Below, piece after piece: positions 1 to 64,000 of a DNA stretch of 64,000 nt (position 1 is its first letter; every line of letters starts with the position of its first letter). The notes below the pieces were generated by a model, which was not told the DNA's origin, searched no databases, and saw nothing but the letters and a program-made list of their open reading frames with translations. The translations under genes and the position numbers were made by a program. Origin of the DNA: Amphirosellinia nigrospora (Eukaryota; Ascomycota; Sordariomycetes; Xylariales; Xylariaceae); contig SCHM01000008.1 in NCBI GenBank assembly GCA_004123355.1, positions 1,111,501 to 1,175,500 on the forward strand, given 5' to 3'.

Positions 1-500
1 GATGCTGCTGGACCCAACTCGCATGGAACTTGGCCCAAAGAGCCATCTCGATACTGCATACATTGAGTACATACTCGAGCTGCAGTGTCCACGGGTCTTG
101 CAGATAAAGATAAGGTATCAATGATCGCGTCGACAGGTAAATCCACAGGTACAAAGTCCCCCCGAGCACTAGTGTGCCTCATGGAAGACAACGACACAAC
201 TTGGAAACGTGCAATGTCCATCATGATAGCTCGAACTTTCAATTTATGCTACCTATTGCATCGTTCTTTCCCCAGCAACAGTTGCCCAGAACCTCCGTCT
301 ATTGCACAGACACAGCAAAGTTCAAAGCTTACATACAATGTCAGCAAATGTGTTATGAATGACATACACAAGAACAGTTCTAATCAAATTAAATGATTGC
401 TACGAAACTCGGATGAGCTGAACTGTCCTGTCACTACCCACAGGAGATAAAGTATATTACTCTGTCCCGTTGCCAGCAGTGCTCTTCCTCGCGTTAGGAA

Positions 501-1876
501 TTACATAACAATACCGATTGCGTACCTACCCATATGGAAATTCCATAGGCAAAGCAGCCGGTCATAGAAGCTTGTAGACACGCAGCGGAGAGGCCGGCTA
601 TCGAGCGGTATTCCGGCTGGAAATCGCTTCATAGTTCATGCTCTTATGTTCTTCAAATCGCCCGAGCACGTTGATTTGGCAGAAATCGCCGTAGTCGCCG
701 GTAATTTCGACGATACGCATCCGGCGTGCATACAGAGGCTAAAATCAATGCGGACCAGTATATTTGCGGAGCATCGCTCTCTTTCTTTGGGTTGTTCAAG
801 TCAACCAACTTCAACCTCCAACACCACCTCCGAGATTCTCCTCAGCGAGCAACTTGGGCTGTCGAGCCATAACCACTAACTTGCGGGTGAATCGAGTAGA
901 TTCGGAGACAGTCATCATAGCTACCCGTGACTACGATTCCAGATCCGTCAAGGAGGGTCAAAGAGAGTAATATGGCAGTGACACCCGCCGTATGACCTTT
1001 AGTTGTAACCGTAAGATAAGGCATAGTTATAGTATCGCCATCATCGTTATGACCTTGGTCTCCATTATAGAAGCAGGTTGTACTAAAAGCTTCGAATCAT
1101 CACCCCCCGAGTATATCACTAGTCCATGCCGACTACCTGGCGCTGACCCATTCTTTATATCTTGATAATCGGTTGGGAGTGGCGAGAATGCCACCGTCCA
1201 AGCCTCAAGTGTATGCGTTATAATCGGCAGGATGAGGTCTGATGCGCACTCCACGAGTCATCCACCCTTAGAATGTGAACTTGGAAATCTGACGTAGTGA
1301 CGGCTAGCAGATGAGGCAGACTAGGGTGCCACGCACATGATAGAAGAGCACAGTCTCATCGTCTCCGAGCGGTTTGTGAGTAGCCAATTCCACTAATGGA
1401 GCCGAAGATGATCGGTTTGGTGCCAACCGGAAGAAAGAGAGGTTCCGGTACTTGATACTGTCGCCAAAACCTCATGCTTGTCTTGGCGATAATGGAAGTG
1501 CAAATCGAGTAATGCAGAAGGATAGGAAAGCGTTTGCACGCGCGATCTGGGAAATAGATTTGACGTGCGTCAGGGATATTCGCAAGAAATTCGCAGAATG
1601 AGAGGCTCACATATCGCCAGCGCTTTCAGCAAGCCGGAAAACCACAAGACTGCCGTTCCGGTTCTGGGGTTTCTTCACGGCCTGATAGCTCCCTTCATCG
1701 TCAGAAATGCCATCCCCATCGACAGCTGTCGAGTCTTCTTTTTGCAGATTATAGGTGCCAACAACCAAATAATCCGGGTGGGCCGGGCAGAACTCGATGC
1801 AACTCGGCGGCAGGTCTAGGACGAAAGATCGCGAAGAACCAATGACTTGACCTCTTGCCTCCATGTTTTGCCACAA
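501..1876 (-). CDS. DPH7: Diphthine methyltransferase-like WD40 protein (DPH7/RRT2 family), frame broken repeatedly
   Basis: Predicted to hydrolyse the methyl ester of methylated diphthine on elongation factor 2, a late step of diphthamide synthesis in the cytosol. The minus strand carries the family's WD40 landmarks in order: CIEFCPAHPDYLVVGTYNLQ near the N-terminus, SYPSALLDLHF, AWHPSLPHLLAVTTSDFQVH, HTLEAWTVAFSP, YSGGDDSKL, GHTAGVTAI, VTGSYDDCLRIY, RFEEHKSMNY and finally VSTSFYDRLLCLW. One intron fits at 1547-1610 (GT..AG). These blocks lie in different frames: I count about eight single-base losses (near 1435, 1350, 1255, 1090, 835, 750, 730 and 605), most explained by one missing base in a 2-4 base run. 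The start may be 1876 or the in-frame ATG at 1864; the last frame stops at 501. It is divergent from the gene at 2496. Either a recent pseudogene or a poorly polished consensus; the family call itself is secure. Confidence 0.8.
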
Positions 1877-2495
1877 ATATCAGGTGTCAGGTAGTGATAA
1901 AATGTACCCCAAAATGTCATTTTACGAGTCTCGTGGGAGGCAGGAAAAGCAAGCAGAGCGGATCCACCACCATTCGGGAAGCTCCCCGCTACCAGGACGC
2001 TAGCTTAGCACGTTTCTCGTTCCAGGGTGCCGGGATGCCAACCCCTGCCTGCCCTGCCTGCCCTGCCGTCCCATAGGGCGTGCATTCAACACCTGCACGG
2101 GAAGACCACTCCACCGCAGCAAAAGCACTGCAGACTACGTAATCCGGTGCTGCTTACCACAATTAATTTAGCAGTCAAGGATGTTGATTTGGTCCTTCCA
2201 AAAGAATAGGTATGGCCTTTTGAACGCCGCTGACTACTACCTACTATGTATGTGCCTAATTATCTGAAACCTTGCACTACCTTATATAATGAACCGTCGA
2301 CACCGAGGAATACATAGTACAAATAATGTATTGTATCCCATTGCCCCTAGATTACCTGCATGCAGTAATTTCAATCAGCATCGGCATTCTATCTTCCCAC
2401 CTTCAAACGCACTCCTACTCATCTCAACCACACCTTTGCTTACATGAAAGCATACACGAGTGTTTCATCCAACCAGAACGAATGAAGCCGCAGCC
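1877..2495. promoter_or_regulatory. Divergent promoter region between the DPH7-like and DUF1917 genes
   Basis: This 0.6-kb gap separates two genes transcribed away from each other, so it should hold both promoters. It contains a short CTGCC-rich tandem stretch (about 2040-2070) and AT-rich sequence with TATATAAT at about 2282. I see no convincing coding frame in it. Confidence 0.45.
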
Positions 2496-3679
2496 ATGAG
2501 CTCTGACGAATCAGAATTCTATGGTATTGCAAACCAACATGTTGCATTTTTCACAGCTCGTTTTGACACTTGAGTTTTAGGCGACAGTGACCTCGTGACA
2601 GAGATGGAAAGGAAAGTCGATAACTTGGACATCCAGAAGTGGTGGGAAACCCACGAAGCTCTTGAGACGCCTATAAAGAGCCAGGCGCGAGGTGGATCGG
2701 TGACTCCGTACGAGTCACAACTCCAGTTAGTATTTCCAACTCATTTAATTCCTAGTCAGCAAAAATATGCTCACGCATGCTCCTGAACACTCCGATCGTG
2801 AGTCAGACCTTGCTATAAACGGTGGTTTCTGACTCTTAATCTTTCACAGTAACCCCTATGCCGGTGACACGTATGCGTGCAGCTCAACGAGACTGTTAAT
2901 GCATTCCTCAAGCGACTGCCGCCGGCCACGACTGAGGAGACACCGGGCCATCCCTGGGTTTGGATCTGCAACCCATACATCAAGCGGAAGTCCCGGAATG
3001 ACGCCGAGAACCAACACGTTCGCGGCGGCGAAAATGAGGTACCCGAGGATGAAGGCGCAGACCTGGCTACATTGATGCAAGCTGGAGAAGAGCGGCTAGG
3101 TTTCGCGTCCTCATTCATTCAACAGTTTCGAAAGCCGGGGATGGCACAGGCTCTCATCAGTGCGTAATTCTTGTCTCGTTTTGGCTACTTTTAAGAACGA
3201 TCATCTTTCTTTTGGACGTGACGGTGTCCAGAAGCTTGCTGAAACTCTCATAATTCATGTTCTGAAGGGCAATAACTGACTCCGAGTACTGTAGTACAAG
3301 AATCGAGGAAAGCGGGTAATGATGCTGCCAAGGATATCCTCGATCTGGCGAAGGGTCTTCGCGTAACGTGCGGCAAGGCATGACATCCAAGTACCGAATC
3401 ACATATATTGGGCATTGCTGACTGAAGTAGTGGATGCTCTTCTGTGCCGCCTTCGAAGTCAATGAGGTCTGGGAAATCATCGCCAAGGCCACTGCAGAGA
3501 ACGAACTAGGAATTGCTGCCAAAGTTGCAACCAAATCCAATGTCGACCAAAGAACAGAACGCCTTATTTGCGTGTACACGGCAGACTTTTCAGATACGAA
3601 AGAAGTAACCCGAGTAGCGAAGAGGCTAAAGCAACTCGGGCTTATCAAGAATAACCCACTCTACTATAAACCCGGTTAG
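2496..3679 (+). CDS. DUF1917 / BLES03-like (UPF0696) protein, five exons
   Basis: Member of the DUF1917 family (human C11orf68/BLES03 relatives), whose molecular function is not established. Exons fit at 2496-2523, 2581-2729, 2883-3159, 3295-3377 and 3431-3679; phases join cleanly with no frameshift. The protein begins MSSDESEFYGDSDLVTE; family landmarks are HPWVWICNPYIK (exon 3), DILDLAKGLRVTCGKWMLF across the exon 4/5 junction and LGIAAKVATK plus LICVYTADFSD in the last exon. The fourth intron (3378-3430) has a GC donor (AAG|GCATG) and an AG acceptor, the only GC..AG intron I needed in the window. The third intron (3160-3294) is homologous to introns in other genes and is listed separately as an introner. 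Exon 4 cannot be seen as an open frame on its own; it was placed by intron boundaries and family similarity. Confidence 0.82.
3160..3294 (+). mobile_element. Introner-like element A (intron 3 of the DUF1917 gene, 135 nt)
   Basis: A phase-1 intron (ATCA|GTGCGTAATT ... GTACTGTAG|TACAAG). Its ends and interior match introns in an unrelated transporter gene 60 kb away: GTNNGTAATTCT at the 5' end, GTTTTGGCTACTTTT near position 20, GTGTCCAGAAGCTTGCTGAAAC in the middle (split here as GTGTCCAGAAGC and TTGCTGAAAC) and GCAATAACTGACTCCGAGT just before the acceptor. The last 19-nt block is identical to intron C (63200-63292). Introns of unrelated genes are not expected to share sequence beyond splice signals, so a mobile or copied origin is inferred. 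Confidence 0.85.
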
Positions 3680-4147
3680 TTCATCGCCCGGTTCGCACTT
3701 ATATTCTCGACCTAATTTTCAAAAAAATAGACGTATATACATACTTAGGCATCGCATCTGGTAACCCATGGGAAATCCGTGCTTCAATTTACGATACGCG
3801 ATCTCTTCTAGGCAAATGAGATGCGAAATCTATAATCCTATTTTAGATTGAGCAAGGCCATAGTAACATAAAAGTGTTGCAGGATTCTTATAGATTGCCT
3901 AGATACCCATTGTTTATGAACTTGTTGCCCGACAAAGAACACCCTCGTCCCTGGTATCTCCAAAGCACGCTGAAATGTTGTGAACGCCCCCCAATGCATG
4001 GCCCTGACTATGTTATGATTATGGACGCTCATTAGCCTCCAAAACGCCTAGATAGTTTTCGCTTTCCCTTCATCTAGTCACGCGGCAGTCAATAGTCTCG
4101 TACGATCCGCTAAAAATAGGCGGCAGATACCCGCCTACATAGTAGTC
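3680..4147. other. Intergenic, convergent 3' flanks
   Basis: Gap between the ends of the DUF1917 gene and the NAA30 gene. I see only shadow reading frames and moderately AT-rich sequence; presumably the two 3' UTRs. Confidence 0.4.
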
Positions 4148-4812
4148 CTAGTAGTACTCATTGCGCACCGGCAGCCTTTCCATCCTAGAACAAGACCTCT
4201 TGCCGGTCGGGTCTGCCGGTTTCAATAACAATACGAGTCGGTACGCACTATTACCATTTAGGTAATACCTGTGGAGCTTCTTTGATCTGAGGAAGCCCAG
4301 TCGTTCATAAAGCCTCATGGCGGGTATTTGTCTCCTCGGTCTCAAGTACTATCTCATCGGCATGGCGCTGTGCCATGGCCTCGATGGCTTTCTGCACCAG
4401 GGCCGTCGCTATTCCATTTCCACGAAAGGCCGAAGACACGGCTAACATGGCTATGTAGCCTCGTGTGTGGGCGGAGAATGCGAGGCGTGGTGTTCCAGCT
4501 TACAGATAATCACACCGAGGAGCGAGTTGTCGACGGGATTCAGGGCCTATGCAAAGGAGAAGGAGATGGTAAGCTCATTGGCTTCGCGGGTAGAATTCAG
4601 GCGTCATCTCTGACACGTAAGACTCACCATATAGCACAAGTGCGCCCACTGATATAAAAATATCGATAGACATAGATGCTATAGGGCTCGCTGAGGTCTT
4701 TGGATATCAAGGCTCGGATGGCTGGGAGGTATTTCTCTTCGAGGGCGTGTTCGTACTGGAGATACTGTAGCTCGCCAAGGGATTCGGCCGCGTTGGTCAC
4801 CTCCACAGCCAT
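4148..4812 (-). CDS. NAA30: N-alpha-acetyltransferase 30, NatC catalytic subunit (MAK3/NAA30)
   Basis: GNAT-family enzyme that transfers acetyl from acetyl-CoA to N-terminal Met followed by a hydrophobic residue, as the NatC catalytic subunit. The start [20 protein letters not shown] is followed by [14 protein letters not shown], then QWAHLCYM, an intron at 4547-4627 (GTGAGT..ATAG) and [18 protein letters not shown]. The acetyl-CoA loop appears as [10 protein letters not shown], and the C-terminus carries [20 protein letters not shown] and [13 protein letters not shown], classic NAA30 signatures. Three one-base deletions break the frame: in a T run near 4653, a C run near 4470 and a C run near 4328. 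Each is mended by one extra base, so the gene is probably functional and the lesion technical. Divergent from the acyltransferase at 5578. Confidence 0.85.
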
Positions 4813-5577
4813 AGTATCATATACAGCGGAGGTGTCGGAGATGCAAAGGTTGTCGAGTTAGCTGGTCGTTGCACAGGCATGTATCGCCAAGATGCACCAA
4901 GTCGGCTCTACAGTCCTCGGCGAGGAGAGTCGGGAATATCTCGAATACACGCCACAATCGCGAAAGGGCACGGTCGCGACAGCGACACTAGATGGGTGGA
5001 AGGGAAAGAGAGGGGAAAGAGCGCGGTAAGCCAGAAGCATCGGGCGTAATACCTAGTACCGTACAGCACAGAGGAGGCAGTAACACGCCATGCAGATGAA
5101 TGCTTAATGCGACTAGAGGGAGATCAGTAATATGTATCCATCCTCCTCCACCCACTTTCACATGCGAGCGAGGCCGGACCGTGTTACCAGGTACCTACAT
5201 TACCTAAGGTAGGCAGTCTCTCTACCTACACTACAGTAGGTAATTGGCTACCCAGATACCTAATCGGTCAGCGCAGGTAGCGGGCAGGAAAAGCTGCCAG
5301 TGCATTCCCACGCTATACCAGGAGGGGATAGATCAGAAGAACCCAGCTGACGTCAATATGGGAAAGTTTCAGTTTGCTATCGCATACCTACCTCCTGGAA
5401 CCAAGTGAAGGGGCTCGGCCCTGTCAATCAGGTACGACAGACAATGAATGCACGACTGGTGCGCCGCCAGAAACCCTCGACTACCAGGCAAGGAAATCTT
5501 CCCGTTCCCGTTCCCTCTCCATTCCCCCTCCCGTTCCCCTTCCTCTTGCTCGTCCTGTCATGTAGAGTCGATTCGAA
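4813..5577. promoter_or_regulatory. Divergent promoter region with TACCTA/TAGGTA cluster
   Basis: Separates NAA30 (-) and the acyltransferase gene (+). Between about 5190 and 5280 there are repeated TACCTA/TAGGTA hexamers in both orientations (for example CTACATTACCTAAGGTAGG and TACACTACAGTAGGTAATTG). Just upstream of the ATG at 5578 lies a pyrimidine-rich stretch (CCCGTTCCC repeats, 5500-5550), a common fungal promoter/5' UTR feature. No coding frame supported. Confidence 0.45.
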
Positions 5578-7514
5578 ATGGCCTCTGAACTTCGTCGCCG
5601 CGCAGTCGACCCCAACTCAGCCGGAACCATCCCGCAAGCACCGCGCGCTCAGAGCCCCATAAAACCCGGCGACAAGGTCAAGATCATCCATCAGCGCGAC
5701 AAATCACCCACGCGGAAGAGGAGGAGTACCTTCATATTCTTACTGGGAAGTCTGTTTGGCCTGATTGCTGCCGGTTTCCTTGCCAAGAGCAATGATCTCA
5801 TCGAATTCCCTGAGCTCGGCGAGCTAAGCATGGACAGTCTCCTCGATGTCCTCCCCTCCAGCCTCGTAGCAGACTTGAAAGACTTGGTAGTATGTGTTAA
5901 AGCCTCCGATTCCGCCCGAGGCCTATACTGACGCGCTGGTGGCTGAATCAAGGTGAATAGCGAGTTTATAGAGAGTTCCGATGCCTTCTCTGTAGGTGTC
6001 AAAGCGCGAGCCGAGGGTCTAGAGGTTCATCACCCCATCATCATGGTACCCGGCGTTATCTCGACCGGCTTGGAGTCCTGGGGTACCGGTAACGCCTCTC
6101 GGCCATATTTTCGTAAGCGGTTATGGGGTAGTTGGACTATGATGAGGGCTCTGCTCTCTGATAAAGAAGTATGGAAACAGCACATCATGTTAGATAAGAA
6201 GACGGGTCTGGATCCTCCCGGTTTAAAACTACGAGCCGCTCAAGGCTTCGACGCTACAGACTTCTTTATCACGGGTTACTGGATCTGGAGTAAAATATTC
6301 GAGAACTTGGCGTCTTTAGGTTACGACCCGACTAACGCCTTCACCGCTGCTTATGATTGGCGCTTGTCATACGAAAACCTCGAAGTCCGAGACCAATACT
6401 TTACAAGGTTAAAGAACCATATTGAGATGGCGCACGAGATATCAGGCAAGAAGGTCGTCCTCGCATCACACAGCATGGGCTCTCAGGTGGCCTTCTATTT
6501 CTTCCACTGGGTCGCCTCGGAGGCGGGAAAGGCGGCGATGACTGGGTAGACAGACACGTCGAGGCATGGATCAATATCAGCGGCTGTATGCTTGGCGCCG
6601 TAAAAGACGTCACGGCAGTCCTGTCGGGCGAGATGCGAGACACGGCTCAGCTAAACTCGTTCGCCGTGTATGGCCTCGAGAGATTTCTCAATAAAGAGGA
6701 GCGGGCAGAGATCTTCCGGGCCATGCCAGGTGTCTCGTCTATGCTGCCGATGGGAGGTGAAGCGGTCTGGGGCAATCTGACGTGGGCGCCAGACGATAAA
6801 CCTGGTCAGGCTCATTCGTTCGGTTCGTTTCTCAACTTTCGAGCCGGCGGGAATTGGACGGCTCCCCAGCAGAACTTTACTATCGCCAAGGCCATGGACT
6901 ATCTGCTGGACACCAGCGACGACTGGTACCGAGACCAAATCCGTCGCAGTTACTCTCATGGGATAGCCCGTACGAGGGCCGAGGTAAATGCCAACGAGCT
7001 GCAGCCGCGTAAGTGGGTCAACCCGCTAGAAACCAGGCTTCCTTTAGCACCCAACTTGAAAGTTTTCTGCTTTTATGGTATAGGAAAGCCTACTGAACGA
7101 GGGTATTACTACCGGCCACCCGACTTTCCCCATCTCACGAAGCTCAATATCACCATTGATACAGGCTTGATCGTTGATGAAATCGACCACGGAGTCGTTA
7201 TGGGCGAGGGCGATGGTACTGTCAACCTATTAAGCACAGGTTACATGTGCTCCAAGGGGTGGCGCATGAACCGGTACAACCCGGCTGGAGCCAAGATCAC
7301 GGTTATCGAGATGCCGCACCAGCCGGAGCGGTTCAACCCCCGTGGCGGGCCCAATACGGCAGATCACGTCGATATCCTCGGCCGGCAGACCCTCAATGAG
7401 CTGGTGTTGAGAGTAGCGGCCGGGAAAGGAGACGACATCGAAGACTCGATCATCAGCAACATTCGAGAGTATGCGGATAATGTAAAGATATACGAAGAGG
7501 AAGATTCGCATTAA
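5578..7514 (+). CDS. LRO1: Phospholipid:diacylglycerol acyltransferase (LCAT family, LRO1-like)
   Basis: Makes triacylglycerol by moving an acyl chain from a phospholipid to diacylglycerol; a type II ER membrane protein with a lumenal catalytic domain. The basic N-tail (SPTRKRRS) precedes one membrane segment, FIFLLGSLFGLIAAGFLA, about residues 48-65. Intron 5890-5952 is phase 0. The lumenal part shows MVPGVISTGLESWG, the nucleophile elbow ASHSMGSQ (catalytic Ser), the acid-containing GEGDGTVNLLSTGY and the His-containing ADHVDILGR. One frameshift at about 6523: the frame HWVASEAGKAAM stops at 6547, while GGDDWVDRHVEAWINISGCM continues in another frame; one extra G in the GGAGGCGGG run restores it. 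Length after repair (about 624 aa) is normal for fungal PDATs. Confidence 0.88.
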
Positions 7515-8109
7515 TCAGGTCTCTCCGAGCTCTGAGCGGCGCATAGCAGCCCAACTACGGAATAGAATCACACAGTCTGGGGCGTTGCGGCTTTTTGAAT
7601 ATCTGTCCGGGGTAACTGGTAACAGAGGCAATACGGTGTATATAGAAGTAGAACCATAGACCTACACAAACTATGCCATGGCAGCGTCAATGTGCGTTGT
7701 TCACTGGTTCCTACTGGGCAAATTTCAGCGAGCACAGAGGTGCGCATCTAAACATTGGCAATAGATAACGTAGCACGTGAGCATTCGATGCCCAATATAT
7801 GCACTCACGCGGGTAATATCATGATGAAGAGAAGTTTCTATCGTCTATCTGTATCTATAACTCTTATCTTTCACAAGCTGCGGTTGGTGGTGACGAGACG
7901 ACATGACCGGTCAGGGGTACAGGGGCAGCTAAGTACCCAAGGTACTAAGGTATATAAATACATCACGCACGGGCCAAGTCGGCGGCACAGGGAACTTCAA
8001 AGCACTCGCACATATAATCATCAATTGAGCTCAAGACAAGAACCACGCCACGCCACGCCTTGCCTTCGCCATCGTCGTCACACGGACCGCAGGCCGAGAT
8101 ACCGTCACA
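7515..8109. promoter_or_regulatory. Intergenic region with a TATA-like box upstream of TAN1
   Basis: Holds the 3' flank of the acyltransferase gene and the 5' flank of TAN1. A TATATAAATA sequence at about 7951-7960, next to GTACCCAAGGTACTAAGG, sits roughly 150 bp before the TAN1 ATG and is a plausible core promoter. No gene seen. Confidence 0.35.
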
Positions 8110-9278
8110 ATGGAGACCAGCGGAAAGAGAAAGCATGACGCCTCGGGAGCCCAAGGCTCCACCCTGAAGAGAAGCAAGGTATGGATTTGCCAATAATCTT
8201 GTCGCAAACCACGTCCAATGCGTGCAGTTGACATGAGCCATTCATAGGGAGGCAATCAGGGGAAATGGATGACGCCTAGTCACAAGGCGAAGCTCGCAGC
8301 TGTCAAGGGCCGAACTCTCGAAATCGTGACATGTCAAAGACAGAAGGAGATGAGAGCTGCCGACGAGATACTCTCCATTTGTGACCATGTAAGGCCCCTT
8401 ACTCACACACTCGGATGGTAAATGCATGAGCTCAAGCGAGGAACCAAAATCAGTTCGGGCAGAAATTGTTCGGCCTTGACGCCGATGCCACCGATGATGA
8501 CCAGGAGCCCGAAGACATCGAGGCCGCCATCGAGAAGGAGCTCGCAGCCATAAAAAAGCCCGCAAACAAGGCCAAGGATGGCCCGTTTGACCTTCTAAGA
8601 ATGAATGTCGACTGTGTGCTCTTCGTGCGTACGCGTGCCCCCGTTGACCCTCTGGTGCTGGTCCGCGCCATCTGCAAAGATGCCACGGCCAAGGATAGAA
8701 CCATGTGGCGGTCGCGGTTCATCAATAAACTCACACCCATTACGCTTACCGGCAAGGCTACCGAGAAGGGGCTAGAGGATATCTCTGGAAAGGTCTTGGC
8801 TGAACACTTTCAGTTGGCTGAGGGTGAGACGGAAACACTTGACAGTGAAGACAGTGCCTGCTCGGTCAGTACAAATCCGACCCTACCACCATCTCTACAT
8901 GCCATGATATTCTTCCTTAAGTTGTCAGCTGTCTGGCTTGTCAAACTTAGACTGACAACGAACCGAGCAGTACGCCATCCGCCCGACCCTTCGAGCGCAT
9001 ACAACACTCAAGCGCAGTGAAGTCATTGACAAGGTCGCCAAGATGATCTCGAAGCGACACAAGGTCAACCTCAAAAGTCCAGACAAGGTCATCATAATAG
9101 AGATTTTCCAAGTGCGTCTTCATAAGAGAGCTCTATCCGCATATGATTCACCACTAACTCTTGTTCTCAGACATTCCTCGGCATGAGCGTCGTTGGCGAA
9201 GATTGGGAAGCTATGAAGCGATATAATATTCATGAGCTATACTCGGCAGCATCGAAGTCGGCAGCCGATTCCGAGTAG
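8110..9278 (+). CDS. TAN1: THUMP-domain tRNA acetylation adaptor TAN1
   Basis: TAN1/THUMPD1 binds tRNA and is needed with the NAT10/Kre33 acetyltransferase for N4-acetylcytidine at position 12 of tRNA-Ser and tRNA-Leu. Five exons fit without any frameshift: 8110-8178, 8248-8388, 8454-8864, 8971-9111 and 9171-9278, giving about 289 aa. Landmarks: basic N-terminus METSGKRKHDASG, the segment GRTLEIVTCQRQKEMRAADE, an acidic stretch DATDDDQEPEDIE, VDCVLFVRTRAPVDP, and the THUMP C-terminal half with KHRVNLK-like KRHKVNLKSPDKVIIIEIFQ and FLGMSVVGEDWE. Choice of start: first ATG in a context CACAATGG directly ahead of the conserved basic segment. Length agrees with yeast Tan1 (289 aa). Confidence 0.9.
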
Positions 9279-12200
9279 TCGGAGGAGTAGAGAGAGAGGG
9301 CGAAGCTTGGCCTACAGCTCGGGGTTACTCCACCGGCCACCCGGTGGCTTATAGGCCCGCTTTGTCGCAGCTTTAGCACAACTTCGAAACAACTCCTATA
9401 TCTATCACCAGAGTGATGACATCCCATTATAACTGCGTGTCTTATTTCTATCGCCAGTAGAAGGGCCCAGTGCATAACCACAGAGTTTCCAAGTTTGTAG
9501 TCCATATAACCACCGAGTACTATCAACATATAAAATTTTTAAGACAGAGAGGGCATATCTAGCGAGGTTGTTGCAGACCAGATGAGTCAAACTAGCGTTG
9601 CCAGCTTTATTATCCGGCTCACACTCATGGGGTAAAAGAAAACAATATCTGCGATTATGCTTCCCTCAAACTTACTTCATCGGAGCACCGGTTAGTGTAG
9701 GGCATAGATGGCTTGCTCATTTAAGATGATATGCGAGGTGGTCTTAAGGAAAAAATATCCGGACTACTCAAAGTGAGAAAGGAAATTTATCTAGGATTAT
9801 GTACCCCTTCGACGTCTCCTTGTGCAATTGACATAGACGAAGAGACTCCATGAATATAGTCATATAGTCACATAGAGTCCACGGAGATGGCTTCACTCGC
9901 TCTCCGTGCAATAACATATGTCTATACCCTAGCCGTACGAGGTCTCTGGCAATAAGTAATATTAATTAAGGTGTAAGAAATGATATGGAACGTTACTACG
10001 TCTTTACTCGCGCCATAAAATTTAAATGACACGAGCCGTCGTTATTCATTACGGTCAATTATTGTATACGAACCAAGAAAAGATATTACGCTAGTTAATA
10101 CGGACAAAATGCGCCCGAGCATCTGGGTTGGTAATTGTTGCCAAAAATGGAAATAGAGGACTTTTGAAATTCACCAACTGCCCAGGTGCGCCGCGTGATT
10201 TCTGACACAACCCTTGTTTAGACTTATTATTGAATTGCGTACGTAAATAGGTGCATTGATGACATCAGAAACATATCCTTAAACTGGACTCTCACGCGTG
10301 ACATGCTTGAATGGCACGTTTTCGAGTTCGCGTTCTTGCTTGTCAAATTGGCTCGTCGAGACAATTGGCCAATGAGGGAAGATCTCCAATCTGGACCTTT
10401 TGTATATTTGACCAGTGAAGTTTTCTGGTACTTTCAAGGCAATGCTTGATTTTTATTTCCATTTTCTATCTCGAACTTGATTTCTTCTTAGCAGCCAAAC
10501 CCTTATTTTCTCGCCCAACAGTTAACTGGTATTACAGCCGCCCTGCCTGTGACCAAAGACCAACTATATAGCATATAATATCTCTTTCTCTCCCCTTCCC
10601 CGCCTTGCCCTTTTTCCTTATCATTTACTACAGGTTATAGTTAGAGAAAAGTAAGTATACCATATACAATTAGAGAAAAGGATTTCACTTCTGGTATATC
10701 TAATCCTTTTACTCCACACTTGTATATACGTGGCTACGCGAAGGTTTCAAAATCTACCTCTATGAATGTAATCTAGCTATACAAAATAGCCCTTTGTCTG
10801 CAATGACTTCGTGATAGGTAGTGTTATTAAAACGCTGCTCAAAATGATCTGATATTTGAGGCGGATATTAGTACTACACGTTACGCCGTCTCGTAATAGG
10901 TGAGCGAGAAACCCCGATTTCGCCTGTATTGTATAGCCGACCTACCATGTATAGCATGGAGCCTGGTTAAACCAATAATGATGTCATAATAAATGGGCTG
11001 AACAATATAAGATAGATACTTGGTCAATGATATCATACATGCCCAGCGAGAAATCCATCTGCTACTTTAGGAAGGTGGAGGAAAGACGAAATGAAAAATA
11101 GGATCGTCGTCTCAGGGTCGACTAGAAAGGACAAATGTGGCGCCTTGCATAGATGGCCATTCGCGTCAAGCCAAGGGTGATTGGGAGCAATATTAAAAGA
11201 TACTATATCTGCTTAATAATAATCATTGTCATGATGTTGTTGCACGAAGCCCTAGATCTACCCTCGTAGAGGCTATCTGACTATATACAGGAGTCTCTTT
11301 GTTTGTGTGTGCCTCGCGACAGCTATAGCTAGATATAAACTATTACTCTTGTTCTAGGAAGGTTTATGCTAAGGGGCCTATGGTACCCTTGTCGAGCGAG
11401 TTTTATTCATTCACAAAATATATACTGCTTCGGCTATAAGGTATGACGTGTTACATGTAACATCGCAACAAATATACCATATTGTCACAATATATATTAT
11501 ACAAACGACGTGTAAAATTAACTGGATTTTCAATATATCGTGTCTGCCGTTATAGGCCCCGGAAATACTGGATAATTCTGACTACTTCTTTGGTTAGGTA
11601 ATAATAATGGTATAGAAGGGTGTAGTAGTTTTCCTCTTTTGACAGACTCAACTACTCTTCCTGAGGCAAGAGTTTTATGCTAGGTAGCTACACTATTACG
11701 CATCGCGTTATATATTTCTACTCTGCCGTAATGGATTGTTCAGTGACTCTAAGAACTCTTGTCCTGTCCGCATTCAAGTGTAGAGCTTTCACCGCGTGGA
11801 ATCAACTGACTTGAAATATACGAGACTCTTATTTTTCGAAGTCCTCCTAGCAATCTGTACTATCTAAGTGCATCATGGAACACCACAAGCAACAAAATAT
11901 ACTAGACGTCGTGGACTAGGAGTGGCGATCTAGGTCAAGATATGGAAAAACGACGCCACGATTAACCCCGTACCTAGCGGTATTAAAACCAATAAAACCT
12001 ATCTAAGGGCCCTAGTTCACGTAAAAAGAGAAGCAATATATCTGCAAGACCTCGGCGGGCTATGAGTGAAAAGCCTGCCGTCGGAAAGCGAGGCTGCATA
12101 AGTAGCCCGCATGGCACTTTTATGTCCCTAGCCGTATTCTCATCCCTTTCTGCCATCTTGAACGATCATGTGCGGACGACAAGTTTTCCAAGATGTGGGT

Positions 12201-15200
12201 GCCGTTAGGCATGATGAAGGCTGGGGAATTGATACCTTGGGACGTCCTCAAATTTTACTCTCGCATACCGAGAAAGAGCTAGAGAACGATAAGGTATAGT
12301 TTATCAAGTTTGGGTTTTCAGCGTGGCTGTTGAGATAGTCCGAAAGAGGTTACGGGGCGCGCTTAGGAGTCCGGGGTAGAGGTACGGCATACTACAACGG
12401 AGAGAATTTCATGCTGAGGTATCGTATAGTCAACCTGTCATCTAATTTATTTGCGTATCTGCGTCATTTGGCGGAATTATCTCCGTAGGGGGGGGGGGGA
12501 ACCGCTCTCAACGATATTAGAAAATCAAGGCGGCTTATTTCACATCCACTCTTGGGAATTTTTGCGCCTTAGGAAGATATTCGGGGGCATAGCAGACCGC
12601 CTCCATGTTGTTCTCAAGCTGTCGAAGCAACTGTGGATTTCCAATCAAGACGTCAATCTTTGTGTACCATGGACACGATGTCGATGTTGTGGGTAACAGG
12701 TGCTCACTCCCAAACTACTCGTCAGCTAGATCATGAAGTCTCCGAGCTTATAGCATGTGCACGAAGGGAGAGGAATAACGGCCTATGTGAGCTATGAGAA
12801 TGTGTGTGGTTCCAAGAGACAGAGACAGAAACGATGATTTTTTCGTGGCTAGAGAGGTAAAATTGGCCGACAATAAAGGCCATCAATAGGTTAACGCCGA
12901 ATTGGAGAAAGCTGCTGCCGTCATAAACCCCGAGAAGGAGGTCTGGTTCAATATCCGTCGTTCTGCACCCACTATCGGTCGATTGTGTACAAACCAGGTA
13001 AGATGTCTTCGCTCCTCCTTTATGGTACCTTAGGGTTTCCGACGTGGGGGCTAGACTGCCGGCGTCAAAGCCACACTACGAACCGACTAAACTTTGAGGG
13101 CCCGATTCCAAATAAAACCTAGCTACTGAGTGTACAAAATTGGTGATATGTCGTTGTTGACAACTGGTATGGTAACAGGGTTTCTGGAGTTTGGCGTATT
13201 TCTTGCTAAATGTACTATAAAAGACTCGATTGGTCGTGGATCTGATGTGATACCGTAATTTCCCTCGCCGTCTAGGTCGAAAGCGGTAAAGATCTGCCCC
13301 TTCATGCTATTTTTGTAATGTACGTCGGTATTTTATTATATGAGATAAAATCCGCACTGGGATAGCCGTTGTGTAAGTATGTTTGCTCGTCGTGACCCGG
13401 GCAGTGATGACAAGTCGATCGTGTCACGCAAGCATCTTGTGCTTCCTCGCATAATTTCAATCCCACCTTTCAAAATCGATGCCTTGCATACATTGGAATA
13501 GAATGCATAATATGGCTCCATCATTTGTGCACGTCACAGGATTACAAGAACGCAAAAGGTTTTCGGCGTGGACCGAGTTGCCACATGACACTTTAACTAC
13601 CTATATATAGCATGAAATGCAATGGCTTCCCGCATATTGCAAAGACCTATATGTAGTCGATGAATGCTAGTTGCATTACTCACATGCAGTGAAAAACAAC
13701 CATGATGAGAAGACATCCAAACGGGGGTTATCAAGCGAGTGGTCTGGACTCGCTCTATTCTTAACATTGCCTCAGTTTTATTTTTACCGATAGAGATCAG
13801 CATATACATTTTACACTTCGGCCGTCCTACTGGTGGAGATGATGGTTAGAGCGGCAGCATCTGTCGGCTATGGTGCTACCATGACATTATGGACAGGTCA
13901 ATCACCCCTTAATGCGGGAAGCACAAATCATGAGGCTCAAATTGTAACGGTATTTCGCAGCACTAAGCCCTATTGCGATAAATTTAACGAGACGTAAGCC
14001 GAGCCCAAGGTGGGGTGTAGTAGTGTAGTAGTGCGTAGGAAGGCTACGGTATTCATCGCTACGGGAGACATTCGATTGGTTGCTTGGGTGCAAGGCATGA
14101 CACGAAGGAGTCGTTATGTCTGAAAACCCCACCCTCTTCTGAGTCTCCTCTTCCGAGTCTCCTCTTCTCGAGCTACTCGTGGGAACAATACCAGGCGAGC
14201 GAGAGCAACCATGTCGGCCATTCTCACCGTGTAGGGCGACCCACTCGCGCCGTGAGACGCCACGCCGGTTTGCTAGACCGGACACATATTTCCATACCCT
14301 ATCGTGCATACTTAATAGTAAACAGGGAATTCCTATCTGTACGCCAAATTTTGGTAAGGGCCTGGATTTGTTGACCAGGTACTGGCTGATGCATACTGGA
14401 TATATACTGGTTTACGTATTGCATCATATGGAACAATTACATATACATATATTTTAGGCCTTCAGCTTAGTATAAAATTGCGATCCTTCTATTAAGGCTA
14501 TAACTCGGTCGACTTGTTGTGGTGTGGTGTACACTAGTTTCCGAACCACAGCTACAAAACCCCAAACTTGTAAGAATGGGACCCAGCACGATGGGCCCAT
14601 GAGAGCTAGTCAGGAAGAGGCTAGTCGCGCTGCCACGTTACATACTGTAGAGAAAGCAGGTTAGCGTGCATTGCCTTCATTGCCTTCGTTTCCGCGTTAT
14701 AACCGACCAAACCCTTTGCTGGGTACCTTAGTTTAAGTAAGTATACCTGCCTGCCTCATGGAACAGGCTAATACCTAAAGTGGGTATGAGAGTATGAGAG
14801 TATGATACTCCGTATGTAGCGTTGAAATAAACAGTGTAAATGACAAGAGTCATTATGTCAAGCATCGGCACCTACATCTAAGATACCTACCTATGTATGT
14901 AGGTACCTACCTGCTGCTCTTTGGCTGTACATATACACCTGCCTTGAAATTAGATAAGCACCCGCACCTAGCACCCAGCACCTAGCGTAGACGGCATAGC
15001 GCGCACACGTCTCGTCTCGTCTCGTCTCGTCTCGTCTCTCGTCGCCTTGTCCGGCCTCTTGGCAAATCTAACGCTCTCGGAAGGCTGTGCCTGATTGGGA
15101 CAGTTTCGCTTACCGTGAGCCAATCATAAATTCTCCGGCTCGCTTCTCGATGCAACCTCGATCTTGACCCGGCTATCATAGTCAGCTTATACCCAACACT

Positions 15201-17179
15201 TACACATGCGCATACGATACACAATTTCACTGTCTCATTCCATCTTCCATCTTGGTGTGAAATGCATGACACACCCTGCCGATAGACCTACCCTTTTTAG
15301 CTTAAAACCGCTTAGTTAACCTGCAAGGCACCGTGTCTGCCAAAGTATCTTGCTGCCTTTCTGCTATACTAGGACGGCAGTACGAGATAGGTAGGTGGCG
15401 TACAACCTTGAAGCATCTAACTTACCTTAGAACCCTGGTACGGGTTCTTGGATTTTCAGGTACGGAACCACCTAATGTCTCTGCTGCTAGGGTCCCGGTC
15501 CCGACCCCGGAAAGAGGATTTGCTGGCATATTCGGGTGCTCGTAGATCATATGGACCCTGGGCCTTTTTGCTCATGGGGGACTCTCTCTCCCTCGTCGTC
15601 GGCTGTTCTCAAACCCAACTGCTACAGTATCCAAGTACAGTATCTACAGTATGTTGTGTTCATCTAACCTTAGGTACTCTTAAGCACATAATCTCTAGGC
15701 TCGTTCGACAGTTGTCATACTGCCACCCGCTGACCGACATGCTTGTTCTCGTGTGCTGCGTCACTCAACCTCGCTTCACCCGATCCAATGGCATCACCAT
15801 CACGATCGCATCGCCGCTCGTCCTTCCAAACGGGGATTGCCGTGTCAAGATCGAACTAACTCACACAACTGTAAGTCCCAACGACTTAGTCCAGGCTACA
15901 CAAATAACAAGGCGTCCGACCCACGGTTAGATGGCCAGCCCACCTTGGGAACGGCTGATGAACAGCCCTGAGCGAGGGTCGCTGGATGCTTTAGCTCTGC
16001 AATGGCGCGCCGCATCATTCCCGCCTACTGGTTCCACTGAAATTGGTTTCCAGAACTGTTCCTCAAGCGTCTTGGCAAGACCATAATTTATGCCATTGAT
16101 TGATTGATTGATTACCCATCTCACCGCAGCTAGGCTGGGCTGTGGCTCGTCAATCAGGAGCTGGGTTCGCTCGCTTCTGTGAATCGCGCCGTCCGGCCGG
16201 TTTGCCGTTCCCATGTTATCATGTCTGCCACCCAAACCCTTTGACGTATTGTTGCGCTGGAGCCTTCCCGATAACTCCCTTACTAAATGCTACTCGAACC
16301 CATCGCGGCTAAACCACTTAGCTCTCTCTCCATCTCACCTTCTCGCAAATAAGCGAGCGAATGTGTGTGCGTCGATGGAGTAGTTGTCGAAAATGCTTAG
16401 CCACCATAACACCCTGGGTTAGGAAGCCCGTGTTTGTTCCGCCAGCCAGTCTCTGGTCGTCACGTCGTCGAGTCTTATTCGTCGAACAAGCGACTCTGTG
16501 ACCGCCTTTGCCCTATGTTGAGAGATCCAAATTTACCAAACCCAGCAGCAAACCTCTTTAAACTGACCTGTGGTGATATGTGATCTGGCGATTTTTGTTT
16601 GTCTTTCGATTCTCGCTAGTCACCCAGTCTACCTGGTTGTCTATGTATTAGGCGTTTTAGTGTTAACTGCCGTTCTAAATGAATGCAGTGACTGGCCGGG
16701 AACATTTAGAACACCGTCACTTGTTAATCCTACGCCCGTTCCCGTATTCGGCTTTATCGACGAAATACCTCAAGCAAACCTGACAACCTGGCGCGTATTG
16801 TCATATCTGCTATTTCTAGACGATCCTCTCGTTAATTTTTTAAGGGTTTGGGCCTCATTGATCGGCACAACGTAACTCCTTGTCATTGCAACAAAAGGGG
16901 GCAAACCTGCCAACCCTGATCTCTCCCCAAGCTAACGGTCTGGTCAACCGAATCTCACTCATTGCGGAGCTTACGTTCCATTCTCCGCCTATATCATAAA
17001 ACGACGTGAGCAGTCATGCAAATCATGGGGCCAAGTTTAAGGACAAAACCGGCAACTCCTACAGATCCCTGTGGTATCAACGCAACCCCCCATTTTGCTT
17101 TCTTGTCTTTCCATACCGCCCAGCCTACTAGCACCATCTCCAAGAAGCCTCAGTCAAAAGGGACTGCAGCCGGCGTACC
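9279..17179. other. 8-kb gene-poor stretch with decayed sequence
   Basis: No gene could be supported here. The sequence is moderately AT-rich, stop-dense on both strands and much less open than the neighbouring genes. Small open relics occur: about 12360-12480 (frame containing GTAYYNGENFMLRYRIVN), 12840-13030 (frame containing NAELEKAAAVINPEKEVWFN) and a minus-strand frame at 12560-12670 (IDVLIGNPQLLRQLENNMEA), none assignable. Simple repeats include a run of 12 G at about 12488-12499 and (CTCGT)n at 15010-15045. The part after about 15.3 kb is pyrimidine-rich and could be long 5' flank of the gene at 17180. Probably a degenerated insertion or old pseudogenes. Confidence 0.4.
15010..15045. 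repeat. (CTCGT)n pentanucleotide microsatellite
   Basis: Six or so tandem CTCGT units followed by CTCTCGTCG. A simple repeat in non-coding sequence, likely length-polymorphic. Confidence 0.8.
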
Positions 17180-18693
17180 ATGTCCCACAAGACGGCTCCG
17201 AATACCTACTCACAGTACATCCCTCGTTACACAAACGATTTGTTCGTCCTCTGTCACACCGATGACGCGACCTCGTCCGTCCGATTCAATTCGGGCCATC
17301 ATAGAGAGTGTTATACCCAATAAACAGTAGAAGCTATATCTATCGTCCCGACGAAGCGACTTCTGAGAACCTTCAAGGTCCAGCTCGCCGACGAGAGGGC
17401 CTTGTTATTGAACTTGCCACCGCCGCCTTCGAGGTTGCTTCGCTCTGAGCAATGGCTACTACAATCGGAAGCAGCCGTAGTTGGGTGGTTGCTAGAAGAT
17501 GTCTGTCGACAAAACAAGGACACCCCATGTTTCGACGAAAAGAGTGCTGGGGAACGTTCCCACGGGGAGAGTTCACCGAGAAGGTGGACTTGTCCTGCTG
17601 CGAGCGCCTTACCCACCCATGGGGAACAACTGGTTGATTTCCTGCCGAATCTAATCACACATTCCTCAACCTCATCAGAGACTGGGCCCGCTTTTAGTCT
17701 GTTGAAACCAACGCTTGGTGATCCTATATCTAGTCTCGGAGAACCCTTGACTCTGGAGGAACGCAAATCCGTCAACTTCCAAAAGGGTCGCTTGATGTGG
17801 CGCATCGCTAACGTCACATCACCCAATGGGAAATTCGGGCCACCAGTAACGGTGCTCGGGCAATCTCCCACTCCAAATACCCAGAGAACAACCCGGGACA
17901 CTAAGTTGGACTTCGACGGTGCGGACAGCTGGAGGACAACATTCCACTTACTTCTCGAAGGCATTCTTAGAGATGGTGAAGACCTGGCAGTAACGATGAG
18001 TTATGAGTTAGTTAGGGCGACCTTTCACAAATTCGGCCACTTATTAGATGCCATCACAACGCCCCGGTTAGTAGTATGTGACGCCGATGGAGACGATGTC
18101 GTGCTCGTCTCGAGGCGGAATGGTGCAGTCAGAGCACAAGGAGAAGCCAAATTACCAAAGCGAAGCCCGAGAGTTAAACCAGAGCCCGGTCACTCGCCCG
18201 GGGAAGACTTCACCGACGACGACTCGTCCGCTGTCAAAGTCACGGGGCTGCGAGACTGGAGCAACTGCATATTTGGCGACCCCCTATTCGCGACCGTTTT
18301 TTCGCACGCCGCCCCGAATTCGAGCAGGGGTTTCGGTGGCACCCGCACGACGAATCCGATGTGAGAAAACGGGAAGAAGGCGAGAGTAATAGCACTAGTG
18401 GCAACGACGACGACGAACACGAAATGGACGTTAACATTATAGAAGACCCAGACAACGCCCCGACGCGGATCCTACTCTATGAGTGCTACCACGCCACAGT
18501 ATCCATCGTGAGGCAATTCTATCGCTCCGACACCGACAGTAGCGCGCGCGAGATCGCCGCCCGCCGGCGTCTCGTGGCGGTCCTGGCTAAGCTCGAGCAT
18601 GCCGGTGTCAGCGAGCACGGGGGCAAGAGACCTAGGCGGTTGAGCCGCGATGATTGGCCCGTTAAGAGACCTCGGAGCGATACGCCGAAGTAG
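17180..18693 (+). CDS. Aminoglycoside-phosphotransferase-like (APH/protein-kinase-like fold) hypothetical protein
   Basis: Intronless fungal hypothetical of the kind usually annotated as APH-like. From ATG 17180 the frame reads MSHKTAPNTYSQYIPRYTND..., meets an in-frame TAA at 17321, then continues in the same frame with SIVPTKRLLRTFKVQLADE, LLRSEQWLLQSEAAVVGWLL, FHLLLEGILRDGEDLAV and TPRLVVCDADGDDVVLV, ending with GLRDWSNCIFGDPLFATVF. The last two blocks sit where APH enzymes have HxDxxxxN and the DWE..GDP motif; here the catalytic His/Asn are not evident, so activity is doubtful. A one-base loss near 18310 shifts the frame: EFEQGFRWHPHDESD and RILLYECYHATVSIVRQFYR complete the protein to 18693. 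The C-tail is basic (GGKRPRRLSR, VKRPRSDTPK), possibly a nuclear signal. Function unknown; the TAA may be a base error or a true lesion. Confidence 0.6.
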
Positions 18694-19150
18694 CGTGGCC
18701 TGACTTACCTACGCGCGGGAGAGAACTCTATGAAGAATTGGATTACATTATTTCGGAACACGGAAAGGCGGAGAAAGGGTACATCGATAGAGGTTATGGA
18801 GTTGTTACCATGTATATAATCATACCCGCAGGACACACGCCTCGACCTGGTGTATTTATTTGCCTAGACGGCCGGACTACAGCGGAACTTGTTCTTGGCC
18901 TAGCTCTGTTAGAGACGTTAGCTTACACGGGAGCCTATTTTAATAAACGGCGAAGAGTGGTAAAACTACGCAAATTGTATGATGACGTGTATGAGGTTCC
19001 TTGCCTATTAATCTGGATGTCACGCTTGGTAAAATGCCGGGGTAGAAAGTAACTGATGCCCAAAAAAGTGTGAGGTACTAAAACTCGTTTCGATTCTATC
19101 TCGTAACTATAATACTTCGCCATAAGTGATAGGTTTATCGACCGTTCTTA
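18694..19150. other. Convergent 3' flanks of the APH-like and COG6 genes
   Basis: A 105-codon frame at 18738-19052 (+) starts soon after the APH-like stop but shows no family resemblance and unusual composition; I treat it as chance. Otherwise AT-rich 3' flank sequence. Confidence 0.35.
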
Positions 19151-21470
19151 TCACGATAATAGCACGATGACTTCACCGATCGTCCTCGGGAAAAAGCCCT
19201 CAGCTCGGCTCCTCGCCCATGTCACCTTCCTTTCCATCCCCACCCTGCTGCTCCGTAACGCGTCAGCGAGCATGAGCAGTTCCTCAATATGCCCAAATCC
19301 TTTGTAGAATCGTTTGGCAGCCTCATCGGTGACGGCGCGGGCGAGCCGCGCGTCTTGGAGATGCTTGAGATTCTCTAGGGCGTCCATAATGGCCGACGGC
19401 AGGAAGTCGTCGAGACCCTGGCTTGCGGTCACGAGGGCTCTGGCTGTGTCGAGTCCAGGGCAGCGACCTTCTCGACGTCCGCTTTGGATTCGGCGCGTAG
19501 CGGGCTTAGGGCCGAGAGCAAAGGTGCGAGAGAAGACTCTGAGACGAGGAAGTTGTATTGCGACTCGGCGAGTTTGGAGGCGTGCTCCGAAGCCACAGCG
19601 CGCAGCCGCGCTAGACGGTTTGAGGTGAAGTGGGAGTATGGTTGGAGCGTGGTTTGTGCGGCGAGGAGGCAGTTGAGGAAGAAGATAGAGTTGCGAGGCG
19701 CGGGGATCCTGCCTGCCATGTTCTCGCAGCCTGCTAGGAACGGGTCGAAGGATTCGGCGAGGATGGGCTGGAATTTGTGTCATACTCGTCATCGTCGTCG
19801 TCTTCCTCGTCTGATTCCTCGCCTTTATCACGCTTGGACGTAGATGAGGCTAGAGAAGTCTCGTATGTCTGCATGATGGCTGACAGCTGCTTGAGCGCGT
19901 CCTGCAGGAAGTCCGGTGGCGCGAGGTCTGTGGGAGTATGCTGGAATTCGCCCTGTAGCGTGGCGATACGGTCCGCATGAGCGAGCGGAACTGACGCAGC
20001 GCCTCGGATTCGAGGCTGGTCATCGACTGCAGTAGGACGGAGTCCGTATTCTCGCCGCCAAGAACCGCGAGAAAGTGAACTTATAAAATCCAAGTAAATT
20101 CGCGAGCTTGTATGCGAGGATCGTCTCCTCGTTGGCTTGTATCACTTGCTCGATGCGCTGGCGCAGGATGCGAGCCGCGCCTGACACGTCTCGGTCGACG
20201 AGCTCGTTAAGCGCCTTCACGGCGTCGAACTCAGGCGGGCCCTCGTCGCCTTCGTCAGCCATGAGACGCCAGAGCTCGTTCTCTCGCCCCTCCTGCATGC
20301 CCTTGGCGATCTCGTTAGCATCGGAGATGAAGAGGGCCTCGAGGGCCTCGCGCTCGCTGACTGCTAGCGGAGTGGGCCCACGCGAGCATGTCGCCGACGT
20401 AGCGCAAGGGATCGTGCGCTGCAAGCTCGATGGGCTTGATAGAGTGGTCTTTGGCGCTAGATCCCGACGTCCCCGTGAGCGCTAGATAAAATGAATCTGA
20501 GAGAACCTGCTCGCGAGCCTCGGCGAAGAAGTCTAAACAACTTTGGAAGAGGGAGGGTCGCTCGGCCAGGACTCGAAGCGCGCGACGAACGGAGGTATGG
20601 ATCTGTGGGTTTTCGAGGTTGAGAGTCTTGAATTCCTTCTGTATCCAGCGGTACAGCTTCTGGAAGGCGTGGTTTAAGTTCTTGGACGTCTGGTCCATGA
20701 TCTCGAGACCCAACGTCTGATTCTCGAAGCCAAGGAGGACCTCACAGTCCTTGCGTATCCGTTTTGCCTTGGCTAGCACTGCAAAAACGGGTCGTCCACG
20801 GGCTCCGAAGTCAGGGTGAGAGACGCGACTTCGTCGTCGGTGAGCACGAAGTGTTCCCGGAAAGCTTTTAGCAGCTGCTGCTTCGTTTCCACGTTATCTT
20901 TCTGCGTCATCAAGGAGGATGCCTCTTCTATCGTGGCCGCCGTCGCCTCGTGGGATACGGCGACATGGCTCTTCATCTCTCGGTAGCTCTTGTTCAGCTT
21001 GTCAACGGTAGCACCAATGCGTCGTAGTTGCTGCTCGCGGTTGCGTCAGTCCATGGCGGTAGGGACTATTAGATGCCCCCTATGAGACGCATAGCGGCGC
21101 CGACTCACATCTGCTACCCTACCGAACTCGGCGATGATCTGGCCATTGCTGTCGATGACTTCCTTCTGGACATCTAGACGGAGCTGTCTTCTCGTCTCGG
21201 CGCTGTTGCCTATGCCCCGTGCATCCAACAGCGCCAAAGCCTCACGAAACTCGGAGTCTGCGTATGAAGTTGAAAGCACCGAAGTGATTTTAGACGAGAT
21301 GGGGTTTGCCCTGCTGAATTGGCCCAGCCCAGGGGACAGCCCAGGGACAGACCAGGCGATGAGGGGCCGGGCGATGTAGCATCACGGGCCGGGAGCTGGA
21401 GAAGCCCTGGACCATTCATTGTGGTGTGCCCATGGCAGGATGAAGTCGACGAGTTTCTGTCGAGATCCAT
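19151..21470 (-). CDS. COG6: Conserved oligomeric Golgi complex subunit 6
   Basis: Subunit of lobe B of the COG tether that captures intra-Golgi retrograde vesicles; peripheral Golgi protein. Family blocks in order: [40 protein letters not shown], intron at about 21035-21105 (GRVAD|QLRRIG), [134 protein letters not shown] and, at the C-terminus, [13 protein letters not shown] and [13 protein letters not shown]. Coiled-coil character is clear in the N-half. Around six single-base losses split it (near 21310, 20780, 20370, 20065, 19985, 19735 and 19445), each mended by one base. Start chosen at ATG 21470 giving an N-tail [11 protein letters not shown] of the usual low-complexity type. Divergent from ATG9. 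Confidence 0.85.
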
Positions 21471-22132
21471 CTCATATAGCCAACCCTCATTCTGGCCGAG
21501 TTCATGGTAGGTATCAAGTCTAAGTACAACCTTATAGTACCACCAACTGCTGGCAACTGCCGGGCTCTACATATCACTTGGAAGGAAGTACCTACCCTAG
21601 GTACCTCTTAAGTACATGTGCCCCACTTTTCACGGACGTGATCCAGATGGATGACTTCACCATGAACACGGGTTCCGATACCGATAAGGTGCCGGCGCGT
21701 ACCTCCAGCTGCCTCTACTTGTAAGTACCTACAGTCGGTACATCCGCATGACAGACAGGTTGTCAAGGTTCAGGTGATCAACCTAGATTCATAGTTGGTT
21801 TTCTATAGTTTGTGTTCATTACGTCCTCGCCTCGCAGAGTGTTACGTTTCTTGTATTCGCATCAGAAGTAGTAAAGACATACACGGCTTAGACAGGGCCA
21901 GTCCACATCATCCACTCACTCACTCACTCATTCATTCATTGTATAATATCACGGCTTCATCCAACCTGGTGCTGAATTGTCCAAAGGGACACGGTACTCT
22001 TTGCCGCTGTTGCTTCGCTAGCTAGTCATGCTCACGAATACACGCTGATCGTGGCACTACTGCGAAGCACGAAGCACGAAGCACGAAGCACGACTTCAGG
22101 ACGCTGTCGGACGCCGCGACCCGCTCGTTAAC
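21471..22132. promoter_or_regulatory. Divergent promoter region of COG6 and ATG9
   Basis: Contains TACCTA-type motifs (AAGTACCTACCCTAGGTACC at about 21588-21607, AGTACCTACAG at about 21724), a CACTCACTCACTCATTCATT tract at about 21915-21940, and a (GAAGCAC)n direct repeat at 22063-22093 just before the ATG9 start. No gene seen. Confidence 0.45.
22063..22093 (+). repeat. (GAAGCAC)4 tandem repeat in the ATG9 5' flank
   Basis: Four consecutive GAAGCAC heptamers lie 40 bp before the ATG9 start codon, probably within the 5' UTR. Confidence 0.8.
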
Positions 22133-25015
22133 ATGATGCCCAGCGACCTCTTCTCCCGCCTTGTGCCCAACAAAGACCGCCCGCCCTTCTACCAGCAGCT
22201 ACGAGACGATCCCAATATCGATCCCGACCACCACCGCGTGGCCTCGGACTTGGACGAAGAGAACCTGGCCCACGACTTCCATGACGACGATTTGGGCCAT
22301 GGCCTCGACGATAGCCGCCTCTCCACCCGGAGCCCCATCGAACCGGCCGGGGACGCGCGCGCTCGTGTCCCTCGAGGGATGGACAGCGTTCGAAGCCCGG
22401 TGGCTTCTCAACGACGATGACGGTGACAACGACGTTCCTGCATCGTTGTTGGTCGAGGGCCCGAGCGGGCATGGTTCCAAAGGCAAGGCGCCAGCATCGA
22501 GTCCTCAGCACGGACGTCGTCCAGGCAGCCGCGGACAGCCCAACCGGAGGAGAATACAGGCGCAGTGGGAGACTGCACAAGCACACCAGAGATTACATCA
22601 GGCTGATGAACATGGTCCCATGTCTGGCCATGACTACGCCGGCCTATCCACTAGACGACCTGGTTTTTGCTGCGAGTCCCAAGGATAAGGCCATGTTTAG
22701 ATGGGCTAACGTCTCCAATCTTGATGTCTTCATCCGGGATGTGTACGACTATTACTTAGGTGCTGGTCTGTGGTGTATCGTGCTGGATAGGATATTACAT
22801 CTGCTGTATGTCTCGCGCTGACGTTTCCCTCTAACCAGAGATACTGATCTTAGGCAGAAAGGTCGCCTTCCTCGCAAGTCTCCTCACGCTTCTGTCTCAG
22901 TGCATAGACTACGGCAAGATTCGGCAGAGCAAAAGCCTGTCTCAGATTCTGGTCCCTCAATGCACCAAGCATATGTGGGGTCTCTGGAATCTGAGTCTCT
23001 GGATCTGTAGCTTCTACTTCGTATGGAAGTCGATCCAGTGGATTCTAGATATGCCACGGCTCATGCATATCCGTGACTTTTACACATACCTCCTCGAGAT
23101 ACCTGAGGAGGACATGCAGACCGTGTCGTGGCAAGATGTTGTCTCTAAAATCACTAGTCTCCGGGATCAAAACGTAAAGACGGCAACCAATATCACGCCC
23201 TCTCAACGCAAATTCTTTCCAAACAGCTTGGCTCGCACGTAGCAAGCCAATCCAAAGAGCGATTAGACGCCCATGACATAGCAAACAGGTTGATGAGACG
23301 GGAAAACTACATTATTGCGCTCTTCAACAAGGACATTCTCAATCTCACGGCGCCCATCCTTTTTTAAAAAACCGGCAGCTTTTTTCGAAGTCGCTGGAAT
23401 GGACCGTACAGTTTGGGGTGTTGGACCTCATCTTCAACGAGGGCGGTCAAGTTCACCAACGTGTGCTCAAATCTGACCACCGTGGCCAGCTCAGCCGGCA
23501 GATGCAGACAAGATTCATTTTCGCAGCTTTGATGAACTCTGTCTTCGTTCTGTTTGTGGCTTGTGGTTTACTCATCGACTTCATTTTCACGTACTACAAT
23601 GTAAGCTTAATTTATCGATCGAGGACTCGTATAGCCGCTGATATTTTGATAGGAATTCAAAACCAATACCTCCTCTATCGGAGCGCGGCAATACACTCCT
23701 CTCGCGAGATGGAAATTTCGAGAGTTCAACGAGCTACCACATCTGTTTGAGGAACGCCTGAATATGTCATATCCTTACGCTAAACATTATATTGACCAGT
23801 TCCCTAAGAAGAAAACCGAGTCGGCTGCCCGGACCGTCCAATTCTTTGCGGGCGCCTTGATAGCTGTCATCGCTATTGTTGGCTTTTCAGATCCAGAGAT
23901 GTTTGTCGACTTTGAGATATTCCCTGGGATGAATGCCTTTGCATTTGTTGCTATCTTAACAACTATTTGGGCGGTGGCCAGAGGCATGATTTCGGAGGAA
24001 AATGATGTCTTTGACCCCGAGTACGCGATGAAAAGTGTTATCGAGTACACGCACTACGAACCAGACCAGTGGAAAGGCCGGCTACACAGCTTCGATGTCA
24101 AGACGGAATTCTCCGAGCTCTATAAATCTAGAATCGCCATTTTTCTTGAGGAACTCCTCGGATTTTAGTGACACCTCTTATACTCCTCTTCGCTCTGCCA
24201 AAGTGCAGTGACCAGATCGTGGATTTCTTCCGTGAATTCACAATCCATGTCGATGGACTTGGTTATGTGTGCTCGTTCGCCGTATTTGATTTCCAAAGAG
24301 ATGCACGAGGCACGCGCCCCCAGCATAATAATAATAATGATAATGGCCCCGATGCCCGCGAAGACTACTACGCGACAAAGCACGGCAAGATGCAGGCGTC
24401 GATGCACGGTTTCTTGGACAACTATGTCTACAACCCCCGAAGTGGACTTCCAGGCGCTCACCCGCTTGGACCGGCTGGAAGACACCAGTTCCACCCACCT
24501 CCTATATTTCCAGGTTTAACTTCGCCGACATTGGCTGCAGACATGCGAACATCGCGCATGGACGCAATGAAGCATCTAGAACTCGGGCACCTCTCGGCAC
24601 TCAACATCCTGGGAGGACACCTAGGTTCGGGCCAGCCGTAGCGCCATCTCCAATGGCATCAATGTTACTGGACCCACATAACCAACCCTCGTCTTCCGTG
24701 GTGGTCGGACGAACGCCGCCGCGATCACGTCCACAACGAGGACTAAATCATGGCGATGGAGATATTATCGAAGAGTCTGTTGAGGGTGGGGTTGGGGGTC
24801 GAGGCATGCTCCACCGGCAGACAACGAATTACACGGATGATGGCGATATCGAGGAGAGTGTTGCCCGCTTAGGTGAATCAACTTGGGAGGGCTCGCCTAG
24901 TAAAGGGTTGAGCAGAGAAAGCAGCGGCGCAAACGTAGAGGATGATGGGCCCGGGGTGGTGACGATGTTGAAGCAATTCCAACAAGCGCACATGAACCAC
25001 AGAGGCGTCATGTGA
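22133..25015 (+). CDS. ATG9: Autophagy lipid scramblase ATG9
   Basis: Multi-spanning membrane protein that seeds and expands the phagophore by scrambling lipids. The N-terminus [20 protein letters not shown] is followed by an acidic cytosolic tail, then ATG9 core blocks: [20 protein letters not shown], an intron near 22807-22855, [109 protein letters not shown], intron 23600-23652, [65 protein letters not shown]-like [12 protein letters not shown], and [20 protein letters not shown]. The tail ends [13 protein letters not shown]. Hydrophobic segments match the expected transmembrane positions. At least five one-base losses (about 22345, 22520, 23225, 23365 and 24165, one more near 24640) break the frame; the ATG9 core is otherwise full length (about 870 aa). 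Confidence 0.88.
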
Positions 25016-25960
25016 AAGCAATAAGATGGACGGCCTGGGAATGTTTGGTATACTGCATGGCTTAGCGCAACTACTTAGTGCGGGTAACGGGCGTTGGGTG
25101 TGTATTTGTCTAGAGAGCATATTTTGATACCATATTACATTGTGCCATTGTCCGCTCCAGGCGTTTGTTTGTTATTTGTGGCCATGTAAACTAAATCACA
25201 GGTCACACGTTCTCGTGTTGCGTCCAACATGTCGACCCCTGTCCCGAATGGAGACACGTCGATACAAAGATGTCGGGGCTCCGTCGGGCTGTCGCCGGGG
25301 CCGAGGCAAGAAAGCCGGGATTGCAGAGAAGAGGGAAGAGGGAAGAGGGCAAGAGGTGCGGAAGAGGTGCGGGCTCGGCGTGGATTGATTGATAAGGGAT
25401 ATAGTACTGCAGGGTTAGTATTCACTGCGATACCGGCGCTGGTTAAGTTGAATTGAATCTGCCCTGATAAAAGTTGTCCAACATTACCACCATAACTAGC
25501 CCAGTCGGCTATGTTTATTAAGGAATTAGGAAGTAGTAAAAGATGGTGGACTTGGAGTGAGAAGAAAAAGAAAAAGAAAACCTCGACATGGGCAATCTTT
25601 ACCTGGGTAGGTCCTATCGTACTTGTAGATAAGTATGTAAGGTACGTACCTCGGTGCCTACCGGGAGGTAACTGCTGGCCTGAGGAGGTTACAGAAGGTC
25701 GTACACAGTACCTCCAAGATTACCTGAGCCATGCCGCTTTTAGCCTGAGCACGCCCCGCCTTTTCATAAAGTACACTGCGTACACTTGCATAATTTTCAT
25801 TTTACCGTAAGGTCAACTGTAGGTACTATGTACCTACTCCGTAACTAGGTCATGATCATTTACTCCGTACCTACACTAAAAAAAAGAAAGAAGACCGTTT
25901 ATAGAGTACAGTAATCCTAAAACGGATTTTATTATGTGACGGTCTTTACACTTGTGGCTC
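25016..25960. other. Intergenic region rich in TACCTA motifs
   Basis: 3' flank of ATG9 followed by sequence with repeated short motifs: CTACCTGGGTAGGTCC-like elements between 25600 and 25690 and GTAGGTACTATGTACCTACTCC at about 25818-25840. A 96-codon frame at 25135-25425 (-) has no recognisable domain and is judged chance. Confidence 0.35.
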
Positions 25961-25997
25961 GAGCGACTTCCTAGGAAGCCGCTCTAGGAAGTCGCTC
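25961..25997. repeat. Perfect 14-bp inverted repeat (hairpin)
   Basis: GAGCGACTTCCTAG (25961-25974) and CTAGGAAGTCGCTC (25984-25997) are exact reverse complements around a 9-nt loop. It lies at the outer edge of the GTACCAGTCC-type repeat block and could be its terminus or a cruciform/terminator-like structure. Confidence 0.75.
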
Positions 25998-26039
25998 CTG
26001 TTAAGTACACTCTAGGTATATGTAAGGCGTCGATGACGG

Positions 26040-26330
26040 TACCTAGGTACTGGTTTAAATCCCGTGCTAGTCCGTAATTTAGCTCGTACCAGTCTGGGGT
26101 CGGACTGGTGGGGTACCGTACCAGTCCTTGGTCTAAGCACGTACTGGTTCGAATACCGTATTGATCTGTCATCCAAGACTGTATTACACGTCTGGTAGTC
26201 GCCCCAGTACGGGGTCCCAACCCGTGCTGTTCCCAGCCCGCACCAGTACGGCCTTGGACTGGTACGGCGTTTACAACTGTACTAGCTCGAATATCGTACC
26301 AGTCCATCGTCCAAACCCGTACTAGTCGCT
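26040..26330 (-). repeat. Left GTACCAGTCC-type repeat block
   Basis: Dense cluster of the decamer GTACCAGTCC and its complement GGACTGGTAC in both orientations (about 26046, 26086, 26102, 26117, 26140, 26206, 26242, 26257, 26279, 26297, 26319). The reverse complement of this block aligns with the block at 27600-27680 (shared core TACGATAT..CG, ACCAGTAC, GGACTGGTACG), so the two are inverted relative to each other with a gene between. It produces a 107-codon open frame (25984-26307, -) with repeated DWYDIR-like units, an artefact of the repeat. Confidence 0.65.
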
Positions 26331-26457
26331 GGGAGGAGCCCCACGTGACCGTATACCATGGCCCGTGCGACCCACTCCCACAAATACTCCACTAGAAATT
26401 CTGAACCTTTTCCTCCTCACCTTGCAATTACATACAATTGGACCCCAAACTGTGGAA

Positions 26458-27422
26458 ATGACTTCTCTCGTTAGAAGTCCACTGCGAGACGAAATCTTGG
26501 CGATTCGACAGCTTTTTGGCTACTCCGATACCTCGGCACATGGAACTTCTAACCTCGGAACGACATTACCGAATTCTTCGATGAAAGATGTGCTTTTAAT
26601 AGGAATCGACGTCGACACATATCAAGGATACGAGCATCTTTCCATCGATCTACAGCTCCACATAGGTGTCTCTATACTTGACACCCGAGTTCTGTATCAT
26701 TGATACACGGGCCTGGACTCAATGCGTAAACCGATATTTTGGAGTCATATCAGTTCGTCGTAGGAGACTCCAAGTACTGCAAGACAGCATCTCGAAAATT
26801 TATATTCGGAAAGTCGCAATCGGTACCGCTAGGTGAAGTGAAAACGCAGGTTGAGTCACTGGTTTGCCGTCAAGGCAGGGATAATATCCTAGTTTTCCAC
26901 GGTGATCACAGTGATCGAAAGGCTCTATCGAACCTTAACATCCAACTACAACCTCTATACATTATCGACAATGTTAAAGCAGCCCAATATCCGCTGGGCC
27001 TACTATATCGGTTAGGGCTCGAGGCAATGCTCGACACTTTCGGTATCCCATATACCAACTTGCACGCCGCTGGGAATGATGCCCACTACGCTCTACGCTC
27101 CCTGTTAATGATTGCGGTTACTGACGGACAGAAAATGGAATTAGAGCCTACTAGTAAAGATCTTTTCTCGACTTTTTCTGCTATTGCTCGCAGTGCGAGG
27201 CCTACTACGGCTGGAGAAAAAGCGGCAGCTTTTGAAGAATCTCGTCGTCAAGTCAAGGCGGAGAAAACGGCTCGCCACAAGGCTCAACGGGCTGCAAGAA
27301 CAAAAAGGAGAAAACAAGAACGTGACGCCCGAATTGAGACAGATGGCCAGTGCTCTCCTACAGAAAACGCGTGGATCGCTAATATGCTAACACCAGCAAC
27401 TCTGCCGCCCCTCCCTTTCTAG
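26458..27422 (+). CDS. Gfd2/YDR514C-like C-terminal-domain protein (DnaQ-like exonuclease fold), interrupted
   Basis: Fungal protein of the Gfd2/YDR514C-like family, whose domain has an RNase H/DnaQ fold; biochemical role unsettled. First part from ATG 26458: MTSLVRSPLRDEILAIRQLF, then LLIGIDVDTYQGYEHLSIDL (motif-I Asp residues in IGIDVD) and GVSILDTRVL, stopping at 26703. Second part from about 26739: ESYQFVVGDSKYCKTASRKF, VFHGDHSDRKALSNL, LYIIDNVKAAQYPLGLLYRL and LHAAGNDAHYALRSLLMIAV (HAAGNDA resembling the motif-III HxAxxD), followed by a Lys/Arg-rich tail QVKAEKTARHKAQRAARTKR. A stop and a frame change between the halves mean at least two lesions or errors. Inverted repeat blocks flank it at 26040-26330 and 27600-27680. 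Confidence 0.68.
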
Positions 27423-27599
27423 CCAATAGGCCTAGCTACGCCGTTACAAGAGCTGTTATTACGACCCTCGTGCCCACGTGAGCTAAAGGTACTAACGCGA
27501 TCGGAGCTACATCAATGGCTGGCAGTACGTACGAGCCACGGCGACGGGACTGGTAGCATGCCCACATGGAAAGATACTGTAGTGGCCGGTGTTGACTGC

Positions 27600-27680
27600 A
27601 CCGGTACGATATGCGGACCAGTACAGCTTTGGATCACGGACTGGTACGATATTCGTACTGGTCCAGGTACCAGGTTTTAC
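27600..27680 (+). repeat. Right GTACCAGTCC-type repeat block, inverted relative to the left one
   Basis: Contains CGGTACGATATGCGG, ACCAGTACAG, ACGGACTGGTACGATATTCG and TACTGGTCCAGGTACCAGG. It matches the reverse complement of 26080-26170 and of 26280-26311 (GATGGACTGGTACGATATTCG on the minus strand) at most positions. Together with the left block it frames the Gfd2-like gene. Confidence 0.65.
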
Positions 27681-28711
27681 CAGATGCCAAGACTTTCCAA
27701 TCTGGGCCCTCTTGTATGATTTATACAGAGGGGAAACGGTGCTGTAAAACTGTCTGCCTTCACCGTCAGCGTAATATACTGAAAGCGTGGCGACCTCGCT
27801 ACATGTTTATTCAAACATTAGGATTATTTAAGAACAAACAGACGGGCTTTAATAATAATTCAGCAGGTCCAGCACAGCTAAGTGAGGCGTTATCTGATCT
27901 AAACAAGATTAAAACTCTTGAATTGTTTTGGAGGACCGTTTCTTTTTGCATAAATTATACATAAAACATAGCTCCTTAGGTAGTTACCTGACTGAGAGCA
28001 GGGTGAGCCGAGCCTGAGCAAAAGCGGCAAGTACGCTAAGCCCGATTTGTTATGCGCTACGAAAGTGGTAAAACCAACTACCTACAGCTGCCAACGGGCT
28101 AGGGCGGCGCATAAGCTGGACCGCTAGACCGCAATGACGCTTAGCATCAAAAAGTTATCAGATCAAATCAATCAATGCACGCAGCACCAGCGCCTCACGC
28201 TGGATCCCGGACGCACCACGCACCACGCACCTTAGAGTCGGGCCTGCAAGATTTTGCCGCCAGTCCGTCACTCGCTGTTGCTCACAAAAAAAAAGGACGG
28301 ACAGCCCTTCGCATCACGTTCTTCTGTACATATCTACATACTTAGTATCTAGCATCTCGATCTTTAGTTTGCCTTCAACCTCCACCTCCGCCTCCGCCTC
28401 CGCCTCCGCCTCCACCTCAGCTTCAGCTTTCGGCTGTGGCGGCCTTCGACCCCTTCGTTCCACGTCGCCATCGTCGTCCTACCCGCCCGAGGCCTCGGAA
28501 ACAGGTCGACACGTCGTAGCGCTCCAGCGGCAACACGCAGCCTTCCGGAAACCCCCCTCGACCCTCACTCTGGCCTTGACGCCGACTCTGTGAGAGTAGT
28601 CGACCCAGACCCGTGTTTCTTTCTTGCGGCAACGGTGCCCCTCCCCTCCCCAACGCAATCCTGGCGCTTCAACCCCAGACCTTCGGCGAGGGCTCGACAG
28701 CTGTGGCCAAG
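27681..28711. promoter_or_regulatory. Intergenic / 5' flank of the mitoferrin-type gene
   Basis: A 117-codon frame at 27611-27964 overlaps the repeat block and has no domain. Downstream come GCACCACGCACC repeats near 28210 and a CCTCCG/CCTCCA hexamer repeat at 28378-28420 upstream of the carrier start. TTGCTCAC followed by an A9 tract at about 28281 is unremarkable. Confidence 0.35.
28378..28420. repeat. CCTCCG/CCTCCA hexamer microsatellite
   Basis: About seven tandem trinucleotide-pair units in the 5' flank of the carrier gene. Confidence 0.75.
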
Positions 28712-30036
28712 ATGGCCCAGCCCACCGCCGAGCCGGTCGAGGAGTACGAGTACGTCTCGAGCTTTGCTCTCGTTGCCCACGCACGGCCCTCGAATGGATG
28801 GCTCCCTGACTGACCCGGTTCTTATTGATAGCTATGAAGCTCTACCACCCAACTTCTCCCTTGTCCAGAACATGGCTGCTGGTGCCCTCGCCGGCATAGC
28901 GGTACGATGACCATATAAATGCGCAGGCGCTCTGTTGCGGACCCTCAGTGGGCTAAATATCTGTCCAGGAACATACTGTCATGTACCCCATTGACGCTAT
29001 AAAGGTGCGGGAGATGTGCATGACAAAAGCCGAAAAAACACCCCGGCGCGCAAGCTGACTGATCCTACGCGTAGACGCGAATGCAAATCATAAACCCTTC
29101 GGCAGGCACCGTCTACAAGGGCATGATCCAGAGCACGATGCGCATAGCAAGCGGCGAAGGTTTCATGAACCTCTGGAGGGGCATGTCGAGCGTGGTCGTG
29201 GGCGCTGGTAGGATTACCCTCCCGGCTCCGTCTCGAGTGATAGCGGTTGTAACCAGAATTGCAATGAATAGGTCCTGCGCACGCCGTCTACTTCGCTACC
29301 TACGAAGCTGTCAAGCATCTGATGGGTGGTAACAAGGCCGGCACACATCATCCGCTCGCAGCTGGTACGCCAAGCCGGGACTCTCCCTCTAAAGGAAACA
29401 ACAGATCATGCTAACATGATGCCCTAGCTACCAGCGGAGCCTGTGCGACCATCGCCAGCGACGCGCTGATGAACCCCTTTGATGGTACGTTGATTACGTC
29501 CGGTGGTGCCGCGGTTGCACCGGCGCGCCAAGTGTCTGCGTTTCTAATTCGCCATCGCAGTTATCAAACAGCGCATGCAAATACAAAACTCGAGTAAGAT
29601 GTATCGCTCTATGACGGACTGCGCGAAATACGTTTATAGAACCGAGGGTCTCTCCGCCTTCTACATCTCCTATCCGACCACCCTATCCATGACGGTCCCC
29701 TTCACTGCCCTCCAATTCCTCGCCTACGAGTCTATATCGACCGCCATGAATCCTGACAAGGCGTACGATCCGTTCACCCATTGCACCGCCGGCGCCGTGG
29801 CTGGTGGCTTCGCGGCCGCCTTGACCACCCCCATGGATGTCATCAAGACAATGCTGCAGACGCGAGGGACAGCTGCCGACTCCGAATTACGGTCTGTAAA
29901 TGGTTTCGTAGCAGGCTGCAACCTGTTGTATCGGAGAGAAGGACTGCGCGGCTTTTTCAAGGGTGTCCGGCCGAGGGTCGTCACAACCATGCCGAGCACC
30001 GCCATATGCTGGTCAGCGTATGAGGCATCCAAGTAA
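28712..30036 (+). CDS. MRS4: Mitochondrial iron carrier, mitoferrin/MRS3-MRS4 type
   Basis: Mitochondrial carrier family protein of the inner membrane, predicted to import iron for Fe-S and heme synthesis. Seven exons join without error: 28712-28749, 28832-28901, 28969-29004, 29075-29207, 29272-29364, 29428-29484, 29561-30036; about 300 aa. All three carrier signatures are present: MYPIDAIKTRMQ, MNPFDVIKQRMQIQ and TTPMDVIKTMLQTRG; the third with its MLQTRG is typical of mitoferrins. Each repeat ends with the second half-signature (EGFMNLWRGMSSV, EGLSAFYISYPTTL, EGLRGFFKGVRPRV). The protein lacks a cleavable presequence, as usual. Exon 1 is short and placed by the ATG in MAQPTAEPVEEY with donor GA|GTACGT. 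Orthologous choice between MRS3 and MRS4 cannot be made in filamentous fungi. Confidence 0.9.
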
Positions 30037-31481
30037 GCGCGCCTCCCTGGCTGTCCGAGGTCGGCTGGGCCTTTGGAACACCAAAACAACTTTTGATTGG
30101 TTCCTTTCCGCTAACACGGCGCACGCGTACCAGGGCATACTTCATTCGCACGAACACAGCCCCGTAATGCATGGCGGGGAACTAATTCAATTTGAGAACG
30201 TCGGCTTTGCACCCCAGTCGCAAAGTCCGAGCGACTACTCACGTCCGAGAGGCGGCCCCAATTAACCGAAGCCGAACCACACAACCGTAGTCCGAGAAAC
30301 TCATGCATGGCTCAGAATTCATATCCGATGTAAACTCCGGATCCACAAGGGGGTGGGGGTGTTTCAACATTCGGGAAACCCGCACCGGTTAATCCATGTC
30401 TGATTGAACATTCCGGTCTAGCCGGCCGCACGCTCGTCCAATTACTTAGCTCTACGTTAATGACTATCTGGGAAAACAAGCAATCAAACAAATGGTCCTT
30501 GGACCCCTCATCATAGACGCCATGGAAACCAAACTACTTGTACTTAATTAAAAAAGAACTTTTTTTTGTTTCCTTCACTTGGCGGCGAACAATTTTTCAA
30601 CCCAGCCACCAGTGGAAGAAAATTCATATCAGAAAATAGTTGAAGAAGGAAGGAACGATCCAGGGCAATGGAGGAGTTGGGGACAGGGGCGTTTTCTCTC
30701 TGTGTGTTTTAGGGCGCCGATCGATCAAATCACCGTCAATTGATCGTGGTTAGGGGACTGAAATGAATGGATGGCCGGAATAGGATGGAAGAGTTGGTAA
30801 AAGGGTCATTCTTTCTCACCGCCTCCCCCCGGCCTCCCGCCCCTAAGTGTGCTTGCGGCCAGCCCATTTTGTACCAATAGGCGGAAAATCAAACATTCGT
30901 CGGCGGTTGTGGTTGTGGTTGTGGTTGTTGTTGTTGTTGTTGTCACCTTGTTTATATTCGTTGTCACCATCGCGACTCATATGTGCTCCATGCTGTCGTG
31001 CCGTGACGTGAACATCTTATCTCGTGAGGCATGCGAGTCCGGGAGGACTGTTAATTGTCTGCCTCCGCTGATTAAACCGGGTACTCTTCTTGTTTTGTTT
31101 AGTTTTGGGAAAGTGGTAATGAACAAGAGACACATGTAACGTTTTGGGACACGTTATAATATAAAATAGACTGATTAGATATTTAACATGTTGAAGGCGA
31201 AAGCATCTGCTCAACCGGTGGCGTCGAATATACAAGCAAGGATATAAAACTGATCTCTATACAGGTTTACTCTTTAGTCTTCACTATAAACGGCCTACCG
31301 TAATCATCTACCTAGAACACCCCAAACTCCATGGATTCATCCATACCACACGCTTTCCCACCTGTAATGCAATACAAATATATACCAAAAATAAGACGAT
31401 GCAACGACGAAAAGTGGGGGTTTCAAAATAATTTGTTTATTGAATCTCTCCTTCATTCTTCCTTTACGAACCTCGTTTCAG
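30037..31481. other. Convergent intergenic region
   Basis: 1.4 kb between the stops of the carrier and the J-protein gene. It has a (TGGTTG/TTG)n tract at 30904-30943 that makes a poly-Val open frame in one reading, which I reject as coding. No other signal seen. Confidence 0.4.
30904..30943. repeat. (GGTTGT)n/(TTG)n microsatellite
   Basis: GGTTGT units grading into TTG units; simple repeat in a 3' intergenic region. Confidence 0.75.
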
Positions 31482-33141
31482 TTAAAACGGGAACCCATGT
31501 GGAAACCCGCCTCCTCCACCGCCGCCGCCACCGGACCCGAACTTGAACTGGAATTGCTGGCCGCCTTGCTGGAACATGAAGGGGTGGCCGCCGCCACCAA
31601 AAGGACTTCCCTGGAATGGGTTCCCTTGCTGTTCGTGGGAGTTAGGGTCATCGCCACGATCGAAGCGCTCGCGAAGCTCGGGGTTGCTAAGGACCTCGTA
31701 CGCCTCGTTGATGGAAGCCATCTTTTTCTCTGCCTCCTCCTTCGTCAATCCTTGCTCATGGCCTTGTCGGGGTGGTGCACCTTGGACGCCTTGCGGTACG
31801 CTGACTTGATCTGGCGGTCGTCGGCGTCGTGCGCCACGCCGAGCACCTTGTAGTAGTCCTTAGTCTTGCTGCGCTTTAGCGCGACCTGTGCCTTCTGCAT
31901 CAGCGGGTTGATGACATTGTTCTTGTCTGGCCGAGTCTCGGACGCCTTCTTCAATGTCGCTATACACGGCTCGAAGTCCTCGGCATCCAGTTGCGTCTTG
32001 GCCTGGTATAGTAGATACCGTATAGCGAGCTTTCGTCTAACCGTAAGGCCTCGGGGCAATACGTGCTCGCCTTCTTGCCGTTAGCCTGAGAGGGAGAGTT
32101 AGCCATGCTATTACTTGCTACGCAGTCTGGTTGGTGAGGCGGGATACTGACCTCGTAATAAGCCTGGCAGGCAGCCTCCACCAGTTGTGTCAATAAGACG
32201 CTAGGCGCGTTTTCCGGCATGATGCCCTCTTTCTTGAGCTCCTCGACCTGGTCCTTCACCTCATCAATTAATCCCTTATCTTCGCCTGATGGAACTAGCA
32301 GCTTGACGCCCGACATGGGCTGCTTCTTCTCTAATGCCTTGTTCACCTTGGCCCACGTCTTCTCCACGCTCTTCTCCTGCCTCATCAGCTTCTTGCAGGT
32401 CTTGGAGTCTGGGTCGGAGTGCAAACACTTCCGAATCTGCGCCAACCCTTGGTTCATGTCCCCCAGGCCGTAGAAGGTGGTGGCCGAGATCTTCAGGTGT
32501 GGTGTGGTGTCGCCAGGCCGCATCTGCAGGACGTGCTGCAAGTCGCTCATGCCCTCCTCAACCTCGCCCCGCTCGAAGCGACAGTTTGCGCGCAGGTCCC
32601 GGAGGTGGGGGGCGCGGTTCGCGACGAAGATGGCCTCGCCGGCCTGTGCGACACACTCGTCCCAGTTCCCGGCAGCGGCGGCGGCCTCGGCCAGCTTCGC
32701 AGCGCCCTGTGCCTCGACGAGTCTATCGATGTCGTCCGAGCCGGCCCTCTGCCTGGCCAGGAGGTACTGTTCCTTGGCACCGTCCCAGTCGGCGGCCTTG
32801 GCCCTGAGCTTGCCGAGCTGTAGGTGTGCGCCTTCGAAGCCAGGGCGCAGTTCCAGGACCTTGTTGAAGTCGGAGGTAGCTTGCGATGTGCGGCCGAGGG
32901 AGAGGTAGGTGGTGGCGCGCTTGAAGAAGGTCAGGTAGTCGGAGGGGTCGCGCGCGATGGCGGCATCGTAGTACATGAGGGCCTCGTTAGTCTCGCCCCG
33001 GGCCATGTGTGTCTGGGCCGACGACAGCAGCGCTGAAATGGGGGTGTCGGAGGGTATGTCGGAGGGGGACAGGGCATTTACGAGGCCTGACGTGGACAGG
33101 ATGCCGGCTGCGAGAGCCAGCGTCGATAGCGGGACAAGCAT
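31482..33141 (-). CDS. ER-lumenal TPR/J-domain co-chaperone (P58IPK/DNAJC3-like)
   Basis: Predicted Hsp70 (BiP) co-chaperone that binds unfolded clients in the ER. A signal peptide opens the protein (MLVPLSTLALAAGILS..., cleavage likely after LVNA). Tandem TPR motifs fill residues about 35-380 (for example LMYYDAAIARDPSDYLTFFK and SDFNKVLELRPGFEGAHLQL). An intron of about 69 nt follows AACQAYYE. The C-terminal J domain has KTKDYYKVLGVAHDADDRQI, SAYRKASKVHHPDKA (HPD motif present) and SINEAYEVLSNPELRERF, then a Gly/Phe-rich tail (GNPFQGSPFGGGG, GGGFPHGFPF). Two single-base losses (near 32015 in YG.LLYQAK and near 31750 in HPDKAMS) break the frame; each is fixed by one C. No HDEL-type retention signal is visible at the C-terminus. 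Confidence 0.85.
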
Positions 33142-33666
33142 GTTGTCGAGCGTGATCCGAGGTGAGCCGATGAGTAAGTCGACTACGACCGTCACATCAG
33201 CTTGTCTTTTTTAAGCAAGCGACTGAGTGAAGGTGTGAATATGTGAATGTGTGAATGTTTGATTATGTGTAGGGAGGATGGGGATGAGATGGAGTGCGAA
33301 TTAAATGATGTGCTGGAAACCCCAAGAATGAATTGAGGCAATGATGGCAACAAGGTGTCCTCGACGATGAGAAAGGCTGGGATGGGACGTGAAAGTGATA
33401 GGGTACGACTTCGGAGCAGGCCGACGGCCAGTCGGTGGCCGAAGTACCAGTCTAACAGCAGCTGCAAGCGTGCTACTATGTAGTTGCATTGGCCAGCTGG
33501 CCGCTTCCTACGGTACATAGTACCTAACCGTCAGGTACCCGTGAGGAGAGGCCCACCCCCAGATTACACAATACTTACCAACTTCCCAAACAGGAAAGTG
33601 TTAAACCTCAACCTCTCCTCTACCTTAATCTCCATCATCCGGAAACTCCTGGACAGGCGAGATGCA
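33142..33666. promoter_or_regulatory. Divergent promoter region of the J-protein and HAUS1-like genes
   Basis: Half-kilobase between two divergent starts, with a GTGTGAATGTGTGAATG tract at about 33235-33260 and a TACGGTACATAGTACCTAACCG motif near 33510. The upstream reading frame continues open from 33484 but has no conserved content before the ATG at 33667. Confidence 0.4.
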
Positions 33667-34725
33667 ATGTCCCACCTAGCCCCGCAGTCTGCGATATTCT
33701 CCCCTTCGATCGCCCGCGCCGCAGCCTCGACGGCAAAGGACTGGGCCTATGTAGATGCCTGGCTGCGACGCCAATACGCGCCCCAGGCCTCTTCGAAGCC
33801 CACCGCACCACCTTCGTTCGAGCGCAACTCCGACACCCTCGAAGCCCTGCTAGCCCTCGTAGTCGCCAACGAAGAGGCAGACGAGGAGCGCCATCGGCTC
33901 GCGCGTCTCGAAGCTGAGGCGCTCCACGAGGTCCGCGCCGTCGAGGACGAGAAGGCCCGGCGTCGGCAGGACACTGCCACACACACCGACGACGCTCATG
34001 GCCATGGCCCAACGCCATCACCGCCGATCCACGGAGACCTCCTGGCCGAGGACCTCCTACAAGCCATAGACGCCGGCCTCTCCAAAGAAGGGCGGACCGC
34101 GCTGGACGCGCTGGCCGATGTCTCGCTCTCGCTGGACGCCGCCACCAACCCGTCGTCTGCGAATCTATCCCACCGATTCGTGGAGCTGCAGGGCCGCGTG
34201 CACGAGGCCGAGCACCTCCTACACCGCGTCGGGCTGCTGCAATCCTACCTCACCCATGAGTCTGCGCGTATGTCGTCCTTCCTCGAAGAGCTGCGTCTGG
34301 GCCCACAGTACCAACTCGCCACCGCCGTGGACGATGGAGACGGAGGCGGAGTCGGAGGACGACGACGGCCAGGAGAAAAGAGCGAAGATGAGCTCGAGCG
34401 CGCCGTCAAGGCCATGGCTTCTAGACTCCCCGAGCTGACGCGCCAAGTCGCCGCCCTCGAAAAGCGCGTCGGCATCCCGCCCCTGACTGTCGAGGAGCTG
34501 AGGCACGACGAAGAGGCGTATCTACACCTCTTGGCTAGGAAGAAGGACCTTGACACCCAGGTCAAAGCCTTCGCGGGCCTGCCGCCCGATGTCGAAGCCG
34601 CCCGGGCTGAGCTCGAAGGGCTCCGCGCCCAGTTACGCGAGGCCACCGAGAGGCGGGACGCCAACTTTGAAATGTTGGTCGAGCGCGAGAGCCCCGTTAA
34701 AGTCAGGACCTCGCGGCGATTCTAG
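33667..34725 (+). CDS. HAUS1-like (augmin complex) coiled-coil protein
   Basis: Single uninterrupted frame of about 352 aa. The start MSHLAPQSAIFSPSIARAAA is chosen over the open frame upstream (to 33484) because the IFSPSIAR...AKDWAYVDAWL segment directly after it is the conserved N-terminus that I associate with fungal HAUS augmin-like complex subunit 1. The rest is largely alpha-helical with heptad-like Leu spacing (about 110-150, 200-260 and 290-345), including RHRLARLEAEALHEVRAVED and RVHEAEHLLHRVGLLQSYLT. Augmin nucleates branching microtubules on spindle microtubules. If not HAUS1, it is a generic coiled-coil protein. No indel, in contrast to both neighbours. Confidence 0.62.
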   Translation: MSHLAPQSAIFSPSIARAAASTAKDWAYVDAWLRRQYAPQASSKPTAPPSFERNSDTLEALLALVVANEEADEERHRLARLEAEALHEVRAVEDEKARRRQDTATHTDDAHGHGPTPSPPIHGDLLAEDLLQAIDAGLSKEGRTALDALADVSLSLDAATNPSSANLSHRFVELQGRVHEAEHLLHRVGLLQSYLTHESARMSSFLEELRLGPQYQLATAVDDGDGGGVGGRRRPGEKSEDELERAVKAMASRLPELTRQVAALEKRVGIPPLTVEELRHDEEAYLHLLARKKDLDTQVKAFAGLPPDVEAARAELEGLRAQLREATERRDANFEMLVERESPVKVRTSRRF

Positions 34726-35150
34726 CCTAGGCTATCGATCGAATGAGCGACCGAGGGACATAACGGCAACGAGAACAGGACAGACGACGCGAGAGAAAGC
34801 AAGAGCCTTAATATATTAGAATTAATAAGATACCCCACCCTCGATGTATGCGCTATGCCCCGGGTATGTTCGCTGTCTTTGTTATACTCGATGTTCTGAT
34901 AACATGGCAAATGACGATTTGCATCGCTCGCTGCCCTAATCTCTGTCGTGCATGTATAATAACCAAAGTATGCAATCTTCGTCGATTTCCCAGCGTTCCA
35001 ACAAGTCGACTTTCGACAGCCGATTTTCAGCTCAGGGCGCGGATCCATGTCAACCTCAACGCTATTGCTGTGATCGCTTCCCGCGGCCCGCGACCGTCGC
35101 TCCCAATCTCCCAAACTGTCTCCCTAAACCCGTACGCTTGGGAGGCGCTG
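34726..35150. other. Convergent 3' flanks of the HAUS1-like and VAC14 genes
   Basis: Short AT-rich gap between two stop codons. Open frames crossing it are shadows. Confidence 0.4.
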
Positions 35151-38100
35151 TTATGGAAGGGTCTTTCTGTGGCACAGGTGGTCCGTGGGGGGAGGCCGCA
35201 CCGTCTCCTTCATCCCCATGCCATCGCCGATGCGCAGCTCGCTAAAGTCCAACCTGTCATCGAAACTACCTCCACCCATCAATCGTTGCGCTCGCCTTGC
35301 CCTTTCTTGCACATTCCTGAACTTTTCGAGGAGCTGATCCCAGCGGATAATGCCGTCTTCGCGCCCCTTTCCTAACCTGTTGGGTCGATCATAGCCAGAG
35401 GTGCTGGGGGCAGCGGCAGAACTAGTGTGAAAAGAATGAGTGTCATGGACGCTTTTCTTACGAGGGGAAAGGCCCCGATACGCGGAAACCGCCTCCGCCA
35501 CTGATCCTTGACGAGAATGCGAAGGCGGTCCGCTACCAAGAGCAGTAGGTGGAGGTACATACGGTCGTGGCCCGGTGTGCAGAAAGCCAATGGAGCTAAC
35601 ACTGTTCAATCTGTTCTTGAGCGCTGCGAAAGCAGACGATTGTGGCAATAGCATAAGGAGCCCGTAGAGGCACTTGTACAAGTACGGATATTTCTCTGGC
35701 TCAAGGAGCTGCAAACGAAGATCTGGAGTATCCATAATTAGAGTGCCGTAAGGCGAGGACGTAGGAAGTGCCGTGCGTGAATACTAACATGTGAATACAG
35801 GAGACTCGATGAGCTGGACAAGTTTGTCGATTTGGATGAGAATATTCACCGTCATCTCGAGCTCCGCGCTGCTGTTGGTTAGCGACGCTTGTCACCCTCG
35901 TTCAGTGGGTATAGTCTGACAAGATTTGCAATAGGTTGTACGCGGCCTCGTATGCTTGTGCAAGCAGGCATAATGAAAACGTGGCTACGGCGTTATAGCA
36001 CCATGACCGGAAAAGGGCGACGAAGAACATCTGCCCGTCCTGTGCGCTTGTTAAATTGCCTGTCTGTGATAATGGGGATGCGAGGAAAAGTTCATATTGT
36101 CACCTTAGTCTCTAAATTTCTTAGACGCTTGCGAAGGTCGGCGAGCTCAGGCGCAGTGATGAGGTTGTTATTGAGATTCTGAACCATGATGCTAGCAAAC
36201 TCAAGATCCTCGTCTTTCTCAATCGTCTCGGCCAATGTACGGTAGATACGTTCCGGGCTTAGGGTCATGCAGAGTTGTCTGATGATCAGATTGCCTCGCA
36301 TCTCCAATAACTTTCTATCGGTAGAGAAAAGCTGTAGGAGACTGACCATGAAATTAGAGAAATAATCATCCTCGCTATTCCTGGATATTTGCGATAGAAG
36401 CTGCAGATCTTTAGTTACGACAGCCTCTGCCGGTCGGACAGGGTTTTGAGTAAAGCTGGAAAAGTGCCGTCATTGAAGGCGACGATCTTTCGCGGTGCCT
36501 TGCGGTGTAGCATGATGAGCCATGTTAGTGCCGCGACGCGCGTAGCCTCGTGGTCATTTAGGAACAATAGTGTCAGCGAATTCACGGCAGCTGCGTAATC
36601 CAAGTCGGGTTGTGGATTCGTCACAGACGTCGCTGGTGTGGGAGTCCGGCGGTGGTGTGCTGGTGTGGGACTACGTAGGTCGACTTCTCGAGCGCTAGAA
36701 AGAGAGGCTCGTCCACTAGTCGTCCCTTCAGTACGCTCCGCAGTGAGAGACGTTAGTATTCGTGTCGGCAGTTGACTAGGCGATGCGTCGGATTCGTCGG
36801 TGAGAGAAACCACGTATTCCATGAGTGAAGTGTTGACCCTGGTTGCAGCTTGACGGATAGGCTCAACACCGCTAGCCATGGCCGGCAGAAGGTGAGCCAA
36901 TATTTTAGGGGTAAAAGGTAATACTTCTTCAGGGCAAATGTCCAGAAACGAGACTATCCACCGTAAACTCTCTAGTAGACCATCTTCCTCTATGTCACGC
37001 GTCAGGTATACTTGTTCGCCCTACCACCAAAATGGAAGAGCACTCACCGAGCTGAGAATCCAAGGTTGCCGTTAGAATCTCGAGGATCGCTTTGTAGTTC
37101 ACCTGTACGTCTTGCCCCGGCACCCAATCATCTTCGCTGCTCACCTCGTCTTCTTCGTCAATGGCTGTAGCTGACCCTATCTCTTCGACATCATCCGGAA
37201 CCATGCGTGCGCTCCCACTCTCGATGGAGTCTTCTCTTTTCCTTTTGCCGTCGCCTTTGGATTTCTTGCTCTCGGCAATCCCCTTTTTAACTCGAGCGAT
37301 TCGCTTGATTTCATTGAGGAACTTATCTAGGCAATTCTGAGTGACAACACGGACGTCCGCGTTGTTGCCGCTCAAAAACTTGAGCAAGCCGCCTAAGAAT
37401 TCTGGCAAGTAAGTCACAAGCTCAAGATCTGGGATAGAATCGAGCAGAGTGATCCAGCCTACGAGGAAGGTCCGCGTAAACGGGTTGATGACCCATATAC
37501 GCTCTTTCAATAGGGGGATAAATCTAGGCAAAGAAAAAGCGGTTGGAGGATTAGGAGGGGTGGGGGATTCTGTTCGTCTGGATCCTTGGGCGCAGGCGGC
37601 GTGGATTCCAACACTGATACGTAGGTAGCGGCTGATTCAGCAACGATATCTTTGATCAGACGATCAAGAAGCTCGGCGCCATTTTTTACAGATAATTCTG
37701 AATCCGCCCCAGCTACACGGGCACAGTCCAGTTAGAGGGCGGACAGCAATAGGGATACGCCACGGACTGCTGATACGCACCTTACATAAGGCGTCAAATA
37801 TGTGATTAAAATACCTAAGGATTTCCCCTTTCGCAACCTTGGCGATATTGTACATAGATTCGCATGCATAATAGCGCACACGGGCGTCCTGGTCGGTAAA
37901 ACATGCGAGCACGGGTGGCACTATGATCTCCAAGTATCTCGGAGCTCCTGTGCGGCTTCATCAGCAAACCGGTGCTCCCAGGGGTGCAGAGGGGGCGGCG
38001 GTGGCGTACCGGGCCCAAGGCAATGGCTGCAGCAGCCAAGCCTATGAGGCCGCCGTTTCGGGCATGTGGTTGATGCACCGCGTAGGCATATTCATCACAC

Positions 38101-38300
38101 AGCTGCTGGATGATGCTCTGAACCCTGTTGTAATCCTTTGCGATCATGTGCTCGCGGATGGAGCGTTCGAGCCTCACAGGATGGTCAGCGCAGTGAAGGG
38201 TAGCCGGGAAGCAGGGTCGGATCAATACATACTCGAGAGCTCCCGTCTTCCTCTTATCATAGAGCTTATCGTTAAGAAGACGTGCAATATGGGGATCCAT
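35151..38300 (-). CDS. VAC14: VAC14, scaffold of the Fab1/PIKfyve phosphatidylinositol 3,5-bisphosphate complex
   Basis: HEAT-repeat scaffold on the vacuole/endosome membrane that holds the Fab1 kinase and Fig4 phosphatase. N-terminus [20 protein letters not shown], intron (38165-38225 approximately, GA|G joint), [47 protein letters not shown], intron, [76 protein letters not shown], and [17 protein letters not shown]. The later part has [38 protein letters not shown], intron to [20 protein letters not shown], then [20 protein letters not shown], intron 35723-35788, and [20 protein letters not shown]. The tail ends after [20 protein letters not shown]. Frame breaks near 37975, 37545 and 36425 are each one missing base. 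Start taken at 38300; the open frame extends to 38339 only with a GTG. Confidence 0.88.
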
Positions 38301-40192
38301 GGCTGGTTTGGGCTTGGCCGGTGTGACTGATGTGCTCACAGAACCATGAACATGCTGTTGGGGAGATTCCCGTTGAAGGGAGGAGAGCTGCTAGCCACCT
38401 GAACGATGGCCAGGGGCAGCGCTAAGACCGGTTATCGGGCGAAACGCTATTTCGTCAGACCAGTGGGAGGCAATGTGCTGTGTGCTGTGAGCTGTGTGCT
38501 GTGTGTATTTTTATAAGTAAATGCCCCGTGGCTAAGCATAGGTGGTGATTGGGTCGGGATGGCAATGGCAATGGCAATGGCCAGAAACGAAATGTAGTCG
38601 TTGTTGATGTGATGATGTCGGGGAGCATGACAAAGCGATGTGTACCTAGGTACTACCTAAGGCAGCAGCAGGAGCGGCGGAGGGGTTGCAACGGCGGCCT
38701 TCTCTACTATGTACAGCAGCTCTCCAGGGCAGAGTTCCAGGGCTCTCTTTCCCAGGCACTTACTTAAAGTCCGCTAACGACTACCTAATTTAGTGGGTAC
38801 ATGCTACCTAGGTAGAGGTGATGGTCCATTGTGGGGGTAGGCTAGGTACCTACCTAGGTACTTAGTCATCCAGTATCTTTCATCTCAGTCCAACTTTACT
38901 GAGAAGGTACCTAGGTAGGTGGTATTTTGAAGGGGAATGCTAGCCCGCCCCAAATGTTGAGCCTCGTTAATCAAGTTAAACCGCCAGTCAGTCAGATAGG
39001 AAGTTAAACCCAAGCAAGAACATAATACAAGATACCTTCTTACCACACAGTTTCGAGTCAGCCACCATAGATAGATCTTCGATGTGTCAGGAGCAGAGGG
39101 AATATCTTTCAAGTCCAACTCCAACTACTAGCCTTTGACAGTGACACCACGAGCGAGAGAGTTATGAGTGAGTGAGTGAGTTATGAGTGAGTGAGTTATG
39201 AGGTGAGTGAGTGAGTGAGTGAGTGAGTGAGTGTGAGACCTACGAGTAATAAGTGACGACTAGGTAGCTAGTCATCACAACTCTGTCATACAGCATGGGT
39301 AAACACATATGCTCTTATAGAGACGGTGTAGGGCCTGTCGTCAGCCGCGAGTTGCATTCCGTTTATAGACAAATATCGCACGCCCTCACCGCCGAGTTCG
39401 AGCCTTACCTATCACCGTCCATACAGTAGGGGACCCTCGCAATGTAACAAGAGATAAGCCGAGATACGGGAGACTTTGATACTAAGTTTTCTCTCGGTTC
39501 ATCGTCAATCCGTCCTCTGAAACCGCACAGTCTTGGTTATCAACACAACAGTCGAGCTTATCCAAGTGCAACGAGAGATAGTTGTAGGGCCTGGTTTGGA
39601 ACGGGGCTTTTCGGTCTCTCCTCACTCTGTGATTAGCCCATCAACCTTATTCCTATGCTCGTTAGAGTCCAAAAACCCCTCATTTGCAATTTCAAATGTT
39701 GGTTTACCGTGTAGGATCGTCATGGTTTCTTTTTCTTTTGTCATCGACCCCCCCCGGGAGTAATCCCTGTATGTTATACATATTATTGTAGGTTCCGTCG
39801 GAGAGGTCGAGCCAACCAGAAGTAGCCAACTTATATGTCTATACATCATCGACATCGAGCTACTCGCCCCCTCATAACTGAAAAAGGATAGGTTTCAGCT
39901 CATGGCGCTAGGAGAATCACAGTTGCAGCCAATAACCAGAGTATTGGAGAGCTCACACAAACACACCCATATAAATATACCTATACTAGAATGGTCGGTG
40001 TGCAGCAAACTGACGGTTGGCATTATCAAAAGTGGTAGACAGTGCAATAAAACCACCAGTTATATCACAAAGATTAGAGAGACACCTATATCCTCTTTCA
40101 ATTATATTGTTGGTGAGGCAGGCCCCGTACATCTACGATACCCTTGTCTTAAAATGCCTAATACTACTAGTTCCCGCGCCAAGGGTATAGCT
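38301..40192. promoter_or_regulatory. Intergenic region: VAC14 promoter, TACCTAGG cluster and GAGT satellite
   Basis: Upstream of VAC14 come a (GCAATG)n tract at 38560-38582, then many TACCTAGGTAGGTAC motifs (38642-38665, 38800-38860, 38907-38920), then the GAGT repeat listed separately. From 39250 on I see only short frames without domains (39533-39763 +, 39622-39855 -). Confidence 0.4.
39164..39234. repeat. (GAGT)n tetranucleotide tract with TTATGA interruptions
   Basis: GAGTGAGTGAGTGAGTTATGA-type units repeat over about 70 bp, the last part a pure GAGT run. Non-coding simple repeat. Confidence 0.85.
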
Positions 40193-40461
40193 TCACACGC
40201 CTTGGGAATCTTGTCTACTTTCCGACTTGGTGTTCTCATCATCTCGCTTCTTCTCCTTGTCCCCATTTTGATTTTCAGAGGACCCTCCTGCTTGCCCACT
40301 CTCATGGGTACTGTCGTTGTTCCGAGCGGTCATTTGAGCCCGTCTAGTAAAGGGATCCTGTCGTCGCGGATAAGGAGGGCGGACAGAGTGTGTGGAAGTT
40401 GATAATACCTTACATTTTTACCTCTGGCTCTTGCAATACGTTGGACAGATTCGTGATCCAT
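40193..40461 (-). CDS. Small seed-maturation-protein (SMP/LEA)-like protein, two exons
   Basis: A 70-residue protein too short to stand out as an open frame. Exon 1 (40414-40461) reads MDHESVQRIARARGKN; a 56-nt intron (40358-40413, GTAAGG..GACAG) joins in phase 0 to exon 2 (40193-40357) starting DPFTRRAQMTARNND and continuing with a hydrophilic Gly/Ser/Glu/Lys tail to QDSQGV. The pattern 'I..A.A..G....FA.RAQ.AA..N' followed by a disordered polar tail is that of fungal SMP-domain (seed maturation/LEA-related) stress proteins. An in-frame ATG 15 nt upstream (MSPRR) is an alternative start. If real, likely induced in desiccation, conidiation or osmotic stress. Basis: splice-site fit plus motif likeness only. 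Confidence 0.55.
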
Positions 40462-41661
40462 CCTTCTGGGGCTCATGTTGATACTCTGAATGAGAAGCGT
40501 TCCTTAGTCCACGCGCAGAAGCGGAATTGTATTTGTTTTGTGATGAATATTCTTGGGGCCGAGAAAGTAGGGTATTAGGTCCAAACACGGAAGGACAGCA
40601 AAGAGAAGGCTGAAGTAAAGCAGTGAAGTCTCAAGGTTGCTATCTGGGGTCCTATATATACACCAATTTCCAACGAAGATTCAGGCTCATCTGGGTGCTA
40701 AGGAAAATGGTTGCTTTTCTTTTGGTCTACGACCGGGGGTATCACCATTTATGGATGTACAAGTAGATACTCGAGCAGCGCGTCAAGTATCCTGACACGT
40801 CATGATGCCATCTCTCTTTAATCGGAGCGAAAGGAAGTTATTAGTCACAGATGTTCCCATGTACATGATAAGGTAGAAAAGAAAACGAGCGTCTGGACAT
40901 GTGCGTCACGCTTCTAGTTTCAACCCGGCACACCGGAACCCTCGCAACTCGCAGAGTGACCTACCAAACGGGCGGGGGTTGACATCCTAGCATTTCCCTA
41001 CCAAGGACCACAAGGGTCAGATCTTCCTACCAAACGCCAAGCCACCGCCAGATACGATGGTCGATGGTTTTATAGTAGTATGGGTGTAAGTGCGGTGGGT
41101 CGTTTAAGAGAAACAATGGTTCCCTTCGAGGAAAAGAAAAGAAATCCTGTCAAGGAAAAGAAAACAAAAAGGGTCCGGGAAAGAAACTAAAATTTGCTAG
41201 TCGAGCCTCACAAGTGGCTCCGGCCATGCATCCTTAAATACAGATTCACAGCTAGTAGACGAACCTTTAATGCTATAGCTATGTTCGGTAGCTTGACATT
41301 GGGTAAAAAGTATGAGACTCTGAATAAATCTTTAGTTCTATATCACAGCAGAGCTTAACCCATCGGGGTCGCGAACAAATCACCGAGCTAAACCTGGCAA
41401 AAGAAGGGAGGATCAGAATACCAGATCTGAACCTAGCCTTGGTGTTCTTCTAGGGGACCTTGAGATCTCGTCACACCATTATGTGATGGCTACAGACTCA
41501 CCGTAATGCAACAGCTCTCCCCTAATGATATATCATGTTCAACGACGTATGCTCCAGACACTAGTAGTTGGTGTGTGTATATGACAATAAGCTTTGGGAG
41601 TATCGGCTACATGCAGAACGAGCTTTGGAATATGCAACCATGTATGTACAATGAGTAAATG
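40462..41661. promoter_or_regulatory. Intergenic, 5' flank of the SMP-like gene and 3' flank of the desaturase gene
   Basis: No coding frame of note. Near 41110-41180 there are GAGGAAAAGAAAAGAAA-type purine tracts; around 40780-40810 a GACACGTCATGATGCCATC segment. Nothing else recognised. Confidence 0.35.
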
Positions 41662-43463
41662 TTATGTCGTGAAATTAATGGCTGTGCCCATGCAGGGTCG
41701 CCGCTTGTAGAAATGACTTGCTGGCACCTTGCCAGTATAGCTGCCTGTCTCGATACTTCGGCCAGCGTCCCAACCACCATTTGTTGCGTGCACAAAGCCA
41801 TACAGTGCGTAAGGAATGCCGACCTCATCGCAAAAGTCTTGGACAAGCTTCTGGGTCCAACGCAGATTGTGACGAGGAATTCGAGGGAAAAGATGATGGA
41901 TCACTTGAAACTGCAACCACCATGAAAGAAGTCTAACCAAGCTGGACAATCGATGTCCATGGGTGCGTAGCATTTTCTGGGGGAAGGACTCATGTGGTCC
42001 CATGTCCGAAGTACTCATCGCAAAATGTGAAAGACAGATTTGAGCATGCACCGGCATTGGAACGACGTGGCTGACCACGAAGAACACGAATCTGTCCCAA
42101 TTGGTAGGCAAAGTCTTGTACATAATGCCATATCCAACCAAGCCAAAAGAAAACTGACGGTGATCTCGAGATAACGGTGCCACCAGGCCGGACCCTTCCG
42201 GGGACCTTGGCCAAGGAAAAGATAGGCCCAGAGAGGTATAGATTGAGGCGGCCGAACGAGCAGAATGTAATAAGAGTAATGCTGAATTCGAATAGCGAAC
42301 TTAGCCATCACATCATATTCCATCACACGATCGTAATACGTCGAGCGTAGGGACTGGAGAAGGCGGTGCGAGACGGCCATGAAAGGCATATGCTCAATAT
42401 CGGGATCGTGTTCGGGCGAGTTTGTGACAACGTGATGAACGTTATGGTTATGCTTCCACCAGCCCAGAGACAGACCACCCAAAAAATCGGCGATGATAAT
42501 GCCAATGACGGAATCGGTGTGGAAGTCGTGAGTGATTCCCATATGACCAGCATCATGGGCTGAGAAGACCAACTGGTGCCAGAATGCCCCCAAGCACATG
42601 GCACTGGCACAATACCAACCCATTGAAGGAGTACGAACGACGCAGCACCGAGGAGGGCATAGCGGCAGCACTCCACAGCATAGGCCCAGTAATTGCATTG
42701 GTAGAGGCCTTCGTCTTTGACACGCTGGTGCAGTTCCCGGTACTTGGACACGATGTTGTCTTGGGTCTCGCTATCGATAGGTGGGTATTCTCTTGTCGAG
42801 CGCTATTTGCTCATGGGTCAGGGAGTTGAGAACTCATGGCCTCATTTTCTGGCTCGACAGGGGATGCCGAGGAAATAGAGGCGGCACTCGACACGGCAGC
42901 AGGTGTACGTCGTTTGCGCAGGGACACATCAATGTCACGGTCATGATCAAAGACGGGAGATGGGGATCGCGATCCAGGGTCGCTAGACGAGGTTATGGAC
43001 GGAGCAGATGAGGCAGAGGTTGAGCAATCCGGGCCGTTGTCGAGGACGTCGTCTGGGCCAGCTTCAGACATGGGCCTGAACTTGCCTCCCTGGATGGGTG
43101 GGATGAAATTGACCCATCTCCCTTCAAACTTCCCTATACGGTACCGATTCATGCGCTCTCGTGCTTCGGCGGAGTGAAGGCTTTAACATGTCGAAGTTGA
43201 TGGTTAGTAGGCAGAGAGCAGCGACGGTGGGAAGATGGGGAGATGGGGAGATGGGAAGCAGAGAAGTAGAGAGCTTACGCAGTCACCTCGTCTGTGGCAT
43301 CGCGGCCGATCATATGCCGGATGGCCTTGTCGCCGCCCGGATGGTACGGTGCCCAGGCATCTGCTTTTATGACATACTGGTCGAGAATGAAGACCATGCG
43401 TCCATCAGCTACCAAACCCTCGATCTCCCTCCTGGACATAGACGGGTACGTCCTCACGGCCAT
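41662..43463 (-). CDS. Cytochrome b5-fused front-end desaturase (delta-8 sphingolipid / long-chain-base type)
   Basis: ER membrane di-iron desaturase that introduces a double bond, most likely at C8 of the sphingoid base in fungal glucosylceramide. The N-terminal cytochrome b5 domain has WAPYHPGGDKAIRHMIGRDA (heme-ligand His in HPGG) and, after an intron (43181-43278), LHSAEARERMNRYRIGKFEG. A Ser/Pro-rich linker follows. The desaturase core has HDAGH (box 1), WKHNHNVHHVVTN (box 2) and QFQVIHHLFPRIPRHNLR, whose QxxHH third box is the front-end signature. The membrane anchor region includes GIIIADFLGGLSLGWW and later tryptophan-rich segments. About four one-base losses (near 42830, 42765, 42640, 42170 and 42010) split the frame. 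Substrate choice versus delta-6 fatty-acid desaturase is inferred. Confidence 0.82.
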
Positions 43464-44262
43464 TCCGTTGAGCTATACGTGTTGAGCGACGGATAACGGT
43501 GCAGCACAACAAACCACAGTTCCCAAGACAGGATGGCTGTAGTTTACGAGGCCATATATTTTATGGGAGAGAAGACTATGTCGAGTAAAAAGAGGGTTGT
43601 GGTGTAGTTGGAAAGGTATGCATGAAGTTTATCAGATGGCCGAGCATGAGCGAGACCAGGGTAGATGGGTAGATGGGTAGATAGAAAAAGCGGTGGGGGA
43701 TGAGGCAGGGGTACCAATACCCCCACATGTTCTCTCGAGGCACATGTCTATGTAGGTACCTAGGTATATATAATGTTTTAAAAAGGGTTTTTATATATAT
43801 CAATTTTTGGTATACTTCATATGCATGGAAGTTGGTAGCATAAGGCGGGGGAAAGTAGTAAGATTAGTTGCATAATAGAAGTCATTCCAGCTGAAGTGCA
43901 GACCTCGTTCTTACATCTCATAACTCTCCCCACAATAGACACACATAGCCTAGTCAAATTTACGTCTCTTAATCTTATCCTATATCGTACTCCGCCCCCA
44001 TGAGTTCTAACATGCACAACTAAGACATAAAAGCGGAATTCCTCTCGTATTGCTGGGCAACAACGTCAGAACTTGAAATTCCTTGTTTAAAATCATCGTA
44101 CCGTGGACCGGGTTCTCTCTGTCGATTTCGCCGTTCCGCGTCCCGTTACTGAGCTTCCCTTAAAAAGCCACGTTAATTTACTGGATTATTATCCGCTCCC
44201 TTGTCTGTAAGAACGGAATATCTCTCGCATGAGGCTCTACAAAAAAGTTAGCGACCACTCAT
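43464..44262. other. Intergenic region upstream of the desaturase
   Basis: Includes a (GTAGATGG)n short tandem at about 43660-43682 and TATGTAGGTACCTAGGTATA at about 43750-43769, one of the TACCTA motifs. Short frames here are stop-limited and unassigned. Confidence 0.35.
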
Positions 44263-45809
44263 CTAACAAATCAAGCCAATAACCTTGCAAGGTGACTCAC
44301 TAGGTCGTTCCTCAATACAGCTAATGCTGTCGCTCGGCGCCACACTGGCCTTGTCATCGTCATCATCGACGAGACCCTTCCAATCCCTCTCCTTAGGCGG
44401 CGGCGGTATCTCCTGTGCGGAGACGTAGTTATGGGCGCGACTCGGCGCCTTCGAACGCGAAGATGACTTTGTCGGCCGTACTGTATTAGCCGCCTTCTCG
44501 CTACGCGCTGACACGTACGTTTCTGGGTTGGGCGGGCGCACGGTGCTACGTCTCGAGCCCACGTGGCTACGGCTACCGTCATCACGCTTGGAGCGCGACG
44601 ACACGTGGCTGCGGGCGTCAGGAGCTTGTGACGGAGCCCTGGAGGAGACGGCTTCCACCGGGCTCTGGCGCTTGAATAGTTCCGCATGTAGCTGGGATTT
44701 GGGGTTCGTGTCTCTCGTCGACCCGACCCGGCTGCGGTGCTCGGCCTCCTTGACACGAGGGGGCTCGGGATCCCGCGTGCTTACGTTGCTCTTGTGCTCC
44801 GCGTCGGTGATCATCAATGGTTTCCGAGGGGGCTGGCGCTTCGGTCGCGTATGCGTGAGTCAGGACTGTTGCGACTAGGGCTCGGACGGTCCTCAACGAC
44901 CTCCCCCACGGGCGGGCTAGCGGGCGGCTGACGTGTCGTGTAAGCGGGATGGGCGTATTTGTTGGATCCGGGCGGATACTGCTCCGGATATCTGACCTTC
45001 TCGACGGTGCGCTCCATCTCGACGTAGCGGGGTTGCTGTTGATCCATGAATGGTTCCGTAGCTCGGCGTTGGAAGGGTGGTGCATCAAATTCCTGGCGTG
45101 GAGCGCGGTCGCGTTCCCTCTTGCTTAATGCGTAGCTGATGCCGGCTCCTATGGCGGCGCCAGCAGCAACAGCGCCTAGCATAGTCCCTACCATGGCGCC
45201 GGTACTCAGGCCCCTCGAGCTCTGTTGCTGGGGAGGAGAGGTCTCGACTGTGGACGAAGTGAAGCTACGGCGTATGATTCTGTAGGATTCGTCCCCGTCC
45301 CTAGGCAGTAATGTGGCCAACCCCGGCCGCGACGGAGCGGCAGAGCTAACGGCAGATCGTGCGGCACCAACCGCCGAGGTAGCCACACCTAAGTTCCAGC
45401 CAAGGATTCCAGTGACCTGCTTGGCTGTTGACTGGGTCTGCCGCACCGTCGAAGGCACATAGATGATCTCCATGACGTTTCCCTCGAGGTCGGTGGCACT
45501 CGCACGGCTCTCGCCATTCGATTCGTCGTCTTCTTTGAGGATAATATGAGAGTTACCTTTTGGGTGCGCCCTCCGCGCAGCGGCGTGGAAGGCAGACACG
45601 ACAGCCGGCGAACTGGCCGAAAGAACTATGCGTGTCGGCTTAGGTGTGTCGGCGCTGAGTTTCACTTCGAAAGTTGGGTCCGGATTGCCGAAAACAATAG
45701 ATGACGGGTTGGCGGATACGAACCGTAGACCGAGAGGCTGACAAACGGCCGAATAGAAGGAGGCGGAGGGGGGGAGGTCTCTGACTTGGACACACGGTAG
45801 AGCCGGCAT
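44263..45809 (-). CDS. VOC (glyoxalase-like) domain protein with transmembrane segment and long disordered tail
   Basis: N-terminal vicinal-oxygen-chelate fold: MPALPCVQVRDLPPSASFYS and ATDLEGNVMEIIYVP (about 104-118), the latter holding the usual metal-ligand Glu position. After a linker, LSTGAMVGTMLGAVAAGAAI with GAGISYAL (about 201-228) forms a Gly/Ala-rich membrane-like helix, unusual for a soluble glyoxalase. The rest is Arg/Ser/Pro-rich and disordered. The frame first stops at 44814, but another frame continues from 44817 with similar composition (DAEHKSNVSTRDPEPPRVK, KERDWKGLVDDDDDKASVAP), so one base is probably missing near 44830 and the protein is about 510 aa. A donor (CCTA|GTGAGT) near 44300 suggests a final small exon past 44230, so the C-terminus is uncertain. 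Function unknown. Confidence 0.6.
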
Positions 45810-47960
45810 GAGGGGCTAATGTGGAGGGCTTTATAAACGCAGTTAATAGGATGTAGGTAGATGCAAACCGACTTGACGTCGTATCGAAGCGACCCTTCTC
45901 TCGACGTTCGGGCTTCCTGATAGGTATGGAATGTGCTGATGCAATGGGTAGATAGCCTCACAATGCAGATGCAGCCTTCCGATCCAATCGAGCCAAGAGC
46001 AGTAGCAGAGCAGTATGTATATTTTGCAGAAAGCAAAGCCTCGGAACGAGCGAGGAGAGAGAAATGATGTACAAGTCAGACGGGATGTGACCGAATTGAA
46101 CTGCTGTGATGCTAGTGCAGACTCGACGGCTGATGGCGAGTTTTTGTGTCCCGCCTATACTGATGGTGATAGATGAGACCCAACGTCTGTCTTACCGGGC
46201 GTACGAAGGTCCTCTCAGATGTTCCTGCTCAACTTGAGAAATGGTATCAATGGTGTAAATGAGAAAGCAAGAGACAAAGTGCAAGTTCAAGAGCCAATGT
46301 GAGGATAGCAGCAGCATGCCTTAAAGAGGAAGTCGGGAATACCAGTGACCAGATGTTGTCGAAGTAGCTTATTAGGTACGGATGCAGGTCAACTTTTCCT
46401 GTGTAGCTGAAGTGCTGGCGAAGTCGCCTCTCGCACGATGGATACACGTGGTGCTCAACCGACTAATGAGAGCAGATAAGAGAGGACAGCGCCATACAAG
46501 AGGCCGTATGATGGGCCGTCCGTATCGCAAAACCAAGTCAGATCTACAGTACGTTCTTCACCCCATCATCATCTCCACCGCTACGGATACAGCATCAGAA
46601 ACGTCGGTGGCAGATGGCACAGATGGAGCCCTCCACAGCCCTTGGCAACCGTGGGCCTGCCACGTTGGCTGATGCCCTACTTGGGCTTGGACGGACATAG
46701 ACATAGTGCCCCTCAGTCAAAAGGGCCGGGTGGTCCCCGTCCAGACGCTGAGGGAACTTGGGTAACCTAGGTAGCTTCTTGCGTTAGCGTTGGTCGATAG
46801 CGTTGGTCGAGGTTTGCTGTCTACCGCTATATTTAGTCCACTGTCCACGTCTACTGGCATAGGCTGAGGCGGAGGTGGGATCGAGAGAATCCTGGAGAGA
46901 ATGGGCCACGGTGGTTGGGTCGACGTATGGAGGCCGAGAACCTCGCCCTTACTATATGTACAAGATACGGCCTTCGACTGGCTGATGACTGTTACACGTG
47001 TACAGTATTGGTAGCACAGTATCAATCGAGACTGGGGATATACATATAAGTAGAGACCGCTTTCTAGTGGGGCTGACACTGTGCCAATGCCATAACAAGC
47101 AAGTAGGAAGGAACTGGCAAACTGGATCAGGGCAACCAGTCCTCGTTTGTCCTGTTTACAGACCGAGGCTTTTGGTTTGTCTTTACTTCTACTGGAGATA
47201 GCTAATGACTACGATTGCAGAACACTCCTTTGTCCAGTTATTGGCCGATAGGCGAATGACTTGGGCCCCTTGGCCCAGCGGCAGCTCACCGCAGGGACCG
47301 CAAGTGGGAATTGTAAGATATTCAACCCTCAACAGACGGATTCAAGCGCTCAAGAACTTGAATTTGTCTCCTTACTTTCACCTATTCTTGCCCGAACTAC
47401 CACCTGGAGCCAGAGGACTGTTCCATCCATCCAACCAGGCCGTACTAAGGGCCCTTGGCGGAGGCTTGCTTTTGGAGCGAGAAATCATGAGTAGATTCCG
47501 CTTTGTGTCGGCGAGGCGTCTTCTTGCCACCGGTATTTGGCGCGTTCCTGCCCGAGGTCAACCACCTAACTCCGCCCGTATCAAAACATCACGTTAGTAG
47601 TACCCGACATATGAGAGCGGACGCCCAAAGGCCTAGTAGAAACACGGGGATAACGAAAATATGAAGGGAAACAGCGGACCAGGTTGAATTGGCCGGCTGC
47701 GACGGTGAAAACGTCTTGGATCTCCGGTTGAACGCCTTATGTTTTGGTTGTAAAAACAGAGACAGCTAAATTCGCAGACCCAGGCTCAGGGGATGGCTGC
47801 ATCACCGCAATGTTGTATGGCAGATCCTGCAAAGGGCATCGCCCGCTCACGTCAACCTCATCACGCACCGCCGCCGGTCTACACCATGTACTTATAATTC
47901 GCCCTAGGCATCGGCCCACCGTAGCGTGATCATGACTCGAGAAGGATCAGGTAACGTGCC
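45810..47960. other. Intergenic region, no gene supported
   Basis: Promoter side of the VOC gene and 3' flank of EMG1. A 130-codon frame at 47205-47597 (+) begins MTTIAEHSFVQLLADRR but shows no domain, no obvious splice partners and no family likeness; I do not call it. The rest is ordinary intergenic sequence with one ACCTAGGTAG motif near 46766. Confidence 0.35.
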
Positions 47961-48823
47961 TTAGATGATGTCCCACACGTCTTCGGCTGCGTGACAGAAC
48001 TTGCTACAGGCTACACTGGCCGAGAGACTGTAATTGCTAATGGCAATCTTCTCGTCTACGAACTCGTCGGCGAAGTTATCGGAGCCTTTCGCCATGGCGC
48101 CGACGAAGACGCATATGCTCTCTGTTGGCCTAAGATTTTGAATGTAATCTCTCGGTCGCACGATCTCCTCGTCAAAACTGAGGGTAACCTTGCGGCAATT
48201 CGGCGGAGATGGTCGGTGATGGGGTTTTGTATAACGCGAAGCAGCTTCTCCTGCGAGTTTGTGGATCGTATGGACAAACGGTGGAGAAGCTGAACCATCA
48301 GACCAGCAAACCGTTTGAATGTTCGTGGGATTCGCACGGTCGGGGAAACCTCGATGAGGACGCCCTTTGCAGTGTGGATGTAGATTTGCAGCTTGCCAGC
48401 CTTGTTGATGGGGGAGTCGAGAAGGGTGAGCAAGCACTATGTCAGTACCACGGCGTCAGCATGTTGGATGCAGACTTTGATAGGAAGAAGGCTGGTCAGG
48501 CAACCGCAGAATCAGGAGGGTTGATGACGCACCTGATGTGTAATGTCGGGTCTCGCGTCGCTGATGTCACGGTTCATCTTGCGCATGACACCGATGTGCT
48601 CATCGCTGTTGAGCAGAGAATATTTGTCCTCACGCTGCATGCCCATGCGACCAGGGCCGCCGCCGCCGTGGGAGGCCTTGTATGTTTCGAGGCTGGCATT
48701 TGAGAGGACGACAATAAGTCTCGGGGTATCCTTATCGCTTGCGGCGATGGGGACGTTTTGTTCCGCGACGAGCTGCGGTAAGGCTGGAGGTGGTAGCGAC
48801 TGGGTACCTGCGGGCCGGTCCAT
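47961..48823 (-). CDS. EMG1: 18S rRNA pseudouridine N1-methyltransferase EMG1/NEP1
   Basis: SPOUT-class enzyme that N1-methylates the hypermodified pseudouridine (m1acp3-psi) of 18S rRNA and is needed for small-subunit assembly in the nucleolus. Exon 1 48533-48823 (97 codons): [65 protein letters not shown]. Intron 48437-48532. Exon 2: [60 protein letters not shown], then [36 protein letters not shown] and [20 protein letters not shown], ending AAEDVWDII. One missing C near 48200 (DHL|PPNC) breaks the frame. The VGAMAKG and ISNYSLSAS segments form the SAM-binding trefoil knot. Length (about 255 aa) is normal. Confidence 0.92.
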
Positions 48824-51681
48824 ATTGTTAAGATACAGGTATCAAAATGAAAGCCGAAATGACGAAAAGAGATAAGGAGCTCAAATCTCAATGCGATCGA
48901 GACCAATTTTCATCCTATTCCGAGGTTGGAGGAAACTCGGCCGCCAAACAACCAATTGGGCAGGCAGACAGGAGGCTGGTAAGAGGTGGAAAAAAGAAAA
49001 GGAAAATTGAGTCGTGCAAGGTTATAGGTGGGCGGGGTGCGACGGAAGTATATTGTACCCCGATGATGCTGATGGATGGATGGTGCTTTTGATTTTGCTT
49101 TTTCCTATTTTTCCTTTTCGCCTTTGTCATGAAGCCCAAGAGCCCCAAGCCTAGGTAGCCATCAGGGAAGGGGGGGGAGGTGTGCCGAAGAAGCCAAAAA
49201 AAAAAACAGAGGATTAGGTATGGACGGTACGGACTAGAGGGCCAATTACTTACGGGGACGCTTTCCAGCACGGGATACTCTGGTGAGGCAGACATTCTGA
49301 TCCAGGTCTGATCCAGGTCTGTCACCTCGGGCACATAGAATACTTGTGTCCCAAATTGATTAACTGATAACGGGATGCCTAGGTAACCTCGAGTAAGTTT
49401 GCCCCTCGCTAGACAGTGAGCGAGCAACAAACAAAAGTATTTGTAATAAATGTGTATATAGACTCAGATTACGCAGCAAGGTGGCCCCAACTGAATTGAT
49501 CTAATCTATGTGCGATTGCAGTTGAATCGGATGTGGATTTGTGAAAGAGGAGTCAGACGAGTGAGTGTTAGGGAGAGACAAGGGAAAAATAGTCGGTGAG
49601 AGAGCACCTTTAAGGGAATCTACATGTAGGTAGCAAGGAAGAATTTAGTCGGTCTCGGTAGAGAATTGATTACGGTACCCGATACCTACCTGCAGCTGTA
49701 CCTTTCCTACATGAGCAGCTTCGGCGAATTCGGACTCGGGGCTAGACACGGTGCCGTCTCACCGGAAAAAGATAATGTGGAGGCTGTTCAGCAAGTACCT
49801 ACTACAAAGACAGGGTTGCGGTGGGCCTAGCTCTGGTCTGCGGCCTATCACGCAGCATGGCCTGCCTCCGAATTCTCCTACACTTTTGAGCCAATACTGT
49901 AAAATCCGGAGACCGAACATTTCCGGCATAGATTCTCGGTCATTTATTTCCTTTGCCATTTAAGCCCCGACGCAGCATACTTGTAACACAATCCCTAAGT
50001 AGACGCATCGTGATGATAGTTTCGGCTAACATTTGGCATTGCAGCTCCTCTTTGTGAGTACCTACCTTAGATGACTTACCTAGGGAACGCCCGCGCCCTG
50101 GCATTCCCTATCGAGGAACTTGGAACTTCGAGCAGTCTGTCAAGCGTGGTATACACTTATGCCATGAAAAGGTGAACTACTGAATGATCCTCATTACTTA
50201 TAGCTACGTTGATATTGCCCGTTCTTATACCATGGTCATTGTGGAAGAGCTAAGAGGGCACATAATTATATCCCATCTATAGGCTATAGCTCGTGCAATC
50301 CGTCGACTAGACGAAGAGTAAAAAGCGTTGGGTCTCCAAACTCAAAATGACATCATCCTCGATAGCCACGAGATCTTGCATTTCGCAAGTTAAGTAATAT
50401 ACCAGATCTTCGCTAGCTTACTCCTTCGGTACTTAATTGACGGCGGTGCCATCGCTAACGAGCTAAATTATAATGCTGTCTTTGAGTCTATTTGTGAAAG
50501 GATGGGATACCTCACTCTAGTTAGAACTGACAAGACACATATGTACCCTCATACCACTGGCAAGCAGGTGCCAAATCAAATGCTTAGCATTTTACCTTAG
50601 CTACAAGGTGACGGAATGCAACATGAGAGATGACACCATATCTTCATGGTTATTTATCAGGTTCAAGGCTTCGCCCCTTATCTTTCCTAGCCAAGCATAT
50701 GATACAAGAGCGTTAGAGCTATCCATATTCGAGTTTTTTCAATAACGAGCATCGTCTCTAGTGAGCGTGCGATATGAACTAAGCTACGTATCCCCAACGA
50801 GACAACTCACGGTTCCTCCTCGGGAAGAATATTCACTAACATGACGTCTTAACTGCCATCTACTAAGTCTGCGTCGCAATTGGAAGGGCTTTAACAGAGC
50901 CGCTGCCAATCTTGCCAATGCTTTGAATAACAGCGTCACCGGTATGAGCTAAAAGAGAGAAAATCCAGCAGGATTAACTAACGCACACCCTTCACCTTCG
51001 CCGAACTGATTTCCGGAAACTATACACAGCACCACAAACTAACTTATTTCTAATATCCATTCATTACGAAGCTATGTTAACGGCCTGGGAACCGTGAAGC
51101 TTTGTCCATGATGGAGCGGCAGGGCGGAATTCAGCCGCCCCGCTAGCGCAATGATACCTCATACACCATCAAAACTAGTTTCACCTGTTCCATGATCGGC
51201 AGGTGAACGCCACGAAGCTTACCTTGATGCAGCCACACAACCAGATGGCGACATACGATGCCTCAACAATGTAACCGAAGGACAGCCCAGTGGGACATAT
51301 CCCTGACTTGGACCCTAAACTTGGCCAAAAAGCCTTCCGTGGTGGCATGTAAGCTAAAGGGAGATCGACACTTAGTCTACCTTGATCCTCCCTGCGGAAT
51401 TAAAGCCTTGCGGGTAAGGCGTTCGTTGCTACACCATAGCACTGTAGCTGGCGAATTACGATATCGTTAAGTTGCATGTTGATGCCGTCCCAGCTTTGAT
51501 TCGCTGATCAATCGGATCATCTGTCAGGTGAGCTTCTGGGGAAATAATGCCATCACGGAGGCTCGCCTAAAGGGACCAAGCGCGCTGTTAGTATAAAGCT
51601 CACCCTTTACCCCGGGTCAATAGCATTTACTCTTCATGGTCACACCAGTCCAGAACTTCAGTGTTAAGCTATCGAATCAAT
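48824..51681. other. Intergenic region between EMG1 and the lysozyme gene, with a decayed coding relic
   Basis: 5' flank of EMG1 to about 49.5 kb, then AT-rich, stop-rich sequence. Between about 50200 and 50640 one plus-strand frame stays nearly open if TAG/TAA codons are read through (ARAIRRLDEE, NDIILDSHEILHFAS, IDGGAIANELNYNAVFESIC, ERMGYLTLVRTDKTHMYP). The stop pattern would fit RIP-type C-to-T change in an old gene, but I cannot name a family. Otherwise nothing recognised. Confidence 0.35.
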
Positions 51682-52635
51682 ATGAAGGCTACCATTGCTT
51701 CTATTCTCGGTCTTGCCAACGGCGTCCTCGCGACCGTTCAGGGTTTGACATCTCTCATTACCAGTCGAGCGTCGACTTTGCCGGCGCCTACAGTGCTGGT
51801 GCTCGTTTTGTCATTATCAAGGTGAAGCGTACCACCACTGGTCTGCTATATGAATGACAACGAGCAAAGCTAATCGTATGTACAGGCGACTGAGGGCACA
51901 ACTTACATCGATCCCAGTTTCAGCTCCCACTATTCGGGTGCCACTAATGCCGGGTTCATCCGCGGCGGCTACCACTTCGCTCACCTGGTGCGTGTTAACT
52001 TATTTATTACTCGGCGGATTGTGTAAACGACTATTATTGAACATGGGATTATAAATTAATACTAAGTCTATAATCAGGACACGAGCTCTGGCGCCACCCA
52101 GGCAAACTACTTCCTCGCTCACGGTGGTGGTTGGTCCGGCGATGGCATCACCCTACCCGGGATGCTCGATCTCGAGGGCAGTTGTGTACTCTCGGCCAGC
52201 GCCACCGTAGCCTGGATCAAGGACTTTAGCAACACCTACCACTCTAAAACGGGCGTGTATCCCCTACTCTACACCAATCCTCGTGGTGGTCGTCCTGCAC
52301 GGGCAATTCGAATGCGTTTATCGACACCAACCCTCTAGTGCTTGCTCGATATAGCAGCAGTGCGGGCACGCCCCTGGCGGTTGGCCGTACTATACTATCT
52401 GGCAGTATAACGATGCTTATAAATTGTGCGTAATCCTTGCAATTATTTTATTCTTGTTTTGGCAGGTTTCCATGGCATGGGACTCCCTTTTCAAGATAAG
52501 GAATGCCTAGAAGCTTCTGAAACCTTTGCAAATCACGCTTCAAATGGCGGTAGCTAATGTCGATCTTGCAGCGGCGGCGATTCTGACACCTTCAACGGCG
52601 ATATGGCTGCGCTCCTTCGGCTGGCCAAGGGATAA
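51682..52635 (+). CDS. Secreted GH25 lysozyme-like muramidase
   Basis: Glycoside hydrolase family 25 (N,O-diacetylmuramidase), predicted to cleave bacterial peptidoglycan outside the cell. A signal peptide MKATIASILGLANGVLA is followed by QGFDISHYQSSVDF with the catalytic-barrel Asp of the family's DIS motif, then ARFVIIKATEGTTYIDPSFS, GGYHFAHL, the LPGMLDLEG block (acidic active-site residues) and VLARYSSSAGTPLA, IWQYNDAYKFGGDSDTFNG. Introns: 51822-51885, 51988-52077 and 52436-52571; the last is a diverged introner. Three single-base losses (T near 51745, one near 52285, G near 52382) break the frame; repaired length about 220 aa. It borders the transposon island and lies in a gene-poor stretch. 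Fungal GH25 genes are often considered bacterial acquisitions, but the introns show long residence. Confidence 0.82.
52436..52571 (+). mobile_element. Diverged introner-like element D (last intron of the lysozyme gene)
   Basis: Phase-2 intron (AAATT|GTGCGTAATCCTTG ... CTTGCAG|CGG). It keeps the family's 5' GTNNGTAAT, CTTGTTTTGGCAGGTTT (compare CTGTTTTGGCAACTTT) and CCTAGAAGCTTCTGAAAC (compare TCTAGAAGTTTCTAAAAC in element B), in the same order and spacing. The 3' end has drifted: GCTAATGTCGATCTTGCAG replaces the CTGACTCCGAGT...TAG end, so this looks like an older copy. Confidence 0.68.
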
Positions 52636-53050
52636 ATGATTATAATATTAGTCAAACTGCTCTGAATACATGATTCTCTATTATTGTGAAGTGTGAGGTG
52701 ATTAATTGTGATGATGATACTTTGCAGTAAATAAGACGCAAGATTTTTGCAAGGAGCTTTCACATATGGAATGGGTCGCTTCTATCAACATAGTTGTATT
52801 AAAACGACCAATCCGATGATGATTGATCCTTTGGGTTCTTTGCTCTGGAAGGGCGAAAATAGCGGAAGGGTTTGGATGATGTGACAGAGACGCGAAGACG
52901 AAAACAAGCTTAGGCTCCCCGAAAGAGATATATATACGAATGATGTGTTAGGGAAGAGGTTATCCCACTTTATCTGGGTTGAAGAGTTCATACCTTTATA
53001 AGTATCGATAAAGTCATATTTGGACTAACTGGCTAAAATCTGGGTACGTA
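52636..53050. other. 3' flank of the lysozyme gene up to the transposon island
   Basis: AT-rich sequence without a supported gene. It ends with TACGTA, whose last TA is the target site of the Tc1/mariner element. Confidence 0.4.
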
Positions 53051-53338
53051 CAGTGGGGCAGCAAAAAAAACGAGTTAAAACGCGGGGTCGCGAATTTACG
53101 CGTTGAATTTCTAAATTACTTTTTACTACTACTTTTTTTAACTATGCCTAGCTAAGTTAATTTACTAGCAAATAATTGTAAAAAGTAATAGAGTTTTTAT
53201 ATAAGGACGAAGATTAAAATGTTATATATTTCGGGTATTAACCTAGGTATTTAACCCGGTTATTTAGGATTTTGCGGTATTATATACGGGCTATTTTTGC
53301 GCTACGATATTTAGAAATTTATTACTTCTTTTCTATGC

Positions 53339-53343
53339 CCCGG
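53339..53343. repeat. Target-site duplication CCCGG, left copy
   Basis: CCCGG immediately before the 5' LTR; the same five bases follow the 3' LTR at 60436-60440. Five-bp duplications are typical of Ty3/gypsy insertions. Confidence 0.8.
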
Positions 53344-53560
53344 AGTCACGGGTGGTTGACCAGATACGGATATAGTGGATACAGTGGGTCCTTGCGGGAC
53401 CCACCTAGAGTCACATGATCAGCCCCACCGTGCACACACACAAAATCCCTATATATAGAATTAGCCGCTAGATCTTAGATCTAGCTTAGTATCTCTCGAT
53501 TAATATATAAATAGAACCCCAACTAAAAGCTTTACCTTTATAAAAATATTAATCGTAATA
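53344..53560 (+). repeat. 5' LTR of the Ty3/gypsy element
   Basis: Starts AGTCACGGGTGG and ends AATCGTAATA. Its outer (left) part keeps G/C-rich words such as GGATATAGTGGATACAGTGG, while its inner (right) part shows A/T at positions where the other LTR has G/C. Confidence 0.8.
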
Positions 53561-54861
53561 ATTAAAAGATTAATACTATCCGATTTTAATATTTTTTTAA
53601 ATTTTAATTTATTTAATATTTTTTTCGAATAAATATATTAATTTACGTAACTTATACTTTTATTGCAGCTAGCCACACTAATTAAAGTTTATTATTTTTT
53701 AACCCTAAATTCGGATCGACGCTAAAGCAAAAATCCTTAATATTATACTAAATATAATTAACGCTAAAACAAAAATCTTTAATAGTGCTAAATTATAGTA
53801 TAAAATAATAACGTAGCTATTATAACTAATATAGCTTATATAGCTACCCGAAAAAAAGTTGCTTTTAATTTTAATAACTTAATTAATTTATATTTTTATA
53901 CCCGTAAAAATATTTTAAAAAACAAGTTTTATTAACGCTTTTTGTTTAACCTACTTTATACTTACCGCTAATATTTATATAGCTAATTATATTATAGTTA
54001 AAAATAAAAAAAAGAAAATAAGTTTTAAAACGCTTCCGAAAACCCTATTTTTAGTGTTTACGAACAGTTTTATAAAAAATACTTCAATTTACCCTAATAT
54101 ACTAAAATATAAACTACTTTATATAACTAAATTTAAATAATTATTAATAAACTAGCTATTTTAATAGTTTAAAATAATAAACTAAGCTTTTATTTTGCTA
54201 TAACTATAAAAATTAATAAAACTATATTTTTAGATTTTAATAATTATATAAATTAAACAGTTTTAATAACGCTTATGCTAAAAACTATAAACTTTTTTTC
54301 TAAAAAATAAAAGTCTAATATTTAATATTTTATATTTATAATTATTTAATTTAAAATTTTTACTAAAGAAATAATATTGCTAATATTAATTTCGGCAATA
54401 TTTTAAATATTATAAGACTATTATAGTATAAAAAAAAAAAAATTAATATAATTAATAAAAAGTTACTATACTCTAAGCCGAATTTAATATAAAAAAAAAA
54501 AAATATAAAAAGCTAACTAAACCGTTATTAATTTAATTAAAAATAACTGCAATATTACTTTATCTAACGTAAATATTGCTAAAAATAACAAATATACTAA
54601 AAAATTAAACAAAATCAAAATATAAATTTTTTTCGATAACTTTGCCTAAAATAAAATTAATTTTAAAATATAGTTCTAAACTATAACTAACCGCTTAATA
54701 ACTAACTATAACTAGTTCGCTATAAATAACGTAAAAATAAATAATATTAAATCGCGCTTAAAAAGTAAAATTGCTAAAGATTTATAGCTTTACTTAAAAA
54801 AAAAAACTTAAACCGAATTATAACGTCCAAAAAATTAATAAATATTTTAAATAATAATATA

Positions 54862-55122
54862 TGTGATGGATGCAACACAGGCAGAAGGTTCAGACACCTA
54901 ATTTACCCTATATTGGAAGCTAATATTCTACTTAGGGAAGAAAGGAAAGAAGTACCAGTACATTGACCTGCAGGTGGCAATAAGTATTTGTGGGTGTGTG
55001 CCCCACACCGCCCAGTACTGCCGCCTCACACCGCCTAGCCAGTACTGCACACATTCCCTGTGGGGCAGCCACAGTGCAGCCACAGCCCCAGATAAGTGGG
55101 TCAAAAGAGTGGGGCTGTGACA
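54862..55122. mobile_element. 261-bp solo LTR, nearly free of RIP
   Basis: GC-moderate sequence beginning TGTGATGGATGC and ending GGGGCTGTGACA, abruptly different from the over-80% AT sequence around it. It is bordered by ATATA on both sides (54857-54861 and 55123-55127), a 5-bp target duplication, and has TG..CA ends, so a solo LTR left by LTR-LTR recombination is the simplest reading. Internally it repeats CCGCC..AGTACTGC twice. A 63-codon minus-strand frame inside it is incidental. Confidence 0.75.
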
Positions 55123-58100
55123 ATATATAAATACTAACTAGAAAAAAAAAGTTTACGTAAAATAAGCTATTTTTAAATTAAAATTTTTAAAAAAATTCTA
55201 AAGCTTTAAAAATAGTTTTGCCCGCCTTATCGGAAAACGAAATATTTTACCCTTATTATAAAAAAAAAAGTTTTATATTTAATTTTTTATTCGCCTTAAA
55301 AATTAAGTACTAAATAAATATTTAAATAAAGCTTATACTTATAAAACTTTTATTTTATATGCCGAATAGCTCGCTTATAATTTAAAAAAAACCAACGTTA
55401 AAAATAAAAGCCGTAAAATAGTTTTAAATAATATTAATAGCTTAAGTACTAATATTAATACTAGTTTAAGCCGCTTAACCTTTTATACTTAGTCCGGAAA
55501 TAATAAATTTTTACCTCTAGTAATAATAATAATAACAAATTATTTATACTTTTTAACAAACTAAGAACCCGATTTATTATAGATAAATAAAATAATTATT
55601 AAAAAAAAAAGTGTTTTATTACTAAAAATATAGCTATTTTAAAAAAATATCTAATAAAAAAAAATAGTAGCTAAAAAAAGCGCGATTAACCGCCTTATAC
55701 GCCCAATATAAATAAAAAATAATAAAAAAAAAGCTTTAAAAAAAACAAAAAAAGTCTAACTTTAAAAAAATAAACTCTTTCTTAAAAAAAACATTAGCGG
55801 ATAAAATATTAATAGTAAAAAAAATTTCTTAAACTTATATCTCAGAAGAAAATTATTCTTAGTACTATATATTTTAATATTAAAAAAAAACATTTATTAT
55901 TTATAACTATTTTACTAATATAAAAACTAACGGATACTTTTTATAAACAAAAAATACGTAAAACATATAATAAATAAATTAAACGCCTTTATTAAAAATA
56001 AATTTAAACTAAAAATAGTTTTTAAATATAATACCTAGTCTTAATAAAACATTAAAAAAGCTTTGCTAATAAATTTCCGCTTGCAAAAAAAAACTTTAAA
56101 AAAGTACCCCTAATTATAATTAAAATATAACTTTATTATAAACAAAATATTCTATAAAACTTATAATATATTACTTAACCTTTAATAACGAAATTATGTT
56201 TTTTTATTAAAATACTCCTAACTATTTAAAAAACGCGTTTTTCCGGACTAATAAACCTAAAGCATTTAAATAATACTTAATAGCAAAAGTTCTAAAAAGT
56301 TATAAAGAATATATAGCACTATATATTATAAATGCGACCTTATTTCGTAAGCTTATAGTATTAAATAAACCTTTATTCTTAAATAAAATATTTAATAAAA
56401 TACTAAAAAAGCTAGCTAACGTTAACCCTTTTAGTAACTATATACTTGGAAAAAGAAATTTCTAAACCAATAAAATAGCTTATAAAATAACGCGTTATTT
56501 TTAAAAAAGTCTAATTTAATAACTACCGCAATAAAAAACTAGTTAAAATAAACCGCTAATTAGCGGCTACCAAAAACGTAAATCCTAACCCTTAAAACGC
56601 GCGCAAAAAACCTCTACCCGCAAAATCGGCGTAAAAATATAATAAACATAAGCTATACCAGTTACAAAAAACGCAGTAAAATAATATAAACACTAACCGA
56701 TAATAAATATCGCAACAATTAGGGCTACCTTATTCTTATAACGTATATTTCGCAAAAAATAATAAATTTATATTATAAGTATATATAAAATCGATTTAAT
56801 TATATAAAATAAGCAAAAAGTTAAGCTTTTCCCTAAAAAAAAAAAAAAAATTAATTAATAAAACATAAAAACAAATATTCGAAAAATATTATTACTTATT
56901 TAAAACTTTTAATAAAATAGATTTAAATACTTTATTACTTAATCGACTAATAAATTACCGTATTAAATTTATCCCTAAAAAAGCCGGAATAACCTTTTTA
57001 ATAACCCGTTCTTATATATTTTTAAAAAAAAAAAAAATAAAAATATATATAAAAAACCTAAAAAAAAAATTTATCGAACTTAATAATATGTTTTTATTAT
57101 ATTTATCCTATTTATACTTAAAGTTAATAAAAGATTTAAATTTTATATAAATTATTATAAAATTAACGTATTAATAAAAAAAATTAATATTTAATACTTT
57201 TAATTAGAAAAATATTAGCTTATATTATAAAAGTTAAAATTTTTATAAAAATTAATATCCGGTAAACGTTTAATAAAATCTATATATATCCGGATAATAA
57301 AAACCTTACTATATTTAAAACTAAATATAAATTATATAAATATAAAGTTTTACTTTTTAGTTTATCTAATAAATTAACGATATTTTAAAAATATATAAAT
57401 AGCGTTTTAAAAAAATATTTAAATAATTTTTATAGCGCTTATATAAACGATATTTTAATATTTTTAAATAACCTAAAAAACCATCGGGTTTACGTTATAA
57501 AAGTACTAAAGCGATTTAAAGCTACTAGCTTTTAAACTAATATTAAAAAATACGAATTCTATATTATTAAAATAAAATATTTTAGCTTTATCGTTAAATA
57601 TAATAATATTAAAGTTAATCCCGAAAAAATTACCGTAATAAAAAAGTAAAAAACCTTATTATAATAAAAAAAGTATAATTATTTATAAAATTTTAAATTT
57701 TTACCGATAATTTATTAAAAATATAACTACATAGCTAAACCCTTATTTAACCTAAAAAAAAAAAATATACTTTAAATAAATATAAAAATACTAAAATACT
57801 TTTAACTAGCTAAAATACCTATTTACTTATACCTTTATTTTAGTATATTATAATTATAAAAAAAAACCAAAGTTAAAATAAACGCTTTTAATAAAATAAC
57901 CGCTAAATATTTATCTTAAAAAAAAAAATAAAAAATAACATCCCGTTATATTTTTTTTTAAAATACTATATAACATTAAACTAAACTATAAGATTATAAA
58001 AAAAAATACTAGCAATAATAAAAATATTAACGTATTAAAAGCTAAAATTAACCAGTAATTAAACTAGTTAGCCTTTTATAGTTATTACTAACTATAAAGC

Positions 58101-60219
58101 TTTTAAAATTTTAGTACTAAATAACAATTAAATTTATAACAAATTAAATAAATAAAACTAATAGCTAATTATAATTTCATTATTATATACTACTTTAAAT
58201 CTAAAAACATTATAGCTAACGTTCTTACAAAAAAACAAAAAACTTATAAACATAAAAAAATAAAAAAAAAACTAAAAATATATAACTATATTCCGATTAA
58301 TTAATAAACTTAGCACTTTCTTAAATAAAAAAACGTTACTATTTATACTTTCGACCTAAAAAAAATAGCTAACGCTATAGCTATTATATACGAATTTAAA
58401 ACAAAAGCTATAATTAATACTTTAGCTACTAAAATCTTTTTAATAAATAAAATACTATAATAAAACTAATAGTTTTTAAACTTAAAAATTTATTAAAAAA
58501 AGCCCGTATTAGTTTAAATAAAAATTAAACTTTAAATAAAGTTTAATTATTTATAAAAATAACTTATAGTACTTAAAACAAATAATTTGCCCGCTTATAT
58601 TTTAAAAAAATACATAATTATATTATAACCGCCTACCTTAAATAAAATAAAACCCGCAAATTTATAACGTTATAATATTAGTAGCTAAAACTAATAAAAA
58701 ATTATAACTAATATAAAAAACTACCTAAAATATAAGCCCGCTAAAATACCCGCAATAAAATACTTAGATTATTATAGCTTATATTAATTTTTTAAAACTT
58801 TTCTAATATTTAGTAATAAATTTTAAAAAAATAACAACTAATAAAAATAAAAAAAATTTATATTCATAATTAACCGATTAAACAAACTACTATAGTTAAT
58901 ACTTTATAATAAAATAATAACAGTAATCTAAGCTACTTATTTATATTATAAAAACCTTTCCGGATTTTTAAATTGCTAAAAAAATCAACTCCAATAAAAA
59001 GCTTTAGTTTATATTAGCTTTTACTAACGAACTAATAAAAATTTTTAATATTATAAAAACTATTATTTTTAAAATATTATAAATCGGTAAACCAAGCTAA
59101 AATTATTATAAATATTTAAACTAAAAGTTATACCTTTTTTATAACTACTACTAAAATAATTAAAAAATAGCTTTATTTACTATAAATTTTATAGCGGCTT
59201 TTTTGCCGTATAAATCTATAAAATTATAACCCTACGAAATATTATTTAAATTCTTTATATTTAATTATTATAACTAGCTTAACTATACAATAAATATAGC
59301 TAATATATTAACTAAAAAACGTATTACTTAAAAAAAAGCAAAAACTAGCAGAAATAGTAAAAAATACGTTAAAACTATATAACAGATCTTAAAATAAATA
59401 TAAAAAAAAACAATTTAAAAAAAAACCGTTATCGGAAAAAACTAAACTTTAAAGTTAAAACTAAATATTTATTATAAAAAATATTAATTATAAACAACCA
59501 ACTAACTTTTAAATAAATTAAATTATCCGTTAATACGCTAATATTTAAAATTATTAAAAAAATAAAACTAGCAATATTCTAATTAAAAATATCTTTAAAC
59601 TAACATACTTTTAACTTATATTACGCTAACCGATTATAAAAATACCCGAATAACTTATTACTAAGCTAAGCTATTAAACAGCTTAAAAACAAATAATAAT
59701 CCTTAATAAAAAAAACCTAAATAAAAAATAAAACAAATATAAATATTATAACTTTACTATAAAAACCTTTTAATATTAAATAAATTAAAAAAAATAAAAT
59801 TTTAATAAAAATAATATTTTATAAATAACTTTAAAAATTCGCCTAAGCTACTATTCAAGTTTTATAAAAATAACCTTAAATCAGCAAAACTACTAAAAAA
59901 ACTAAAAAAATAACTAAAAGCCGTAAAAAAAAATAAATTCGAAAAAATTACCTAAACAATAATGCTTTAAAAGTTCGCAAAAACTAATATTACATCGTTC
60001 GCGAAAAAAAAATACAAAAAATTAAACGTAAAAACAATATTAAAAAAGCATTATTTACTAAATTATAAAAAAGCCCCGAAATACAGCCAAATAAAGGCCC
60101 ATAATATAATAGCCTAAAAGTAAAAACCCAAAGTAATCTTTTTTCTTATTAAATAGCAACTTTTTAGCAAACGTAAGGTTCGATTCGAATTTTATAACAA
60201 GATTTTTTTAAAGGGAGGT

Positions 60220-60435
60220 AGTTACAGGTAGCTAACTAAATACAAATATAAAAATATAATAAGTCCTTGCGGACCCACCTAAAATCACATAATCAGCCCT
60301 ACCGTACACACACACAAAATCCCTATATATAAAATTAGCCGCTAGATCCTAGATCTAGCTTAATATTTCTCGATTAATATATAAATAGGACCTTAATTAA
60401 GAGCTTTGCTTCTATAAAGGACACCAATCGTAACA
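60220..60435 (+). repeat. 3' LTR of the Ty3/gypsy element
   Basis: Starts AGTTACAGGTAGC and ends AATCGTAACA, followed by the CCCGG duplication at 60436-60440. Its inner (left) part is depleted of G relative to the 5' LTR (AAATATAAAAATATAATAAG versus GGATATAGTGGATACAGTGG), its outer part is not. Confidence 0.8.
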
Positions 60436-61769
60436 CCCGGCCGCCCGCATAAATTAAATAATTAGTACAAAAGGTATATTATTAGGCTTGTAGAAGCTAA
60501 TTTTTTATTTTTTTGCGTGAGGTACGCAAAATTGCGTGCTTGCACGTATTTATAGATATGCTACAGAAGTAGCTTTGCTGCGGGGGCGTTTTGTACGAAC
60601 AAGTATTTTGCCGGCCGTTTTTGACCCGGAAGTAGCTGCGCGGAGGCTCGAATAGGCTTTCGAGCACTAGAATAAGCTATTCGAGTATTGGAAACGTGTT
60701 TTTTTTAGTGACGAATCGATTATTAAGCGTGGTTGCGGAGACCGCGCGGTATAGGCTTTTTGTCGAAATAGTCCGTTTTACTTTTTTGTTTCGAAGTAGC
60801 AAATCTAGCCTAAAAACTAACCTATAGCTACGCAATAAAAAAATCGCGTTTATTATTTTAATACGTATAACTTCGCTATAAAAATTTAGGCTTAAATAAA
60901 TGTTTTAGGGTAAATTTCGTTATAACTGCTGTTTTTTTATCGTTGCTTTCGACGGGGACTTTAAAGCAAAACAAAAAGGCATAACGGGTAAAATTTACTA
61001 CGCTTTTTTCGATGAATACTTAGTTAAAAATTTCGATTACGATTTTATATTTATATAATAACGCTTTTGTTTATACGGCTAGTATTATTATAAAATAGCT
61101 CGAAACGTAAGATTTTAAAATTTTCGATTAGCTTTTATATTCGCCCGATTTAAACTTTATAAAAAATATATAAAAGCTATTTAAAAAACAAATCTATAAA
61201 GCTTATTTTAAGCTATAAATATTTAATAATACGTAAAAAATATTAGATCTGTTTCTATACGCAACAGTTAAACAGTAAGAAAATATTATAAAAAAAACGT
61301 TAAATAACTTAATAGAAAATATGCCGCGGTAAATCGCGGCGGTTATCGCGGCCGTAGGTAGTATACGAAGTATTAGTAGGGTTATTTAAAAGCTATATTG
61401 CTTACGGACAATTTATACTTTTAGATTTTTTTTTCTATTTAATTAAATGCGTAATTAGAATTTTAAATATAGGGTATGTTTTGGGGTAATATGGGGTTTG
61501 ATCGGTAGCTCGTTATTTTTGCAACCCGACTGTACGTATGTGTCTCCGAAGAGGGCGGATTCCCGGTCTCGGCCCCGGCTCGCGTCGGCCCCTTGTGATC
61601 ATTTTTAGTTGTGGGCCGCCAACGCTTATGATCGGAACCCAGTGCAATCAATAGTCGAACTCGGACTGACCAATATCAAGTAAATAAACAACCTGTAGAG
61701 CATCGCAAAGCAACACCAACCTAACTAATCTGCTGATTCAGGATCGCGGCTGGCGGGGTAACAGTGAGC

Positions 61770-63847
61770 ATGTGTGACAGGACACAAGTTGGCGGACCGG
61801 AGGCGGCCGCAGCTTCGGGCTCTACTGACCAACCGACATCACCGCGCACCAACGAAGAGGCGACCCCAATCCAAGAGGATGACAGGAGTCGTGTCCGCGA
61901 GTTCTACGAGAGGAACTTCGGCTTGTTCTTGGTTTTTTCAGCCCAGACATTTGGTTCAGTGGTGCGCCTCATTGCACCATTTATTTCTACGCTCCTATTC
62001 CTCCAGACGAGCTCCTTTCGCACAGATAGATACTGCTGCCGTTACTTGACTAACAGTTAGCTTGTTTCTATAGATGAGTACGGCGGCGAAGCTCTTGACC
62101 TCCAAAGATTCGCCCAACCGCTTCCATGCCCTACACATCATCTTCGTCCGCAGTTAGTATTTCCGAGTCGCTTATTCCTCGATGGGGGAAAAATCCAGCT
62201 CCTGTCTTTCTCCTACTTTGGATGTAAATGGTAGCTTCTAAGTGCTAATATTGCACAGTGTTGGCCACCGCCGTACTGGGTTCGTTGTACATGTGGCATA
62301 AGAAAGTCCCCAACTTCCCCATAGGGCCGCAAAACAGTTCGTATTCTTAAGTCATTTATCCCTCAACGTAGTTAAAAGATCCTGCTCCTCTGCGCCATGT
62401 GCGCCTGCATATTCCCCAAATACCCTATTCACGAGTCTTTCTTCTTCTGTTTCTTTGCTATGAACGGCAGTCTCTAACATCATCTCTCCTAGTGTTTCCC
62501 CTGCTCATCATGCGCGGCGCCGCTGGCTTTGTTGGACTTTTTGGCCTGTACTGTGAGTCGTTGTCACCAACACATAGCGGCGAGACCGTGGTTCTAAGTG
62601 ACGTATAAGAAGGGCGGACTAGAAGCTAATCGCCTTTCCCCGCAACTCGCTCTCATACCTAGAGATTTCGGATGCTACGGCCATCTCCTTCTTGGTCCCT
62701 ACTTGGACTGCGATCCTCTGCTATGTCTGGCTTGGGGTGAGTCGTTTCGAAAATTCAAAGGGCCCTGGCGAAGTAAGGGGAACGGTAGCTGACCCTTTTA
62801 CAGGAACCATACCGGATTCAAGAGGCTTTTTCAGGCTTTATTTCACTAGCTGGCGTCCTACTTATCGCGCGACCGGCGTTCTTATTTGGGAGCGCAACTG
62901 CATCGGACGACGATCATGCGACAAGTTTCATCGTAAACGGGGCTCAAGAAGGATTGCCCGTGGGTTCCCCGTCTTCACAGCGGACGCTTGCTGTCATGGT
63001 GAGTAATTATCAATATTAATTTCTTACTGTTTTGGCAACTTTTGGAACATCAGATTTCCATATTGGGATAAGAGAGTGTCTAGAAGTTTCTAAAACTCGT
63101 ACAAAACAGCTCCAGATCGCAACAACTGACTTCGAGTATCGTAGTGTTCCATCATGGGCACATTCGCAGCGGCGACAGCATACAGCTCCATCCGGGTCAG
63201 TATGTAATTCTCGAGACATTTTCTTCCTGTTTTGGCAACTTTCCCTCCCAATTCACGCTACAAACAGCAATAACTGACTCCGAGTGTTGTAGTTGGAAAA
63301 CGAGTTCATTCACTGATCAGCGTAAATTATTTTGCCGTGCTATCGACAGTCGGTTCCGCATTGGTTATCCTGGTTCATCCGGATCTTCACTTCATATTGC
63401 CCGAGGGCGCGATGCAATGGTAGGTTATGTGAGGTTACCATTCGATATGAAAACTAACTGCAGTAGGGCCTTGCTGGTCATCATTGGAGTGGCGGGATTC
63501 TTGCTACAGTTCCTCCTGACAGAGGGGCTGCAGCGAGAGAAAGGCGGCAGAGCGACGAATATGACGGTAATCTCTAGCCATGGAAAACAACACGTCAGAC
63601 CCGTTGCCTTGCTAACTCGTTCCATTGCCTGTAGTACTTTCAAATGGTACTTGCGCTTATCATTGAGCGTGTCATCTGGGGAACGACGCCTGCGTTGCTG
63701 AGTTTTGTAGGGAGTGCCTTGATCATCGGTGCCGCGGTATGGCTAAGCCTACAGAAAGCCAAGCCGAACGAAGTGAAGGAGAGAAGGGCTGTGGTCGACG
63801 AGGAGACTAGTCTGCTCGGGCCCGGAAGAATACAACCTGGAGTATAG
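61770..63847 (+). CDS. SLC35/EamA (drug/metabolite transporter superfamily) membrane transporter, ten exons
   Basis: Predicted ten-helix transporter of the DMT superfamily (SLC35G/EamA-like); substrate unknown. Exons: 61770-61961, 62074-62152, 62259-62336, 62493-62552, about 62645-62736, 62804-62998, 63145-63199, 63293-63419, 63467-63566, 63635-63847. Landmarks: NFGLFLVFSAQTFGSV, MSTAAKLLTSKDSPNRFHAL, LLIMRGAAGFVGLFGLY, ISDATAISFLVPTWTAILCY, AFSGFISLAGVLLIARPAFL, GTFAAATAYSSIRVIGKRVH, SLISVNYFAVLSTVGSALVI, LLVIIGVAGFLLQFLLTEGL and VLALIIERVIWGTTPALLSF. The paired Gly/Ala-rich helices and the two-EamA layout fit the family. Only one small defect: the acceptor before exon 5 reads CCGCA|ACTC, as if a G were missing. 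Two adjacent introns (62999-63144 and 63200-63292) are introner-like. The C-tail ends GRIQPGV. The GTG at 61764 is not needed; ATG 61770 begins MCDRTQVGG. Confidence 0.85.
62999..63144 (+). mobile_element. Introner-like element B (transporter intron, 146 nt)
   Basis: Phase-0 intron GTCATG|GTGAGTAATT ... GAGTATCGTAG|TGTTCC. It carries CTGTTTTGGCAACTTT (16 nt identical to element C), GTGTCTAGAAGTTTCTAAAAC (as GTGTCTAGAAG and TTTCTAAAAC; compare A and D) and GCAACAACTGACTTCGAGT, two mismatches from the 19-nt 3' block of A and C. CTGAC is the probable branch site. Confidence 0.85.
63200..63292 (+). mobile_element. Introner-like element C (next transporter intron, 93 nt)
   Basis: Phase-1 intron GTCA|GTATGTAATTCT ... 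GAGTGTTGTAG|TTGGAA, only 55 nt after element B. It shares CTGTTTTGGCAACTTT with B and GCAATAACTGACTCCGAGT exactly with A. Relative to A, B and D it lacks the middle GAAGCTTCTGAAAC block, so it is an internally shortened copy. Confidence 0.85.
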
Positions 63848-64000
63848 GACGAGTGACTTCAACCAGGGGGCAGATAGCATATGACATTACTTGAGCACCT
63901 TGTGAGTGTTAGGGTCAATACTAGAGGCTACTTGATAATGAATGAGCTGCATGGAAGTTGCCATTGCCTACTACCCGTGACATTTCCTACTTAGGTACAA
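63848..64000. other. 3' flank of the transporter to the window end
   Basis: About 150 nt of non-coding sequence; nothing recognised apart from a TTAGGTAC motif near 63992. Confidence 0.4.

Follow-up and report, generated by a model that had tools for sequence, protein, structure and literature searches.

The four introns described here, found in a 64,000-nucleotide stretch of Amphirosellinia nigrospora DNA (the window, G000:C10:1111501-1175500, in a genome of 48.1 Mb and 11 contigs), very probably belong to a single introner family that was copied into many exons, seamlessly and without consequences for the encoded proteins. This reading, already put forward in the earlier note, is supported by the multiplicity of the elements in the genome, by the GT..AG ends of all 74 copies that span the family profile, by the unrelated sequences flanking the copies and by control introns that match only themselves. 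That the copies were gained is suggested by comparison with the proteins of relatives, and their removal by the spliceosome, as judged from the sequence, is close to certain. Fungal introners were first recognized more than ten years ago; new here are the host, the subterminal inverted repeat and the A|T target, and not the kind of element itself. No description of this family was found in the literature searched; an earlier listing in supplementary tables may exist.

Four related introns and their genes

A profile search of the window (nhmmer) returned exactly four copies of the family, A to D, all of them + strand matches far better than chance would give (E 4.7e-17 or better, table 1), as the earlier note had claimed. 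Since the profile was built from genome-wide copies with A-D among the seeds, the independent evidence is that of the genome-wide search presented below. The next-best match in the window, with E 0.053, overlaps B on the opposite strand and is accounted for by the self-complementarity of the element. With the reversed window as control, nothing better than E 2 was obtained, and an Rfam search of the window gave no match.

Table 1. Positions in the window of the four introner copies, their blocks and the gene that hosts two of them (transporter exon ends were chosen by motif, and the 5′ end of the gene is provisional).
Feature	Position	Strand	Phase	Gene	nhmmer E	Remarks
Copy A	3160-3294	+	1	DUF1917/Bles03	1e-24	flanks CA|..|TA
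Block GTTTTGGCTACTTT of copy A	3178-3191	+				5′ arm of internal inverted repeat; pairing in some copies and in S2 consensus
Block GAAGCTTGCTGAAAC of copy A	3231-3245	+				3′ arm of the same internal inverted repeat
3′ block GCAATAACTGACTCCGAGT of copy A	3269-3287	+				3′ arm of near-terminal inverted repeat; motif CTGAC at 3276-3280
Copy D	52426-52571	+	2	GH25 muramidase-like	2.2e-24	
Transporter gene	62663-63848	+		EamA/DMT transporter		hosts B and C; exons 62663-62736, 62804-62998, 63145-63199, 63293-63419, 63467-63566, 63635-63848
Copy B	62999-63144	+	0 (ATG|TGT)	EamA/DMT transporter	7.7e-33	
3′ block of copy B	63119-63137	+				2 mismatches to GCAATAACTGACTCCGAGT
Copy C	63200-63292	+	1	EamA/DMT transporter (same gene as B)	4.7e-17	
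3′ block of copy C	63267-63285	+				0 mismatches to GCAATAACTGACTCCGAGT

The shared blocks that had been quoted were recovered on reading three regions and on aligning the four segments. Block GTTTTGGCWACTTT is exact in A, B and C and has two mismatches in D. When three mismatches are allowed it is weak evidence of the family if taken alone, with 20 matches in the window, a shuffle mean of 12.5 and 2 of 100 shuffles as high. Block GCAATAACTGACTCCGAGT, at the same tolerance, occurs three times in the window and in none of 100 shuffles; its CTGAC motif in copy A is presumably the branch point, by the fungal consensus. Copy C carries an internal deletion, with approximately 50 bases gone, and in copy D the profile match stops at position 138 of 147 and the full 3′ block is absent, in agreement with the weaker likeness that had been ascribed to the lysozyme intron. 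The exon boundaries first proposed hold for A (3159/3295), B (62998/63145) and C (63199/63293); for D, the position 52435 is to be replaced by 52425/52572.

With B and C removed, frame 0 of the transporter gene is open over 253 residues, and the product is 87% identical to the Xylaria curta DUF6/EamA protein P0121 and to that of X. telfairii. The DUF1917 protein encoded by the gene of copy A is 91% identical to that of X. acuta and 89% to that of X. longipes, and the spliced mannose-6-phosphate isomerase (PMI) of another locus of the family (L043) is 84% identical to those of Xylaria curta and X. flabelliformis. No near-identical protein was present among the 120 best matches listed in each of the three protein searches. 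The host is therefore a Xylaria or something very closely related to it, within the Sordariomycetes, and is not one of the Dothideomycetes singled out in the earlier note.

Some irregularities of the host genes were noticed by eye. In the GH25 muramidase-like gene (52070-52640, + strand) the frame seems to be broken by one base at two points ahead of D (close to 52284 and to 52372), so that the gene may be a pseudogene or contain an assembly error. In the DUF1917 gene a frame break precedes LNETVN (2840-2890, + strand), and the last intron looks like GC-AG (3370-3432, + strand).

Size, anatomy and age of the family

Exact matches to GTTTTGGCWACTTT number 24 in the genome against none in the control. 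A 26-position pattern from the 3′ end and a 27-position pattern from the 5′ half, both with up to 3 mismatches, were found at 157 and 120 genome places, respectively, with no match to the reversed patterns. The genome-wide search proposed in the earlier note thus yielded many copies coinciding with GT..AG introns, and the elements do occur elsewhere in the genome. With up to 2 mismatches, for which the lists are complete, the 3′ and 5′ patterns gave 77 and 60 places, 16 of them in common and 121 in their union, from which a Chapman estimate of 279 family places was obtained, a rough value that is probably low because of the correlated detection of the two patterns. The family looks to comprise a few hundred copies; the hundreds foreseen at the outset are consistent with the estimate, and the thousands find no support.

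Single copies used as BLAST queries against the genome (E ≤ 0.01, self included) led to 20, 26, 50 and 9 matching pieces for A, B, C and D, respectively, where some places are counted as two pieces and the scoring for C covered 40 of 45 candidates. Two putative ordinary introns from the same two genes as family copies, placed by eye, had one genome match each, namely themselves, the query for the second being shifted by a single base (2727-2850 instead of 2726-2849). Searches of IMG/VR and of prokaryote contigs gave no exact match to the family blocks.

From 73 oriented loci of approximately 3 kb, nhmmer gave 104 merged matches, 93 of them with a score of at least 20. Profile positions 1-147 are spanned by 74 of the 93, all of which are GT..AG introns with a median length of 145 nt (one of the 74, C6:5891085-5891387, consists of two copies merged by the script); the best E value was 1.6e-43. 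The consensus is characterized by a GTRNGYAATT donor, a branch point that is mostly CTRAC and a YAG acceptor, its ends being GTGCG and GTTGTAG. By imposing two groups on the 56 copies of 138-153 nt that were aligned, k-means clustering separated S1 (n = 28, mean pairwise identity 79%) from S2 (n = 28, 70%). Average linkage of the same 56 only split off a single row (55 + 1) and did not reproduce this division, so that S1 and S2 are used for convenience only.

The ends of the element are related by a near-terminal inverted repeat formed by TAATTCTCGGAGT and ACTCCGAGTGTTG; the fraction of paired cells is 79.5%, and 35-41% when the arms are slid (six controls). The repeat is subterminal, with approximately 8-10 nt between its perfect part and the ends. 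In the S1 consensus the repeat is better than chance (shuffles as good, 13/5000 for the outer 25 nt and 102/5000 for the outer 70), and in the S2 consensus it is weak (370/5000 and 211/5000, respectively). A second, internal repeat has the blocks GTTTTGGCAACTTT and GAAGCTTCTGAAAC as its arms. Folding energy is close to that of shuffled sequences (mean z, −0.26 for the 73 of 74 copies that were folded, −0.17 for 73 upstream flanks) and, copy by copy, does not correlate with the profile score; the consensus fold of the 56 aligned copies contains only 7 pairs (−0.87 kcal/mol). No measure of covariation in the near-terminal stem rose above shuffles. The proposal that the stem structure was kept by selection after insertion is unsupported, covariation being no greater than in shuffles. 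The near-terminal repeat is inherited, not kept by covariation, and the symmetry seems to belong to the elements that multiplied, without being maintained in the copies.

The family is old, as judged from the best match to the consensus (86%, with 40 of 250 candidates scored) and the highest pairwise identity among the 56 aligned copies (93%). Three copies in unrelated flanks (L056, L058 and L062) share one internal deletion, are 113-114 nt long and are 90-91% identical; the presence of the same deletion at three unrelated places indicates that elements without the middle still multiplied.

Copies also tend to lie close to one another. Within 1.5 kb at the 73 loci, 28 same-strand and 2 opposite-strand neighbour counts were obtained, corresponding to 28 distinct elements. 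Mean identity is 0.634 within clusters and 0.681 between clusters, a comparison that is unmatched, as the search that yielded the neighbours was more sensitive than that for the other copies. Local hopping or tandem duplication was considered as the main cause of the clusters and discarded, since within-cluster copies are on average less alike (their mean was reached by 998 of 1000 permutations), although the best match lies in the own cluster more often than expected (see below). The clusters look mainly like the outcome of recurrent and independent insertion into genes that are tolerant or preferred. Tight arrays were noticed at L094:1194-1677 (G000:C4, 8.105 Mb), with three copies in less than 500 bp separated by 51 and 28 nt, and at L090 (G000:C6, 5.8908-5.8919 Mb), with five same-strand copies in approximately 1.1 kb, two of which are 27 nt apart.

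Junctions, reading frames and insertion sites

In 64 of the 74 copies the spliced junction lies within a reading frame of 60 codons or more (median, 152.5 codons). The corresponding values are 65/74 and 60/74 for controls in which the acceptor was shifted by 1 or 2 nt, with neighbouring copies kept in place, and 51/74 for the antisense control, with medians of 105.5, 119.5 and 80 codons, respectively. This test has little discriminating power, only the medians being different, and in it the ORF of L009 was misframed because C was left unremoved there. An ORF runs through the unspliced element in 4/74 copies only. Codon scores favour the sense orientation in 62/74 copies (48/59 when the training loci are left out); in 53/74 (40/59 with the same restriction) the true junction scores better than either shift by one base. 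Two of the 12 copies without a sense-favouring score (L009 and L041) are in sense by homology. As the frames say little, it is homology that decides on the junctions.

At nine junctions compared with proteins (those of A-D and of five other genes), removal of the element adds no residue. Alignments with solved structures are gap-free at the junction in five of the five genes tried, which had been picked as conserved from 50 spliced ORFs (PMI, a PTGR-like reductase, an ABC transporter, old yellow enzyme and a P450); that of the ABC transporter shows a one-residue gap nine positions upstream. A Pfam domain extends across the junction in 7 of the 10 spliced proteins scanned, including that of copy A (PF08939). 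When homologs forming part of 120 listed were inspected in each case, residues within 10 positions of the junction were lacking in 0/45 for PMI and in 0/40 for copy A (3/40 having extra ones nearby), and 0/48 were gapped within 10 residues for copy C. The copy B junction has no added residue with respect to 48 of the 120 listed, 3 of which are gapped in the junction stretch; one residue present in 48/48 is missing from the query six positions upstream. For copy D, the spliced YKF|GGDSD aligns without gaps to the muramidase 6zmv over 31 residues. The claim that the copies lie in sense between exons, the frames of which they restore on removal, is thus confirmed wherever homology allows a check, with no residue added at the A-D junctions.

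No target-site duplication was detected. With six-base windows at 324 offset pairs the best z was 3.2, at an offset that corresponds to no duplication register, and in 3740 diagonal tests the best z values were 2.4 and 2.8 (for all 74 and the best 40 copies, respectively). The site itself has a marked composition (n = 74), with C in 50% of the copies at −2, A in 58% at −1, T in 82% at +1 and G in 58% at +2, and without the AG/GY insertion preference. An A|T junction is found in 41/74 copies, against 6.6% of 7104 nearby dinucleotides (binomial p 5e-29), and A at −1 and T at +1 are associated (41/2 versus 20/11, Fisher p 0.001). Among 18 ordinary introns of the loci and the window, which were found heuristically, T at +1 and A at −1 occur in 5 each (p 1.7e-5 and p 0.03, respectively, in comparison with the copies). 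The A|T bias is equal in the upper (20/37) and lower (21/37) halves of the profile scores and, therefore, looks like a property of the site rather than an eroding part of the element. Inclusion of CA..TG in the element was rejected also because it would add residues, none of which is seen at the checked junctions. Copies at A|T sites are mostly in phase 1 (28/35 of those with a positive codon score); YA|TG in homology-supported coding sequence is in phase 1 in 52/96, leaving part of the phase-1 excess unexplained.

Relation to known introners and origin of the copies

Introner-like elements of Dothideomycetes (Fulvia, Dothistroma and Zymoseptoria) were reportedly described by van der Burgt in 2012. 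In two later accounts they are canonical introns in many unrelated genes, seamless and without target-site duplication (PMC4457414, PMC8469720). The family described here shares all these features with them, as well as the occasional presence of two copies per gene and the decay towards ordinary introns. It differs in belonging to another class of fungi, in showing no near-identical copies (top pair, 93%) and no unusual folding energy, and in having an A|T (YA|TG) target bias, the preference given for the Dothideomycete elements being AG/GY (PMC8469720). The family is also similar to transposon-type introners in being a set of similar introns, from which it is distinguished by the lack of target-site duplication, by carrying both splice sites and by the subterminal position of the inverted repeat. 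Such introners of algae and protists are said to have been described by Huff. Many of their families have inverted repeats, and it is in ascomycetes that the DNA-transposon model has its poorest fit (Gozashti 2022, PMC9860276).

The [D1,2] sister stwintrons, along with cropped sister introns, are present in Hypoxylaceae and Xylariaceae and are presented as having no exon bias (PMC8469720, PMC12403724); random break repair has been proposed for them (PMC12403724). As in that system, the copies found here are seamless introns of Xylariales without target-site duplication, with a near-terminal inverted repeat and with deletion derivatives that multiplied. They differ in being single canonical introns, in being more numerous in one genome (157 pattern places) and in their strong exon bias. 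That they are canonical-intron derivatives of such stwintrons, of the kind of the cropped sister introns, is improbable. The order of fungi is the same and the 3′ arm of the near-terminal repeat lies downstream of the branch point and ahead of the acceptor, an arrangement shared with the NTIRE design (PMC12403724). However, the repeat is unlike the printed 5′-GUAUAAAAAC / GUUUUUAUGU elements, and the NTIRE-10 pair GUAUAAAAAC / GUUUUUAURY is absent from the consensus. The exact GUAUAAAAAC / GUUUUUAUGU pair, with 125-155 nt between, had 0 matches in the host genome in a search that variants would escape and at the upper edge of which the published 185-nt stwintron spacing was reckoned to lie. 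Furthermore, the copies are not nested double introns starting with GGU: 74/74 copies start with GT (the G before B being there by chance), and a one-step GT..AG removal restores the frame in the window copies. Two other explanations carry far less weight. Spreading of ordinary introns by segmental or exon duplication, or by gene conversion between paralogs, would agree with the many loci with two or more copies and with the best match lying in the own cluster in 4/38 cases (0.66 expected). It is very improbable, given that the 16 unlinked pairs with matching flanks fell to 0 among 2701 when neighbouring copies were masked, that only one distantly related protein pair was found among 50 spliced ORFs and that, as seen above, same-cluster copies are on average less alike. 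Convergence, with introns alike only in splice signals and base composition, can draw on a donor, branch point and acceptor common to fungal introns, and it is practically dismissed by a 147-position profile with the E values reported above, by internal blocks outside the splice signals, by the self-only matches of the two control introns and by the empty pattern controls.

The question of how the copies moved is more evenly balanced. We lean, by a modest degree, towards insertion of excised intron RNA into coding DNA, which was then copied. An RNA intermediate is suggested by the seamless insertions, the lack of duplications and the sense orientation wherever homology could tell, and this route is the default by exclusion. 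A DNA route is distinctly less probable, and slightly less weight again is left with neither. In its specific form, the DNA route would involve a small non-autonomous DNA transposon with splice-site ends, inserted between A and T without duplication (Helitron- or integrase-like) and surviving only where it can be spliced. Helitrons have 5′ TC and 3′ CTRR ends and an A|T target without duplication. The latter feature is matched by the 41/74 A|T junctions and by the lack of a duplication signal. The association of A at −1 with T at +1, the independence of the target bias from copy score and the inverted repeat CTCGGAGT/ACTCCGAG near both ends (in S1, as good in 13/5000 shuffles of the outer 25 nt) also point to a DNA transposon. 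On the other hand, the absence of a duplication signal speaks against a transposon, the TC..CTRR ends are absent (the copies being GT..(G)TAG), the perfect repeat is internal to the ends by approximately 8-10 nt and weak in S2 (370/5000), and none of the copies with a homology check is antisense or intergenic.

In the preferred reading, that of an introner family, the copies are spliceosomal introns of approximately 146 nt, each supplying its donor, its acceptor and its CTRAC-type branch point. Elements ancestral to them were copied in sense and seamlessly into many exons, with a preference for A|T junctions (often YA|TG). Ordinary splicing would take out every copy, leaving the protein unchanged, and after insertion the copies decay as neutral introns. 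The terminal stem may serve to hold the two intron ends together for copying, not for splicing. An A|T bias is expected neither from random break repair nor from an AG/GY preference, so that a sequence-selective DNA step is conceivable. A tentative, and rather doubtful, proposal is that a sequence-selective machinery cuts or joins the DNA of a near-palindromic YA|TG site between its A and its T without duplication, the subterminal repeat being required for copying rather than splicing. If true, it would represent a third route of intron gain, unlike protosplice-directed reverse splicing, random break repair and transposases that generate target-site duplications.

The origin of introns is a long-standing question, and the family is large enough for statistics. 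The target bias, which is independent of copy score, the lack of detectable duplications and the deletion derivative that multiplied are constraints on models of intron copying in ascomycetes, the target bias being a sharp one, and fungi that grow in culture allow them to be tested.
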